From: Aquisalimonas lutea
Lineage (GTDB): Bacteria > Pseudomonadota > Gammaproteobacteria > Nitrococcales > Aquisalimonadaceae
DNA: 64,000 bases
Assembly: GCF_030409225.1 (NCBI RefSeq)
Contig: NZ_JAUFPK010000005.1
Span: 48,900 to 112,899, forward strand
Direction of reading: 5' to 3'
Position 1 is the stretch's first letter, and every line of letters starts with the position of its first letter. This document shows positions 1-64,000 of the stretch, one piece after another. Position numbers and translations under genes: made by a program. The notes beneath the pieces were generated by a model. That model did no database searches and had not been told where the DNA came from. It worked only from the letters and a program-made list of their open reading frames with translations.

Positions 1-23
1 GGGGCCGGGATCGCGTTGTCGCC

Positions 24-1205
24 CTAGCAGACCTCGAACAGGCCCGCCGCACCCATGCCGCCGCCGACGCACATGGTGGTGACCACGTACTTGGCGCCGC
101 GGCGCTTGCCCTCGATGAGCGCGTGGCCGACCATGCGGGCGCCGCTCATGCCGAACGGGTGGCCGATGGAGATGGAGCCGCCGTTGACATTGAGCTTATC
201 GTCGGGGATGCCCAGCTGATCCTTGGAGTACAGCACCTGCACGGCGAAGGCCTCGTTGAGTTCCCAGAGGTCGATGTCGTCCATCTTCAGGCCGGTGCGC
301 TCCAGCAGCCGCGGCACGGCGTAGATGGGGCCGATGCCCATCTCGTCGGGCTCCAGGCCGGCGACGGCGAAGCCGCGGAAGATGCCCAGGGGCTCGATGT
401 TGCGCTGCTCGGCGAGCTTGCCGTCCATGACCACGCAGGCCGAGGCGCCGTCCGAGAGCTGGCTGGCGTTGCCGGCGGTGACGTGCTTGTCCGGCCCCAT
501 GACCGGCTCCAGCGACGCCAGCCCTTCCAGGGTGGTGTTGGGGCGGTTGCACTCGTCCATGGCGACGGTGCGCTCCTCGGTCCAGGTCTCGCCGGACTCC
601 TTGTCCTTGAAGGCCTGGGTCACCGTCATGGGCACGATCTCGTCGTCGAAGTAGCCCTTCTCCTGGGCGGCGGCGGTGCGCTGCTGGCTGCGCAGGGCGT
701 ACTCGTCCTGGTACTCCCGGGAGACGCCGTAGCGCTGGGCGACGATATCCGCCGTCTCGATCATGGAGAGGTAGATCTCGGGCTTGTGCTCCTTGAGCCA
801 CTCGTTGTGCAGGTGGTTCTTGTTGAGGTTCGCCTGGGTCAGGCTGATGGACTCGACCCCGCCGGCCGCCGCAACGGGGACGCGGTCGACGAGCACGCGC
901 TGGGCGGCCATGGCGATGGTCTGCAGCCCGGAGCTGCAGAAGCGGTTCACCGTGGTGCCGGCGGAGGTCACGGGCAGGCCCGCGCGCAGGGCGATCTGCC
1001 GGGCGATGTTGTGGCCGGTGGCGCCCTCGGGCAGGCCGCAGCCCATGAGCACGTCCTCGATCTCGGCGGGGTCGACGCCGGCGCGCTCCACGGCGTGCCT
1101 GAGCGCGTGGCCGCCCATGTCGGCCCCATGGGTCATGTTGAAGGCGCCGCGGAAGGATTTGCCCAGAGGCGTGCGGGCGGTGGAGACAATCACAGCGTCG
1201 GACAT
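24..1205 (-). CDS. thiolase (acetyl-CoA C-acyltransferase)
   Basis: This is a degradative or condensing thiolase that cleaves 3-ketoacyl-CoA with CoA, or the reverse. At 393 residues it has the normal family length. The nucleophilic Cys90 sits in NRFCSSG, His349 in SIGHPFG and the second active-site Cys379 in MCVGGGMG, so it should be active. It is the last step of beta-oxidation or an acetoacetyl-CoA step; the sequence does not fix chain length. The gene stands alone on the minus strand, with a promoter-like sequence at 1340-1367 and a palindrome at 1383-1397 upstream. Neighbouring MaoC, SDR and acyl-CoA-type genes fit fatty-acid or polyhydroxyalkanoate metabolism (inference). Confidence 0.93.
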
Positions 1206-1339
1206 GGTGCTCTCCTCGTCGAATTCCGAATGCGTGGCCGTGCTGAGGACCCGGAGTGGTCGTTCGGGTGTTGCGCGGTCAACCGGATGTCGTGCATGGC
1301 AGCAAGCGCTGGCTGGCCGCTTTCCATCGAGTGTGATTC

Positions 1340-1367
1340 AGTATAGGGTGTTCCGCATTGGATGCAA
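1340..1367 (-). promoter_or_regulatory. candidate sigma-70 promoter of the thiolase gene
   Basis: Read on the minus strand, a -35 TTGCAT (1362-1367) and a -10 TATACT (1340-1345) are separated by 16 bp. The block is locally AT-rich in a GC-rich region and points toward the thiolase gene that starts at 1205. Confidence 0.55.
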
Positions 1368-1382
1368 AATTTTAAAACAACG

Positions 1383-1397
1383 TTCCGCTAGGCGGAA
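1383..1397. promoter_or_regulatory. palindromic operator candidate
   Basis: TTCCGC-TAG-GCGGAA is a perfect 6-bp inverted repeat just upstream of the -35 element of the thiolase promoter. A further TTCCGC half-site lies between the -10 and -35 at 1351-1356. The arrangement suits a dimeric TetR/GntR-type regulator, but none is encoded next to it. Confidence 0.35.
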
Positions 1398-1410
1398 TTA
1401 CCATGAAAGG

Positions 1411-1647
1411 GTTCCGTCCGGGCGCGGGGCGGGGCTTGTTGTTCGGGCTCCGGAGCTCCGCTTACGGCCCCTGCTTCATGTGAAGCAGGGGCCTATCCTC
1501 CGCTCCGGCCTGGCCGGCTGACAGCACATCCTTGTGCTGACAGCCGGTGGCGGCGTCCCTGCCGCCACCCTTCGGGCCGGACGGCCTGCGCTCCGGCGCT
1601 GCGCAAGTCGCCCGAACAACAAGCCCCGCCCCGCGCCCGGACGGAAC
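1411..1647. repeat. A-type nested inverted-repeat element, copy A1
   Basis: Terminal arms 1411-1448 and 1610-1647 are perfect 38-bp reverse complements. The 161-bp core contains further hairpins: 1466-1493 (12-13 bp), 1514-1547 (two 7-bp stems around an A/A mismatch, loop TCCT) and 1546-1569 (9 bp). It fills most of the 461-bp gap between the divergent thiolase and MaoC genes and ends 19 bp before the MaoC start. Related cores occur at 15106, 15358, 29785 and 37866, but with different arm sequences. Confidence 0.85.
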
Positions 1648-1666
1648 GGATCACGAGGAGAACAGT

Positions 1667-2125
1667 GTGCTGGTCGTTGACGGAATCGAGGAAATCAAGG
1701 CGCTGGGCGGGCGCGACCTGGGCGTGACCGACTGGGTGACGGTGGACCAGGAGCGCATCAATGCCTTCGCCGAGGCCACCGGCGATCACCAGTGGATCCA
1801 CGTGGACGAGGAGCGCTGCCGGCGGGAGTCCCCCTACGGCACCACCATCGCCCACGGCTTCCTGACCATCTCCCTGCTGCCCATGCTCGCCCAGCAGCTC
1901 ATCGAGTTCCGCGGCATCAGCGCACGGCTCAACTATGGGCTGAACAAGCTGCGCTTCACCGGGCCGGTGCCCGCGGGCTCGCGCGTGCGCCTGCGCCAGA
2001 CCATCAAGGACGTGAGCGAGCGCGACGACGGTAGCCTGCAGGTGACCGCCGATGTCGTCATCGAGGTCGAGGGCACGGACAAGCCGGCCTGCATCGCCGA
2101 GTCCGTGGCGCTGTGCCTGCCCTGA
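1667..2125 (+). CDS. MaoC-family (R)-specific enoyl-CoA hydratase
   Basis: This 152-residue protein has a single hot-dog fold of the MaoC type, which hydrates trans-2-enoyl-CoA to (R)-3-hydroxyacyl-CoA. The family pattern is visible: an N-terminal WVTVDQERINAFAEATGD segment followed by the Asp/His hydratase region DHQWIHVDEER and the GTTIAHGFLTISLLP helix. The GTG start at 1667 is chosen because an AGGAG lies six bases upstream at 1656-1660. The frame stays open further upstream, but that part overlaps repeat A1. Length is typical for single-domain members. A PHA-precursor or beta-oxidation role is inferred from the adjacent thiolase. Confidence 0.85.
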   Translation: MLVVDGIEEIKALGGRDLGVTDWVTVDQERINAFAEATGDHQWIHVDEERCRRESPYGTTIAHGFLTISLLPMLAQQLIEFRGISARLNYGLNKLRFTGPVPAGSRVRLRQTIKDVSERDDGSLQVTADVVIEVEGTDKPACIAESVALCLP

Positions 2126-2144
2126 GCCGGGGCAGGCGGGAGCC

Positions 2145-2933
2145 TCATGCCGGGATCTCGGCGTCCAGCAGCACGCCCAGGTCGGCCTCCGCCCGCGGGT
2201 CGTCGCGCTCCAGCTGCAGCGCCGAGATGGCGATGCGGTTGTCGCGGAGGGCGACCACATCGGAGTCGGCGGCCGTGATACCGGAGGAATCGTGGCTGAA
2301 GGCGAACCAGTAGTAGGGCTTGTCCCGGGTGTCGATGCGCTCCTCGACCCGGGCGCCGCTGATGGACCCCCGCGCCTGGCGGCAGACGCGCCGGCCGGCC
2401 ACCGAGCCCGGCGGCACGGCCGGGAAATTGATGCTGAAGCAAAGGTCCGTGCGCCGGTGGGCGGCCAGCAGCGTGCGCAGCAGCGCCGGTGCATGCGTGC
2501 GAACCGTGTCCCAGGGCGGCGGCGCCGGGCTGCGGAAGGCCTGGCTCAGGGCAACGGCGGGCACGCCCATGACCAGGGCGGTCATGGCGGCGCCGAGGGT
2601 CCCCGAGTAGGCCACCGAGTCGCTGACGTTGGCGCCGCGGTTGACCCCGGAGAGCACCGCATCGGGCGGCGCACTCGCCATCAGGTGCTGGGTCGCCATG
2701 ACAACGCAGTCGCTGGGCGTGCCCGAGACGGCGTAGCGGCGGGGGGCCAGCTGCCGGCAACGCACGGGCTCGTGCAGGGTGACGCTGTGGGAGCTGCCGC
2801 TCTGGTCCCGCTCCGGGGCCACGATCCAGACCTCGTCGGCGACCTCGGCGGCGATGGCCGCCAGGTGGTCCAGGCCTTCGGCGTCGACGCCGTCGTCGTT
2901 GGTCAGCAGGACGCGGGAGAGTCGTTCGCGCAT
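2145..2933 (-). CDS. surE: 5'/3'-nucleotidase SurE
   Basis: SurE is a metal-dependent phosphatase that removes phosphate from 5' and 3' nucleoside monophosphates. The N-terminal LLTNDDGVDAEGL carries the metal-binding Asp pair (residues 13-14). SGTPSDCVVMA and SGVNRGANVSDSVAYSGT are the next conserved blocks. At 262 residues the length is normal. It is often found with pcm, rpoS and nlpD in gammaproteobacteria; here it stands alone, convergent with maoC and divergent from the SDR gene. Confidence 0.93.
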   Translation of the reverse strand: MRERLSRVLLTNDDGVDAEGLDHLAAIAAEVADEVWIVAPERDQSGSSHSVTLHEPVRCRQLAPRRYAVSGTPSDCVVMATQHLMASAPPDAVLSGVNRGANVSDSVAYSGTLGAAMTALVMGVPAVALSQAFRSPAPPPWDTVRTHAPALLRTLLAAHRRTDLCFSINFPAVPPGSVAGRRVCRQARGSISGARVEERIDTRDKPYYWFAFSHDSSGITAADSDVVALRDNRIAISALQLERDDPRAEADLGVLLDAEIPA

Positions 2934-2995
2934 GGGTCATCCTCGGATGGTGCAAAGCGAGCCATTAGAAACGAAATCCGTGAACGGGAGAAGAC

Positions 2996-3757
2996 ATGAT
3001 GATTGATCTCAAGGACAAGGTAGCGCTGATCACCGGCTCCAGCCGGGGCATCGGCAAGGCGATTGCCGAGGCGTACGCCGAGCACGGCGCCCGGGTGGTG
3101 ATCTCCAGCCGCAAGGCCGAGGCCTGCGAGCAGGTGGCGAAGGAGCTCACGGACAAGGGCTACGAGGCCATCGCGGTTCCCTGCCACATCGGCGACAAGG
3201 GCGAGCTGCAGAAGCTCGTCGACGCGACCATGGCGCAGTGGGGGCGCATCGACATTCTCGTGTGCAACGCTGCCACCAACCCGGTCTACGGCCCCATGAC
3301 CGAGCTCACCGACGAGGCCTTCGACAAGATCATGGCCACCAACGTGAAGAGCACGTGGCAGCTGTGCAACATGGTCGTGCCGCAGATGGCGGAGCGCGGC
3401 GACGGCGCGGTCATCCTGCTGTCCAGCATCGCGGCGCTGCGCGGCAATACCGTGATCGGCGCCTACGGCGTGTCCAAGGCCGCGGAGGCGGCGCTGGCGC
3501 GGAACATGGCCCTGGAATGGGGGCCGTCCAACGTGCGCGTCAACGCCATCGCGCCGGGGCTGGTCAAGACGGACTTCGCCCGGGCACTCTGGGAGGATCC
3601 GGACCGGCGCCAGCGCATCGAGAACCAGACGCCGCTGCGCCGCATCGGCGAGCCCGAGGACATCGCCGGCGTGGCGCTGTTCCTCGGATCGAGCATGGGC
3701 GCCTACGTGACCGGGCAGACCATTGTTGCCGACGGCGGCGAGACGGTCGTCGGCTGA
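2996..3757 (+). CDS. SDR-family oxidoreductase
   Basis: This 253-residue classical short-chain dehydrogenase has the nucleotide-binding TGSSRGIG (residues 13-20), an NAA motif near residue 91 and the catalytic Tyr157-x3-Lys161 in GAYGVSKAAEAAL. It ends with the common TGQTIVADGG segment. The substrate cannot be read from the sequence. It lies 23 bp before a phosphotransferase gene and is probably co-transcribed with it. The start may be the first or second of two adjacent ATG codons (2996 or 2999); GGGAGAAG lies just upstream. Confidence 0.9.
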   Translation: MMIDLKDKVALITGSSRGIGKAIAEAYAEHGARVVISSRKAEACEQVAKELTDKGYEAIAVPCHIGDKGELQKLVDATMAQWGRIDILVCNAATNPVYGPMTELTDEAFDKIMATNVKSTWQLCNMVVPQMAERGDGAVILLSSIAALRGNTVIGAYGVSKAAEAALARNMALEWGPSNVRVNAIAPGLVKTDFARALWEDPDRRQRIENQTPLRRIGEPEDIAGVALFLGSSMGAYVTGQTIVADGGETVVG

Positions 3758-3780
3758 GACTGCAGAGGACAAGCCGGATC

Positions 3781-4851
3781 ATGAGCGAACAGACCCAGCA
3801 GCTGGTGGAGGTCCTGGAGGCCCACCGGTTCGACGAGAACGCACTGGCGGCCTACCTGCACCAGCAGCTCCCCGGCGAGCTCGGGGATGACCTGGACATC
3901 AAGCAGTTCCAGGGCGGGCAGAGCAACCCCACGTTCCTGCTGCGTTCCGGCGGGCGGCGCTATGTGCTGCGCAAGAAGCCCCCGGGCAAGCTGCTGCCCT
4001 CGGCCCATCAGGTGGAGCGCGAGTACCGGGTGATGTCGGCGCTGCAGGATACCGACGTGCCGGTCCCGGAGATGCTGCTGCTGTGCGAGGACGACGCCGT
4101 CATCGGCACGCCGTTCTACGTCATGCGCTTCATCGAGGGCCGTGTCTACAGCCATCCGGCGCTGGAGGAGGTCCCGCGGGACGAGCGGCGGCCGATCTTC
4201 GAGGCCAAGGCCGACACCATGGCGCGGCTGCACAGGGTGGACTACGAGGCCGTGGGGCTCGGGGATTTCGGCAAGCCGGGCAACTTCCTGGAACGCCAGA
4301 TCGGGCGCTGGAGCAAGCAGTACGAGGCCTCGCGTACCGGCGAGAACCCGTCCATGGAAAAGCTCATGGAATGGCTGCCGCAGAACATCCCGGCGGACAG
4401 CGACGAGACCACCATCGCTCACGGCGACTTCCGCCTGGGCAATCTCATGCTCCACCCGGAGCGGCCCGAGGTGGTGGCGGTGCTGGACTGGGAGCTGTGC
4501 ACCCTGGGCCACCCGCTGTCGGACCTGGCGTACTGCTGCATTCCCTACCACCTGCCGTCGGGCCTGCCGGGCATCCGCGGGCTGAATGACCTGGATCTCG
4601 CCGAGCGCGGCCTGCCCACGGAGCAGGAGTTCGTGGACATGTACTGCCAACGGGCGGGCCGTCAGGGCGGCATCCCGGACTGGCCGTTCTACACGGCGTT
4701 CGCCCTGTTCCGGCTCGCAGCCATCCTCCAGGGCGTCTACAAGCGCGCCCTGGACGGCAATGCCGCCAACGCCGACGCCCTGCAAGTGGGCGAGGGTGCC
4801 ACCATTCTCGCCGACGCCGGCTGGAAGGAGGCCCAGCGCCTGCAGCGCTGA
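3781..4851 (+). CDS. phosphotransferase-family protein (ACAD10/11-like kinase fold)
   Basis: This 356-residue protein has the aminoglycoside/choline-kinase-like fold. HGDFRLGN at residues 214-221 holds the catalytic base, and DWE at 236-238 provides the metal-binding Asp. A GGQSNPTFLL loop near residue 45 takes the place of the nucleotide loop. This subfamily commonly accompanies acyl-CoA dehydrogenases and SDRs in hydroxy-acid or fatty-acid catabolism. The upstream SDR agrees with that, but no acyl-CoA dehydrogenase is present. The ATG at 3781 is used; the frame is open far upstream, but that overlaps the SDR gene. Confidence 0.88.
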   Translation: MSEQTQQLVEVLEAHRFDENALAAYLHQQLPGELGDDLDIKQFQGGQSNPTFLLRSGGRRYVLRKKPPGKLLPSAHQVEREYRVMSALQDTDVPVPEMLLLCEDDAVIGTPFYVMRFIEGRVYSHPALEEVPRDERRPIFEAKADTMARLHRVDYEAVGLGDFGKPGNFLERQIGRWSKQYEASRTGENPSMEKLMEWLPQNIPADSDETTIAHGDFRLGNLMLHPERPEVVAVLDWELCTLGHPLSDLAYCCIPYHLPSGLPGIRGLNDLDLAERGLPTEQEFVDMYCQRAGRQGGIPDWPFYTAFALFRLAAILQGVYKRALDGNAANADALQVGEGATILADAGWKEAQRLQR

Positions 4852-4871
4852 ATGCGGCACCCGTGCCGTCA

Positions 4872-4903
4872 AGGCCCGGTCGCCACCGCATGGCGCCGGG
4901 CCT
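4872..4903 (+). terminator. GC-rich hairpin after the phosphotransferase gene
   Basis: AGGCCCGG (4872-4879) pairs with CCGGGCCT (4896-4903), and CGCCA pairs with TGGCG inside it, with one bulged T. No run of T follows, so termination is only possible. The rest of 4852-5193 holds the Zur-like site at 5027-5040 and no gene. Confidence 0.4.
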
Positions 4904-5026
4904 GCTCCTTCTCGCGCCGCCCGGTATCGATCGTTCCGCTCCGCCGGCCGGTGGGGGCCGGCAGTGGTCGGACCTTCGTCCCGGATCCCCGGGCGCCCGG
5001 GGGTTTGCCCGGACACCTGCTTACGA

Positions 5027-5040
5027 TACGATATAACGTA
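5027..5040. promoter_or_regulatory. Zur-box-like palindrome upstream of folE2
   Basis: TACG-ATATAA-CGTA is a 14-bp palindrome with one mismatched pair. It lies in a strikingly AT-rich stretch (5022-5047) of a GC-rich region, 153 bp before folE2. It shares the core TATAACGT with the site between znuC and znuA (7743-7756). FolE2 genes are commonly Zur-repressed, so zinc-dependent control is likely. Confidence 0.6.
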
Positions 5041-5193
5041 ATATAAGAGGCCAGGGCGGAACGCTCCCGGACCAAGAGGGATCATGGGGGCGTCGGCGGC
5101 GATGCCCCCTCACGCTGCCGGCGGATATCCCTCGGCCGCACGCGTTGCCTGGCCGTTCCGGCGTTTCCGTTTTTAACGGAGGATCGTTGACCG

Positions 5194-6099
5194 ATGGCGC
5201 AGCATCCCCTGGCCGATGTCGCCGATGATACGGCGACGCTCGGCGGCTCTCTGCCGTGGGTCGGCATGGAGAGCATTGCACTGCCGTTCCAGGTCGCCGG
5301 CCGGCCCGTCAATGGCCGTATCTCGGCCGGGGTGAGCCTGGATGACCCGTCGGCGCGGGGCATCCACATGTCGCGCCTCTACCTGGCGCTGGCCGCGCTG
5401 GAAGACCGCGAGGTCTCCGTGGCGGGTGTGTCGTCGGTGCTGGAGGCCTTCCTGGCCAGCCACGAGGGTCTCTCGGAAGCGGCGTTCCTGGATGTGGGCG
5501 GTGACGCGCTGCTCCGGCGTCCGGCCCTGGTCAGTCCCCTGTCGGGGTGGAAGGCCTATCCCTTCACGTTGCGCAGCCGGCGCGACGCCGGCGGCGTGCA
5601 GGCCGTTCTCGACCTGACGGTGGGCTACTCCTCGACCTGCCCCTGCTCGGCGGCACTGGCCCGGCAGCTCATCCAGCGGGCCTTCGACGAGGAATTCGCC
5701 CACGCGCCGGTGACCCGCGACCAGGTGCGGGCGTGGCTGGGAAGCGAGCAGGGCATCCCGGCCACGCCGCACAGCCAGCGCAGTCAGGCCCACGTGTCGG
5801 TGCGTCTGGCCGATGGTCTCGACGGCCTGCCGCTGGTGGCGCTTGTGGACTCCATCGAGAAGGCACTCGGCACGGCGCTGCAGACGGCCGTCAAGCGCAT
5901 CGACGAGCAGGCCTTCGCCCGGGCCAACGGCCAGAACCTGATGTTCTGCGAGGACGCGGCCCGACGCCTGCACCACGCCCTGCGCCAACACGAGGCCGTG
6001 CAGGGTTTCCGCTCGCGCGTGGTCCATGCCGAGAGCCTGCATGCCCACGATGCCGTCGCTCACAGCGAGTGGAACTGGACCGGCGGCGGTCTCCGCTAG
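5194..6099 (+). CDS. folE2: GTP cyclohydrolase FolE2 (type IB)
   Basis: FolE2 converts GTP to dihydroneopterin triphosphate at the start of folate synthesis. Unlike FolE it does not depend on zinc. At 301 residues it is complete, with the diagnostic HMSRLYLAL block near residue 58 and STCPCSAALARQLI with Cys149/Cys151. Placement beside znuABC and zur is the classic context for a Zur-regulated backup enzyme under zinc limitation. The folP of the same pathway lies at 46.6 kb. It is convergent with znuB. Confidence 0.95.
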   Translation: MAQHPLADVADDTATLGGSLPWVGMESIALPFQVAGRPVNGRISAGVSLDDPSARGIHMSRLYLALAALEDREVSVAGVSSVLEAFLASHEGLSEAAFLDVGGDALLRRPALVSPLSGWKAYPFTLRSRRDAGGVQAVLDLTVGYSSTCPCSAALARQLIQRAFDEEFAHAPVTRDQVRAWLGSEQGIPATPHSQRSQAHVSVRLADGLDGLPLVALVDSIEKALGTALQTAVKRIDEQAFARANGQNLMFCEDAARRLHHALRQHEAVQGFRSRVVHAESLHAHDAVAHSEWNWTGGGLR

Positions 6100-6119
6100 C
6101 GAAGGCGTCCGCAGCCTGC

Positions 6120-6941
6120 TCAGCGATCGCCGTCAGCGGCGGCGGACCGGGTGCTGGCCTTGATACGCCCGGCGAGGCTGGACAGGGCGAACAGGCCGGC
6201 CGCCACGCTGACGATGGTGGGGCCGGTCGGGGTGTCGAGCCAGTAGGCTGCCTGCAGCCCGCCGGTGGTGGCGGCTGTCCCGAGGGCGGCGGCGATCAGC
6301 ACCATCGCCTCCGGCGTGCGGCTGAAGGGGCGCGCCGCCGCGGCGGGAATGATCAGCAGGGCGGTGATCAGCAGTACACCGACGACCTTCAGCGCCACGG
6401 CGACAACCACGGCGAGCGACAGGACCAGGATCATCTGCTCGCGTTCCGGGGCGACGCCGCTGGCGTGGGCGAGATCGGTATTGAGCGTGGCCGTCAGCAG
6501 GCCCGACCAGCGCCGGCCCATGAGTCCCAGAACCAGTGCGGCGCCCGCCCAGATGACGGCGAGGTCGGCCTTGCCGACGGCGAGGATGTCGCCGAAGAGG
6601 TAGGCCATCAGGTCGATGCGCACACCGTGCACAAAGGAAACGGCCACCAGCCCGAGAGCGAGCGCGGAATGGGCCATGACACCCAGAAGGGTATCCATGG
6701 CATGGCCCCTGTCGCTCAGCGACGAAACTGTTCCCGCCATGACCAGCGAGACGACCAGCACGCCGGCGAGAATCGAGGTCGACAGGACAAGCGAGACGGC
6801 GACGCCGAGCACGGCGGCGTGGGCGGTCGCATCGCCGAAGTAGGCCATGCGCCGCCACACGACGAAGCAGCCCAGCGGTGCGGCGGCCAGGGCGACGCCG
6901 ATCCCGGCGAGGGCGGCGCGAACCAGGAAGTCGTCGAGCAT
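6120..6941 (-). CDS. znuB: zinc ABC transporter permease ZnuB
   Basis: This 273-residue integral membrane subunit of the high-affinity zinc importer has several hydrophobic helices, including GIGVALAAAPLGCFVVW, AAVLGVAVSLVL and IAALLIIPAAAARPF-type segments typical of the ABC-3 family. The conserved EAA-like GDATAHAAVLG region near residue 36 should contact ZnuC. The start codon shares one base with the znuC stop (TGATG at 6939-6943), so the two are translationally coupled. Confidence 0.93.
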   Translation of the reverse strand: MLDDFLVRAALAGIGVALAAAPLGCFVVWRRMAYFGDATAHAAVLGVAVSLVLSTSILAGVLVVSLVMAGTVSSLSDRGHAMDTLLGVMAHSALALGLVAVSFVHGVRIDLMAYLFGDILAVGKADLAVIWAGAALVLGLMGRRWSGLLTATLNTDLAHASGVAPEREQMILVLSLAVVVAVALKVVGVLLITALLIIPAAAARPFSRTPEAMVLIAAALGTAATTGGLQAAYWLDTPTGPTIVSVAAGLFALSSLAGRIKASTRSAAADGDR

Positions 6942-7669
6942 CAGGACGTCATCTCCAGCGGAACCGGACGGGAATCGTGCTCATGGCGGTACAGGGCGAC
7001 GGCATCCCGGGCATCCATGCCGAACATGGCCAGGTAGGCCGGCGAGGCGGTCACCCGCTCCGGCGTCCCCTCGCAGCAGATCGAGCGGTTCAGGCAGACG
7101 ACGCGATCGGATGACCGCATCACCACGTGCAGCTCGTGACTGACCATCAGTACGCCGCAGCCGAGCTCGCGGCGCAGCGGTTCGAGCTCGCGGTAGAAAT
7201 CGGCACTGCCGCGGTGGTCGAGCCCCTGGGTCGCCTCGTCGAGAATCAACAGGTCGGGTGACTCCAGCAGGGCGCGCGCCAGCAGAACGCGCTGGAACTG
7301 GCCGCCCGACAGGGCGCTCATCTGGCGCCCGCCGAGGCCGCCGGCACCTGCCCGCTCGAGCACCTGTTCGACCGGGCGGGCCGAACGGCGGCGGGGCAGG
7401 CCCATGAACCGTGACACCGTCATCGGCAGGGTGGCGTCGAGATGCAGGCGCTGCGGAACATAGCCGATGGTCAGCCCCGGGGCCTTGTCGATACGCCCGC
7501 GGCTGGGGCGCAGCGAACCGATGATGCTCCGCAGCAGCGTGGTCTTGCCCGAGCCGTTGGGGCCGACGATGGTAACGATCTCGCCCGGCTCCACCCGGAG
7601 GTGGATGTCCTCCAGGACGAGGCGGCCGCCGAGGGCGATGTCCAGATCCTTGATCGCCAGCAGTGTCAT
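6941..7669 (-). CDS. znuC: zinc ABC transporter ATPase ZnuC
   Basis: This 242-residue ATP-binding subunit of the zinc importer has Walker A GPNGSGKT at residues 36-43, the signature LSGGQFQRVLLARALL near 125 and Walker B LLILDEATQGLD just after. It is first in a znuC-znuB operon transcribed away from znuA. The shared intergenic region carries the Zur-box-like palindrome at 7743-7756. Confidence 0.94.
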   Translation of the reverse strand: MTLLAIKDLDIALGGRLVLEDIHLRVEPGEIVTIVGPNGSGKTTLLRSIIGSLRPSRGRIDKAPGLTIGYVPQRLHLDATLPMTVSRFMGLPRRRSARPVEQVLERAGAGGLGGRQMSALSGGQFQRVLLARALLESPDLLILDEATQGLDHRGSADFYRELEPLRRELGCGVLMVSHELHVVMRSSDRVVCLNRSICCEGTPERVTASPAYLAMFGMDARDAVALYRHEHDSRPVPLEMTS

Positions 7670-7742
7670 GGGCGTCTCCCGGACGACGAGTGGCTGAGCC
7701 GGCTTGATACCGGGTGCGGGTACTGTTCCCGCTGTTGTTTTT

Positions 7743-7756
7743 AATGTTATAACGTT
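7743..7756. promoter_or_regulatory. Zur-box-like palindrome between znuC and znuA
   Basis: AATGTTATAACGTT is a 14-bp palindrome with one mismatched pair, close to the gammaproteobacterial Zur consensus built on TGTTATA..TATAACA. It is 48 bp before znuA and 73 bp before znuC, so one site can repress both directions. Confidence 0.75.
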
Positions 7757-7804
7757 TCATATATCCACTCAAGCTGATCCCGACATCCAACCCTGGAGGA
7801 ACCC

Positions 7805-8785
7805 ATGACATTCCGTATCCGCCACTACGCAATGGCCCTGTTGCTGGCACCGGCCGTCGTCGCCGGGGAAGTGCCGTCCGTCGCGGTGGACATCCCGCCG
7901 GTCCACTCGCTGGTCGACCGGGTGATGGGCGATCTCGGCAGCCCGGACCTGGTGATCCAGCCGGGAGCATCGCCGCACGGCTACTCCATGCGGCCCTCGG
8001 AAGCGGCTGCTCTCGATCGCGCCGGGATCGTTTTCTGGGTCAGCGAAGACCTGACGCCCTGGCTGAAGCGTTCCATCGACACCCTGGCCGGCGACGCCGT
8101 CAGCGTGCAGCTGATGGATGTGCCCGGCACGCTGCGGCTGGACTACCGCGAGGGGGCGACGCTTGATTCCCGTGAGGACGCGCATGATGACCATGACCAC
8201 GGCCATGAGCATGACCAGGGGCACCAACACAGCCATGGTCACGACCACGGCCACGCCCATCATGGCGAGGATCCGCACGGCTGGCTGGATCCTGCCAATG
8301 CGCAGGTATGGCTCGATGCGATTGCGGAGTCGCTGGCCGATGCGGATCCCGGGAACGCGGCGACCTATCGGGACAACGCGCGCCTGGCCAGGGAAGAGCT
8401 CGAGGACTTGACCGACGAGCTGGACGAGCGCCTCGCGAAAGCCCGTGGCGCTCGTTTCGTCGTCTTTCACGACGCCTACCAGTACTTCGAGAACCGCTTC
8501 GGCCTGTCGGCGGCTGGCGCCATTGCGCTGGGCGACGCGTCCGACCCGAGCCCGGCGCGGATCGATGCGCTCCGCCAGCGGGTGGAGCAGCTCGATGTCG
8601 ATTGCGTGTTCAGCGAGCCCCAGTTCAACCCGGCGCTGATTGACAGCGTGTTCGGCGATACCGGAGTAGATACCTCCATCGTCGTCGATCCGCTGGGTGT
8701 CGACCTGCCGCTGGGCGGGCGCCTGTACGGCGCGCTGCTGCAGCGGCTGGCCGAGGGCGTGACCAGTTGCGCGCAAGGCCGCTGA
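7805..8785 (+). CDS. znuA: zinc ABC transporter substrate-binding protein ZnuA
   Basis: This periplasmic zinc-binding component (326 residues) begins with a short signal peptide ending near residue 20. PPVHS (His34) and SPHGY (His58) supply zinc ligands of the cluster A-I fold. A histidine/aspartate-rich loop at residues 127-158, with many HDH and HGH repeats, is the typical metal-collecting loop of ZnuA rather than of manganese binders. GGAGGA is well placed before the ATG. It is divergent from znuCB, with the Zur-like site between them. Confidence 0.95.
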   Translation: MTFRIRHYAMALLLAPAVVAGEVPSVAVDIPPVHSLVDRVMGDLGSPDLVIQPGASPHGYSMRPSEAAALDRAGIVFWVSEDLTPWLKRSIDTLAGDAVSVQLMDVPGTLRLDYREGATLDSREDAHDDHDHGHEHDQGHQHSHGHDHGHAHHGEDPHGWLDPANAQVWLDAIAESLADADPGNAATYRDNARLAREELEDLTDELDERLAKARGARFVVFHDAYQYFENRFGLSAAGAIALGDASDPSPARIDALRQRVEQLDVDCVFSEPQFNPALIDSVFGDTGVDTSIVVDPLGVDLPLGGRLYGALLQRLAEGVTSCAQGR

Positions 8786-8817
8786 ACCGGCCTTCCCGGG
8801 GCCGAATGGGACCGGGC

Positions 8818-8837
8818 GCGGCCTCCGTGCAGGCCGC
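8818..8837. terminator. hairpin between convergent znuA and the DUF1244 gene
   Basis: GCGGCCT (8818-8824) and AGGCCGC (8831-8837) enclose a 6-base loop. There is no T-run on either side. It could act as a weak bidirectional terminator. Confidence 0.35.
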
Positions 8838-8846
8838 GGGGGGCCA

Positions 8847-9092
8847 CTATTTCTGGTACTTCGCCTTCCACTCGCTGTAGGGCATGCCGTAGACGATCTC
8901 CTTCGCCTCCTCGTCGGTCATCGCCAGGCCGCGCTCCTCGGCGGCGGCGCGGTACCACTTGGACAGGCAGTTGCGGCAGAAGCCGGCCAGGTTCATGAGG
9001 TCCAGGTTCTGGACGTCGGTGCGCTCGCGCAGGTGACTGACGAGCTGCCGGAAGGCCGCGGCCTCCAGCTCGATCCGGGTCTGTTCGTCCAT
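8847..9092 (-). CDS. DUF1244-family small protein
   Basis: This 81-residue soluble alpha-helical protein matches the DUF1244 pattern: an LMNLAGFCRNCLSKWY core with a CxxC pair and the C-terminal MPYSEWKAKYQ. Its function is not established. The ATG at 9092 is chosen over upstream ATGs because AGGAGG precedes it on the minus strand. The CxxC and its place inside a zinc-homeostasis island hint at metal binding or regulation, but no Zur-like site was seen before it. Confidence 0.8.
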   Translation of the reverse strand: MDEQTRIELEAAAFRQLVSHLRERTDVQNLDLMNLAGFCRNCLSKWYRAAAEERGLAMTDEEAKEIVYGMPYSEWKAKYQK

Positions 9093-9150
9093 TGCGGTGC
9101 CTCCTGTCATCGGTGTCGACATGGTGCCCATGCTGCCACAGGGGCCGGGG

Positions 9151-10143
9151 CTACGGGCCCGGGGCCGGCCCTGTCGCCCCGGTGGTGCAGCGTTCGCGGA
9201 TGGTCTCCCGCGTGTTGCGGATCGCTTCCGCGAACGGTCCCTCGGCGTCCGTCGCCTCCGGTGCCACGGCCTCCGCCTCGCTGCAATCGCCGCGCTCCAG
9301 CAGGATCATCGCCAGGTTGTTCCGCAGCACGCCGCGCCGGCTATCCGCCTGCTCCAGGCCGCGGCGGCCGGCGTGTTCCGCTGCGGCCAGATCGCCCTGA
9401 TCGTAGTGGAGGTTCACCAGGGCGATGTGCAGGCCGCCGGAAGCGGGCCAGCGCGTGCGTCCCGTTTCGTAGGCGGCCCGCGCCGCGTCGGTGTGCCCGG
9501 TTTCCTCCAGATCCAGTGCTGCCTGCAGCCAGGTGCCGGGCTCTGCGGTGGCCGGGAGCCGGTCCGGCGGCACCACCACCACGGCCCACCGGTCACTGCG
9601 GCTCCAGGTGCGACGGAAGCGATCCAGCGGGCTGTAGTGCCGCTCGCGTTCTCCGGAGCGCAGAATGAAGGCGTCCTTCTGCGGGTCGTAGCCGACCACC
9701 ACCGCATAGTGCCACACGGGCACCCAGCCCAGGCCGAGGTTCTGGAGCACGAGCACGGGATGGCCGGCGCGCAGCTCCTCCGCCAGGGCATCGAAGGTCC
9801 CCGGAATCCGGTAGGCCACCCGTCCGCGGGCCCGGGCCTGGGCGAGCATCTCCGCCTGCAGCGTGCCCTCCCGGGCGGGGATGAACAGGTCGGATTCCAG
9901 GGCCTCCGGTGTCACCTCGCGGCCGCTCCAGCCCAGCACCTCGGCGAGCGCCGCGGGTCCGCACTGGAGCGCTTCCTGGGGATGGTACGGGACGTCGGTC
10001 AGCTCCAGGTGCGCCTGCGGCTCCTCGCTGAAGGCATCCTCGGCGTCGATCGCCGTGAGAGAGGCACAGCCTCCGAGCAGGCCGGCGACCGCGGCGACCA
10101 GGGATGCAGCGCGCGCCGCCCGGAACCGTGGGTTACAGGACAT
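9151..10143 (-). CDS. C39-like cysteine peptidase lipoprotein with TPR region
   Basis: This 330-residue protein resembles the PA2778 family. A lipobox LLGGC puts lipidation at Cys26. A papain-like C39 domain follows, with Cys61 in QCGPAAL and His145 in VWHYAVVVGYD. The C-terminal part (about residues 210-320) is alanine-rich and helical, like tetratricopeptide repeats. It should act at the periplasmic face of a membrane; the substrate is unknown. Its start shares one base with the stop of the TolC-family gene upstream (TGATG at 10141-10145), so the two are coupled. C39 peptidases and TolC both occur in export systems, but no ABC exporter or membrane-fusion protein is present. Confidence 0.8.
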   Translation of the reverse strand: MSCNPRFRAARAASLVAAVAGLLGGCASLTAIDAEDAFSEEPQAHLELTDVPYHPQEALQCGPAALAEVLGWSGREVTPEALESDLFIPAREGTLQAEMLAQARARGRVAYRIPGTFDALAEELRAGHPVLVLQNLGLGWVPVWHYAVVVGYDPQKDAFILRSGERERHYSPLDRFRRTWSRSDRWAVVVVPPDRLPATAEPGTWLQAALDLEETGHTDAARAAYETGRTRWPASGGLHIALVNLHYDQGDLAAAEHAGRRGLEQADSRRGVLRNNLAMILLERGDCSEAEAVAPEATDAEGPFAEAIRNTRETIRERCTTGATGPAPGP

Positions 10144-11603
10144 CAGCCGTCGTCGCCGGAGCTCTCCGGTCCATTGGATGGCTCCGCTTCGGCGGGGTCG
10201 ACAAGGCTCTCGATCTCGCGTTCCTGCTGTTCCGAGTTGGCCAGGAAGTAGTTGACGTCATCCACGGTGGAGCCGTCGATTCCGGATCCCACGGCGACCT
10301 GGAGCTCGAGATAGTTGAGGAGGTAGTTGTAGCGCGCTTCCGCCAGGTCCCGTTGCGTGGCGAAGCGGTCCCGCTGGACGTTGAGCAGATCCAGGGTGGT
10401 GCGCAGCCCTACCTCCAGCCCCCGCCGGGTGGAGCGCTCGGTGCTGCGTGCCGACTCCAGCGCCTGCTCCAGCGCGCCGATGCGCCGGAGACTGGAAACC
10501 AGGTTCAGGTAGGCGGACTCGGCGTCGAGGCTGGCCTCGCGCTTCGCGTCCACGGACTCCTCGAAGAATGCGTCCCGCTCGGCCCGGGCCTGGCGGACCC
10601 GCGACGACGCGGCGCCGCCCGTGTACAGGGGCATGGTGACGCTGAGACCGACGGCGGCCTGCTCGGAGTCGACCTCGCCCGGGATCTGCCCCGGCTGACT
10701 GCCCGCGAGCCTGTCATCCTGGTAGTTGCGGCCGTAGCTGGCCACCAGATCCACCTGCGGGTAGCGCTCCCCCTGGAGGCGCCGGATCTCGGTGCGGGAG
10801 CGCCGGAACTCGCTCTCCGCCAGCCGCACGTTCAGGTTGTTGCGCCGCGCCCGCTCCGCCCAGGCCTCCGCCGAGTCGGGGGAGGGGGTCTGGGCGGCGA
10901 AGTCTTCCCGCAGCCCGGCGATGTCGCCGGGCCGGCGGCCGATGAGGCTGCGCAGGTTCTCGCGGGCGATCTGCAGCTGATTGCGGGCCTGGAGGCGGTC
11001 GGCCTGAACGCGGTCGTAGCGGGCCTGCGCGGCGTCGCGGTCGGTCACCGTGCCGCTGCCCACTTCCAGCTCCCGTTCGGCGCGCTCCAGCTCCGACTCC
11101 ACGGCCTCCAGCTCCGCGTCCGTGAGCTCCAGGGTGTCCTGGGCCAGGAGCATGTCGAAATAGGCCTGGCTGACCCGCAGCAGGATGTCCTGCTGGCTCC
11201 GGGCGTACTCGAGGCCTGCCTGGTTCTGCAGGATCTCGTTCTGGTCCGCCACGGCGAAGCTTTCCTTGCGGAACAGCGGCTGGGTCACCGACACGCCGGC
11301 GGACCAGCTGTCGTACTCGACACTCTGGCGCGGTGCGCTACCGACCTCGGAGTTCTCCCAGTTGCGGTTGGCGCCGGCCTCCAGGTTGACGTCGGGGAGA
11401 AACAGGGCGCGCGACTGGGCGTCCAGCTCCTCGCTGGCACGCAATCGCGCCCGTGCGGCGCGCAGTTGCGGATCCCTGTCGATGGCGAGGCGGTAGGCCT
11501 CGCTCAGGTCCAGGCGGTCGTCGGCGGCCGCCCCCTGGCTGCCCGCCAGCAGTGGTCCGGCAAGGCAAAGGGCGAGGCCGAGACTCCTTGTGAGTGCACG
11601 CAT
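10143..11603 (-). CDS. TolC-family outer-membrane channel protein
   Basis: This 486-residue outer-membrane efflux protein has a signal peptide (MRALTRSLGLALCLAG...) followed by two TolC repeats. Each repeat starts with a helix-strand pattern such as LDLSEAYRLAIDRDPQLRAA and, near mid-length, RARRNNLNVRLAESEF. The ATG at 11603 is used because it begins the signal peptide. Its partner genes are not in the window; it is followed directly by the C39 peptidase. The C-terminus is acidic and low-complexity. Confidence 0.87.
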   Translation of the reverse strand: MRALTRSLGLALCLAGPLLAGSQGAAADDRLDLSEAYRLAIDRDPQLRAARARLRASEELDAQSRALFLPDVNLEAGANRNWENSEVGSAPRQSVEYDSWSAGVSVTQPLFRKESFAVADQNEILQNQAGLEYARSQQDILLRVSQAYFDMLLAQDTLELTDAELEAVESELERAERELEVGSGTVTDRDAAQARYDRVQADRLQARNQLQIARENLRSLIGRRPGDIAGLREDFAAQTPSPDSAEAWAERARRNNLNVRLAESEFRRSRTEIRRLQGERYPQVDLVASYGRNYQDDRLAGSQPGQIPGEVDSEQAAVGLSVTMPLYTGGAASSRVRQARAERDAFFEESVDAKREASLDAESAYLNLVSSLRRIGALEQALESARSTERSTRRGLEVGLRTTLDLLNVQRDRFATQRDLAEARYNYLLNYLELQVAVGSGIDGSTVDDVNYFLANSEQQEREIESLVDPAEAEPSNGPESSGDDG

Positions 11604-11698
11604 GGTCGGCACGTCTCCGTGAACATCCTGTACGGTTTCGAAAAGCGGGCGCGGTAACCTTATGACGGATCCCGGCCGAGGGCAAGCCGACCGCGCGG

Positions 11699-12220
11699 TC
11701 AGCCGCTTGCCGATCCGGTGGCCGTTCCCGGAGACGGGTCCCTGCAAAGCGGGCACAGGCCGTTGATCTCGATGGTCTGGGAGCTGACCAGGAAGCCCAG
11801 CTCGCCCGCCTTGGCGCTCAGTACCCGGTGGACATCGTTGTCGTCCAGCTCGGCGACGGCGTGGCACTGCTCGCAGATCAGGAACTGGCCGACGTGCGGG
11901 TGAGCCGGGCTGCCGCAGCCGATGTAGGCGTTCAGCGATTCGATCCGGTGAATCAGCCCCTCCTCCAGCAGGAAATCAAGGGCCCGGTAGACCGTCGGCG
12001 GCGCGGCGCTGCGGCGCTCCGCGCGCAGTCGATCCAGCAGGTCGTACGCCTTCACCGGCGCATGCCCGTTCCAGATGAGCTCCAGGACCCGCCGCCGGAT
12101 CGGCGTCAGGCGAACCCCCCTTTGCCGGCATTGGCGTTCGGCCTGCGCGAGTGCATCATCGACACAGTGCCCGTGGTCATGATCCGCGTGCTTGAACGGG
12201 GTAACGACGCTGGTGGCCAT
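11699..12220 (-). CDS. zur: zinc uptake regulator Zur (Fur family)
   Basis: This 173-residue Fur-family repressor has an N-terminal His-rich stretch HADHDHGH (residues 11-18). Its winged helix includes APPTVYRALDFLLEEGLIHRI. Two CxxC pairs (Cys117/Cys120 and Cys156/Cys159) form the structural zinc site. The specific assignment to Zur rests on its neighbours folE2 and znuABC. The start at 12220 begins MATSVVTPF and has GAGGAG upstream; a longer in-frame reading lacks family similarity. A Zur half-site lies upstream at about 12243-12260, suggesting autoregulation. Confidence 0.92.
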   Translation of the reverse strand: MATSVVTPFKHADHDHGHCVDDALAQAERQCRQRGVRLTPIRRRVLELIWNGHAPVKAYDLLDRLRAERRSAAPPTVYRALDFLLEEGLIHRIESLNAYIGCGSPAHPHVGQFLICEQCHAVAELDDNDVHRVLSAKAGELGFLVSSQTIEINGLCPLCRDPSPGTATGSASG

Positions 12221-12242
12221 GGTGCGCTCCTCGCTTCCCTGT

Positions 12243-12260
12243 GCAACACTATAACATGCG
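12243..12260. promoter_or_regulatory. Zur half-site upstream of zur
   Basis: On the minus strand CATGTTATAGTG contains the half-site ATGTTATA shared with the znuA palindrome; the other half is degenerate. It lies between divergent zur (12220) and the aspartic protease gene (12317), so it could affect both. Confidence 0.4.
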
Positions 12261-12316
12261 AGTGCCCGGGCGTGGTGCGCCCGGGATGCCCCGAGCCCCG
12301 GCCTGGAGGTCTCCTT

Positions 12317-12970
12317 ATGCATGGACGCGCGATGCTGACGGCGTTGCTGTTGCTCTTCGGCGTGGCCGCACCGTGGTCAGCGCCGCTGGCGCTGCCGGAC
12401 GTGGCCGTGCAGGCGCTGATGGGCGACCGCGTCGTCATCCGCTGGCAGGGGGCGACGCATCAGCTGGGCGTCGGCGACAGCGTCAACGGTCTGTCCCTGC
12501 TCGCCGCCGACAGCGACGGGGCTGTCTTCGAGTACCGGGGGGAGCGCTTCCAGCGCGGGCTCAGCAACAGGGTGGGCGGCAGCTATGCCGATCCGGCGCC
12601 GCCGGAAGTGCGCATCCGGCCGGACGAGCGGGGCATGTACCGGACCCGCGGGCGGATCAATGGCCGTTCCTCGGAACTCATCGTGGACACCGGCGCCAAC
12701 CTCGTGGCCATGGGCCGCGGCCAGGCGGAGGCGCTGGGCGTGGAGGTCGACGGCGGGCTGCGGCGCCGCGTGGAGACCGCCGGCGGCGTGACCACCGGCT
12801 ACGAGGTGCGCCTGGACCGGGTCTCCGTCGGAGGCGTGGAGGTGCGCAACGTCCCCGCCGTGATCCTGGAAGGCGCGGGCCCGCCGGTACCCCTGCTGGG
12901 CATGTCCTTTCTCGGCCGCGTGAATATGCGCCAGGAGGGTGGCGTCCTGCTGCTGCGCGGGTCGCAGTAG
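12317..12970 (+). CDS. retropepsin-like aspartic protease (clan AA, TIGR02281-like)
   Basis: This 217-residue protein has an N-terminal hydrophobic signal or anchor (residues 5-25), a short beta-rich linker and a single retropepsin-like domain. The catalytic Asp124 is in IVDTGANLVAM. A second hydrophobic-hydrophobic-Gly motif (PLLGMSFL) lies near the C-terminus, as in this family, which must dimerise to be active. The ATG at 12317 has GGAGG seven bases upstream. It probably acts in the periplasm. It is divergent from zur across 96 bp; zinc control is possible but unproven. Confidence 0.85.
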   Translation: MHGRAMLTALLLLFGVAAPWSAPLALPDVAVQALMGDRVVIRWQGATHQLGVGDSVNGLSLLAADSDGAVFEYRGERFQRGLSNRVGGSYADPAPPEVRIRPDERGMYRTRGRINGRSSELIVDTGANLVAMGRGQAEALGVEVDGGLRRRVETAGGVTTGYEVRLDRVSVGGVEVRNVPAVILEGAGPPVPLLGMSFLGRVNMRQEGGVLLLRGSQ

Positions 12971-13160
12971 TCCAGGGCGTCGATGAGCAGCGGGCAACGC
13001 AGCCCGGCGCGGCGATCGCGGGAAGCGGTAACAGGCCTTAAGTATGGGGCGGTTTGGAGAAAGGCGACACCGGCGGTGCCTTCTGTACAATGAGTTCGTT
13101 CGCCCGGCCTGCGTTCGCTGTCCGGCGCTGCCGGCCGCGGTATGTGGCGGGGCGGCCAAT

Positions 13161-13189
13161 TTGACACGATTCAGAAGCTTATCTATTCT
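13161..13189 (+). promoter_or_regulatory. sigma-70 promoter of etfBA
   Basis: TTGACA (13161-13166) and TATTCT (13184-13189) are separated by 17 bp, 103 bp before etfB. The rest of the 321-bp gap 12971-13291 shows no gene. Confidence 0.75.
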
Positions 13190-13291
13190 CACCGCACATT
13201 CGCGAAATGCAGTTTCGCATTGCGGAATATCCGGCCGGTGCCGGAGCCTCAACTGACTGTCGCCAAGCGCACAACGCAGAACGGAGATGCT

Positions 13292-14041
13292 ATGAAGATT
13301 CTGGTGCCTGTGAAGCGCGTGGTGGACTACAACGTGAAAGTCCGCGTCAAGGCGGACGGCAGCGGCGTAGAGACCGCCAACGTCAAGATGTCCATGAACC
13401 CCTTCGACGAGATCGCCGTCGAGGAGGCCGTGCGGCTCAAGGAGAAGGGTGTCGCCGAGGAGGTCGTGGTGGTCTCCATGGGCGTGAGCCAGTGCCAGGA
13501 AACCATCCGCACGGCGCTGGCCATGGGCGGCGACCGGGGCATCCTCGTGGAGACGGACGACGAGCTCGAGCCGCTGGCGGTGGCCAAGATGCTCAAGGGC
13601 CTGGCGGAGAAGGAGAGTCCGGACATGGTCATCCTGGGCAAGCAGGCCATCGATGACGACGCCAACCAGACGGGGCAGATGTTCGCGGCCCTGATGGGCT
13701 GGGGCCAGGGCACCTTCGCCTCGGAGGTGGACATCCAGGACGGCTCCATCCAGGTGACCCGCGAGATCGACGGCGGCGCCGAGACCGTCAAGCTGAAGCT
13801 GCCGGCGGTGGTGACCACGGACCTGCGCCTCAACGAGCCGCGCTATGCCAAGCTGCCCAACATCATGAAGGCCAAGAAGAAGCAGCTGGACACCCTTTCG
13901 CCCGCCGACCTGGGCGTGGATACCACGCCGCGGCTGAAGACCGTCAAGGTCGCCGAGCCGCCGAAGCGCCAGGGCGGCATCAAGGTGGCGGACGTGGCCG
14001 AGCTCGTGGACAAGCTCAAGAACGAAGCGAAGGTGATCTGA
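13292..14041 (+). CDS. etfB: electron transfer flavoprotein beta subunit
   Basis: EtfB (249 residues) binds AMP and, with EtfA, carries electrons from acyl-CoA dehydrogenases to ETF:ubiquinone oxidoreductase. Recognisable blocks are [20 protein letters not shown] at the N-terminus, [19 protein letters not shown], and the family signature around [21 protein letters not shown]. The ATG at 13292 has ACGGAG upstream; longer in-frame readings run back into the promoter. It is followed by etfA after one base. Confidence 0.96.
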
Positions 14042-14042
14042 C

Positions 14043-14984
14043 ATGACCATTCTCGTGGTAGCGGAACATGACAACGCGCACCTGGCCTCGGCGACCCTGG
14101 GGACGGTGACCGCCGCGAAGGCCATCGGCGGTGACGTGCACGTGCTGGTGGCGGGCAAGGACTGCGGCCCCGTCGCGGAGGCCGCGGCCAAGGTCGACGG
14201 CGTGGCCAAGGTGCTGGTCGCCGATGCCCCTCACTACGAGCACGGCCTGGCGGAGGATCTCGCCAGCCTGGTGGCCGGCATGGCGGGTGACTACGGCCAT
14301 CTCCTGGCACCGGCGACCACCTTCGGCAAGAACTTCATGCCTCGGGTTGCGGCCCTGCTGGACGTGGCCCAGGTCTCCGACATTACGTCGGTGGAATCGG
14401 AGGACACCTTCACGCGCCCGATCTACGCCGGCAACGCCATGGCGACGGTGCAGTCCACGGACGGCATCAAGGTGATCACGGTGCGGCCGACGGCGTTCGA
14501 GCCGGCGGCTGCCGAGGGCGGCTCGGCGGCGGTGGAATCCGTCGAGGCGAGCGAGCACAGCGGCGTCGCGGACTTCGTCAGCCAGGAGCTGACCAAGTCG
14601 GACCGCCCGGAGCTGACCTCGGCCAAGATCGTGGTCTCCGGCGGCCGCGGCATGGGCAGCGGCGAGAACTTCAAGATCCTCGAGGAAGTGGCCGACAAGC
14701 TCAACGCCGCCCTGGGGGCCTCCCGTGCGGCGGTGGACGCCGGGTTCGTGCCCAACGACTACCAGGTGGGCCAGACCGGCAAGATCGTCGCCCCGGATCT
14801 CTACATCGCCGTGGGCATCTCCGGGGCCATCCAGCACCTGGCCGGCATGGAGGGCTCCAAGGTCATCGTCGCCATCAACAAGGACGAGGAGGCGCCGATC
14901 TTCGAGGTGGCCGACTACGGCCTGGTGGCCGACCTGTTCCAGGCGGTGCCGGAGTTCTCCAAGGAGCTGGACAAGGTCCTGTAA
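14043..14984 (+). CDS. etfA: electron transfer flavoprotein alpha subunit
   Basis: EtfA (313 residues) carries the FAD. The C-terminal FAD domain shows [15 protein letters not shown] and the signature [17 protein letters not shown]-type segment followed by [18 protein letters not shown]. It is translationally close to etfB and the operon ends at a strong terminator at 15014-15042. It serves acyl-CoA oxidation together with the thiolase and hydratases in the window. Confidence 0.96.
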
Positions 14985-15013
14985 GGGGGCGTGAACCATC
15001 CGGCAGCACACGA

Positions 15014-15042
15014 CGGGACGCTCTTCGGAGTGTCCCGTTTTT
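15014..15042 (+). terminator. intrinsic terminator of etfBA
   Basis: A 10-bp stem (15014-15023 with 15028-15037, one G-T pair) closed by a TTCG tetraloop is followed by five T. It is the clearest terminator in the window. Confidence 0.9.
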
Positions 15043-15105
15043 GTTTCCGGTAAGGTGATGTCTACGCCGGGCGTGACGATGTGGTTGCCGGCGGCTTGCG
15101 GTTGG

Positions 15106-15323
15106 GTCGTTGCATGAAGGCAGGGGGATCGGTTGGGCTCCGGAGTTCCGCTTACGGAAGCGAAGCTTCCTACCCTCCGCTCCGGGCTGGCCTGGCGACA
15201 GCACATCCCTGTGCTGACGCCAGGTCGCTTCATCCCTGAAGCGCGACCCCTCCGGGGCCGGGCGCCCTGCGCTCCGGCGCTCCACAAGTCGCCCAGCCGA
15301 TCCCCCTGCCTCCATGCAACGAC
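15106..15323. repeat. A-type element, copy A2
   Basis: Arms 15106-15138 and 15291-15323 (33 bp) are reverse complements with two mismatches. The core aligns with copy A1 in the same orientation, but its stems have different sequences that still pair: GGAAGC-GAA-GCTTCC, CCTGGCG/CGCCAGG (15191-15224) and GGTCGCTTCA/TGAAGCGCGACC. A 20-bp motif starting GGCTTGCGG lies just outside at 15093-15112 and recurs at 29562-29581. Confidence 0.85.
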
Positions 15324-15357
15324 GGGCATGGGGCAGCTGCGCGCTTGTTTGTTCCCC

Positions 15358-15557
15358 GTCGTCTTGCGGAGGCGGGTGCTTGGCCTGGGCGACTAACGGA
15401 GCCCCGGAGCGCAGGCCGTCCGGCCCCGAAGGGGTGGCGGCAGGGATGCCGCCACCGGCTGTCAGCACAGGGATGTGCTGTCAGCCGGCCAGGCCGGAGC
15501 GGAGGAATCAGGCGGAGTTCCGGAGCCCAGGCCAAACACCCGTCTCCACAAGACGAC
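15358..15557. repeat. A-type element, copy A3 (inverted relative to A2)
   Basis: Arms 15358-15390 and 15525-15557 (33 bp) pair with three mismatches. The core is inverted relative to A2. It contains hairpins 15433-15456 (loop AGGGAT) and 15463-15480 (loop GGGA). With A2 it fills most of the 650-bp gap between etfA and the CoA-transferase gene; the remainder (15558-15634) shows no clear feature. Confidence 0.85.
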
Positions 15558-15634
15558 CCGTCCGTAAGCCGATATCCGATGGACCGGACAATCGCCGAGC
15601 TCACGATTCGTGACCGCGCAGGAGCACGAAAGCC

Positions 15635-16855
15635 ATGACCAAGGTTCTCGAACACATCCGGGTTCTCGATCTCAGCCGGATCCTGGCCGGCCCCTGGGCC
15701 GGGCAGTTGTTCGCCGACCTGGGCGCGGAGGTGATCAAGGTCGAGCGGCCCGGGCGCGGGGATGATACCCGCGGGTGGGGGCCGCCCTACCTGGAGGACG
15801 AGCACGGCCATCCCGCTGCCTCCGCCTATTACCTGTCCTGCAACCGCGGCAAGCAGTCCGTGGCCATCGACATCACCACCGCCGACGGCCAGGCCCTGGT
15901 GCGGGAGCTGGCCGCGCGCAGCGACATCCTGCTGGAGAACTACAAGGTGGGCGGCCTGGCCCGCTACGGTCTGGACTACGCCAGCCTGGCGGCGGTGAAT
16001 CCCGGGCTGATCTACTGCTCCATCACCGGCTTCGGCCATACCGGACCCTACCGCGAGCGCGCCGGCTACGACTTCCTCCTGCAGGCCATGGGCGGGCTCA
16101 TGAGCATCACCGGCGCGCCCGACGCCGAGGGCGGCGAGCCCACCAAGGCCGGCGTCGCCCTGACCGACATCCTCACCGGCATGTACGCCGCCGTCGCCAG
16201 CCTCGGTGCCCTGGCGCACCGGGAGCGCACCGGCGAGGGGCAGCATATCGACCTGGCGCTGCTGGACGTCCAGGTGGCCACGCTGGCGAACCAGGCCATG
16301 AACTACCTGGTCACCGGCGAGGCGCCCGGGCGCATGGGCAATGCCCATCCCAACATCGTGCCGTACCAGACCTTCCCCACCCGGGACGGCCACCTGGTGC
16401 TTACCGTGGGCAATGATGACCAGTTCCGGCGCCTGTGCGAGACCATGGGGCGCCCCGATTTGCCCGCCGACCCCCGTTACGCCACCAATGCCGGGCGCGT
16501 GGCGGGCCGCGCCGAGCTGGTCCCCGAGCTCACCGCCGTGTTCCGGACGCGCACCACCGACGCCTGGCTGGCGGACCTGGAGGCGGCCGGCGTGCCCTGC
16601 GGCCCCGTGAACAGCATCGACCGCGTGTTCGCGGATCCGCAGGTCCGGGCGCGGGGCATGCAGACCACCGCGGAGCATCCGCAGCTCGGCCCCGTTCCCG
16701 GGGTTGCCAATCCCATCCGCTATTCCGCCACGCCGCTGGGAACCGGGTCGCCTGCGCCAGGTCTGGGCGAGCACACGGATCCGGTTCTGGAGCAGGTCCT
16801 GGGCTACTCCGGGGAAGCCCTCACCGCCCTGCGCCGCCGGGGTGTGATCGACTGA
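15635..16855 (+). CDS. class III CoA-transferase (CaiB/BaiF family)
   Basis: This 406-residue family III CoA-transferase moves CoA between carboxylic acids. LDLSRILAGPWAGQ and DLGAEVIKVERPGRGD begin the protein. The catalytic Asp is in AGVALTDILTGMYA, around residue 180. The pattern resembles succinyl-CoA:glutarate-type members, but the substrate pair cannot be read off. It is 75 bp upstream of a TPP enzyme and a crotonase in the same direction, suggesting a three-gene pathway for a carboxylic acid through its CoA ester (inference). Confidence 0.9.
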   Translation: MTKVLEHIRVLDLSRILAGPWAGQLFADLGAEVIKVERPGRGDDTRGWGPPYLEDEHGHPAASAYYLSCNRGKQSVAIDITTADGQALVRELAARSDILLENYKVGGLARYGLDYASLAAVNPGLIYCSITGFGHTGPYRERAGYDFLLQAMGGLMSITGAPDAEGGEPTKAGVALTDILTGMYAAVASLGALAHRERTGEGQHIDLALLDVQVATLANQAMNYLVTGEAPGRMGNAHPNIVPYQTFPTRDGHLVLTVGNDDQFRRLCETMGRPDLPADPRYATNAGRVAGRAELVPELTAVFRTRTTDAWLADLEAAGVPCGPVNSIDRVFADPQVRARGMQTTAEHPQLGPVPGVANPIRYSATPLGTGSPAPGLGEHTDPVLEQVLGYSGEALTALRRRGVID

Positions 16856-16930
16856 CTTTGACGCCGACGAGCGGCTGCGGTCTGATGGTCGGCAATACGT
16901 CCTGAAAGGTCGGTGAGGGGAGCTGTACGC

Positions 16931-18475
16931 ATGAACGGAGCAGAAACACTGTTACGGACGCTGGTGAACGGCGGCGTCGACGTCTGTTTCGCCAACCCCG
17001 GAACATCCGAGATGCACTTCGTGGCCGCCCTGGACCGTGTCCCGGGCATGCGGCCGGTGCTGGGCCTGTTCGAGGGCGTGGTCGCCGGGGCGGCGGACGG
17101 CTACGCGCGCATGGCGGACAAGCCCGCGGCAACGCTGTTCCACCTGGGGCCCGGGCTGGGCAACGGCCTGTCGCAGTTCCACAACGCCATGCGCGCCCGC
17201 ACCCCCGTGGTCAACGTGGTCGGCGAGCACGCCACCTGGCACCGGCAGTACGAGACACCGCTGGCCTCCGATGTCGCGGCCTACGCCCGGCCCGTCTCCG
17301 GCTGGCTGCGGACCTGCGCCGGGGCCCGGACCCTGCCGGCGGATGCCCGGGCGGCGGTGCGGGCGGCCTGGGGGCCGCCCGGGCAGATCGCCAGCCTGAT
17401 CCTGCCCGCGGACTGCAGCTGGGGCGAGGCCGGGGAGCCGGAGCCGCCGACGGAACCCACATCCCGGCGCACGGTGGATGACAGCGTTGTCCAGGAGGTG
17501 GCCGCGGTGCTCGCCTCCGACGAGCCGGCGGTGGTGCTCATGAACGGCGCGGCGGTGCGGGCCGACGGCCTGCACGCCGCCAGCCGGCTGGCCCGGGCCA
17601 GCGGCGCGCGCGTGCTGGCGGACACGTTCACGCCCAGGCTGCAGCGGGGAGCGGGGCGAAGCCCCGTGGAGCGCTTTCCCCGCTACCCGGACCAGGGGGC
17701 GGCGCTGCTGGCCGAGGCGCGGCACCTGATCCTGGTGGAGACCGTGCCGCCGGTGGGCTTTTTCGCCTATCCGGACCAGCCGAGCTGGCTCACCCCGGAG
17801 GGTTGCCGCATCCATACCCTGGCGGCGCCGGGGGAGGACTCGGTGGCCGCGCTGGAGGCGTTGTGCGAGCGGCTGGGCGCCGGTCCCGACGACGCCGTCA
17901 TCCAGGAGCCTGCGGTTCCCGAGCCGGCCCGGGGCGCCCTGACGCCGCAGTCCGTGGCCCAGAGCGTTGCCGCGTATCTCCCCGAGGGCGCCATCGTCTC
18001 CGACGAGGCGGTGACCTCGCGGGGCGGCCTGCCCGAGGCGACGGCCGGCTGCCCGCCCCACGACTGGCTGTCGCTCACCGGCGGCGCTCTGGGCGGCGGC
18101 CTGCCCATGGGCATCGGTGCGTCGGTGGCCTGCCCGGATCGCAAGGTCCTGTGCCTGCAGGCGGACGGCGCCGGCATGTACAACGTCCAGTCCCTGTGGA
18201 CCATGGCCCGGGAGCGGCTGGATATCACCGTAGTGGTCTACGCCAATCGCAGCTACCGGATCCTGCACAACGAGTTCGACCGCCTGGGGCTCGGCGAGCC
18301 GGGCGCCGGCGCCCGGGCGCTCATGGACATCAGCGGCCCCGAGCTCGACTGGACGGCGCTCGCCCGGGGCATGGGCGTGGAGGCCCACCGGATCGAGTCT
18401 CTGGATGCGTTCAACCAGCGGTTCGCCGAGGCCATGCGCACCCGCGGGCCGCAGCTGCTGGAGGTGGTGCTGTGA
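16931..18475 (+). CDS. thiamine-diphosphate enzyme, acetolactate-synthase-like
   Basis: This 514-residue TPP enzyme has the conserved Glu48 in LFEGVVAGAADGYAR, which activates the cofactor. The C-terminal binding motif reads ADG (near residue 411) instead of GDG, followed about 24 residues on by the Asn of VVYANRSY. It belongs to the group often named acetolactate synthase large subunit, but it lies among CoA genes and no regulatory subunit is next to it, so branched-chain amino-acid synthesis is doubtful. A decarboxylase or lyase acting on a 2-oxo acid is equally possible. The ATG at 16931 follows a GAGGGGAG sequence. Confidence 0.82.
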   Translation: MNGAETLLRTLVNGGVDVCFANPGTSEMHFVAALDRVPGMRPVLGLFEGVVAGAADGYARMADKPAATLFHLGPGLGNGLSQFHNAMRARTPVVNVVGEHATWHRQYETPLASDVAAYARPVSGWLRTCAGARTLPADARAAVRAAWGPPGQIASLILPADCSWGEAGEPEPPTEPTSRRTVDDSVVQEVAAVLASDEPAVVLMNGAAVRADGLHAASRLARASGARVLADTFTPRLQRGAGRSPVERFPRYPDQGAALLAEARHLILVETVPPVGFFAYPDQPSWLTPEGCRIHTLAAPGEDSVAALEALCERLGAGPDDAVIQEPAVPEPARGALTPQSVAQSVAAYLPEGAIVSDEAVTSRGGLPEATAGCPPHDWLSLTGGALGGGLPMGIGASVACPDRKVLCLQADGAGMYNVQSLWTMARERLDITVVVYANRSYRILHNEFDRLGLGEPGAGARALMDISGPELDWTALARGMGVEAHRIESLDAFNQRFAEAMRTRGPQLLEVVL

Positions 18476-19218
18476 TCGGCCGGGAGACCCGCGACGGCGT
18501 CGCCGTCCTCGCGCTGGACCGCCCGCAGCGGCGCAACGCCCTGTCCACGGCCCTGGTGGAGGCGCTGGACGAGGCCCTGACCGGGGCGGCGCAGGACCCG
18601 GAGGTCGGCGCCATCGTGCTCACCGGGGCGTCGCCGGGCTTCTGCGCCGGCAGCGATCTCGGCGAGATGGGCCGCTGCAGCGACGAGGCGGCGCTGGCGG
18701 AGCATCAGCGCTACCCCGGCGCCGTGGCCCGGCGCCTGGGCCTGCTGGACAAGCCGGTGGTCGCCGCGGTGGAGGGGTTCGCCTTCGGCGGCGGATTCAT
18801 CCTCGCCGTGTCCTGTGACCTGGTGGTCACGGCCGACGATGCCGTCTGGAACCTGGCCGAGGTGCCCAACGGCTTCCTGCCGCCCTGGGGGCTGACGGCC
18901 CTGGCCGCGCGGGTGGGCCCGGTGACCGCCCGGCGGCTGACCTGGGGGTTCGAGCGGCTGGACGGCACGACGGTGCAGGCGCTCGGCGCGGCGGACTACG
19001 TGGTACCCGGCGGCGGGGCGCTGGAGCGCGCGCTGGCCGTGGCCGCGCAGCTGGCCGCGTTGCCGCCGGCGGCCGTCGCCGCGACCAAGCGCTTCTACCA
19101 GCCCATGATGGACGCCGGGGCCGAGAGCCGCGACGCCGCCGCCCTGCGTGCCTTCGTGGAGAACTGCCGCGAGCCCGGGGCCCGGGCGCTGCTGAACCGC
19201 TACGCCGGCAGGGAATAG
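18472..19218 (+). CDS. enoyl-CoA hydratase/isomerase (crotonase family)
   Basis: This 248-residue crotonase has oxyanion-hole segments GFCAGSDLGEM and GFAFGGGFILAVSCDLV, and a candidate catalytic Glu in NLAEVPNGFLPPWG. The GTG start overlaps the stop of the TPP-enzyme gene by four bases (GTGA), so the two are coupled. It may hydrate, isomerise or cleave a CoA ester made by the CoA-transferase upstream. It is convergent with lpxH. Confidence 0.88.
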   Translation: MIGRETRDGVAVLALDRPQRRNALSTALVEALDEALTGAAQDPEVGAIVLTGASPGFCAGSDLGEMGRCSDEAALAEHQRYPGAVARRLGLLDKPVVAAVEGFAFGGGFILAVSCDLVVTADDAVWNLAEVPNGFLPPWGLTALAARVGPVTARRLTWGFERLDGTTVQALGAADYVVPGGGALERALAVAAQLAALPPAAVAATKRFYQPMMDAGAESRDAAALRAFVENCREPGARALLNRYAGRE

Positions 19219-19234
19219 CCGGGGCCGGCGGGCG

Positions 19235-19969
19235 TTATCCGACCGGGATCTCACGCAGCTGGTAGTCGCCGTCCTGGTAGCGCAGCACGCTGCCCTGCTC
19301 GAACCAGTCACCGAGAACGATCCGGGTGGCCGGGCGGCCGTCCAGCTCGAAGGTATGGGTGTCCGGCCGGTGGGTGTGCCCGTGGATGAGCCGCTGGACC
19401 CCGTGCTCCCGCATGGTCTCGCGCACGGCATCCGGGTTCACGTCCATGATGGCCTCCGAGCCGCCCGCCAGGGCGCTGGTGTGGGAGGTGCTCTCGTCCC
19501 GGGCCTCCCGGGCCAGGGCCAGGCGCTCCTCCACCGAGCGGGCCAGGAATTCCCGCTGCCACGCCGGGTCGTGGACCATGGCGCGGAACTGTTGGTAATC
19601 GCGGTCGTCCGTACAGAGGAGATCCCCGTGCATGAGCAGCACGGGCTCGTCGCCCAGGCGGATGACGGTGGGATCGTCCAGCATGCGCGCGCCGGTGGCC
19701 TCGGCGAAGCCCTCGCCCAGCAGGAAATCACGATTGCCGCGCATGACGTACAGCGGCGTGCCGGTGGCGGCGAACGCCCGCAGCCCGGCCAGGACGGGAT
19801 GGTCGGCGGGCACGGCGTCGTCGCCGATCCAGGCCTCGAACAGGTCGCCGAGAATGTACAGGGCGTCAGCGCGGCCGGCGGTCTCCTGGAGAAACTGCAG
19901 GAACAGCTGGACGATCCGTGGCCGGCGTTCATCCAGGTGCAGGTCGGCGATGAAGACCGTGGGCAGCAT
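19235..19969 (-). CDS. lpxH: UDP-2,3-diacylglucosamine diphosphatase LpxH
   Basis: LpxH hydrolyses UDP-2,3-diacylglucosamine to lipid X in lipid A synthesis at the inner membrane. This 244-residue calcineurin-like phosphoesterase shows the metal motifs FIADLHLDE, ILGDLFEAWIGDD, MRGNRDFL, LMHGDLLCTDD and IHGHTHRPDTH in order. The ATG at 19969 (MLPTVFIADLHL) is preceded by AAGGAA. It points to an LPS-bearing Gram-negative host. It is divergent from gltX; lpxH near cysS is also seen in enteric bacteria. Confidence 0.94.
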   Translation of the reverse strand: MLPTVFIADLHLDERRPRIVQLFLQFLQETAGRADALYILGDLFEAWIGDDAVPADHPVLAGLRAFAATGTPLYVMRGNRDFLLGEGFAEATGARMLDDPTVIRLGDEPVLLMHGDLLCTDDRDYQQFRAMVHDPAWQREFLARSVEERLALAREARDESTSHTSALAGGSEAIMDVNPDAVRETMREHGVQRLIHGHTHRPDTHTFELDGRPATRIVLGDWFEQGSVLRYQDGDYQLREIPVG

Positions 19970-20095
19970 GGCGGGTTCCTTGCCGTCAGGATTGCTCGGA
20001 CGAGACGGCATCGTACCAGTGTCGCGCCCCGCCGATAAGCGGACGGCCGCCCGGGCCAATGGTATGCCCCGGGCGGGGTTGCATCCGCAGGGCGG

Positions 20096-20124
20096 TTGGG
20101 CCGGCCGCGGGACTCGGCTATGAT
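20096..20124 (+). promoter_or_regulatory. candidate sigma-70 promoter of gltX-cysS
   Basis: TTGGGC (20096-20101), a 17-bp spacer and TATGAT (20119-20124). The SD sequence follows within 20 bp, giving a short leader. Confidence 0.5.
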
Positions 20125-20151
20125 GGCGCGCCCGACGAGGAGGCCAGCGGT

Positions 20152-21594
20152 TTGAGCGAGCACGGCACGTACCCGGACCCCGATCGGCGCACGCGCACGC
20201 GTTTCGCGCCCAGCCCCACCGGCTTGCTGCACATCGGCAACCTGCGCACGGCGCTGTTCAACGCCCTGCTCGCGCGCCGCGACGGCGGCGACTTCGTGCT
20301 GCGCATCGAGGATACCGACGCCGAGCGCTCCCGTGCCGAGCACGTGCACCAGCTGTGCGAGGACCTGCAATGGCTCGGGCTCGACTGGCAGGAAGGGCCC
20401 GGGGTGGAGGGCCCCTGCGCGCCCTACGCCCAGTCGGCCCGCCAGGCGGTGTACGACGAATACTTCGCGCAGCTGGAGGCCGCCGACCAGGCGTATCCGT
20501 GCTTCTGCACGCAGCAGGAGCTGGAGCGGGCCCGGCAGGCCCAGCGCGCCGCCGGCAAGGCCCCCCGCTACCCCGGCACCTGCGCGAACCTCACCCGCGC
20601 GGAACGCCAGGCACGGCTGGAGCGGGGCCTGCGGCCGACCCTGCGCTTCCGCGTCCCCGGCGGGCGCACGGTGGCGTTCGACGACCGCGTCCGCGGCACG
20701 CAGCGCTTTGCCACGGATGACCTGGGGGATTTCATCATCCGCCGGGCGGACGGTACGCCGGCCTTTTTCTTCAGCAATGCCGTGGATGATGCCCTCATGG
20801 GCATCACCCACGTGCTGCGCGGCGAGGATCATGTCACCAACACGCCCCGGCAGTTGCTGCTGCTGGAGGCGCTGGGGCTGGCCGCGCCCGCCTACGGCCA
20901 TATCAGCATGATTACCGGCGCGGACGGCGCGCCGCTGTCCAAGCGCAACGGCAGCCGGGCGGTGAGCGAGCTGCGCGATGCCGGCTTTCTGCCGGAGGCG
21001 GTGGTGAATCACCTGGCGCGCCTGGGTCATGTGTACGAGGATCATCGCCTGCTGGATCTGGATGCCCTGGCGGACGACTTTGCGCTGGAGCGCCTGGGCC
21101 GGGCCCCGGCCCGGTTCGATCCGGAGCAGCTGCAGCACTGGCAGCGCGAGGCCGTGCAGGCGCTGTCCGCCGAGCGCATGGCCGCCTGGATGCGCGCGGC
21201 GGCGGGGGATGCCCTGCCGGCGGACCGGGAGGCGGCGTTCGCGGCCGCGGTGCGGGATAATGTGCGGTTCCCGGAGGATGTCCGCCGGTGGTGCGCCGTC
21301 CTGCTCGGTGACGCCTGGGAGCCGGACGCGTCCGGTCGCGCCTGGTTGCGGGACGCCGGGCCGGCGTTCTTCCAGGCGGCGGCCCGGGCCCACGGCGACT
21401 GGCAGGCCGTCACCGCCGCCGTGAAGGCGGCCACCGGGCGCAAGGGCAAGTCGTTGTTCATGCCCCTGCGCGTGGCGCTCACGGGGCTCGCTCACGGGCC
21501 GGAGCTGCCGGCGGTGCACGCGCTGCTGGGCGAGGAAGAGGCGCGGCGGCGGTTCCGGCGGGCGGCGGAGCTGGCCGCCGGCGACGACCAGTAA
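20152..21594 (+). CDS. gltX: glutamyl-tRNA synthetase
   Basis: This class I synthetase charges tRNA with glutamate. The 480-residue form from a TTG start at 20152, preceded by GAGGAGG, fits the family length. Earlier in-frame ATGs have no family similarity. The HIGH motif is HIGN (residues 27-30) within [24 protein letters not shown], and the KMSKS-type motif is PLSKRNGS near residue 262. [10 protein letters not shown] differs from the common GGARTALYxxL, so this may be the second, non-canonical GluRS found in some gammaproteobacteria (inference). It is 22 bp upstream of cysS. Confidence 0.9.
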
Positions 21595-21616
21595 AACCCG
21601 ATACGGAGACGGTTGC

Positions 21617-23011
<1,395 letters not shown>

Positions 23012-23019
23012 GACACCAA

Positions 23020-24081
23020 CTAGCCATCGGCCCGCCGGGTCTCCTCTTCGGGGAGAGCCGGCGTGCGGTCGATGACCCGGTTCCGGCCCGTCTCCTTGGC
23101 GTAATAGAGCCGCCGGTCCGCCATGACCAGCAGGGTTGCCGGGTCGTCGGCATCCTCCGGGTATACGGCGACACCGATGCTGACGGTCACCCGGAACGTG
23201 ATGCCGTCGTCCGTCGTGACGTCCGTCGCGGCCGCCGCGGCGCGGATGGTCTCGGCAATGTGGAGCGCGCCCTCCCGCCCGGTGCCGCTGAGCAGCACCT
23301 GGAACTCCTCGCCGCCCCAGCGGCACGGCAGATCGCTGGCCCGGAGGCGCTGCCGCAGCAGGTCCGCAAACACCTGCAGGGCCCGGTCCCCGGCATTGTG
23401 GCCCTGCTGGTCGTTGATCGCCTTGAAGTGATCCAGGTCCATGGACAGCAGCGCATATGACGCCCCTTCCCGTCGTGCTTCCGCGTGCTTGCGCTCCAGG
23501 GCCGGCTCCAGTGCGGACCGGTTGGGCAGCCCGGTCAGCGCATCCGTCGTCGCCAGCCTGTGGAGCCGCTGCTCCGTTTGTTCCCGGGCCGATTCATAGG
23601 CGTACGACAGGGCCATGATCACCAGGGCGCAGAGGACTACGTTGGCGATCGCGATGGTGCTCATCAGCTCGCTGTCGTCCCCCGCCCGCTGGAAGTAGAT
23701 GGCCGCCGAGAGGGACAGGAACAGCACCGAGATCAGCAGGCCGTGCCGGCGCCCCAGCAGCAGGTGGGAGATCAGCGGGATCAGGAAGACCCAGACGAAG
23801 ATCGTGGGTGTGCCGTCCGGCGTGCTGATGGCGATCATCATGGTGCCGAAGAACAGCACCAGGTAGAGCATGATCCACCGCTGGGTGAGGCGGTTGCGGG
23901 CGATCCAGTACAGCAGCCAGGCCGAGAACATGCCGATGAGCAGCTCGATCGCCGCCAGCGGGTAGACCCCGCGCTGGATGTTCAGTGCGCTGAACAGCAG
24001 GCAACCGCCGACGGTGAACGCGAGCAGCGTCTGCAGCACCAGCAGGCGTTGTGGGTCGATGGTCGCGCGGTTGTCAGCCAT
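23020..24081 (-). CDS. membrane-bound diguanylate cyclase (GGDEF)
   Basis: This 353-residue protein starts with about six hydrophobic helices (residues 12-162, a MASE-like sensor) followed by a GGDEF domain. The active motif is GGEEF at 256-260, and an inhibitory RxxD site (RASD, 247-250) lies the standard five residues ahead. It should therefore make c-di-GMP with product inhibition. The start at 24081 (MADNRATIDP) is chosen for domain fit; the SD is weak. It is divergent from an unrecognised gene across a 342-bp gap carrying a long hairpin. Confidence 0.88.
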   Translation of the reverse strand: MADNRATIDPQRLLVLQTLLAFTVGGCLLFSALNIQRGVYPLAAIELLIGMFSAWLLYWIARNRLTQRWIMLYLVLFFGTMMIAISTPDGTPTIFVWVFLIPLISHLLLGRRHGLLISVLFLSLSAAIYFQRAGDDSELMSTIAIANVVLCALVIMALSYAYESAREQTEQRLHRLATTDALTGLPNRSALEPALERKHAEARREGASYALLSMDLDHFKAINDQQGHNAGDRALQVFADLLRQRLRASDLPCRWGGEEFQVLLSGTGREGALHIAETIRAAAAATDVTTDDGITFRVTVSIGVAVYPEDADDPATLLVMADRRLYYAKETGRNRVIDRTPALPEEETRRADG

Positions 24082-24267
24082 GAGCTCCGGGCGTTTTCCC
24101 GTTGCGGCCGGCCCCGACACCGCCGGGCCGGCGTTCACTGACAGCCGCCGCCGACCCCGTCGGCACGGGGCCGTCATTCCTCTTGCTCCGGGACGCTGTC
24201 CGGCAGTCCCGTACCCCGATATCCGCTTCCGCAACTTCAAACACGCGGGAGATTTCCTATTTTGTTA

Positions 24268-24309
24268 CTAACCTTTCGGGGGACTTGGCAATGTCTCCCG
24301 AAAGGTTAG
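24268..24309. promoter_or_regulatory. long perfect hairpin in the gap 24082-24423
   Basis: CTAACCTTTCGGG (24268-24280) and CCCGAAAGGTTAG (24297-24309) are perfect 13-bp reverse complements. Four more pairs (one G-T) extend the stem to 17 bp, leaving an 8-base loop. There is no T-run, so an operator or RNA regulatory element is likelier than a terminator. Nothing else was recognised in this gap, which is less GC-rich than its surroundings. Confidence 0.6.
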
Positions 24310-24423
24310 CAATTGCATGCGGCGGATCGTCCGTCGATTCACGGTATCAAACCCCGTCTGGGGTGAACAGACTGGCCCAATCGTAGCGCACATCTGGTCA
24401 ACAAACCGTCAGAGGAATGAAAA

Positions 24424-25071
24424 ATGAAGAGCATGATTATTCGCGAGGCGAACGAGATCCGGAAATTCTCGGAGAATTTCTCCAGGCTCTGCAGAAATCC
24501 CATCGATCCCGATTATTTCCTGAATGCCGACACGGTTCGCGCATTCTACAAGAAGGGGCGGATGATCGGCGGCTACACCATCAACAGCCAGGGGCCTCTG
24601 CGCTACCGGCAGATGATCCCCGAGCCCGTGCGATCGGAGGCCGGTATCGCGCGCTATTTCGACGGCAATGATGCCTGCGAGATCACCTGCTTCTGGCTGA
24701 TCCGGGCGCACCTGACCAGCCAGGAACGGAACAATGTCTATCTTCTTTCCGCCGTCGATGCGCTCCGCGCGCGCAGGAAGTGGATATTCGGCGGCTCGGT
24801 GCATCCCAAGCTCGCGCGGACGCAGAAGCGCGTCCTGCCCAACGTCGTCTACCGCGGGCCCTGGGACTTCGAGGGCAGCCCCGCCGGCGCGGAGGTCTAC
24901 TGCGCCCGCTGGTGGCAACTGTTCGCCCTGATCATCGTGGCGTATACGTCGACTTCGGTCATGGATCGGGTCAAGGCGGCCCGGCTGGCGCTGCGCCGAC
25001 GGTGGCTCGGCAGCCGGATCGCGGCGGACCGGCGGGCGACCGCCCGGGCCGTGGAGTCGGCCGGGACCTGA
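24424..25071 (+). CDS. unrecognised protein, possible GNAT/LuxI-like acyltransferase with C-terminal hydrophobic helix
   Basis: I do not recognise this 215-residue protein with certainty. Residues 38-66 (VRAFYKKGRMIGGYTINS ... YRQMIPE) and CEITCFWL at 85-92 resemble the central strands of GNAT-fold autoinducer or N-acyl amino-acid synthases, where a comparable ExSxF strand occurs. A hydrophobic helix at about 163-178 and a very basic tail (DRVKAARLALRRRW) suggest membrane attachment. AGAGGA precedes the ATG. Its start region is less GC-rich than neighbouring genes, which may mean transfer. It is divergent from the diguanylate cyclase. The acyltransferase idea is a low-confidence inference. 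Confidence 0.7.
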   Translation: MKSMIIREANEIRKFSENFSRLCRNPIDPDYFLNADTVRAFYKKGRMIGGYTINSQGPLRYRQMIPEPVRSEAGIARYFDGNDACEITCFWLIRAHLTSQERNNVYLLSAVDALRARRKWIFGGSVHPKLARTQKRVLPNVVYRGPWDFEGSPAGAEVYCARWWQLFALIIVAYTSTSVMDRVKAARLALRRRWLGSRIAADRRATARAVESAGT

Positions 25072-25113
25072 GGCGCCGGGGCGGGCACGGGTGCGTGGTG
25101 CGGGGCGGCCGTC

Positions 25114-25141
25114 CCCTGCTGTCCGGCAGGGGACAGCAGGG
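25114..25141. terminator. bidirectional hairpin between convergent genes
   Basis: CCCTGCTGTCC (25114-25124) pairs perfectly with GGACAGCAGGG (25131-25141) over 11 bp around a 6-base loop. An alternative stem GTCCCCTGC/GCAGGGGAC competes with it. It lies between the unknown gene and mgtE. There is no strong T-run. Confidence 0.5.
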
Positions 25142-25145
25142 ACGC

Positions 25146-26324
25146 TCAGAGAATCACCAGCGTGGCCAGGAACAGCATCAGGCCCATGCCGATGATATCG
25201 GTGAACGTGGTCAGGAAGATGCTGCTGGCGGTCGCCGGATCGGCCCCGAAGCGCTTGAGGACCAGCGGCACCATGACGCCGAAGATGCCGCTGCCCACGC
25301 AGGCACCGATCATGGCAATGAAGATGACCAGTCCCAGCAGGACCGGCTGGAGGGAGCCGGTGGCCACGGCGTAGCCGAACATCGCGATGCCGGCGATGAC
25401 GCCGACCAGGGCCCCGTTCAGGGCGCCGAGCAGGATCTCCTTGCGTAGCAGTCTGCTGACCGGGTAGTTGCGCATCTGGCCCAGCGTGATACCGCGCAGC
25501 GTGATGGCGAGGGCCTGGCAGCCGGTGTTGCCGCTCTGGCCCGCGAGTACGGGCAGGAACGCGGCCAGGGCCACGACCTGGGTGATGGTGTCCTCGAACA
25601 TGCCCACGACGAAGGCGGCGGCGAAGGCGGTGATCAGGTTGACCTGCAGCCAGGGGTGGCGCATGCGGAACGCGGCGAACACGGAGGTGTTGATCTGCTC
25701 CTCCTTGGCGACACCGTACTGGGTGCCGGCCTGGCCGCTGAGCTCCGAGGCGATGCGCTCGTACAGCTTCCAGCCGTGGACGACGCCAACCACGTGCTGC
25801 TGCTCGTCGACCACCGGGTACATGGGATAGTGCCGGTACAGCACTTCGTCCACCGCCTCGCTCACGGGGGTGTCCGCGCGGAAGGAGAAGGGGTTGCGGA
25901 GCATGATGCCGGCCAGGGTCTCGGAGGGCTTGGCCAGGAGCAGGTCGCGCATGCCGACGATGCCCACCAGCCGCTGCTCGTCGGTGGCGAAGATGTAGCT
26001 GATCTCCGAGATGTCCATGCTCTTGACCAGGAACGCCAGGGCCTCGGCGACCGTGTTGGCGGCCGGCAGGATCGCCGGGGCGGGGGTCATGAGCTCGCCG
26101 ATGGTTTCCTCGATACCGGAGAGGACGGCCTTGGTGGCGGCATCCTCGGGGGCCGCGCTCTCGGCGAGATGAGACGCGACGGCGGCGGCCTGCTCGGCGG
26201 GCAGGCGCGAGAGGATGAACTGGATCTCGTCCGGAGGCAGCTTGACCAGGATCTCCGCGGCATCCAGGGGAGTCTCGTTCCTGACCGTTTCGACCAGCTC
26301 GGTGATTCCCAGGCTCTGGGGCAT
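25146..26324 (-). CDS. mgtE: magnesium transporter MgtE
   Basis: This 392-residue MgtE-type Mg2+ channel has a short N domain (LPPDEIQFILSRLPAEQAA), two CBS domains (about residues 75-195, starting IGELMTPAPAILP) and a C-terminal five-helix pore. The pore includes FVVGMFEDTI, LPVLAGQSGNTGCQALAI and MIGACVGSGIFGVMVPL. It is shorter than the usual roughly 450 residues, mainly in the N domain. The ATG at 26324 (MPQSLGITEL) follows an AAAGG; upstream in-frame residues look non-coding. Confidence 0.92.
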   Translation of the reverse strand: MPQSLGITELVETVRNETPLDAAEILVKLPPDEIQFILSRLPAEQAAAVASHLAESAAPEDAATKAVLSGIEETIGELMTPAPAILPAANTVAEALAFLVKSMDISEISYIFATDEQRLVGIVGMRDLLLAKPSETLAGIMLRNPFSFRADTPVSEAVDEVLYRHYPMYPVVDEQQHVVGVVHGWKLYERIASELSGQAGTQYGVAKEEQINTSVFAAFRMRHPWLQVNLITAFAAAFVVGMFEDTITQVVALAAFLPVLAGQSGNTGCQALAITLRGITLGQMRNYPVSRLLRKEILLGALNGALVGVIAGIAMFGYAVATGSLQPVLLGLVIFIAMIGACVGSGIFGVMVPLVLKRFGADPATASSIFLTTFTDIIGMGLMLFLATLVIL

Positions 26325-26412
26325 GTTGGCAACCTTTGTGGGAGTATTGTCTCGCCACAGTCTAACAGGCCCGTGTGGCAGGCCTTGTGGCAAGGGCGCG
26401 ACCCGGGGAGGT

Positions 26413-29400
26413 TCAGTGGAAATCCCGTGACCTGGTGGGCAGCCGGCCCAGCAGCGCCGAGTGGTCTTCCAGCCGCCCGGCGATCAGGTGGCAGACGCCG
26501 TCGCGCTGCTCCCAGCGGCCGACGACCCCCAGCAGCCGCGCCTCCAGCAGGGCGCGGCGCTGCCGCTCGCCCAGGCGGCGCCAGACCACCACGTTCACGA
26601 CCCCGGTCTCGTCCTCCAGCGTGATGAAGGTCACCCCGCCGGCGGAGCCGGGGCGCTGGCGGTTGATGACGATGCCGGCGGCGCGGGCGACGGGGGTGTT
26701 CTCCAGCCGGTGCAGCTCCGCGGCACTGCGGAAGCGCCGGCGGTGGAGCGGATCGCGGAGCAGGGCGACGGGGTGGGGCCCCAGGCTCAGGCCCAGGCGA
26801 CCGTAGTCGGCCACCAGGTCCTCGCCCGTGGTGGGCGGCTCCAGGGGCGGGGTGTCGTCGCCGTGGCCGGCCTGCGCCAGCAGCGGGCGCCCGGTATCCA
26901 CGCCCAGGACCTGCCACCAGGCATTGCGCCGGTGGCCGGCAAGCGGCTGCAGGGCGCCCCCGTCGGCCAGGGCGTCGAGGTCGCGCCGCCCGAGCCGGGC
27001 GCGCCGGGCCAGGTTCGCAACGCTGCCGATGCCGTCCTCCTCCCGGGCGGCAATCAGGCGCTCCGCCCCTTGCCGGGAGAGCCCCTTGATCATGCGCAGC
27101 CCCAGCCGCAGGGCGGGCGCCGTGCCGGTGTCCTCCAGCGTGCAGTCCCAGGTGCTGGCGGTGACGTCCGCGGTGCGGACCTCGACGCCGTGCTCCCGGG
27201 CATCGCGCACCAGCTGGGCCGGCGCATAAAAGCCCATGGGCTGGCTGTTCAGCAGGGCGCAGGTGAATGCCGCCGGGAAATGGCACTTGAGCCAGGCAGA
27301 GATACAGGCCAGCAGGGCGAAGCTCGCCGCGTGGGACTCCGGGAACCCGTACTCGCCGAACCCCTGGATCTGGCGGAAGATGCGCGCGGCGAACGCGTCG
27401 CTGTAGCCCCGGGCGCGCATGCCCTCGTGCAGGCGCTGCTCGAAGTGGGCCAGCCCGCCGCGCCGGCGCCAGGCCGCCATGGACCGGCGGAGCTGATCGG
27501 CCTCGTCGGGGCTGAAGCCGGCGGCCACCTCGGCGAGCTTCATGACCTGCTCCTGGAAGATGGGCACACCCAGGGTCCGGGCCAGGACGTCGCGGACCTC
27601 CGGGCTCGGGTAGTCCACGGAGTCCGGCGCCTCGCGACGGCGCAGATAGGGGTGCACCATGTCCCCCTGGATGGGCCCCGGGCGCACGATGGCCACCTGG
27701 ATGACCAGGTCGTAGAACGCCTTCGGCTTCAGGCGCGGCAGCATGGCCAGCTGGGCGCGGGATTCCACCTGGAAGACCCCGACGGCATCCGCCCGCCGGA
27801 GCATGGCGTAGACGGCCGGATCCTCCCGGGGGATGTCCGCCATGGTCCAGGTCTGGCCGTAGTGCCGCGGGAGCAGGGCCAGGGCCTTGCGGATCGCGGT
27901 GAGCATGCCCAGGGAGAGCACGTCCACCTTGAGCAGCCCCAGGGCCTCCAGATCGTCCTTGTCCCACTGGATGATGGAGCGCCCCTCCATGGCGGCGTTC
28001 TCCGTGGGTACCAGCTCCGCCAGCGGCCCGCGGGAGATGACGAAGCCGCCCACGTGCTGGGAGAGATGCCGGGGAAAGCCCAGGATCTCCCGGGTCAGGG
28101 TCAGTACCCGGTGGATGACGGGGTTGTCCGGGTCGAAACCCGCCTCGCGCACGCGCTCGGGCGCTATGGTGCTGCCGTCCCACCACTGCATGGCCCGGGC
28201 CAGCTGATCCGTCTGGTGCGGCTCCAGTCCCAGGGCCCGGCCCACGTCGCGCAGGGCGCTGCGCGGCCGATAGCTGATCACCGTGGCGGCCAGGGCAGCC
28301 CGGTGGCGGCCGTACTTGCGGTAGATGTACTGGATCACCTCTTCCCGGCGCTCGTGCTCGAAGTCCACGTCGATATCCGGCGGCTCGCCCCGGTCCCGGG
28401 AGATGAAGCGCTCGAACAGCTGTTGCCCGATGGCGGGTTCCACCTCGGTGATGCCCAGGGCATAGCAGACCACGGAGTTGGCCGCTGAGCCCCGGCCCTG
28501 GCAGAGGATGCCGCGGTTGCGGGCGAAGGCCACCACGTCGTGCACCGTGAGGAAATAGGCCTCGTAGCGCAGCTCGGTGATCAGCGCCAGCTCCCGTTCC
28601 ATCTGCTGCTCCACGGCGGCGGGTGTGCCCCCGGGCCAGCGGCGGGCGGCGCCGGCGCGGGTCAGCCCGCGCAGGTGGGAGGCAGGAGTCGCTCCGTCCG
28701 GCACGAGCTCCTCCGGGTACTCGTAGCGCAGCTCGTCCAGGGAGAAATGGCACCGGGCGGCGATGTCCGCGCTCTCGGCGAGCAGGGGCTCCGGGTAGAT
28801 CCGCCGCAGGCGCTCCGGCGGGCGCAGGTGGCGCTCGCCGTTGCTCAGCAGTGCGTGGCCCAGCTCGTGGACGGGCCGGTTGTGCCGGATGGCGGTGAGC
28901 GTATCCTGCAGGGCGCGCCGGCCCCGGCGGTGCATGTGGACGTCGCCGGCGGCGACCAGGGGCAGGCCGTGGGCGGCCCCCAGGGCTTCCAGCTCGGCGA
29001 GCCGGGCGGCATCGTCCGGGCCGTGGAACAGCTCCACGGCGATCCAGCCGCGGCCGCGGAACTGTGCCCCGAACCAGGCGGTTTCCTCGTCACCGGCCGG
29101 GGTGGCCGGCAGCAGCAATGCCAGGCAGTCCGGCACGGCGCCCTCGATCTCGCTGCGCCGGAGGCGGTAGCTGCCCTTGTCGGCCTGGGTGCGGCCCAGG
29201 CTGATCAGCGCGGACAGCTGGGCGTAGGCCTGCCGGTGCGGCGCCAGAAGCACCACGGCCGGGCCGTCGTCAAGCCGCAGCTCTGTTCCGATGACGAGCT
29301 GCAGCCCGTGCTCCCGGGCGGCCTGGTGCGCGCGCACGGCACCGGCCACGGAGCACTCGTCGGTGACCGCCAGGGCGCGATACCCCAGCGCGGCGGCGCG

Positions 29401-29478
29401 CTCCACCAGCTCCTCGGGGTGCGAGGCGCCGCGCAGGAAGGTGAAGTTGGTCAGGCAGTGAAGCTCAGCGTAGGCCAT
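26413..29478 (-). CDS. dnaE2: error-prone DNA polymerase DnaE2 (ImuC)
   Basis: This 1021-residue C-family polymerase works in SOS mutagenesis with ImuA and ImuB. It has an N-terminal PHP domain (AELHCLTNFTFLRGASHPEE) and a palm with the catalytic Asp pair in PPDIDVDFEHERREEV. A helix-hairpin-helix region precedes a C-terminal OB fold (VTFITLEDETGVVNVVVW). The start at 29478 (MAYAELHC) matches the family, and a perfect LexA box ends the picture eight bases upstream. It is separated from imuAB by a three-gene amino-acid transporter. Confidence 0.95.
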   Translation of the reverse strand: MAYAELHCLTNFTFLRGASHPEELVERAAALGYRALAVTDECSVAGAVRAHQAAREHGLQLVIGTELRLDDGPAVVLLAPHRQAYAQLSALISLGRTQADKGSYRLRRSEIEGAVPDCLALLLPATPAGDEETAWFGAQFRGRGWIAVELFHGPDDAARLAELEALGAAHGLPLVAAGDVHMHRRGRRALQDTLTAIRHNRPVHELGHALLSNGERHLRPPERLRRIYPEPLLAESADIAARCHFSLDELRYEYPEELVPDGATPASHLRGLTRAGAARRWPGGTPAAVEQQMERELALITELRYEAYFLTVHDVVAFARNRGILCQGRGSAANSVVCYALGITEVEPAIGQQLFERFISRDRGEPPDIDVDFEHERREEVIQYIYRKYGRHRAALAATVISYRPRSALRDVGRALGLEPHQTDQLARAMQWWDGSTIAPERVREAGFDPDNPVIHRVLTLTREILGFPRHLSQHVGGFVISRGPLAELVPTENAAMEGRSIIQWDKDDLEALGLLKVDVLSLGMLTAIRKALALLPRHYGQTWTMADIPREDPAVYAMLRRADAVGVFQVESRAQLAMLPRLKPKAFYDLVIQVAIVRPGPIQGDMVHPYLRRREAPDSVDYPSPEVRDVLARTLGVPIFQEQVMKLAEVAAGFSPDEADQLRRSMAAWRRRGGLAHFEQRLHEGMRARGYSDAFAARIFRQIQGFGEYGFPESHAASFALLACISAWLKCHFPAAFTCALLNSQPMGFYAPAQLVRDAREHGVEVRTADVTASTWDCTLEDTGTAPALRLGLRMIKGLSRQGAERLIAAREEDGIGSVANLARRARLGRRDLDALADGGALQPLAGHRRNAWWQVLGVDTGRPLLAQAGHGDDTPPLEPPTTGEDLVADYGRLGLSLGPHPVALLRDPLHRRRFRSAAELHRLENTPVARAAGIVINRQRPGSAGGVTFITLEDETGVVNVVVWRRLGERQRRALLEARLLGVVGRWEQRDGVCHLIAGRLEDHSALLGRLPTRSRDFH

Positions 29479-29485
29479 GTGAATA

Positions 29486-29501
29486 CTGTATAAAAATACA
29501 G
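29486..29501. promoter_or_regulatory. LexA (SOS) box of dnaE2
   Basis: CTGT-ATAAAAAT-ACAG is a perfect 16-bp LexA box, 8 bp upstream of the dnaE2 start. A further ACAG half-site follows at 29506-29509. Confidence 0.93.
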
Positions 29502-29624
29502 TTATACAGTGAAGTTTTCGGTTCTGAGTTTTCAGTTCACAGTGGGTCATTGCCTGTTTGTGGCTTGCGGTCGGGTCGTTGGTTGGCGCGGGTACGTCGG
29601 GGTGAGTGAGGTCCTGATTCGAGG

Positions 29625-29735
29625 GCGCTGGAGCGGGGCGTCCGGTCACGGACACGCCGTGAATACGTCCCTGTAGGCTCGACTGCGGCCGTCCTGGCCG
29701 CAGACGGTCCGTGACCGGACGCCCCGCTCCAGCGC
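29625..29735. repeat. B-type inverted-repeat element, copy B1
   Basis: Arms 29625-29653 and 29707-29735 are perfect 29-bp reverse complements around a 53-bp centre holding a smaller hairpin (CTGCGGCC/GGCCGCAG). It matches copy B2 at 37711 almost fully, and the two arm differences are compensatory. It lies in the 496-bp gap between dnaE2 and the ABC ATPase gene. Confidence 0.85.
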
Positions 29736-29784
29736 GTGCCGGAGTTCAGCCTTTGGGGGGTGGATCGGCGCTTGGCGGTGCCCG

Positions 29785-29920
29785 TCGATGGTTGGCGGGG
29801 TGTATCCGGGTGGGCGACTTTGCGCAGCGCCGGAGCGGAGGATAGGCCCCTGCTTCACATGAAGCAGGGGCCGTAAGCGGAGCTCCGGAGCCCACCCGGA
29901 TACACCCCGCCAACCATCGA
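29785..29920. repeat. A-type element, copy A4 (internally deleted)
   Basis: Perfect 31-bp arms (29785-29815 and 29890-29920) enclose a 74-bp core. Compared with A5, the segment between two CCGGAGCG direct repeats is missing. It retains the hairpin built on CCCCTGCTTCA. A degenerate inverted copy of the right arm and its flank lies at 29558-29604, so B1 and A4 sit inside a larger imperfect inverted repeat. The rest of 29736-29974 shows no gene. Confidence 0.8.
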
Positions 29921-29974
29921 CCCCGGCCGCAAGCCACTTGTGAGACCAGGAGCTCCGTCCTGTTGAAAGCCGGT

Positions 29975-30706
29975 TTATGTCTTCACGTGGCCGAGGAAGT
30001 CGCTGAAGCGTTCCGAGGGCGGGTTGGCGAACAGGGTTCCGGGGTGGCCCTCGTGGACGATGCGGCCGTCGTCCATGAAGATCAGGCGGTGGGCGGCGGC
30101 CTCGGCGAAGCGCATCTCGTGGGTGACGATGATCATGGTCATGCCCTCGGCGGCGAGATCCTGCATGACCTGCAGCACCTCGCCGCGCAGCTCCGGGTCC
30201 AGGGCCGAGGTGGGCTCGTCGAAGAGCATGACCTTGGGGTTGACGGCCAGGGCCCGGGCGATGGCCACCCGCTGCTGCTGGCCGCCGGAGAGCTGGCTGG
30301 GCCGCTGATCCGCCCATTCCAGCAGGCCGACCCGCTGCAGCAGCCGGTCCGCCGTGGCCCGGGCCTCGGCGCGGCCCTGGCGGCGGACCTTGCGCGGGCC
30401 GAGCATGACGTTCTCCCGGGCCGTCATGTGCGGGAACAGGTTGAACTGCTGAAAGACCATTCCGGTCTCCCGGCGAATGGCCCGCGGGCTGGTGCCCCGC
30501 TCGCCCAGGCGCTTGCCGTCCACCTCCAGGGTGCCCGAGGTGATGGGCTCGAGCACGTTGATACAGCGCAGCAGGGTCGACTTCCCGGAGCCGGAGGCGC
30601 CGACGATGACCACCACCTCGCCGGCCTCCACGACCAGGTCGATGTCCCGGAGCACCGGGGTGTCGCCGAAATGCTTGGTCAGCTTGCTGCAGGCGATCAG
30701 GCTCAC
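29975..30706 (-). CDS. polar amino-acid ABC transporter ATPase
   Basis: This 243-residue GlnQ/HisP-type ATPase has Walker A GASGSGKST near residue 37, Q-loop FQQFNLFPHMT, signature LSGGQQQRVAIARAL, Walker B VMLFDEPTSALD and switch His in IIVTHEM. The GTG start at 30706 overlaps the permease stop by four bases (GTGA). It is the last gene of an SBP-permease-ATPase operon. Confidence 0.93.
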   Translation of the reverse strand: MSLIACSKLTKHFGDTPVLRDIDLVVEAGEVVVIVGASGSGKSTLLRCINVLEPITSGTLEVDGKRLGERGTSPRAIRRETGMVFQQFNLFPHMTARENVMLGPRKVRRQGRAEARATADRLLQRVGLLEWADQRPSQLSGGQQQRVAIARALAVNPKVMLFDEPTSALDPELRGEVLQVMQDLAAEGMTMIIVTHEMRFAEAAAHRLIFMDDGRIVHEGHPGTLFANPPSERFSDFLGHVKT

Positions 30707-31359
30707 AGGATCGTCATCCTCCGCTCGATCAGCCGCATGATCACGGCCAGGCTGAAGGTCATGGCGAGATAGAACACCGCCACCGCCGTCCAGATCTCCA
30801 GGGCGCGGCCGGTCTGGGCGGTGAGCTGCTCCCCCTGCTGGGCGAGCTCGGCCACGCCGATGACCAGGAACAGCGCCGAGTCCTTCAGGCTGATGATGAA
30901 CTGGTTGCCCAGGGGCGGAATGGTGCGCCGGAACGCCAGCGGCCCGACGATGGAGACCAGCACCTGCGGGTAGGACAGTCCCAGGGCCAGTCCGGCGTCG
31001 GTCAGCCCCCGATCGATGGACTGGACCGCGCCGCGGACGATCTCGGTGATGTAGGCGCCGGCGTTCAGCGCCAGGGTCAGGGAGGCGGCGACGAAGCCGC
31101 TCAGGGCGATGTCCGCGGCCATGGGCAGGGCGAAATAGATGAACATCGCCTGGACGACGATGGGCGTGCCCCGGATGACCGAGATATAGGCGAACACCAG
31201 CCAGTGGATCACCGGCAGGCGGAACGCCATGATCAGCCCGCACAGGGTGCCGATGACCATGCCTCCGCCGATCCCCAGCAGGGTGATCTGGGCCGTGAGC
31301 TGCGCGCCCTCGACCATCTGCGGCATGGCGGTCCAGACCACATCCCAGCGGAAATCCAT
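30703..31359 (-). CDS. polar amino-acid ABC transporter permease
   Basis: This 218-residue HisM/GlnP-type inner-membrane permease has about five helices and the conserved segment VRGTPIVVQAMFIYFALP, written here as IRGTPIVVQAMF, plus the EAA loop DAGLALGLSYPQVLVSIVGPLA. One permease gene suggests a homodimer. It is coupled to the ATPase gene. Confidence 0.93.
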   Translation of the reverse strand: MDFRWDVVWTAMPQMVEGAQLTAQITLLGIGGGMVIGTLCGLIMAFRLPVIHWLVFAYISVIRGTPIVVQAMFIYFALPMAADIALSGFVAASLTLALNAGAYITEIVRGAVQSIDRGLTDAGLALGLSYPQVLVSIVGPLAFRRTIPPLGNQFIISLKDSALFLVIGVAELAQQGEQLTAQTGRALEIWTAVAVFYLAMTFSLAVIMRLIERRMTIL

Positions 31360-31430
31360 GGACGGTACCTCGGTGCGGGAACGCTCCTAGGAGGGGCCTC
31401 CCGCAGGAGAGCGGGAGGCCCGGGGCGCGA

Positions 31431-32183
31431 TCAGCGGGGACTGGGTTCCTTGCCGAACCAGCGCTCGTAGAGCTCGGCGTAGCGGCCGTCCTCCATCATG
31501 CCCAGCAGGCTGATGTTGACGGCATCGCGCAGCTCGCTGCCCTGGGGAAAGGCCATGGCGTAGGACTGGGCCTCCAGGTTCTCGCCCACCGCCTTGACGT
31601 CGCCGTCACCGGCATTCTCGATGTAGTAGAGCACGTTGGGCGTGTCGTGCAGGGCGGCGTCCACGCGCCCGGCGCGGACCTCCAGATAGGCCTGCTCGGC
31701 CCGGGGGAACCGGGTCAGCTCCGTATCCGGCAGGTTCTCCTGGGCGTACGCGTCGCTGGTGGTGCCGGTGGTCACGGCCAGGGTCTTGCCGTCCAGGTCG
31801 TCGATGCCCTGGATCTCCTCCTCGTCGGCGCGCACCATGAGCATGAGGCCGCTGTCATAGTAGGCGTGCGAGAAGTCCATGGTCTCTTCCCGCTCGGAGG
31901 TGATGGTGATGGCGGCCAGCGCACCGTCGACCCGGCCGGTCTGCAGGGCGGTGATGATGCCGGAGAAGTTCATGGTGTTGTATTCGTACTCCCAGCCGTT
32001 CTCCTCGGCGATGGCTTCCCAGAGCTCGATCTCGAAGCCGGTCCATTCGCCGTCCTCCTCGAACATGAAGGGGACGAACCCCGAGGGGATGGCGATGGTG
32101 AGCGGTTCGTCCTGGGCGGTGGCGGCGCCGGCCAGGGCGAACAGGATGAGGCCGATGCACAGGTTCAGAAGTGAATGTCGCAT
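31431..32183 (-). CDS. amino-acid ABC transporter substrate-binding protein
   Basis: This 250-residue periplasmic binding protein of family 3 has a cleavable signal peptide (MRHSLLNLCIGLILFALAG, cleavage after ATA). Lobe I motifs GFVPFMFEEDGEWTGFEIEL and FSGIITALQTGRVDGALAAIT follow, then TLAVTTGTTSDAYA. The length and motifs are GlnH-like, but the ligand (Gln, Glu or another polar amino acid) cannot be decided. GGAGGA precedes the ATG at 32183, and a separate promoter lies at 32220-32248. Confidence 0.93.
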   Translation of the reverse strand: MRHSLLNLCIGLILFALAGAATAQDEPLTIAIPSGFVPFMFEEDGEWTGFEIELWEAIAEENGWEYEYNTMNFSGIITALQTGRVDGALAAITITSEREETMDFSHAYYDSGLMLMVRADEEEIQGIDDLDGKTLAVTTGTTSDAYAQENLPDTELTRFPRAEQAYLEVRAGRVDAALHDTPNVLYYIENAGDGDVKAVGENLEAQSYAMAFPQGSELRDAVNISLLGMMEDGRYAELYERWFGKEPSPR

Positions 32184-32219
32184 GACGGGAGTCCTCCGGG
32201 TCACTGAGTCCCTTCTTTG

Positions 32220-32248
32220 AACGTAGGGTGGGGGGCCGGGTGTGTCAA
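32220..32248 (-). promoter_or_regulatory. sigma-70 promoter of the amino-acid transporter operon
   Basis: On the minus strand TTGACA (32243-32248), 17 bp, then AACGTA read as TACGTT (32220-32225). It lies just after imuB, so the transporter can be expressed independently of the SOS genes. Confidence 0.65.
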
Positions 32249-32254
32249 ATCGGG

Positions 32255-33682
32255 TCAGGCGAAGAACCCGTGCAGGAACCAGCGCCGCGCGCCGCGCCGC
32301 TCCCGGAAGACCCAGACCCGGCTGCCGCGGGGATTCCGGGCCTGGTAGTAATCGCGGCTGATGTCGTCGCCGTCCCACCAGCCGGTCTCGATGCGTTCCG
32401 GGCCGCATTCCAGTCGCAGCGGGCCGTGCCAGAAGGGATGTCCCTGGTGCCAGTCCAGCGGCTGGGGGTGAGGGAGCAGCCAGGCGGGACGCTCCCCGGG
32501 GGCGGCCTGGGTGGTGAACGAGGTGCCGGTCTGCGGGCACCAGGCCCGCTCCGGCCGGTGGTCGGCCACGGTGTCCAGGCCCGTGACCGCGTGCTCGCCC
32601 AGCCTGGCCTGCAGCCGCTCGCTCAGGTGCGCCTGCTTCTCCGCCGGGGCCTGCTCCGCGTGCGGCAGTAGCGGCACGGGCTCCGGGGGCAGCGGCAGGA
32701 TGTGACCGGCGCGCAGCTGCAGCGCGGTGACCGGGGCCGCCAGCGGTTCCCGCTCCAGCCGGTGCTGGCAGAGCGTGAGCAGGTGCTCGGGGTCGCGGCC
32801 CGGGCGCAGCAGGCCGATCTCCAGGCAGGTGGGGGCCTGGCGCCGGTGATGGAGCTCCAGCGCCAGTTTCTGGACACCCCCTTCCCGGGCCCGCAGCAGA
32901 CCGGCCAGCTCCCGCAGGATGCGTTGCAGCGCGAACCCCAGCGACTGGATGTCGCCGGCCTCCGCGGGCAGCTCCAGGTAGCGGTCGAAGCGCGACGCCG
33001 GCTGGTGCGCCGGGCGGGGGTCCGGGCGCTCCCCCAGGGCATGTTCCAGCTGCAGCAGCAGCGGGCGCCCGAAGCGCCGGGCCAGGTCGCGCCGCGGCAG
33101 TTGCAGGCAGTCTGCCAGCGTATGCAACCCCAGCCCCTGCAAAGCGTGGAGCTGCCCGGGGAGAAGCTCCAGGACATGGCAGGGCAGTTGCGCCAGGCGC
33201 TCGCGCAGGGCCCGGGGAGTCTCGACGGGGCTGCTGTCACCGGCCCGGGCCAGCAGCCAGGCGGCCGTGGGCGTGGGCGCGATGCCCCGGCAGTAGCTAT
33301 GGCCGAAGCCATCGAATGCCTCTGCGAGATGCCCAAGGAGAGCGGGCAGCCCGCCGAACAGGCGCAGGCTGGCACCGATCTCCAGCAGCAGCCCGTCCGG
33401 CGTGCGCGGGCTGACGTGGTTGCTGAACTGATACCCCCAGTCCGCCAGGTGCCGGAGGCACCGGGCCTCCTCCTGCCGCTGCCGGGGGAGCAGCTGCAGC
33501 TCGGGCATCAGCGCCCGGGCCTCGCTCGGGGTCTGGCCGCTGTGTACGCCGCCGGCCGCGGCCGCGGCATTCCCCCGGAGGATCCGTTGATGCTCGGTCA
33601 CCGCGAGCGCGCCCTGTCCCGGGCTGCTGCAGCCCGGGGCCTCCAGGGGCAGTTCCGGCAGGTACAGGGCGAGCCACAGCAT
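32255..33682 (-). CDS. imuB: ImuB, Y-family polymerase-like SOS protein
   Basis: ImuB (475 residues) is the hub of the ImuA-ImuB-DnaE2 mutasome: it binds the clamp but is not itself an active polymerase. The N-terminus MLWLALYLPELPLEA lacks the metal-binding Asp of active Y-family enzymes, as expected. The C-terminal DYYQARNPRGSRVWVFRER...WFLHGFFA is the family signature. It is downstream of imuA by 48 bp on the same strand. Confidence 0.93.
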   Translation of the reverse strand: MLWLALYLPELPLEAPGCSSPGQGALAVTEHQRILRGNAAAAAGGVHSGQTPSEARALMPELQLLPRQRQEEARCLRHLADWGYQFSNHVSPRTPDGLLLEIGASLRLFGGLPALLGHLAEAFDGFGHSYCRGIAPTPTAAWLLARAGDSSPVETPRALRERLAQLPCHVLELLPGQLHALQGLGLHTLADCLQLPRRDLARRFGRPLLLQLEHALGERPDPRPAHQPASRFDRYLELPAEAGDIQSLGFALQRILRELAGLLRAREGGVQKLALELHHRRQAPTCLEIGLLRPGRDPEHLLTLCQHRLEREPLAAPVTALQLRAGHILPLPPEPVPLLPHAEQAPAEKQAHLSERLQARLGEHAVTGLDTVADHRPERAWCPQTGTSFTTQAAPGERPAWLLPHPQPLDWHQGHPFWHGPLRLECGPERIETGWWDGDDISRDYYQARNPRGSRVWVFRERRGARRWFLHGFFA

Positions 33683-33730
33683 GGACCTTGCCTCCCGGCG
33701 CCGGCAGGGCGGGGCGTGCTTCGCCGGGGG

Positions 33731-34549
33731 TCAGTGCAGCGGCTGGACCGGCTGCGGCCGCCGGCGCGGGGAGGGCTCCAGCGGCAGGCGCATCTGGGTC
33801 AGGGAGGACTCCGGCTGCAGGCTTCCCCGGGAAGCGGGGGGCTCCACCCTGCCGGCGGGCAGCGCCGATTCCGTCCCGGCGGTGGCGGTCGCGGGGGAAT
33901 GGGTGGCAACCGGCAGGGACCGGGTGCGCGGGTTGTTCAGGTCCAGCTGCAGGCCCTGGCGCGGCTGTCCGCCCCGGACCTTGAGCAGGTCCACCCGGGT
34001 GTCGGCATTCTCCCCGGCCTGCAGCACCAGGCGCAGGGCTGCCGGGGAGCGCTCGTTCCGGGCGCTTTCGTCGCGGAACAGCAGCCCCCAGCAATCGCCG
34101 GCCTCGGCGGCCAGCTGCAGGCGCCGCAGCTGCTTCTCGTCGGCCTTGCGCGGCCAGGCCAGCACGGCGGCGCAGCTGCCCGAGCGCATGGCCTGCTCCA
34201 GGGCCCAGAGGGTGTCGCTGCCGGCGCGGGGGTGGATCAGGAGAATCCGGGAGAGATCCACGCCCTGGGCGGCCAGGGCCGGTGCATACGGGATGTGCGG
34301 GGGTGCCACCAGGGCGATCCAGCGGCCGGCGCGGCTGAGGCGGGCCAGAGCCGGGAGCACCAGGCGCAGCTCGCCGATGCCGGCATCGGCATGCAGGAGC
34401 TCCGTGAGCGCGCCCTGGGGCCATCCGCCCCCGGGCAGCGCCGCATCCAGCTCGGCGTAGCCGCTGGGCAGGCAGCCCTGCCGGGGCTGGGTTTCGCCGG
34501 CGCGCCAGATGCGGGGTTCGCGCAGCAGGTTGTCGAGAGCGTTGTCCAT
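33731..34549 (-). CDS. imuA: ImuA, translesion synthesis-associated RecA/SulA-like protein
   Basis: This 272-residue RecA-like accessory protein of the SOS mutasome has GYAELDAALPGGGWPQGALTELL near residue 30, where RecA-like proteins have the loop around Walker A; here it is degenerate. RIDLLKVRGG-type segment VDLLKVRGGQPRQG is also typical. The start MDNALDNLL at 34549 has GAGGGT upstream. No LexA box lies directly before it, so it is probably co-transcribed with lexA (88-bp gap). Confidence 0.88.
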   Translation of the reverse strand: MDNALDNLLREPRIWRAGETQPRQGCLPSGYAELDAALPGGGWPQGALTELLHADAGIGELRLVLPALARLSRAGRWIALVAPPHIPYAPALAAQGVDLSRILLIHPRAGSDTLWALEQAMRSGSCAAVLAWPRKADEKQLRRLQLAAEAGDCWGLLFRDESARNERSPAALRLVLQAGENADTRVDLLKVRGGQPRQGLQLDLNNPRTRSLPVATHSPATATAGTESALPAGRVEPPASRGSLQPESSLTQMRLPLEPSPRRRPQPVQPLH

Positions 34550-34637
34550 GGTGACCCTCATTGCCGTTGGGCGGGTGCTGTATGGGCTTCCGGGGTGTGC
34601 CGGACAGCACACCGCGTTGTCATCCCGCTGAAGCCCG

Positions 34638-35258
34638 CTACAGCGCCTCGCCGTTGCGAATCAGGCCGACCCCGAGTCCTTCGATAATGAGCGGTTCCGT
34701 GCGCAGATCGACGTCGATGGGCGTATATTCCGGGTTCTCCGGCAGCAGCCGGACATAGTGGCCGTCGCGCTGGAAGCGCTTGACGGTGACCTCGTCGTGG
34801 AGGCGGGCGACCACGATCTGCCCGTTCCGGGCCTCGGTGGTGCGGTGCACCGCCAGTAGGTCGTCTTCCAGGATGCCGGCGTCGCGCATGCTCATGCCCT
34901 GGACGGCCAGGAGGTAGTCCGCCCGGGGGTGGAACATGGCCGGGTCGACCCGGCAGCGCTCGCGGACATGCTCCTGGGCCAGCACGGGGCTGCCGGCGGC
35001 CACCTGGCCGATGACGGGCAGGCCGGGCTCCTCTTCCTCGCCGTGGTCGTCCAGCAAGCGGATGCCGCGGGAGGAGCCGGCCCGCAGGCTGATGGCCCCC
35101 TTGCGCTCCAGGGCCCGCAGGTGGCTTTCCGCCGCATTGGGCGAGCGATAGCCCAGGGCACGGGTGATATCCGCCCGGGTGGGCGGAAAGCCGGACTCCG
35201 CGATGAACTGCCGGATGAACCGGAGGATCTCTTCCTGGCGGGCGGTGAGCTGATGCAT
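34638..35258 (-). CDS. lexA: SOS repressor LexA
   Basis: LexA (206 residues) represses SOS genes until RecA-stimulated self-cleavage. The N-terminal winged helix [15 protein letters not shown]...[15 protein letters not shown] is followed by the Ala88-Gly89 cleavage site (QVAAGSP), catalytic Ser123 (GMSMRDAGI) and Lys160 (EVTVKRF). A perfect LexA box lies upstream at 35283-35298, so the gene is autoregulated. It heads a lexA-imuA-imuB operon. Confidence 0.97.
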
Positions 35259-35282
35259 GGGACGGCGCTCCTGTCTTCTGTA

Positions 35283-35298
35283 CTGTTAATATATACAG
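35283..35298. promoter_or_regulatory. LexA (SOS) box of lexA
   Basis: CTGT-TAATATAT-ACAG, a perfect LexA box 24 bp upstream of the lexA start. It lies between divergent lexA and relA. Confidence 0.93.
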
Positions 35299-35432
35299 TC
35301 ATTCCGGGTGGTGCAAGAACGCGGGGGGTGTCCGGGAGCGCATCGCATCCCGGGAGGGATTCGTGCAGCCAATGGCGTACAATGCGCGCCCAGTCTGGAA
35401 AAAGGGCCGGTGCGCCCTCACGTGACGGAGTC

Positions 35433-37649
35433 ATGGTCAGCGTAACCGACGACATCAGTGATCTCTTCGCTGACGGTATCCCCACGCCGGAGGCATGGCT
35501 CGAGCGGGTCCAGCCCCGGGCCGGTGACGACGAGCGGCGATTGCTGCTGGGGGCCTGGGAGGCGGCGGCCGAGGTCTACGGCGACGGCATGCGCTCCTCC
35601 GGCGAGAGCTACTTCGAGCACGGCCTGGCGGTGGCCAGCATTCTCGCCGGGCTGAAGCTCGACGCCCAGGCCATCGCCGCCGGCATCCTGCACGACGCCC
35701 CGGCGGTCAGCGGCTCGCGGGAGTCGGTGATCAAGCGCAAGGCCGGCGAGGACGTGGCCGCCCTGGTGGAGGGCGTCAGCCGCATGGACGTGATCAGCGA
35801 GCTGCACGGCCACGCCGGCGAATCCAGGGAGGAGACCGCGCGCCGCACCGACGCCCTGCGCAAGATGCTCCTGGCCATGGCCCAGGATATCCGCGTGGTG
35901 TTCATCAAGCTCGCCGAGCGCCTCCACGATCTGCGCACGCTGCGCACCCATCCTCCGGAGGTCCAGAGGCAGGTCGCCCGGGAGACCACCGACATCTACG
36001 CGCCGCTGGCCCACCGTCTGGGGATCTGGCAGGTGAAGTGGGAGATGGAGGACCTGTGCTTCCGTTACCTGGAGCCGGAGACCTACAAGCGCGTGGCCCG
36101 GCTGCTGCGCGAGAAGCGCCAGGACCGCGAGCGCTACATCCGCCAGGTGACCAGCCAGCTCACCGATGCGCTGCAGCGCGCCGGCATCGAGGCCGAGGTC
36201 TACGGCCGTCCCAAGCACATCTACAGCATCTGGAAGAAGATGCAGCGCAAGGGGCTGGGCTTCCACGAGCTGTTCGACATCCGCGCGCTGCGGGTGATGG
36301 TCAACGATGTCTCCTCGTGCTACGCCACCCTGGGTGTGGTGCACAGCCTGTGGCGGCACATCCCCCGGGAGTTCGACGACTACATCACCGCGCCCAAGGA
36401 GAACAACTACCAGTCGCTGCACACGGCGGTGGTCGGGCCCGAGGGCAAGACCCTGGAGGTGCAGATCCGTACCTGGGAGATGCACGAGCAGGCGGAGCTC
36501 GGCGTGGCCGCCCACTGGCGCTACAAGGAAGAGGTCAGCAACCGCGATACCCGCTTCGAGCAGAAGCTCGCCTGGCTGCGCCAGCTGCTGGAATGGGGAC
36601 GCGAGGACGGGGCCTCGGAGGATTTCATCGACCGCTTCAAGTCGGAAGTCTTCGAGGATCGCGTCTACGTCATCAGCCCCAAGGGGGATGTCCTGGATCT
36701 GCCGCGCGGCGCGACCCCGCTGGATTTCGCCTACTACATCCACAGCGATGTGGGCCATCGCTGCCGCGGGGCCAAGGTCAACGGCCGCATGGTGCCGCTG
36801 ACCTACGAGCTGCAAAACGGCGACCAGGTGGAGGTCCTGACCACCCGCAGCGGCGCCCCCAGCCGCGACTGGCTGAATCCGGCGCGGGGCTATCTGCGCA
36901 CGTCCCGCGCCCGCGCCCAGGTGCGATCCTGGTTCCGGCAGCAGGACCACGACAAGAACGTGGCCGCCGGGCGCCAGGTGCTGGACCGGGAGCTGCACCG
37001 CCTCGGCGTCCAGGACGTGAACCTGGAGCGGCTGGCCGAGAAGAGCCGCTACGCGGACATGGACAGCTTCCTGGCGGCCATCGGCCGGGGCGACGTGAGC
37101 AGCGGCTACATCGCCGGGCTGCTCGGCGAGCACGTGCTGCCGCGCCGGGAGCCCTCTCAGCTGCTGCCGGAGGGCCAGGCGCCGTCCGGCGGCGAGCACA
37201 CCGACGAGGTCTCGATCTACGGCGTGGGCAATCTGCTCACCCGCCAGGCCGGGTGCTGCAAGCCGGCGCCCGGAGATCCGGTGGTGGGGTTCATCACCCG
37301 CGGGCAGGGCGTCACCATCCACCGGCGTGACTGCAACAACATCCGCCGTCTGCAGGAGACGGCGCCGGAGCGGCTCATCGAGGTGAGCTGGAGCCGGCAC
37401 TCGGAGCAGAAGTACCCGGTGGATATCCAGGTGGATGCCTACGACCGCCAGGGCCTGCTCCGGGATATCACCGCGATTCTCACCAACGAGAAGATCAACG
37501 TCACCGGCGTCAACACCAGCACCGGCCGCCAGGATCACCAGGCCCGCATGACGCTCACCGTGGAGATCGGCGACGTCACCCAGATGAGCCGCCTGCTGGA
37601 CCGCATCGCCACGCTCCGCAATGTCCGCGACGTCCGGCGCAAGGCGTAG
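35433..37649 (+). CDS. relA: RelA-type (p)ppGpp synthetase
   Basis: This 738-residue long Rel/Spo homologue has an HD hydrolase-like region (His63, HD at 87-88), a synthetase domain with HIPREFDDYITAPKENNYQSLHT and EVQIRTWEMHEQAELGVAAHW, a TGS domain (VYVISPKGDVLDLPRGATPLDFAYYI) and a C-terminal ACT domain. The acidic ExDD (EFDD) in the synthetase marks the monofunctional RelA group. The HD segment reads HDAPAVSG and lacks the Glu-Asp that follows in hydrolases, so hydrolysis is unlikely. The ATG at 35433 has GGAG just before it. Longer readings overlap lexA and were rejected. Confidence 0.94.
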   Translation: MVSVTDDISDLFADGIPTPEAWLERVQPRAGDDERRLLLGAWEAAAEVYGDGMRSSGESYFEHGLAVASILAGLKLDAQAIAAGILHDAPAVSGSRESVIKRKAGEDVAALVEGVSRMDVISELHGHAGESREETARRTDALRKMLLAMAQDIRVVFIKLAERLHDLRTLRTHPPEVQRQVARETTDIYAPLAHRLGIWQVKWEMEDLCFRYLEPETYKRVARLLREKRQDRERYIRQVTSQLTDALQRAGIEAEVYGRPKHIYSIWKKMQRKGLGFHELFDIRALRVMVNDVSSCYATLGVVHSLWRHIPREFDDYITAPKENNYQSLHTAVVGPEGKTLEVQIRTWEMHEQAELGVAAHWRYKEEVSNRDTRFEQKLAWLRQLLEWGREDGASEDFIDRFKSEVFEDRVYVISPKGDVLDLPRGATPLDFAYYIHSDVGHRCRGAKVNGRMVPLTYELQNGDQVEVLTTRSGAPSRDWLNPARGYLRTSRARAQVRSWFRQQDHDKNVAAGRQVLDRELHRLGVQDVNLERLAEKSRYADMDSFLAAIGRGDVSSGYIAGLLGEHVLPRREPSQLLPEGQAPSGGEHTDEVSIYGVGNLLTRQAGCCKPAPGDPVVGFITRGQGVTIHRRDCNNIRRLQETAPERLIEVSWSRHSEQKYPVDIQVDAYDRQGLLRDITAILTNEKINVTGVNTSTGRQDHQARMTLTVEIGDVTQMSRLLDRIATLRNVRDVRRKA

Positions 37650-37710
37650 GCGGTCGTTTGTGCGACCTGCAGTTGTTCGCGGCCTGCGTTGGCCTTATGC
37701 CCGAGTCCGG

Positions 37711-37821
37711 GCGCTGGTGCGGGGCCTCCGGTCACGGACACGCCGTGAATACGTCCATGTAGGCTCGACTGCGGCCGTCCTGGCCGCAGACGGTCCGTGA
37801 CCGGAGGCCCCGCACCAGCGC
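37711..37821. repeat. B-type inverted-repeat element, copy B2
   Basis: Arms 37711-37739 and 37793-37821 are perfect 29-bp reverse complements. It differs from B1 by one base in the centre and two in each arm, with the arm changes compensating each other. It follows relA by 61 bp and precedes A5 by 44 bp; the same B-then-A order occurs at 29.6-29.9 kb. Confidence 0.85.
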
Positions 37822-37865
37822 GTGCCATGGTTCAGCACTTGTGGGTGCGTCTGCGCATGGCGGTG

Positions 37866-38101
37866 CCCGTCGGTGGTTGGCGGGGGTACGTTGCGGTGGG
37901 CGACTTTGCGCAGCGCCGGAGCGCAGGCCGTCCGGCCCCGAAGGGGTGGCGGCAGGGATGCCGCCACCGGCTGTCAGCACAGGGATGTGCTGTCAGCCGG
38001 CCAGGCCGGAGCGGAGGGTAGGCCCCTGCTTCATCCAAAGCAGGGGCCGTAAGCGGAGCTCCGGAGCCCACCGCAACGTACCCCCGCCAACCACCGACGG
38101 G
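37866..38101. repeat. A-type element, copy A5
   Basis: Arms 37866-37901 and 38066-38101 are perfect 36-bp reverse complements. The 164-bp core contains hairpins with loops AGGGAT (37954-37959) and GGGA in ACAGGGATGT (37979-37988), plus a stem on CCCCTGCTT. It lies between relA and carA in the 686-bp gap 37650-38335. The rest of that gap holds B2, the carA promoter and the leader hairpin. Confidence 0.85.
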
Positions 38102-38177
38102 CCGCTCCGACGTCGAACCCACATCGGATACCGGGCCGACGGCCAACTGAACACTGCCAACTGCAAACTTCCCCACA

Positions 38178-38207
38178 TAGACACCGTCCACAACGGTGCA
38201 GTAAAAT
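38178..38207 (+). promoter_or_regulatory. candidate sigma-70 promoter of carAB-greA
   Basis: TAGACA (38178-38183), 18 bp, TAAAAT (38202-38207). Transcription would begin near 38214 and read through the hairpin at 38247-38281. Confidence 0.55.
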
Positions 38208-38246
38208 ACCGCGCACTTCGCGGGGAGTGGGTCACGTTTCTCGAGG

Positions 38247-38281
38247 CGGGAGGAGTCACGACGATGATTCCTCCCGTTTTT
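38247..38281 (+). terminator. leader terminator (attenuator candidate) of carAB
   Basis: A 12-bp stem (38247-38258 with 38265-38276, one G-T pair) with a 6-base loop is followed by five T. It lies about 33 bp downstream of the predicted transcription start and 54 bp upstream of carA. Its position inside the leader suggests pyrimidine- or arginine-dependent attenuation. Alternatively it merely ends a short upstream transcript. Confidence 0.8.
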
Positions 38282-38335
38282 GCGCGCATGTGCCTCCCCC
38301 GTGGCGGTCACCCGGAACAGTAAGGAGAGGGGCAG

Positions 38336-39478
38336 TTGAGCAGGCCGGCGATTCTTGCGCTCGAAGACGGCACCCTGTTTCGCGGCGAGGCCATCGGCGC
38401 CGACGGGCTCAGTAGCGGCGAGGTGGTATTCAACACCGCCATGTCCGGCTACCAGGAAATCTGTACCGACCCCTCCTACAGCCGGCAGCTGGTCACCCTG
38501 ACCTATCCCCACGTGGGCAACGTGGGCACCAACCCCGTGGACGAGGAGTCCGACGGGCCGAAGCTCGCCGGCCTGATCATCCGCGATCTGCCCCTGCGCT
38601 CCAGCAGCTGGCGCAACGCCGAGGATCTGGGAGCCTACCTGCGCAACCGCGGCGTGGTTGCTATCGCCGGCATCGACACCCGCCGGCTCACCCGCCTGCT
38701 GCGGGAGAAGGGCGCCCAGGACGGCTGCATCATGGCCGGTGACGTCGACGACGACCAGGCCGTGCAGGCGGCCCGGGACTTCCCCGGGCTCAAGGGCATG
38801 GACCTGGCGGCCAGCGCCTCCACCGATGTGCCCTACGAATGGCGCCAGGGCTCCTGGAGCCTGCCGCTGGGCCGCACCGATGCCGGCGACCGCGCCGATG
38901 GCGACCTGCGCTGGCACGTGGTGGCCTACGACTACGGCATCAAGCGCAATATCCTGCGCATGCTGGTGGACCACGGCTGCCGGGTGACGGTGGTGCCGGC
39001 GCGCACCCCGGCGCAGGACGTGCTGGCCATGGATCCCGACGGCGTCTTCTTCTCCAACGGCCCCGGCGACCCGGAGCCCTGCGACTATGCCATCGAGGCG
39101 ATCCGTACCCTGGTGGATGCCGGGGTGCCCAGCTTCGGCATCTGCCTGGGGCACCAGCTGCTGGGGCTCGCCAGCGGTGCGGCGTCGGTGAAGATGAAGT
39201 TCGGCCACCACGGGGCCAACCACCCGGTGCAGGACCTGGACACCGGGCGCGTGATGATCTCCAGCCAGAACCACGGCTTCGCGGTGGACGAGGCGACCCT
39301 GCCGGGCAACCTGCGGGCGACCCAGCGCTCGCTGTTCGACGGCTCGCTGCAGGGTATCCACCGCACGGACCGACCGGCCTTCAGTTTCCAGGGGCATCCC
39401 GAGGCGAGCCCCGGCCCCCACGATGTGCGACCGCTGTTCGCGCACTTCGTCGAGCTGATCCGGGAATACCGCGCCTGA
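38336..39478 (+). CDS. carA: carbamoyl-phosphate synthase small subunit
   Basis: CarA (380 residues) hydrolyses glutamine and passes ammonia to CarB for carbamoyl phosphate, used in arginine and pyrimidine synthesis. The N-terminal domain starts [20 protein letters not shown]. The class I amidotransferase domain has the nucleophile Cys near 270 in [14 protein letters not shown] and His in [13 protein letters not shown]. The TTG start at 38336 is supported by AAGGAGAGG five bases upstream. Confidence 0.95.
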
Positions 39479-39538
39479 GCCGGTGCACACCCCCGAATCC
39501 GCCGGCGAGCGCGCAAGGCGACAGACGAGCAGGAAACC

Positions 39539-42756
<3,218 letters not shown>

Positions 42757-42760
<4 letters not shown>

Positions 42761-43233
42761 GCAAGGTACCGCTGACCGCGCGCGGGGCGGAGAAGCTTCG
42801 CGAGGAACTCAACCGCCTCAAGTACGAGGAACGCCCCCGGATCATCGAGGCGATCGCCGAGGCGCGCGAGCACGGTGACCTCAAGGAGAACGCCGAGTAC
42901 CACGCCGCGCGGGAGCAGCAGAGCTTCCTCGAGGGGCGGATCAAGGAGATCGAGGGCAAGCTGTCCAATGCCCAGATCATCGACGTGACGTCCATGCCCA
43001 ACAACGGCCGCGTGATCTTCGGTGCCACCGTGGACCTGGTGGACCTGGAGACCGACGAGGAGCTTACCTACCGGATCGTGGGCGAGGATGAGGCGGACAT
43101 CAAGCAGGGCTTGATCTCGGTGCAGTCGCCCTTCGCCCGCGCCCTGATCGGCAAGGACGAGGGCGACGTGGCGGCCGTGGATGCCCCGGGCGGGACGCGG
43201 GAGCTGGAGATCGCGAAGGTACGCTACGAGTAG
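42757..43233 (+). CDS. greA: transcription elongation factor GreA
   Basis: GreA (158 residues) stimulates transcript cleavage in backtracked RNA polymerase. The N-terminal coiled coil carries the acidic tip [16 protein letters not shown], followed by a FKBP-like C-terminal domain ([23 protein letters not shown]). It overlaps carB by four bases, giving the carA-carB-greA operon also known in Pseudomonas. Confidence 0.96.
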
Positions 43234-43270
43234 GCCGGCCCCGTCGGGCTACCGGCGCCCGCCCGTCTGT

Positions 43271-43363
43271 GGGAGCGGCCGTAGGAGCGACGTGAGTCGC
43301 GACCGTTGCAGAGCGGGTCGTTCCCTGGAAGGTCGCGACTCACGTCGCTCCTACGGCTGCCCC
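43271..43363. repeat. REP/BIME-like inverted repeat after greA (class C)
   Basis: A 27-bp perfect inverted repeat (43278-43304 with 43331-43357), extended by a few more pairs, is built on GTAGGAGCGACGTGAGTCGC. It resembles the GTAGGAGCGxxx REP sequences of pseudomonads and xanthomonads. It lies between convergent greA and yhbY and may end both transcripts. Confidence 0.8.
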
Positions 43364-43402
43364 TACGAGGGTTTCCGAAGCTCCAACGGTGTGGCGCGGA
43401 GC

Positions 43403-43702
43403 TCAGGGCAGCGCAATCCGCCGCTTCTTCTCGATGCGCGAGCGCCGGAACAGCAGGGCGATGTTGCCCACGGACTGCACCAGCGCGGCCTCGCTTTCCC
43501 GGCAGATTGTGTCGATGCGTTCCTTGCGCTCGTCCCGGTCGTCGGCGACGATCTTGACCTTCACGAGCTCGTGCGCGTCCAGGGCCTCGTCGATCTCGTG
43601 CATGACGTTCGGCGTCAGCCCGGCGGCGCCGGTGAGGACCACGGGCTTGAGCGAGTGGCCGAGTCTCCGGAGGTGGCGTTTCTGCTGCTGATTCAGGTGC
43701 AT
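43403..43702 (-). CDS. yhbY: ribosome assembly RNA-binding protein YhbY
   Basis: This 99-residue single CRM-domain protein binds pre-50S particles. MHLNQQQKRHLRRLGHSLKP and the GxxG-like GAAGLTPNVMHEIDEALDAHELVKVKI are characteristic. It is divergent from the small membrane protein and rlmE, as in E. coli, where yhbY faces rlmE-ftsH. Confidence 0.94.
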   Translation of the reverse strand: MHLNQQQKRHLRRLGHSLKPVVLTGAAGLTPNVMHEIDEALDAHELVKVKIVADDRDERKERIDTICRESEAALVQSVGNIALLFRRSRIEKKRRIALP

Positions 43703-43796
43703 GATGGCTGATCGATCCAGGGAGCATGGCGAGCGGAGCGGGAGTCTAACACGGGGTGCCAGCCCGGCTCACACCGTGCTGCTGCCCGCCGTGAAG

Positions 43797-43991
43797 ATGG
43801 ATCTGGCCGTGGTCGTGCTGCTGCTGGTGTGTCTCTGGTTCCTGGTCGCCGCGGCCGGATGGCCGGCGGCCTACGAGGCGGCGGCATTGCTGGGCGGCTC
43901 CGCGGCCGCCTGCGGCTGGCTGGTGCTGCGCACGCGCCGTGCCCTGGCGCGGGCGCGGGCTGATGTGCGGAGGGAGCATGGCGCGGAGTAA
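43797..43991 (+). CDS. small two-helix membrane protein, function unknown
   Basis: This 64-residue reading frame begins [20 protein letters not shown] and has a second hydrophobic segment [16 protein letters not shown], then an Arg-rich tail. Third-position bases are strongly G/C like neighbouring genes, supporting coding. There is no obvious SD; a GTG at 43791 is an alternative start. Its end overlaps rlmE by 14 bases, suggesting coupling. I do not recognise the family. Confidence 0.5.
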
Positions 43992-44598
43992 GAGCAGCCG
44001 CCGCTGGCTGCAGGAGCATTTCGGCGACAACTGGGTGAAGGCCGCCCAGCGCCGGGGCTACCGTTCCCGGGCCGCGTTCAAGCTGCTGGAGATCCAGGAC
44101 AAGGATCGCATCCTGCGCCCGGGCATGCGGGTGGCGGATCTGGGCGCGGCGCCGGGCGGCTGGGCCCAGGTCGCCGCCGAGGTCCTGCGCGGCAACGGCG
44201 ACATCGTCGCCCTGGATATCCTGCCCGTGGATGCCATCGCCGACGTGACGGTGCTGCAGGCGGATTTCACCACCGACGAGGGCCTGGCGACGATGCGCGA
44301 TGCCGTGGGTGATGCGCCCCTGGACCTTGTGATGTCGGACATGGCCCCCAATCTCAGCGGTATGAATGCGGTGGATCAGCCGCGGGCGATGCACCTGGCG
44401 GAGCTGGCCCTGGAGTTCGCCCGGGAGCAGTTGAACCCGGGAGGCGATTTTCTGGTCAAGACCTTTCAGGGGGAGGGCTTCGATGCCTTCCTGCGCGAGC
44501 TGCGGCGGGATTTCGGCCGCGTGCTCACGCGCAAGCCGGAGGCCTCGCGGGACCGCAGCCGCGAAGTGTATTTGTTGGCCCGACAATTGCGGCTGTAG
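43978..44598 (+). CDS. rlmE: 23S rRNA 2'-O-ribose U2552 methyltransferase RlmE
   Basis: RlmE (FtsJ/RrmJ, 206 residues) methylates U2552 late in 50S assembly. [22 protein letters not shown] supplies the first catalytic Lys, [17 protein letters not shown] binds SAM, and [11 protein letters not shown] and [11 protein letters not shown] complete the active site. GGAGG lies before the ATG at 43978. It is followed by ftsH as in many proteobacteria. Confidence 0.96.
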
Positions 44599-44681
44599 TA
44601 GGGTTCCGTCCACATCCTGTTCATTAGCGTCTTCGCCGGCCCTGCCCGGGCGACGGAGCACAGAAGCCGAGGTGCACCACC

Positions 44682-46619
<1,938 letters not shown>

Positions 46620-46632
46620 CCGGAGGCGGCTC

Positions 46633-47493
46633 ATGACCGGTGACGGTGTGCCCGTGCTGGACTGCGGCGGCCGCCGGGTCGTGCTGGACCGGCCCCGCAT
46701 CATGGGCATCGTGAACATCACCCCCGACTCCTTCTCGGATGGGGGTGCCTTTCTGTCGGCCGACGACGCCCTGGCCCAGGCCCGGCGGCTGGTGGCGGAG
46801 GGCGCCGACATCGTCGACCTCGGCGGCGAATCCACGCGACCGGGCGCCGAGGCCGTGCCCCTGGATGAGGAGCTGCGCCGGGTGCTGCCCGTGCTGCGGC
46901 GGCTGCATGCCGAGCTGGACGTGCCCGTGTCCGTGGATACGGCCAAGCCCGAGGTCATGGCCGCGGCCGCGGAGGCCGGCGCCGGCATGATCAACGACGT
47001 CCGCGCCCTGCGTGAGGACGGCGCCCTGGAGGCGGCCGCGGCCACGGGCCTGCCCGTCTGCCTGATGCACATGCAGGGCGAGCCGCGGACGATGCAGAGC
47101 AATCCGGCATACGACGACGTCGTCGCCGAGGTGCGGTCGTTCCTGGCGGCGCGCGTGGACGCCTGCCTGCGCGCCGGCATTCCCCGGGAGCGCCTGGTCG
47201 TCGACCCGGGCTTCGGCTTCGGCAAGAACCTGTCCCACAACTACCGGCTGCTCGGCGAGCTGGGTGCATTGCGTGATCTGGAGCTGCCGCTGCTGGTGGG
47301 GATGTCGCGCAAGTCCATGCTGGGCAAGCTGGTGGACCGACCCGCGCACGAGCGCGTGCCCGCGAGCGTGGCCGCGGCGGTCCTGGCGGCCTGGCAGGGG
47401 GCCGCGATCATCCGCGTCCACGACGTCGCCGCCACCGTCGATGCCATGGCCGTGGTCACGGCCGCACGGGCGCCGGAGTCCCTGCTATCCTGA
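46633..47493 (+). CDS. folP: dihydropteroate synthase
   Basis: FolP (286 residues) joins p-aminobenzoate to the pterin pyrophosphate in folate synthesis. IMGIVNITPDSFSDGG, DIVDLGGESTRPGA, VDPGFGFGKNLSHNY and the C-terminal IIRVHDVAATVDAM are the family blocks. It is 13 bp after ftsH in the usual ftsH-folP-glmM order. It works downstream of the FolE2 step encoded at 5.2 kb. Confidence 0.96.
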   Translation: MTGDGVPVLDCGGRRVVLDRPRIMGIVNITPDSFSDGGAFLSADDALAQARRLVAEGADIVDLGGESTRPGAEAVPLDEELRRVLPVLRRLHAELDVPVSVDTAKPEVMAAAAEAGAGMINDVRALREDGALEAAAATGLPVCLMHMQGEPRTMQSNPAYDDVVAEVRSFLAARVDACLRAGIPRERLVVDPGFGFGKNLSHNYRLLGELGALRDLELPLLVGMSRKSMLGKLVDRPAHERVPASVAAAVLAAWQGAAIIRVHDVAATVDAMAVVTAARAPESLLS

Positions 47494-47550
47494 TGACTGC
47501 AGAGTCGTTCCGTCCGCGGAGGCTTTCCTGCAACAACAACGAGACCGGCC

Positions 47551-48888
47551 ATGACACGCAAGTACTTCGGTACCGACGGCATCCGGGGGCGCGTCGGGGA
47601 AGCGCCCATCACCGCGGATTTCGTGCTCAAGCTGGGATGGGCCCTGGGGCGCGTTCTCGCCCAGCGTGACCGCAACCTGGTCCTCATCGGCAAGGACACG
47701 CGCATCTCCGGCTACATGTTCGAGTCCGCGCTGGAGGCCGGGCTGTCGGCGGCGGGCACCGACATCCGCCTGCTGGGTCCGATGCCCACCCCGGCGATCG
47801 CGTACCTGACCAATACCCTCCATGCCGGGGCCGGCATCGTCATCAGCGCGTCCCACAATCCCCACGAGGACAACGGCATCAAGTTCTTCTCCCGCAGCGG
47901 CGAGAAGCTGGACGACGCGGCCGAGGCGGCCATCGAGGAGGAGCTGGAGAAGCCGCTGCTCACGGTGGCCTCGGCGGAGCTCGGCAAGGTCACGCGGCTC
48001 ACCGACGCCCCGGGGCGCTACATCGAGTTCTGCAAGAGCACGGTCGGGCGCGACATCCGTCTCAACGGTCTCAAGCTGGTGGTGGATTGCGCCAACGGCG
48101 CCACCTATCACGTGGGGCCGGAGGTCTTCCGCGAGCTGGGCGCGGAGGTGGTGACGCTGGGGGATCAGCCGGACGGGCTGAATATCAACGTGGAGTGCGG
48201 GTCGACCCGGCCCGGAGCCGTCCAGGAGATGGTCCGGCGGGTCGGTGCCGACGCCGGCATCGCCTTCGACGGCGACGGCGACCGGGTGATCATGGTGGAT
48301 GCCGGCGGCGAGCTGGTGGACGGTGACGAGGTGCTGTACATCATCGCCAGCGCCCGGCAGGCCACGGGACGGCTGCGCGGCCCGGTGGTGGGTACGCTCA
48401 TGAGCAATCTCGGGCTCGAGCACGCCCTGGCGCGGGACGGCATCGGTTTCCGGCGGGCGCGGGTCGGCGACCGCTACGTGCTGGAGATGCTGCGCGAGGC
48501 CGACGGCCTCATCGGCGGCGAGTCGTCCGGGCACGTGGTCTGCCTCGACCGCACCACCACGGGCGACGGCATTGTCTCCGCCCTGCAGGTGCTGGAGCGC
48601 ATGGTACGCACCGGCCATTCCCTGGACGAGCTGCGCGGCGGCATGACCAAGTATCCCCAGCACATGGTCAATGTGCCGGTGGCGCGGCGGGCCGGCCCGG
48701 ATGACCTGCGTGCGCTCGACGGCGACGTCGCGGCCGTGGAGGAGGAGCTCGACGGCCGCGGCCGCGTCCTCCTGCGGCCGTCGGGGACCGAGCCGGTCAT
48801 CCGCGTGATGGTGGAGGGGCAGGATCCGGAGCTGGTCGAGCACTACAGCCGCAGGCTCGCTACCGCGGTGGAGCGCGCCCTGACGTGA
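47551..48888 (+). CDS. glmM: phosphoglucosamine mutase
   Basis: GlmM (445 residues) interconverts glucosamine-6-phosphate and -1-phosphate for UDP-GlcNAc. [18 protein letters not shown] opens the protein; the phosphoserine is Ser101 in [16 protein letters not shown]; metal loop [12 protein letters not shown] and sugar-binding GGESSGHVV follow. Full length, in the ftsH-folP-glmM operon. Confidence 0.97.
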
Positions 48889-48913
48889 CAACGGCCGTCT
48901 GTGTCGGCTATGA
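48885..48913 (+). promoter_or_regulatory. candidate promoter of tpiA-secG
   Basis: GTGACA (48885-48890), 17 bp, TATGAT (48908-48913). It overlaps the glmM stop and lies 35 bp before tpiA. Confidence 0.5.
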
Positions 48914-48948
48914 TTCCCGGCTGCTTTTCGCCCGCGGGGTAGGTTGCG

Positions 48949-49713
48949 ATGCGACGGCCACTGATTGCCGGAAACTGGAAGATGCACGGCTCACGGGCGA
49001 CCGTCCATGCCCTGATGAGCGCGTTGCGCGACGGCGTGAGCGGCTTTGACGCCCTGGATGTGCTGGTTCTGCCGCCGGCGGTGTACATCCCCGATGTCGT
49101 TCGGCTTGCCGACGGCACCGGCATCGCCACCGGCGCCCAGAACGTCGGCGACCAGGAGCAGGGGGCCTGCACCGGCGAGATCGCCGCCGACATGCTGGTC
49201 GATGTCGGCTGTACCCATGCCCTGGTCGGGCACTCGGAGCGCCGCGCCCTGTACCACGAGACCGACGCCCTGGTCGCGGCCCGCTTCGCGGCGGCCCGCC
49301 GCCACGGGATCACGCCCGTTCTCTGTGTCGGCGAGACCCTGGAGCAGCGTGAGCGGGGCGAGACGGAAGCAGTCGTCGGCGCGCAGATCGATGCCGTCGC
49401 GGAGCAGGCGGGGAAGGAGGCCCTGGCGGCCGGCGTGGTCGCCTACGAGCCGGTCTGGGCCATCGGTACCGGCGTGACCGCCACGCCGGAGCAGGCGCAG
49501 GCCGTCCACGCCTTCATCCGGGCACGGCTGGCCGAGCACAGCGGGCATGCCACCGACGTGCGGGTGCTCTACGGCGGCAGCGTCAAGCCGCGCTCGGCGG
49601 GGGAGCTGTTCGCCATGGCGGACATCGACGGCGCCCTGGTGGGCGGGGCCTCACTCAAGGCGGACGATTTTCTCGGCATCATCGCGCGCGCCGACGAGGC
49701 GCGCAGCGCCTAG
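48949..49713 (+). CDS. tpiA: triosephosphate isomerase
   Basis: TpiA (254 residues) interconverts dihydroxyacetone phosphate and glyceraldehyde-3-phosphate. AGNWKMHG carries Asn9 and Lys11, GHSERR the catalytic His, and VAYEPVWAIGTG the catalytic Glu. RVLYGGSVK and GALVGGASL bind phosphate. It sits between glmM and secG, as in Pseudomonas but not E. coli. Confidence 0.97.
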   Translation: MRRPLIAGNWKMHGSRATVHALMSALRDGVSGFDALDVLVLPPAVYIPDVVRLADGTGIATGAQNVGDQEQGACTGEIAADMLVDVGCTHALVGHSERRALYHETDALVAARFAAARRHGITPVLCVGETLEQRERGETEAVVGAQIDAVAEQAGKEALAAGVVAYEPVWAIGTGVTATPEQAQAVHAFIRARLAEHSGHATDVRVLYGGSVKPRSAGELFAMADIDGALVGGASLKADDFLGIIARADEARSA

Positions 49714-49725
49714 CAAGAGGGTTGC

Positions 49726-50109
49726 ATGGCACAGATTATCCTTATCTTCCACGTACTGATCGCCGTCGGGCTGGTGGCGCTGGTCCTGCTTCAGCACGGC
49801 AAGGGCGCGGACGCGGGGGCGGCGTTCGGCAGCGGTGCCTCGAGCACGGTCTTCGGCGCCCGCGGGGCGGCGTCGTTCCTGTCGCGGATGACCGGCATCC
49901 TGGCCGCCGGCTTCTTTCTGACCAGCCTGACCCTGGCCGTGCTTGCCGCGCGGGATGCCGGGCCCGATAGCGTGGTCGATCGTGCTGGCGACGAGCCGGC
50001 ACCGGCGGCGGAGGAGGAATCCGAGACCCCGCCCGCCCCGGACGAGCCCGCCGAGACGGACGGCAACGGCGCGTCGGGAAGCGCTCCGGCGGCACCGCCG
50101 GAGGAGTGA
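49726..50109 (+). CDS. secG: protein-export membrane protein SecG
   Basis: SecG (127 residues) is the small SecYEG subunit. The first helix [23 protein letters not shown] and the [22 protein letters not shown] loop, then a second helix, are diagnostic. The C-terminus is a long acidic, Pro/Ala/Glu-rich tail. It is followed by tRNA-Leu, as in E. coli (secG-leuU). Confidence 0.93.
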
Positions 50110-50168
50110 CGGCGGTCCGGCCTCTCTTGGTCGTCAGCCCGGTTTCTGATACTCTTTTTCTCCCTTCA

Positions 50169-50253
50169 GCGGATGTGGTGGAACTGGTAGACACGCTGTC
50201 TTGAGGGGGCAGTGGCGCAAGCCGTGCCGGTTCGAGTCCGGCCATCCGCACCA
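50169..50253 (+). tRNA. tRNA-Leu (GAG)
   Basis: An 85-nt class II tRNA. The acceptor stem GCGGATG pairs with CATCCGC (50243-50249), with encoded CCA at 50251-50253. The anticodon stem CTGTC/GGCAG encloses loop TTGAGGG, giving anticodon GAG at 50203-50205. A long variable arm and the TTCGAGT T-loop are present. Position after secG matches E. coli leuU. Confidence 0.95.
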
Positions 50254-50265
50254 GATTCCCTCGGC

Positions 50266-50283
50266 GCCCGGCGCTAGCCGGGC
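50266..50283 (+). terminator. candidate terminator after tRNA-Leu
   Basis: GCCCGGC-GCTA-GCCGGGC forms a 7-bp GC stem with a 4-base loop. A T-rich stretch (50290-50307) follows a short way downstream. Confidence 0.5.
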
Positions 50284-50321
50284 CCGGCCTTATATTTCCT
50301 TTTTATTCAATTAGTTATAAG

Positions 50322-50350
50322 TTGACACCGTGTGCTCGCTGCTCTACACT
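50322..50350 (+). promoter_or_regulatory. sigma-70 promoter of the nuo operon
   Basis: TTGACA (50322-50327), exactly 17 bp, TACACT (50345-50350), with an AT-rich UP-like stretch at 50290-50320. The nuoA start is 84 bp downstream. Confidence 0.8.
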
Positions 50351-50434
50351 GCGCGCGGTATTCACAACCGCGGTGGCTTGTGAGCGCGCCTGCGCGAGCA
50401 ATCGGGCCACCCAGGCGCGTGAGGAATCCGGCGC

Positions 50435-50791
50435 ATGCTCGCAGAATACGTACCGATCCTTCTGTTCATCATCGTAGGGCTTGGCCTGGGAGCGGTCCTT
50501 ATCGTCGCCGGCTTTATCCTCGGCCCGCGGCGCCCGGATGAGGAGAAGCTCTCCCCCTACGAGTGCGGCTTCGAGGCCTTCGAGGACTCGCGCATGCGCT
50601 TCGATGTGCGCTACTACCTCGTGGCGCTGCTGTTCATCATCTTTGACCTGGAAATCGCCTTCCTCTTCCCGTGGGCCATCGTTCTGGACGAGGTCGGCCT
50701 GTTCGGCGTAGCGGCCATGGGCCTGTTCCTGGTCATCCTGCTAATCGGCTTTCTCTACGAGTGGAAGAAGGGGGCGCTGGAATGGGAGTAG
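50435..50791 (+). CDS. nuoA: NADH-quinone oxidoreductase subunit A
   Basis: NuoA (118 residues) is a three-helix membrane subunit of complex I. The conserved loop [24 protein letters not shown] lies between helices 1 and 2. It is first in the nuoA-N operon and overlaps nuoB by 10 bases. Confidence 0.96.
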
Positions 50792-51258
50792 AAGGCGTTC
50801 TCGAAAAGGGCTTCGTCACCACGTCGGCGGACAAGCTCATCAACTGGGCCCGCACCGGCTCCATGTGGCCCATGACGTTCGGCCTCGCGTGCTGCGCCAT
50901 CGAGATGATGCACTGCGGAGCGGCCCGGTATGACATGGACCGCCTGGGCGTTATCTTCCGGCCGAGCCCGCGGCAGTCCGACGTCATGATCGTCGCCGGA
51001 ACCCTGTGCAACAAGATGGCGCCTGCCCTGCGCAAGGTCTACGACCAGATGTCCGATCCCAAGTGGGTCATCTCCATGGGGTCGTGCGCCAACGGCGGCG
51101 GCTACTACCACTATTCGTACTCGGTGGTGCGGGGCTGTGACCGCATCGTCCCGGTGGATATCTACGTGCCCGGATGCCCGCCCACGGCGGAGGCGCTGCT
51201 CTACGGCGTGGTGCAGCTGCAGAACAAGATCCGGCGCACGAACACCATCGCTCGCTAA
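50782..51258 (+). CDS. nuoB: NADH-quinone oxidoreductase subunit B
   Basis: NuoB (158 residues) holds the terminal 4Fe-4S cluster N2. Cys ligands are in [20 protein letters not shown] and [14 protein letters not shown]. The ATG at 50782 lies inside the end of nuoA. It is in the peripheral arm next to the quinone site. Confidence 0.97.
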
Positions 51259-51276
51259 CACTAGAGAGCCCAACTC

Positions 51277-51999
51277 ATGGTCGACGCGCGAAAACCACTG
51301 GCGGAGCGCCTGCAGGAGGTGCTCGGAGACAGGCTGCGCAGCTGTGACGAGCAGCTGGGCGAGGTCACCGTCGAGATCGGGCCGTCCGATCTGTACGGCG
51401 TCATGCGGTCCCTGCGCGACGATCTCCGTTTCGAGCAGCTCACCGATGTCTGCGGCGTGGACTACGCGGCCTGGAAGCAGGACGAGTGGATTACCGACCA
51501 GGCGTCCGGCACCGGTTTCTCCCGCGGCGTGCGCGGCAACACCTTCGCGCGGCTGGGGCTGACGGGCGTCTACGGCCTGGATCCGGTGACCACCAACACC
51601 GGCCGGCGCTTCGCGGCCGTCTACCATCTGCTGTCGCTGAGCAACAACGAGCGCCTGCGGGTGCGCACCTACTGCGACAACGACGACTTCCCCGTGCTGG
51701 ATTCCGTGGTCAGCATCTGGGCCGGGGCCAACTGGTTCGAGCGCGAGGCGTTCGACCTCTACGGCATCATTTTCGACGGGCATCCGGACCTGCGGCGCAT
51801 TCTCACGGACTACGGCTTCGTCGGGCATCCCTTCCGCAAGGATTTCCCGCTCATCGGCAATGTCGAGGTCCGCTACAACGAGGAGAAGGGTCGCGTGGTC
51901 TACCAGCCGGTGACCATCGAGCCGCGCGTGCTCGTGCCGCGCGTGATCCGTCAGGATAACCGGTACGCGGAGCCCGAGGAGGACGCCAGCAATGGCTGA
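51277..51999 (+). CDS. nuoC: NADH-quinone oxidoreductase subunit C
   Basis: NuoC (240 residues) is the 30-kDa peripheral subunit. The signature [26 protein letters not shown] is present. It is not fused to nuoD, unlike E. coli. Its end overlaps nuoD by eight bases. Confidence 0.96.
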
Positions 52000-53245
52000 T
52001 ATCCGCTCGTACACCATGAACTTCGGCCCCCAGCACCCGGCCGCCCACGGCGTGCTGCGCATGGTGCTGGAAATGGAGGGCGAGGTGATCCGGCGCGCCG
52101 ACCCGCACATCGGGTTGCTGCACCGGGCCACGGAGAAGCTCGCCGAGAGCAAGCCGTACAACCAGAGCATCGGCTACATGGACCGTCTCGATTACGTGTC
52201 CATGATGTGCAACGAGCACGGCTACGTGCTGGCCATCGAGAAGCTCCTGGGCGTGACGCCGCCGCCGCGGGCGCAGTACATCCGCGTGATGTTCGACGAG
52301 ATCACGCGCATCCTCAACCACCTCATGTGGCTGGGGGCGCACGGGCTCGACGTGGGCGCGATGACGGTGTTCCTGTACGCGTTCCGCGAGCGCGAGTTCC
52401 TCATGGACCTCTACGAGGCCGTCTCCGGCACGCGCATGCACGCCACGTACTACCGCCCGGGCGGCGTCTACCGGGACCTGCCGGACCGCATGCCCCAGTA
52501 CGAGGCCTCCCGCTTCCGCTCGAAGAAGGACCTGGAGTGGCTCAACAAGGATCGTCAGGGGACCATGCTCGACTACATCGAGCAGTTCTGCGAGCGCTTC
52601 CCCACGGCGGTGGACGAGTACGAGACCCTGCTCACCGACAACCGCATCTGGAAGCAGCGCCTGGTCGGCATCGGCGTGGTATCGCCGGAGCGGGCCATGG
52701 AGCTCGGCTTCACCGGGCCCATGCTGCGGGGCTCCGGCGTCGAGTGGGACCTGCGCAAGACGCAGCCGTACGAGGTCTACGACCGCATGGACTTCGACGT
52801 GCCCGTGGGCACCAACGGTGACTGCTACGATCGCTACCTGGTACGCATCGAGGAGATGCGCCAGTCGGTGCGGATCATCAAGCAGTGCGTGGACTGGCTG
52901 CGGCAGAATCCGGGCCCGGTGATGATCGACGACCACAAGATCGTGCCGCCCACCCGGGAAGAGATGAAGGACGACATGGAGTCCCTCATCCATCACTTCA
53001 AGCTTTTCACCGAGGGCTACTGCGTGCCCGAGGGCGAGGCCTATGCCGCGGTGGAGGCGCCCAAGGGCGAGTTCGGGGTGTACATGATCTCGGACGGCGC
53101 CAACAAGCCGTACCGCGTGAAGGTGCGTCCGCCCGGCTTCCCGCATCTGGCGGCCATGGACGAGATGGCCAAGGGCCACATGCTGGCGGACGTGGTCACC
53201 CTCATCGGCACGCAGGACATCGTATTCGGGGAGATCGACCGGTGA
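51992..53245 (+). CDS. nuoD: NADH-quinone oxidoreductase subunit D
   Basis: NuoD (417 residues) forms the quinone pocket with Nuo[27 protein letters not shown] and the C-terminal [21 protein letters not shown] (read as two blocks) are conserved. The nuoE GTG start overlaps its stop. Confidence 0.97.
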
Positions 53246-53745
53246 ACGAGCAACGCCTGAGCGAACGCGTTCTCACCCAGGAGCAGCGCAAGCAGATCGA
53301 CCACTGGCTGAGCAAGTTTCCGCAAGAGGGCAAGCGCTCGGCGCTGATTCCGGCGCTGCATATCGCCCAGGACGGCAACGGCGGCTACCTGACCAACGAG
53401 CTCATGGACGCCGTGGCCGAGTACATCGGCATCGAGCCCACGTGGGCCTACGAGGCGGCGACCTTCTACAGCATGTTCGACACCCAGCCGGTGGGCCGCC
53501 ACAAGGTCAACATCTGCACCAACATCGCCTGCATGCTCATGGGCTCCGACGACATCGTGGCCCACTGCGAGAAGCGCCTGGGCATCAAGCTGGGCGAGAC
53601 GACAGCGGACAACCGCATCACGCTGAAGATCGAAGAGGAGTGCCTGGCGGGCTGCGCCTTCGGGCCGATGATGGTGGTGGACGGCCACTATCACACGCAG
53701 CTCACGCCGGAGAAGGTCGACGAAATCCTCGATAATCTGGAGTGA
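53242..53745 (+). CDS. nuoE: NADH-quinone oxidoreductase subunit E
   Basis: NuoE (167 residues) carries the 2Fe-2S cluster N1a. Cysteines are in ICTNIACML and [15 protein letters not shown]. The GTG start at 53242 overlaps the nuoD stop (GTGA), so the two are coupled. Upstream in-frame residues belong to another frame. Confidence 0.95.
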
Positions 53746-53748
53746 CCC

Positions 53749-55041
53749 ATGGTCAACGAGGTCTGTTATCAGACGCTGCACTTCGATGAGCCCTGGACCC
53801 TCGAAAACTACCGCAGCATCGGCGGCTACGAGGCCTGGGAGAAGATCCTGCGCGAGAACACGCCGCGCGAGGACATCATCGAGACGGTGAAGCAGTCGTC
53901 ACTCCGCGGGCGCGGGGGCGCCGGCTTCCCGCCGGGCATCAAGTGGGGCTTCATGCCGCGCAACGCGCCGGGCCAGAAGTACCTGCTGTGCAACTCCGAC
54001 GAGTCCGAGCCGGGGACCTGCAAGGACCGCGACATCCTGCGCTACAACCCCCACGCGCTGGTGGAGGGCATGGCCATCGCCGCCTACGCCATGGGCGCGA
54101 CCGTGGGCTACAACTACCTGCGCGGCGAGTTCCACCACGAGCCCTGGGAGCGCGTCGAGCAGGCCGTGCGCGAGGCCTACGAGGCCGGCTACCTGGGCAG
54201 GGACATCCAGGGCTCGGGCATCGACTTCGACCTCTACAACTACTACGGCGCCGGCGCCTACATCTGCGGCGAGGAGAGCGCCCTGATGGAGTCGCTGGAG
54301 GGCAAGCGCGGCCTGCCCCGCTACAAGCCGCCGTTCCCGGCCCAGGTCGGCCTGTACGGCCGGCCCACCACCATCAACAACACCGAGACCCTGGCCTCCG
54401 TGCCGGTGGTGATGCGCAACGGCCCCGAGTGGTTCCTGAACCTGGGCAAGCCCAACAACGGCGGCACCAAGATCTTCTGCGTCTCCGGCCACGTGGAGAA
54501 CCCGGGGAACTTCGAGATCCCCCTGGGGACGCCGTTCCGGGACCTGCTGGAGATGGCCGGGGGCGTGCGCAAGGGACGCAAGCTCAAGGGCGTTATCCCC
54601 GGCGGCTCGTCGATGCCGGTGATTCCCGGCGAGACCATGATGGAGCTGGACATGGACTATGACAGCCTCGCCCAGGCCGGCTCGGCGCTGGGCTCCGGGG
54701 GTGTCATGGTCATGGACGAGACCACGGACATGGTCCGGGCCATCGAGCGCATAGCGCGCTTCTACTACGCCGAGTCCTGCGGCCAGTGCACGCCCTGCCG
54801 TGAAGGCACGGGCTGGATGTACCGGGTGATCCGCCGCATCCGCAACGGCCAGGGCGAGTGGGCCGACCTGGAGCGGCTCGAGGGCGCGGCCGGGCAGATC
54901 GCCGGCCACACCATCTGCGCCTTCGGCGAGGCCGCGGCCTGGCCCGTGCAGAGCTTCCTCAAGCACTACCGGCACGAGTTCGAGCACTACATCCAGTACA
55001 AGCGCTCCATGGTCGAGGATTCCGCAGGGGCTGCCGCATGA
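53749..55041 (+). CDS. nuoF: NADH-quinone oxidoreductase subunit F
   Basis: NuoF (430 residues) binds NADH and [19 protein letters not shown] and [19 protein letters not shown] are the nucleotide and flavin sites. [15 protein letters not shown] with a later Cys ([11 protein letters not shown]) binds cluster N3. It overlaps nuoG by four bases. Confidence 0.97.
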
Positions 55042-57446
55042 CAGACAACGCCGAAGCAACCAACCCGGAGACGGTGACCATCGAGGTGGACGGCCGCGAG
55101 CTGGAGGTCCCCAAGGGCTCCATGCTCATCGAGGCTACCGATAACGCCGACATCCACGTGCCGCGTTTCTGCTATCACCGCAAGCTGTCGGTGGTGGCCA
55201 ACTGCCGGATGTGCCTGGTGGACGTCGAGAAGGCGCCCAAGCCCCTGCCGGCCTGCGCCACGCCCGTCGCCGAGGGCATGAAGGTGCGCACCCGCTCGGA
55301 GCGGGCCCTGAAGGCGCAGAAGGGCGTGATGGAATTCCTGCTCATCAACCATCCCCTGGACTGCCCCATCTGCGACCAGGGCGGCGAGTGCGAGCTGCAG
55401 GACCTGGCCCTGGGCTACGGCCGGGGCGTGTCCCGGTTCACCGAGCGCAAGCGCGCGGTGGAGGACGAGGACCTGGGCCCGCTGATCTCCACGGAGATGA
55501 CGCGCTGCATCCACTGCACCCGCTGCGTGCGGTTCCTGGAAGAAGTGGCCGGGACCCGCGAGCTGGCGGCGCTGAACCGCGGCGAGCACACGGAGATCGG
55601 CACCTACGTGGGTGCCGGCGTGCACTCGGAGATGTCCGGCAACATCATCGACCTCTGCCCGGTGGGCGCGCTCACCTCCAAGCCGTATCGCTTCAGCGCG
55701 CGCTCCTGGGAGATGCTGAGCCACCCGTCGGTGTCCGCCCACGACTGCGTCGGCTCCAACCTGCAGATCCATCACGTGCGCGGCGCCATCAAGCGCATCG
55801 TGCCCCGGGACAACGAGTCCGTGAACGAGTGCTGGATCGCCGACCGGGACCGCTTCGCCTACGAGGGCGTGTACAGCGGTGAACGCCTGCAGGCGCCGAT
55901 GGTCCGCGACGACAGCGGCGCCTGGCAGGAGACGGACTGGGAGACCGCCCTGGAGGTGGCCGGCGAGCACCTCAAGGGCGTCGTCACCCGCGAGGGCGGC
56001 GATGCCCTGGGGACCCTGGTCGGCCCCACCGCCACCATCGAGGAGATGTACCTGGCCGGCCGGCTGACCCGCGGGCTCGGGTCGGCGAACATCGATGCGC
56101 GGCTGCGCGAGGCGGACTTCAGCGACCAGGACCGCAGCGGCACATTCCCCGCGCTGGGCATCGAGCTGGAAGCCCTGGACGGCGTGGAAGCCGCGCTGCT
56201 GGTGGGCAGCGAGCCGCGCTGGGACCAGCCCATCGTCAATCACCGCCTGCGCAAGGCCGCCCTCCAGGGTGGGGCGATCATGTCGCTGAACTACCGCGCG
56301 CAGGATCTCAACTACCCCCTGGCCGCCGAGCGCGTCGCCGCGCCGGCGGACATGGTCGCCGAGTTCGCCGCCGTGGCCGCGGCGCTGCTGGAGACGGCCA
56401 CCGGCCGCCAGGCCCCGGAAGGCCTGGACGACCTGCTGGCCGGGGCGCAGGTAGGCGAGGCGCACCGGGCGATGGCCGCGCGACTCCGGGACAACGCCCG
56501 CACGGCGGTGCTCCTGGGCCAGGGCGTCCAGGCCCATCCCCGGGGGGCGGTGCTGCGCATGCTCGGCACCCTGGTGGCGGATCTGTCCGACAGCCGTTTC
56601 GGCATTCTCACCGACGGCCCCAACCAGGCCGGCGCCTGGCTGGCCGGCGCGGTGCCGCATCGCGATGCGGGCGGGCAGCCGGCGTCGCAGCCGGGCCTGG
56701 ATGCCCGCGCCATGACCGAGGCGCCCCGGCAAGGGTACCTGGTGCTCGGTGCCGAGCCGGAGCGCGACTGCTGGGACGGCGCGGCGGCCGAGGCGGCCCT
56801 GCGGCAGGCGGCCAGCGTCGTCTGCCTGACGGCGTTCGTCACCGATGCCATGCGCGAGTACGCGCAGGTACTGCTGCCGGTGGGCACGTTCGGCGAGACG
56901 GCCGGGACCTACGTCAGCGCCGAGGGGCGGTGGCAGAGCTTCCCCGGGGTCGCCCAGCCCGTGGGCGAGGCGCGGCCGGCCTGGAAGGTGCTCCGCGTGC
57001 TCGGCAATGTCCTGGAGCTGGACGGTTTCGAGTATGATGCGCCGGACGCCATCACCGACGAGCTTGCGGAGCGCTGCCGCGAGGAAACACCATCGGCGCG
57101 GGTGGAATGGCTGGCGCCCGGCCGTGAAGCGGCGGCCGAGGACGGCCTGTACCGTGTCGGCCTGGTGCCGATCTACGGCGGCGATGCCCTGGTGCGCCGC
57201 GCGCCGGCGCTGCAGCGCACCCGGCACGCGACGGAGCAGGGTGTGCGGATCAGTGCGGCGACCGCGCAGCAGCAGGGGCTTGCCGACGCGGACCGGGTGC
57301 AGGTGCAGCAGGGCGGGCACAGCACGGTGCTGCCGCTGATCATCGATGATGCCCTTGCCGACGGCGCGGTATGGGTGCCCGCCGGGCTCACGGCAACGGC
57401 GGGTCTCGGGCCCATGTTCGGGCCGGTCGCATTGGCACGCGCCTGA
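55038..57446 (+). CDS. nuoG: NADH-quinone oxidoreductase subunit G
   Basis: NuoG (802 residues) begins with a 2Fe-2S domain ([18 protein letters not shown]) and a 4Fe-4S segment ([14 protein letters not shown]). A further ligand set [18 protein letters not shown] precedes a molybdopterin-oxidoreductase-like domain. The C-terminal third is Ala-rich and variable. A 117-bp gap to nuoH shows no feature. Confidence 0.95.
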
Positions 57447-57563
57447 GGGCGCAGCGACGGCGAGCCGCTGACAACAACGGGCCGCTGCCGCGTGCGCGGC
57501 CCGACGAACGGGAGCGCCGCGTCCGGGGTGGCGTGCGTGCAGGAAGCGGGGACTGAATAACCC

Positions 57564-58586
57564 ATGGCGGAACTGACCCAAGTCATCTGGATCCTGTTCA
57601 AGATCGGCCTGATCGTCGGGCCCCTGATCCTGTCCGTGGCGTATCTGACCTATGCCGAGCGCAAGGTCATCGGCTACATGCAGCTGCGCAACGGGCCCAA
57701 CCGCGTGGGGCCGTACGGCCTGCTGCAGCCGTTCGCGGACGTGTTCAAACTGCTGTTCAAGGAAGTGCTGCTGCCCACCAACGCCAACCGCTTCCTGTTC
57801 CTGATCGCGCCGTTGCTGTCCATCATGCCCGCCCTGGCGGCCTGGGCGGTGATCCCGTTCGGCGAGGGCATGGTGCTGGCCGACGTCAACGCCGGGCTGC
57901 TGTACGTGCTGGCGATGACCTCCTTGGGGGTCTACGGCGTGATCATCGCCGGCTGGGCCTCCAACTCCAAGTACGCCATGCTCGGCGCCATGCGCTCGGC
58001 GGCGCAGATCGTCTCCTACGAGATCGCCATGGGCTTCGCCCTGGTGGGCGTGCTCATGGCGGCCGGGTCGCTGAACATGAGCGGCATCGTGCTGGCGCAG
58101 AGCGGGCCGATCTGGCACTGGTTCTGGCTGCCGCTGCTGCCGCTGTTCGTCACCTACTGGATCTCCGGCGTCGCGGAGACCAACCGCGCGCCGTTCGACG
58201 TGGCCGAGGGCGAGTCCGAGATCGTCGCCGGCTTCCACGTGGAGTACTCCGGCGTGGCGTTCGCCGTCTTCTTCCTGGCGGAATACGCCAACATGATCCT
58301 GATTTCCGGCCTGGCGGTGATCCTGTTCCTCGGGGGGTGGTATTCGCCGTTCACGGGCATCCCCCTGCTGGGGCCGATGTTCGCCTGGGTGCCGGGGCTG
58401 GTGTGGTTCGTGCTCAAGGTGGCGGTATTCCTGTACCTGTACCTGGCCTTCCGCGCCACCTTCCCGCGGTACCGCTATGACCAGATCATGCGCCTGGGCT
58501 GGAAGGTGCTCATTCCGGTGACGGTGGTGTGGCTGTTCGTCCTGGCGGCCATGATTCTCACCGGTTTCGGGCCCTGGTTCGACTGA
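57564..58586 (+). CDS. nuoH: NADH-quinone oxidoreductase subunit H
   Basis: NuoH (340 residues, about eight helices) connects the quinone site to the proton channel. [35 protein letters not shown] and the acidic loop [19 protein letters not shown] are diagnostic. Confidence 0.97.
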
Positions 58587-58598
58587 TTGGGTGTCGAC

Positions 58599-59087
58599 AT
58601 GACAGCAGTACGCGATTTCTTCCGTACATTCTTTCTCTGGGAGCTGCTCCTGGGGCTCAAGCTCACCGGGCGCAACCTGTTCGCGCGCAAGGTGACCGTG
58701 CAGTACCCGGACGAGCGGGGCCCGCAGTCGCCGCGCTTCCGCGGGCTGCACGCCCTGCGCCGCTACCCCAACGGCGAGGAGCGCTGCATCGCCTGCAAGC
58801 TCTGCGAGGCGGTGTGCCCGGCGCTGGCGATCACCATCGACTCCGAGCAGCGCGAGGACGGCACGCGCCGTACGACCCGCTACGACATCGACCTGTTCAA
58901 GTGCATCTACTGCGGTTTCTGCGAGGAGTCCTGCCCGGTGGACTCCATCGTCGAGACCCGGATCTTCGAGTACCACATGGAGAACCGGGGCGAGAACATC
59001 ATCACCAAGGACCAGCTGCTGGCCATCGGTGACAAGTACGAACAACAGATCGCCCGGGACCGGGCGATGGACGCGCCGTTCCGCTAG
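58599..59087 (+). CDS. nuoI: NADH-quinone oxidoreductase subunit I
   Basis: NuoI (162 residues) binds two 4Fe-4S clusters through [12 protein letters not shown] and [12 protein letters not shown]. The ATG at 58599 ([12 protein letters not shown]) gives the usual length; a TTG 12 bases earlier adjoins the nuoH stop and is less likely. Confidence 0.96.
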
Positions 59088-59136
59088 CCGGCGGCGACGC
59101 GCGGACCGGAACCACGAAGCCTGGGAGCGATAACGC

Positions 59137-59787
59137 GTGATCGAACAGATCCTATTCTACGTCTTCGCCGCGGTGCTGATCTTCGCGGCCACCATGGTGA
59201 TTACGGCGCGCAACCCGGTGCACGCGGCGCTGTTCCTGGTGCTGGCGTTCTTCAACAGTGCCGTGCTGTGGATCATCGCCGGCGCCGAGTTCCTGGGGAT
59301 CGTGCTGGTGCTGGTCTACGTCGGCGCCGTCATGGTGCTGTTCCTGTTCGTGGTGATGATGCTGGATATCAACCTGGCGCGCCTGCGCGAGGGCTTCGTC
59401 CGGCATCTGTACATCGGCGTGCCGGTGGCCGCGCTCATCGTGGTGCAGATGATTCTCGTGCTCGGCAGCGGCGCGGTGGACCCGGGTGCGCTGCCGGATG
59501 CGACCCTTCCCATCCCCGATCCGGCGGAGACGGGCAATACCACCGTCCTGGGCGGGGTGCTCTACACCGTCTATGTCTATCCCTTCGAGCTTGCCGCGGT
59601 CATCCTGCTGGTGGCGATCATCGCGTCCATCATGCTGACGCTGCGGCGCCGCGAGGGGGTCAAGCATCAGGACGTCGCACAGCAGGTGCGGGTCCGCAAG
59701 GAAGATCGGCTGCGCATGGCGCGTTCCTTCGGGGGGTCCGGTAGTACCAGTACCGGGCGGAACGACAACGAGCACCCGGACAGGTGA
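59137..59787 (+). CDS. nuoJ: NADH-quinone oxidoreductase subunit J
   Basis: NuoJ (216 residues, five helices) has the conserved [26 protein letters not shown] stretch (read as two blocks) in helix 3. The C-terminal tail is polar. The GTG start at 59137 has GGGAGCGA upstream. Confidence 0.95.
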
Positions 59788-59791
59788 ACCA

Positions 59792-60097
59792 ATGATCGAG
59801 CTATCCGAGTTTCTGGTCCTGGGGGCCATTCTGTTTTCCCTGGGCATGGCCGGCATTTTCCTCAACCGCAAGAATGCCATCGTGCTGCTCATGTCCATCG
59901 AGCTCATCCTGCTGGCGGTGAACTTCAACTTCATCGCCTTCTCCACGTTCATGGGGGATCTGGCGGGGCAGGTGTTCGTGTTCTTCATTCTCACCGTGGC
60001 CGCCGCCGAGTCGGCCATCGGGCTCGCGATCCTGGTGACGCTGTTCCGCAGCAGCGACTCCATCGACGTGGCCGACCTGGACACCATGAAGGGCTGA
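59792..60097 (+). CDS. nuoK: NADH-quinone oxidoreductase subunit K
   Basis: NuoK (101 residues, three helices) has the proton-path glutamates in [13 protein letters not shown] and [13 protein letters not shown]. It lies four bases after nuoJ and three before nuoL. Confidence 0.97.
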
Positions 60098-60100
60098 CCC

Positions 60101-62089
60101 ATGGAGACTCTCTACCTCGTCATCGTCCTCGCGCCGCTGATCGGCGCCATCGTCGCCGGGCTGTTCGGCAGCCAGCTCGGCCGCGTCGGCGCCCACCGCG
60201 TCACCATTGCGCTGGTCGGCCTGTCGACCCTGCTGTCGGTGTACGTGCTGACCGGCTTCATGTGGGGCGACCGCACCACCTTCGACGGCACCGTGTACAC
60301 GTGGATGGTTGCCGGCGGCATCGAGTTCGAGGTGGGCTTCCTGGTGGACGAGCTCACCGCCATGATGATGGCGGTGGTGACCTTCGTCTCGCTGATGGTG
60401 CATATCTACACCATCGGCTACATGGCCGACGAGGATCACAACTGGCCCGAGACCAGCCGCCTGCGGCCCAACGCCTACCAGCGCTTCTTCGCCTACATCA
60501 GCCTGTTCACGTTCTCCATGCTGATGCTGGTGATGGCGAACAACTTCCTGCAGCTGTTCTTCGCCTGGGAGGCCGTGGGTCTGGTGTCCTACCTGCTCAT
60601 CGGTTTCTGGATGAACCGTCCCAGCGCCGTGTTCGCCAATCTCAAGGCGTTCCTGGTCAACCGCGTGGGCGATTTCGGCTTCCTGCTGGGCATCGCCACG
60701 GTGGTGATGTACTTCGGCAGCCTGCACTACGGCGACGTGTTCAACGCCGTGGCGGTGCGCCCGGACCAGACCATGAGCATCCTGGGCGGCGCCGAATGGC
60801 AGGTGGTTACGGTGGCGGCGATCCTGCTGTTCATCGGGGCCATGGGCAAGTCGGCGCAGGTGCCTCTGCACGTCTGGCTGCCGGACTCCATGGAAGGCCC
60901 GACGCCGATCTCCGCCCTGATCCACGCTGCCACCATGGTGACCGCGGGCATCTTCCTGGTCGCCCGCATGTCGCCGCTGTTCGAGTACTCGGAGGCCGCG
61001 CTGGCGTTCGTGCTGGTCATCGGCGCCATCACCGCCCTGCTCATGGGCCTGGTGGGCCTGGTGCAGCAGGACATCAAGCGCGTGGTGGCGTACTCGACCC
61101 TCTCCCAGCTCGGCTACATGGTGGTCGCCCTGGGGGCGTCCGCCTATGCCGCCGGCGTGTACCACCTGATGACCCACGCCTTCTTCAAGGCGCTGCTGTT
61201 CCTGGGGGCGGGCTCGGTCATCATCGCCCTGCACCACAAGCAGGACATGCGCGAGATGGGCGGGCTGAAGAAGTACATGCCGGTGACCTACTGGACCATG
61301 CTCATCGGCACCCTGGCACTGATCGGCTTCCCCGGCTTCTCCGGGTTCTTCTCCAAGGACGCCATCATCGAGGCGGTGCACCACTCCGACCGCATCGGCG
61401 CCGGCTTCGCCTACTGGTGCGTTCTCCTGGGCGTATTCGTCACCGCGCTGTACAGCTTCCGGCTGCTGTTCCTGGTCTTCCACGGCGAGGAGCGTATGGA
61501 TCATCACACCCGGGAGCATCTCCACGAGAGCCCCAAGGTGGTCACGGTGCCCCTGATCCTGCTGGCGATCCCGTCGGTACTCATCGGGCTGCTTACCGTC
61601 GGGCCCATGGTCTTCGGCGGCTGGTTCGGGGACAGCATCCTGGTGCGCTCGGGCCATGATGCCCTGGGCGCCATCGGCTTCCACGGCGTCGGCGAGTTCA
61701 CGCTGCACGCGTTCAAGACGCCGGCCATCTACCTGGCCGCCGCCGGCTTCGCCGTGGCCTGGTATCTCTACATCCGGCGCCCGGATCTCCCCGCGCAGCT
61801 GCAGCAGCGCCTGCAGACGCCCTACCGGATCCTGGAGAACAAGTACGGCTTCGACGACCTCTACCTCAACGTCTTCGCCGCCGGGGGACGGGGCCTTGGC
61901 ACGCTGCTCTGGCGGGGCGGCGACGTGCGCCTGATCGACGGCCTGGTGGTCAACGGCACCGCGCGCACGGTCGGGCGCGTCGCCGCCGTGCTCCGCCACG
62001 GCCAGACCGGCTACCTGTATCACTACGCGTTCGTGATGATCATCGGCCTGCTGGTACTGCTGACCTGGTTCATGTTCGCACTGCGCTGA
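60101..62089 (+). CDS. nuoL: NADH-quinone oxidoreductase subunit L
   Basis: NuoL (662 residues) is the distal antiporter-like proton pump with the long lateral helix at its C-terminus. FFAWEAVGLVSYLLIGFW, LHVWLPDSMEGPTPISALIHAAT and RVVAYSTLSQLGYM are the family blocks. Confidence 0.97.
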   Translation: METLYLVIVLAPLIGAIVAGLFGSQLGRVGAHRVTIALVGLSTLLSVYVLTGFMWGDRTTFDGTVYTWMVAGGIEFEVGFLVDELTAMMMAVVTFVSLMVHIYTIGYMADEDHNWPETSRLRPNAYQRFFAYISLFTFSMLMLVMANNFLQLFFAWEAVGLVSYLLIGFWMNRPSAVFANLKAFLVNRVGDFGFLLGIATVVMYFGSLHYGDVFNAVAVRPDQTMSILGGAEWQVVTVAAILLFIGAMGKSAQVPLHVWLPDSMEGPTPISALIHAATMVTAGIFLVARMSPLFEYSEAALAFVLVIGAITALLMGLVGLVQQDIKRVVAYSTLSQLGYMVVALGASAYAAGVYHLMTHAFFKALLFLGAGSVIIALHHKQDMREMGGLKKYMPVTYWTMLIGTLALIGFPGFSGFFSKDAIIEAVHHSDRIGAGFAYWCVLLGVFVTALYSFRLLFLVFHGEERMDHHTREHLHESPKVVTVPLILLAIPSVLIGLLTVGPMVFGGWFGDSILVRSGHDALGAIGFHGVGEFTLHAFKTPAIYLAAAGFAVAWYLYIRRPDLPAQLQQRLQTPYRILENKYGFDDLYLNVFAAGGRGLGTLLWRGGDVRLIDGLVVNGTARTVGRVAAVLRHGQTGYLYHYAFVMIIGLLVLLTWFMFALR

Positions 62090-62167
62090 CGCGAAGGCAG
62101 AAAGAGACACGGTGGCGGCCGGGATGCCGGCGCCCGAAACCCGTTTGAACTGGTAAGGAAGTAACGG

Positions 62168-63682
62168 ATGTTGGAATCCTCCTGGCCCTTGTTGAGCGTG
62201 CTCATCTGGCTGCCCATTCTCGGGGGCGCCCTGATCTTCCTGCTGGGCGACGACAAGGCCGACCGCGCGCGCCTGGTCGCGCTGCTGGTCAGCGGCCTGA
62301 CCTTCGTGCTCAGCCTCGGCCTGATCATCGGGTTCGAGCCGGGTACGGCGGCCATGCAGTTCGTGGAGAAGCGGCCCTGGGTGGAGACGCTGGGCGTCAA
62401 CTACTTCCTGGGCGTCGACGGCATCTCCATGCCCCTGGTGGTGCTGAGCACCTTCGCCACGCTGCTGGTGGTGCTGGCGGCCGGATCCCGCATCCAGTAC
62501 CGGCCGGCCATGTACCTGGCCTGCTTCCTGATCATGGAAGGCATCATGGTCGGGGTGTTCTCGGCCTTGGACGCGATCCTGTTCTACGTGTTCTGGGAGG
62601 CCATCCTGGTGCCGATGTTCCTGATCATCGGCATCTGGGGCGGCGCGGAGCGCATCTACGCCACCATCAAGTTCTTCCTGTATACCTTCGTGGGCTCGGT
62701 GCTCATGCTGGTGGCGGTGATCTACCTCCAGTTCCAGGCGGGCAGCTTCAGCATTCCGGACATGTACGGCCTGGATCTGCCCCTGGCGACGCAGCTGTGG
62801 CTGTTCGTCGCCTTCCTGCTGGCGTTCGCCATCAAGGTGCCCATGTGGCCCGTGCACACCTGGCTGCCGGACGCCCACGTCCAGGCGCCCACCGGCGGCT
62901 CCGTCATCCTGGCGGCCATCATGCTCAAGCTCGGGGCCTACGGGTTCGTCCGCTTCGCCCTGCCCATCGTCCCCGAAGCCAGCATGCACCTGGACTGGCT
63001 GATGATCCTGCTGTCCCTGATCGCGGTGGTGTACATCGGTTTCGTGGCGATGATGCAGCAGGACCTGAAGAAGCTCATCGCGTATTCCTCCATCGCCCAC
63101 ATGGGCTTCGTCACCCTGGGGTTCTTCGTGATCTTCCAGGTGGTGGCCCGCACCGGCGACCAGGCCGGGGCGCTGCTGGCGCTGGAGGGCGCCATGGTGC
63201 AGATGGTCTCCCACGGGTTCGTCTCCGGGGCCATGTTCCTGTGCGTGGGCGTGCTCTACGACCGCATGCACACGCGCATGATCAGCGAGTACGGGGGCGT
63301 CGCCCACCGCATGCCCGTGTTCGCCGGGTTGTTCGTGCTGTTCGGCATGGCCAACGCCGGGCTTCCGGGTACGTCCGGGTTCGTCGGCGAGTTCATGGTC
63401 ATCCTCGGCTCCTTCCAGGCGAACTTCTGGTATGCCTTCCTGGCCGGCCTGACGCTGATCCTGGGCGCCGCCTATACCCTGTGGATGATCAAGCGCGTGA
63501 TGTACGGGCCGGTGGCCAACGACAACGTCGGCGCCCTGGAGGACGTGGACCCCGGCGAGAAGCTGGTGCTGGGGCTGCTGGCGGTGGCCGTGCTCTGGCT
63601 GGGGCTGTGGCCGGCGCCGCTGATCGCCATCATGGAACCGTCCCTGGCGAACCTGCTCGAGGTAGTGAACGCCGGGCTTTGA
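62168..63682 (+). CDS. nuoM: NADH-quinone oxidoreductase subunit M
   Basis: NuoM (504 residues) is an antiporter-like proton pump. YVFWEAILVPMFLIIGIWG, VHTWLPDAHVQAPTGGSVI and KLIAYSSIAHMGFVTLG are conserved. It is preceded by a 78-bp gap after nuoL. Confidence 0.97.
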   Translation: MLESSWPLLSVLIWLPILGGALIFLLGDDKADRARLVALLVSGLTFVLSLGLIIGFEPGTAAMQFVEKRPWVETLGVNYFLGVDGISMPLVVLSTFATLLVVLAAGSRIQYRPAMYLACFLIMEGIMVGVFSALDAILFYVFWEAILVPMFLIIGIWGGAERIYATIKFFLYTFVGSVLMLVAVIYLQFQAGSFSIPDMYGLDLPLATQLWLFVAFLLAFAIKVPMWPVHTWLPDAHVQAPTGGSVILAAIMLKLGAYGFVRFALPIVPEASMHLDWLMILLSLIAVVYIGFVAMMQQDLKKLIAYSSIAHMGFVTLGFFVIFQVVARTGDQAGALLALEGAMVQMVSHGFVSGAMFLCVGVLYDRMHTRMISEYGGVAHRMPVFAGLFVLFGMANAGLPGTSGFVGEFMVILGSFQANFWYAFLAGLTLILGAAYTLWMIKRVMYGPVANDNVGALEDVDPGEKLVLGLLAVAVLWLGLWPAPLIAIMEPSLANLLEVVNAGL

Positions 63683-63754
63683 CACGTTAACGCATGCGGG
63701 TCGCGCCGCTAGCGGCCGCGATTCGCCGCTGGGCCTTGAGCTCTGAGGAAAGCT

Positions 63755-64000
63755 ATGACGACGGATGCCTTCGAGATACCGAACCTGACGCTGGCGCTGC
63801 CGGAGATCTGGATGCTCGGCGTGGCGTGCCTGGTGCTGGTGGTGGATCTGTTCAGCGGGGACCGGGATCACACGCCGGCCTACTGGGTTGCCCAGCTCGG
63901 TCTGCTGAGCGCGGCGCTGATCACCGTGCAGGCGCAATGGGGCCTCGATGTCACCACGTTCGACGGCAACTATGTCGCCGACGCCATGGCGGTGGTTCTC
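63755..64000 (+). CDS. nuoN: NADH-quinone oxidoreductase subunit N, 5' part
   Basis: The first 82 codons of NuoN are present (MTTDAFEIPNLTLALPEIWM, then a hydrophobic helix VACLVLVVDLF). The gene runs off the window end. TGAGGA precedes the ATG. Position after nuoM and the N-terminal pattern identify it. Confidence 0.85.
   Translation, partial: MTTDAFEIPNLTLALPEIWMLGVACLVLVVDLFSGDRDHTPAYWVAQLGLLSAALITVQAQWGLDVTTFDGNYVADAMAVVL

Follow-up and report, generated by a model that had tools for sequence, protein, structure and literature searches.

Since 2010, TwoAYGGAY (Rfam RF01731) has remained an orphan among RNA families, its role guessed from its motif alone. The proposal that it binds CsrA came from a motif match, in a paper that also carries a note on its external stem, a feature compared here with the variable arms of a repeat family (PMC4333381). 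The structure recognized by CsrA, RsmE, and RsmN is an ANGGAN hexaloop, and the consensus recovered for CsrA by SELEX is RUACARGGAUGU (PMC7652899, PMC3791407). Membership in TwoAYGGAY is set by a covariance model score of 43 bits.

The DNA under study, referred to here as the window, is a 64,000-nucleotide stretch of the genome of Aquisalimonas lutea. Rfam searches of this 64-kb window at the gathering threshold matched only a tRNA. The original prediction placed in it five loci of a repeat, the A-type element, and all five lie where they were reported, with arms and stems as quoted and with the reported arm mismatches (none in A1, A4, and A5; for A2 and A3, see Table 1). The family, at 33 copies, exceeds those five. 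A second kind of repeat, the B-type element, accompanies two of them.

Table 1. Positions of A-type and B-type elements within the window, with the GGA hairpin loops of element A2.
Feature	Position	Strand	Remarks
A1, A-type element	1411..1647	(-), the GGA-loop strand	perfect arms of 38 bp; site unoccupied in G001, G002, and G004
A2, A-type element	15106..15323	(-)	arms of 33 bp, mismatched at two positions
A2 central hairpin loop AGGGAU	15205..15210	(-)	stem CAGCAC/GUGCUG plus outer CCUGGCG/CGCCAGG; matches the CsrA SELEX consensus
A2 second hairpin loop AGGGAU	15232..15237	(-)	stem CGCUUC/GAAGCG
A3, A-type element	15358..15557	(+)	divergent partner of A2; three arm mismatches
B-type element	29626..29743	(-)	upstream of A4, its partner; arms self-complementary, two GGA hairpins
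A4, truncated A-type element	29785..29920	(+)	arms and variable stem retained; both GGA hairpins missing
B-type element of the A5 composite	37712..37829	(-)	
A5, A-type element	37866..38101	(+)	36-bp arms; forms a unit with the B-type element, missing in G003 and G004

Copies were counted across the whole genome of Aquisalimonas lutea with a covariance model, which returns the 33 A-type copies, truncated A4 among them, and with a separate DNA search, which returns about 32. The covariance model also finds 17 copies in relative G002, 8 in G001, 4 in G004, and 3 in G003. A contig of G001 (L036) is identical in sequence to a record of Aquisalimonas sp. CSSed162cmB_310 (L066) and is assigned to the genus of the window's genome. 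B-type elements number about 20 in the window's genome, each with two GGA hairpins and with self-complementary arms that differ between copies. A genome from the same order, G029, has 10 clustered copies (L173-L175) of a related element that has two GGA hairpins and arms of 28 bp, and several of these copies lie within 1.9 Mb +/- 12 kb.

Covariation among A cores was gauged by shuffle and sliding controls. In 33 aligned cores, 98.7% of cells are paired, and changes on both sides occur in 18 of 41 pairs. Cells changed on both sides total 67, against 12.5 +/- 2.8 in shuffles (0 of 500 as high); sliding controls fall far lower. For the core, this bears out the covariation expected of a structured RNA. 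The informative strand is the opposite of the one originally quoted for A1 and A2. On this strand, which we call the GGA strand, every intact copy presents two adjacent hairpins with ANGGAN loops. Across the 33 aligned copies, A, G, G, and A are invariant in both loops, the second and last loop positions vary, and stem bases covary. The second position is mostly G, so that loops strictly of the form AYGGAY belong to a minority of intact copies; the commonest loop is AGGGAU. The central hairpin, GCACAGGGAUGUGC, agrees with the SELEX consensus in the ACARGGAUGU core. Predicted folds have z values of -10 to -13, which marks them as very stable.

When 84,980 genomes were searched for exact matches to the central hairpin, 28 loci turned up across distant Gammaproteobacteria, including Lysobacterales, Rhodanobacter, Psychromonas, Ctena symbionts, Pseudomonas, and others. 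At 25 distant loci chosen by the central hairpin only, the second loop reads GGA in 19 and TCC in 0, compared with 16% in shuffles. Loci sharing the central hairpin in Psychromonas and a Ctena symbiont are overlapped by matches to the TwoAYGGAY model above its cut-off (L052, 43.7 bits; L067, 53.6 bits). Psychromonas marina has four TwoAYGGAY copies within one intergenic region. Aquisalimonas A copies score below the cut-off, and none is among the matches listed in the window's genome, where the best two, at a sub-threshold 31.2 and 28.5 bits, are B-type elements. The earlier view that no named element has these properties thus needs qualification: TwoAYGGAY is the closest named family, with a model that matches the same hairpin in relatives, and the A copies themselves miss its cut-off. 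The A-type arms also agree with the external stem of TwoAYGGAY in their low sequence conservation. We conclude that the A-type family is probably a diverged relative of TwoAYGGAY that works as it does.

TwoAYGGAY itself was present in 17 of 274 genomes of a class-wide sample, often in many copies. Of 11 genomes examined in one rich genus, 10 contain between 4 and 18 copies each, and the repeat unit, about 600-660 bp long, is partly self-complementary. Within this genus (L212-L239) a conserved hairpin, TTTTCTTGGACAAGCAAGAAAA, preceded by CTTCTTTTCG, lies 3' of the TwoAYGGAY core, and a similar block flanks the Lysobacterales loci. Columns 100-130 of the A2 alignment (L212, L216, L202, and others) hold two multi-base compensated haplotypes of hairpin 1 that are common to orthologs and paralogs, a pattern suggestive of gene conversion among copies.

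A stem selected as RNA should tolerate G-U and not A-C, and should do so just on the strand that is transcribed. Counted on the GGA strand, G-U exceeds A-C by 35 to 5 in the TwoAYGGAY genus and by 21 to 8 in B-type elements (26, of which three come from other genera of the order), counts that derive from related, non-independent copies and for which p-values overstate significance. They favor selection at the RNA level on this strand in both TwoAYGGAY and the B-type element. The arms of A-type elements have no such excess, at 12 to 10, and give no sign of selection as RNA. Of the two causes offered at the outset, a structured RNA or arms copied by hairpin-templated repair, the first is supported for the core by its covariation and invariant loops. 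For the arms the two can be told apart in part, and DNA-level copying is possible there.

Arms of A-type elements are 26-47 bp long and pair almost completely: of 1793 columns over 51 copies genus-wide, 37 are mismatched and 5 are indels. An arm scores on average 67 for complementarity with its own partner and 15.5 with the arms of other copies, so the description of arms as self-complementary yet different between loci holds in the main. The arms are diverged rather than wholly unrelated: many begin with GTCG, finish with GGGC, and are 32-34 bp long, and several copies have a recognizable ancestral arm in common, some sharing most of it. The right-flank sequence CCNNCCGCAAGCC recurs in some A copies only, alongside these GTCG and GGGC ends. 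At the other extreme, L008 and L018 have nearly identical cores and unrelated arms. In A4 the 31-bp arms are perfect with both GGA hairpins lost, and arm complementarity is thus independent of the presence of the hairpins. On the GGA strand the 5' arm has a marked excess of G and shortage of A (915 G, 384 C, 346 T, and 147 A in 51 copies), so the arms are compositionally oriented despite their drift in sequence.

Among orthologous A elements of G001 and G002, two pairs show one compensated arm change each; several single-arm changes also occur. One compensated change, from C:G to A:T, is unbridgeable by any G-U step. Template switching in replication is a published source of compensated hairpin changes (PMC8794818) and fits those seen in A arms, but the four ortholog pairs are too few for proof. 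Elements L119 in G002 and L136 in G003 occupy one shared intergenic region in opposite orientation and with unrelated arms, an arrangement that reflects either independent insertions or inversion.

Comparison with relatives shows presence/absence polymorphism with empty sites, as in MITEs, for A1, for A2/A3, and for the composite of a B-type element with A5. G001, G002, and G004 lack A1, and other sequence occupies the gap in G003. A2/A3 is absent from all of G001-G004, three of which carry other intergenic repeats there; at L084, L085, and L086, orthologous to window positions 14980-15620, relatives carry GTAGGGTGGACCTTCAGGTCCACC repeats, classical REP-like sequences with GTAG. The A5 composite is missing from both G003 and G004. 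Its flanks, at window positions 37646 and 38180, map to separate places in the complete G002 genome, near 991 kb and 633 kb, and a rearrangement breakpoint is located near the element site there. Empty sites at A1 and A5 hold neither arm, and the arms therefore arrived with the element. The elements look mobile. As to a target-site duplication at A1, only GG is visible on both sides, in a comparison with highly diverged relatives. The terminal inverted repeats of common sequence typical of MITEs are absent, as arms differ between copies, and none of the listed A arms begins with the GTAG that stands at the 5' end of the palindrome in REP/RAYT systems; copies of typical length mostly start with GTCG. 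Integron attC sites were considered, since the arms contain GTTGGGC/GCCCAAC, and set aside on informal grounds: the motifs stand in inverse arrangement and there is no cassette array.

Neighboring copies are often divergent. In the TwoAYGGAY genus this is true of 31 of 31 close pairs (neighbors within 300 bp), and in the window's genome of 9 of 13, counting A and B together. In several copies a B-type element lies upstream of an A-type element on the opposite strand, with a similar spacer in the G002 copy, so that B-A looks like one unit. By gene calls from a simple GC-frame script, in which single assignments may be wrong, A copies in the window's genome fall between convergent genes in 15 cases, between tandem genes in 14, and between divergent genes in 0. 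The tandem copies divide into 7 sense and 7 antisense, against 10 sense and 1 antisense in G002, and a sense-strand bias was rejected as inconsistent between genomes.

In A-type hairpins, as in CsrA/RsmA sites, an ANGGAN loop with invariant A, G, G, and A is closed by a base pair, and the genome encodes a csrA product with Leu4 and Arg44. Judged from sequence, the GGA strand of the repeat resembles RNA that may be able to bind CsrA, which is our leading hypothesis. The affinity of CsrA for these hairpins is uncertain because their central stems are very stable and SELEX ligands are mostly short-stemmed. We found no description of CsrA-binding dispersed repeats in the open-access papers searched. 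Flanks of 29 aligned A copies, by inspection, have no promoter-like block or U-run in common. This lack of a conserved promoter or terminator beside the elements counts against an explanation through CsrA and TwoAYGGAY, as do the missing wobble bias of A arms, the scores of A copies below the TwoAYGGAY cut-off, and the 7:7 split of tandem copies, against which stands the 10:1 ratio in G002.

On balance, we judge it somewhat probable that A-type elements are mobile, dispersed, structured repeats whose GGA strand is transcribed and bound by CsrA/RsmA, in the manner of TwoAYGGAY. Transcription of that strand would come by read-through or from a nearby promoter. The transcript would fold into two adjacent ANGGAN hairpins clamped by the long variable stem, and CsrA/RsmA would bind the folded strand. 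Such sites, placed in untranslated RNA, could form a distributed sponge or exert a local effect on the host transcript. Insertion would tend to be in divergent pairs, either of two A elements or of one A and one B, in which transcription from either side would yield one GGA-sense half. Arm sequence would drift freely, with pairing maintained through selection for the fold, through correction between the arms by template switching, or through both.

Conservation of the loops in the exact CsrA pattern A-N-G-G-A-N is hard to reconcile with a plausible but rather unlikely account in which the repeats are non-autonomous DNA elements, MITE-like or REPIN-like, moved in trans by a nuclease or transposase that reads folded DNA hairpins. 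The GGA loops would then be its recognition site, with CsrA uninvolved. That account is favored by insertions with clean empty sites, by intergenic spread and REPIN-like inverted pairing, and by the lack of both gene-strand bias in the window's genome and wobble bias in the arms. It leaves unexplained why stems of B-type elements and TwoAYGGAY accept G-U and not A-C on one strand only, which a DNA hairpin does not need, and the terminal arms vary in sequence, unlike usual transposase ends. Genes lying between two close pairs were checked by eye as possible carried genes; they are housekeeping ORFs (enoyl-CoA hydratase-like and 3-oxoacyl synthase-like), and no mobility gene or protein was found.

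The placement of copies between convergent and tandem genes and never between divergent ones, together with the very stable folds, would suit bidirectional 3'-end structures, either terminators or exonuclease blocks that stabilize upstream mRNA. We regard this as improbable: A2/A3 come after an intrinsic-terminator-like hairpin of the upstream gene, and invariant ANGGAN loops and covarying inner stems go unexplained. Intrinsic terminators in particular were rejected, as no U-run follows the arms. Very improbable, and disfavored, is an origin of the arms by inverted duplication of target DNA at insertion, by which they would differ between loci. Copies such as L008 and L018 are what it predicts, but neither arm is found in the relatives' empty sites at A1 and the A5 composite, some arms are common by descent to several copies, and arms are typically 32-34 bp long and bounded by GTCG and GGGC.

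A broader proposal, which we advance tentatively as doubtful at present, is that TwoAYGGAY-like RNAs, A-type included, form a mobile class that spreads pairs of CsrA sites as divergent double units, with a global regulator titrated or rewired by transposition and with arms that renew and stay complementary. The findings suggest that TwoAYGGAY is not an ordinary regulatory RNA but a double element, mobile and dispersed. Should CsrA bind these hairpins, transposition would offer a way to build or tune a global post-transcriptional network. The copies also amount to many natural covariation experiments on how long hairpins retain pairing.

Several known systems share parts of this design. The sponge RNAs CsrB/CsrC and RsmX/Y/Z likewise display GGA hairpin loops matching the CsrA consensus, but are unique genes with promoters and terminators, whereas A-type elements occur as dispersed repeats, each providing about two sites of high quality. 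MITEs and REP/REPIN sequences are likewise short, non-coding, intergenic, mobile, and palindromic, often in inverted pairs; A-type elements differ in ends of variable sequence, in having no GTAG signature and no partner transposase found, and in conserved loops that resemble an RNA-protein site. Hairpins maintained by template switching (quasipalindrome correction) have in common with them long perfect stems in which both sides change together, but represent a mutational mechanism rather than an element, and its operation here is hypothetical. The Yersinia sRNA Ysr224 (RF02770) gives a weak match of 27 bits, against a cut-off of 70 bits, to the B-type element beside L010. TwoAYGGAY differs in that A-type elements score under its cut-off, have loops that are mostly AGGGAU and not AYGGAY, and add about 70 nt of conserved sequence on each side, an additional variable stem, and longer arms. 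The two are alike in presenting two adjacent GGA-hexaloop hairpins on one strand within a poorly conserved external stem, and in occurring, for TwoAYGGAY in the genus examined, as multiple copies in divergent pairs.
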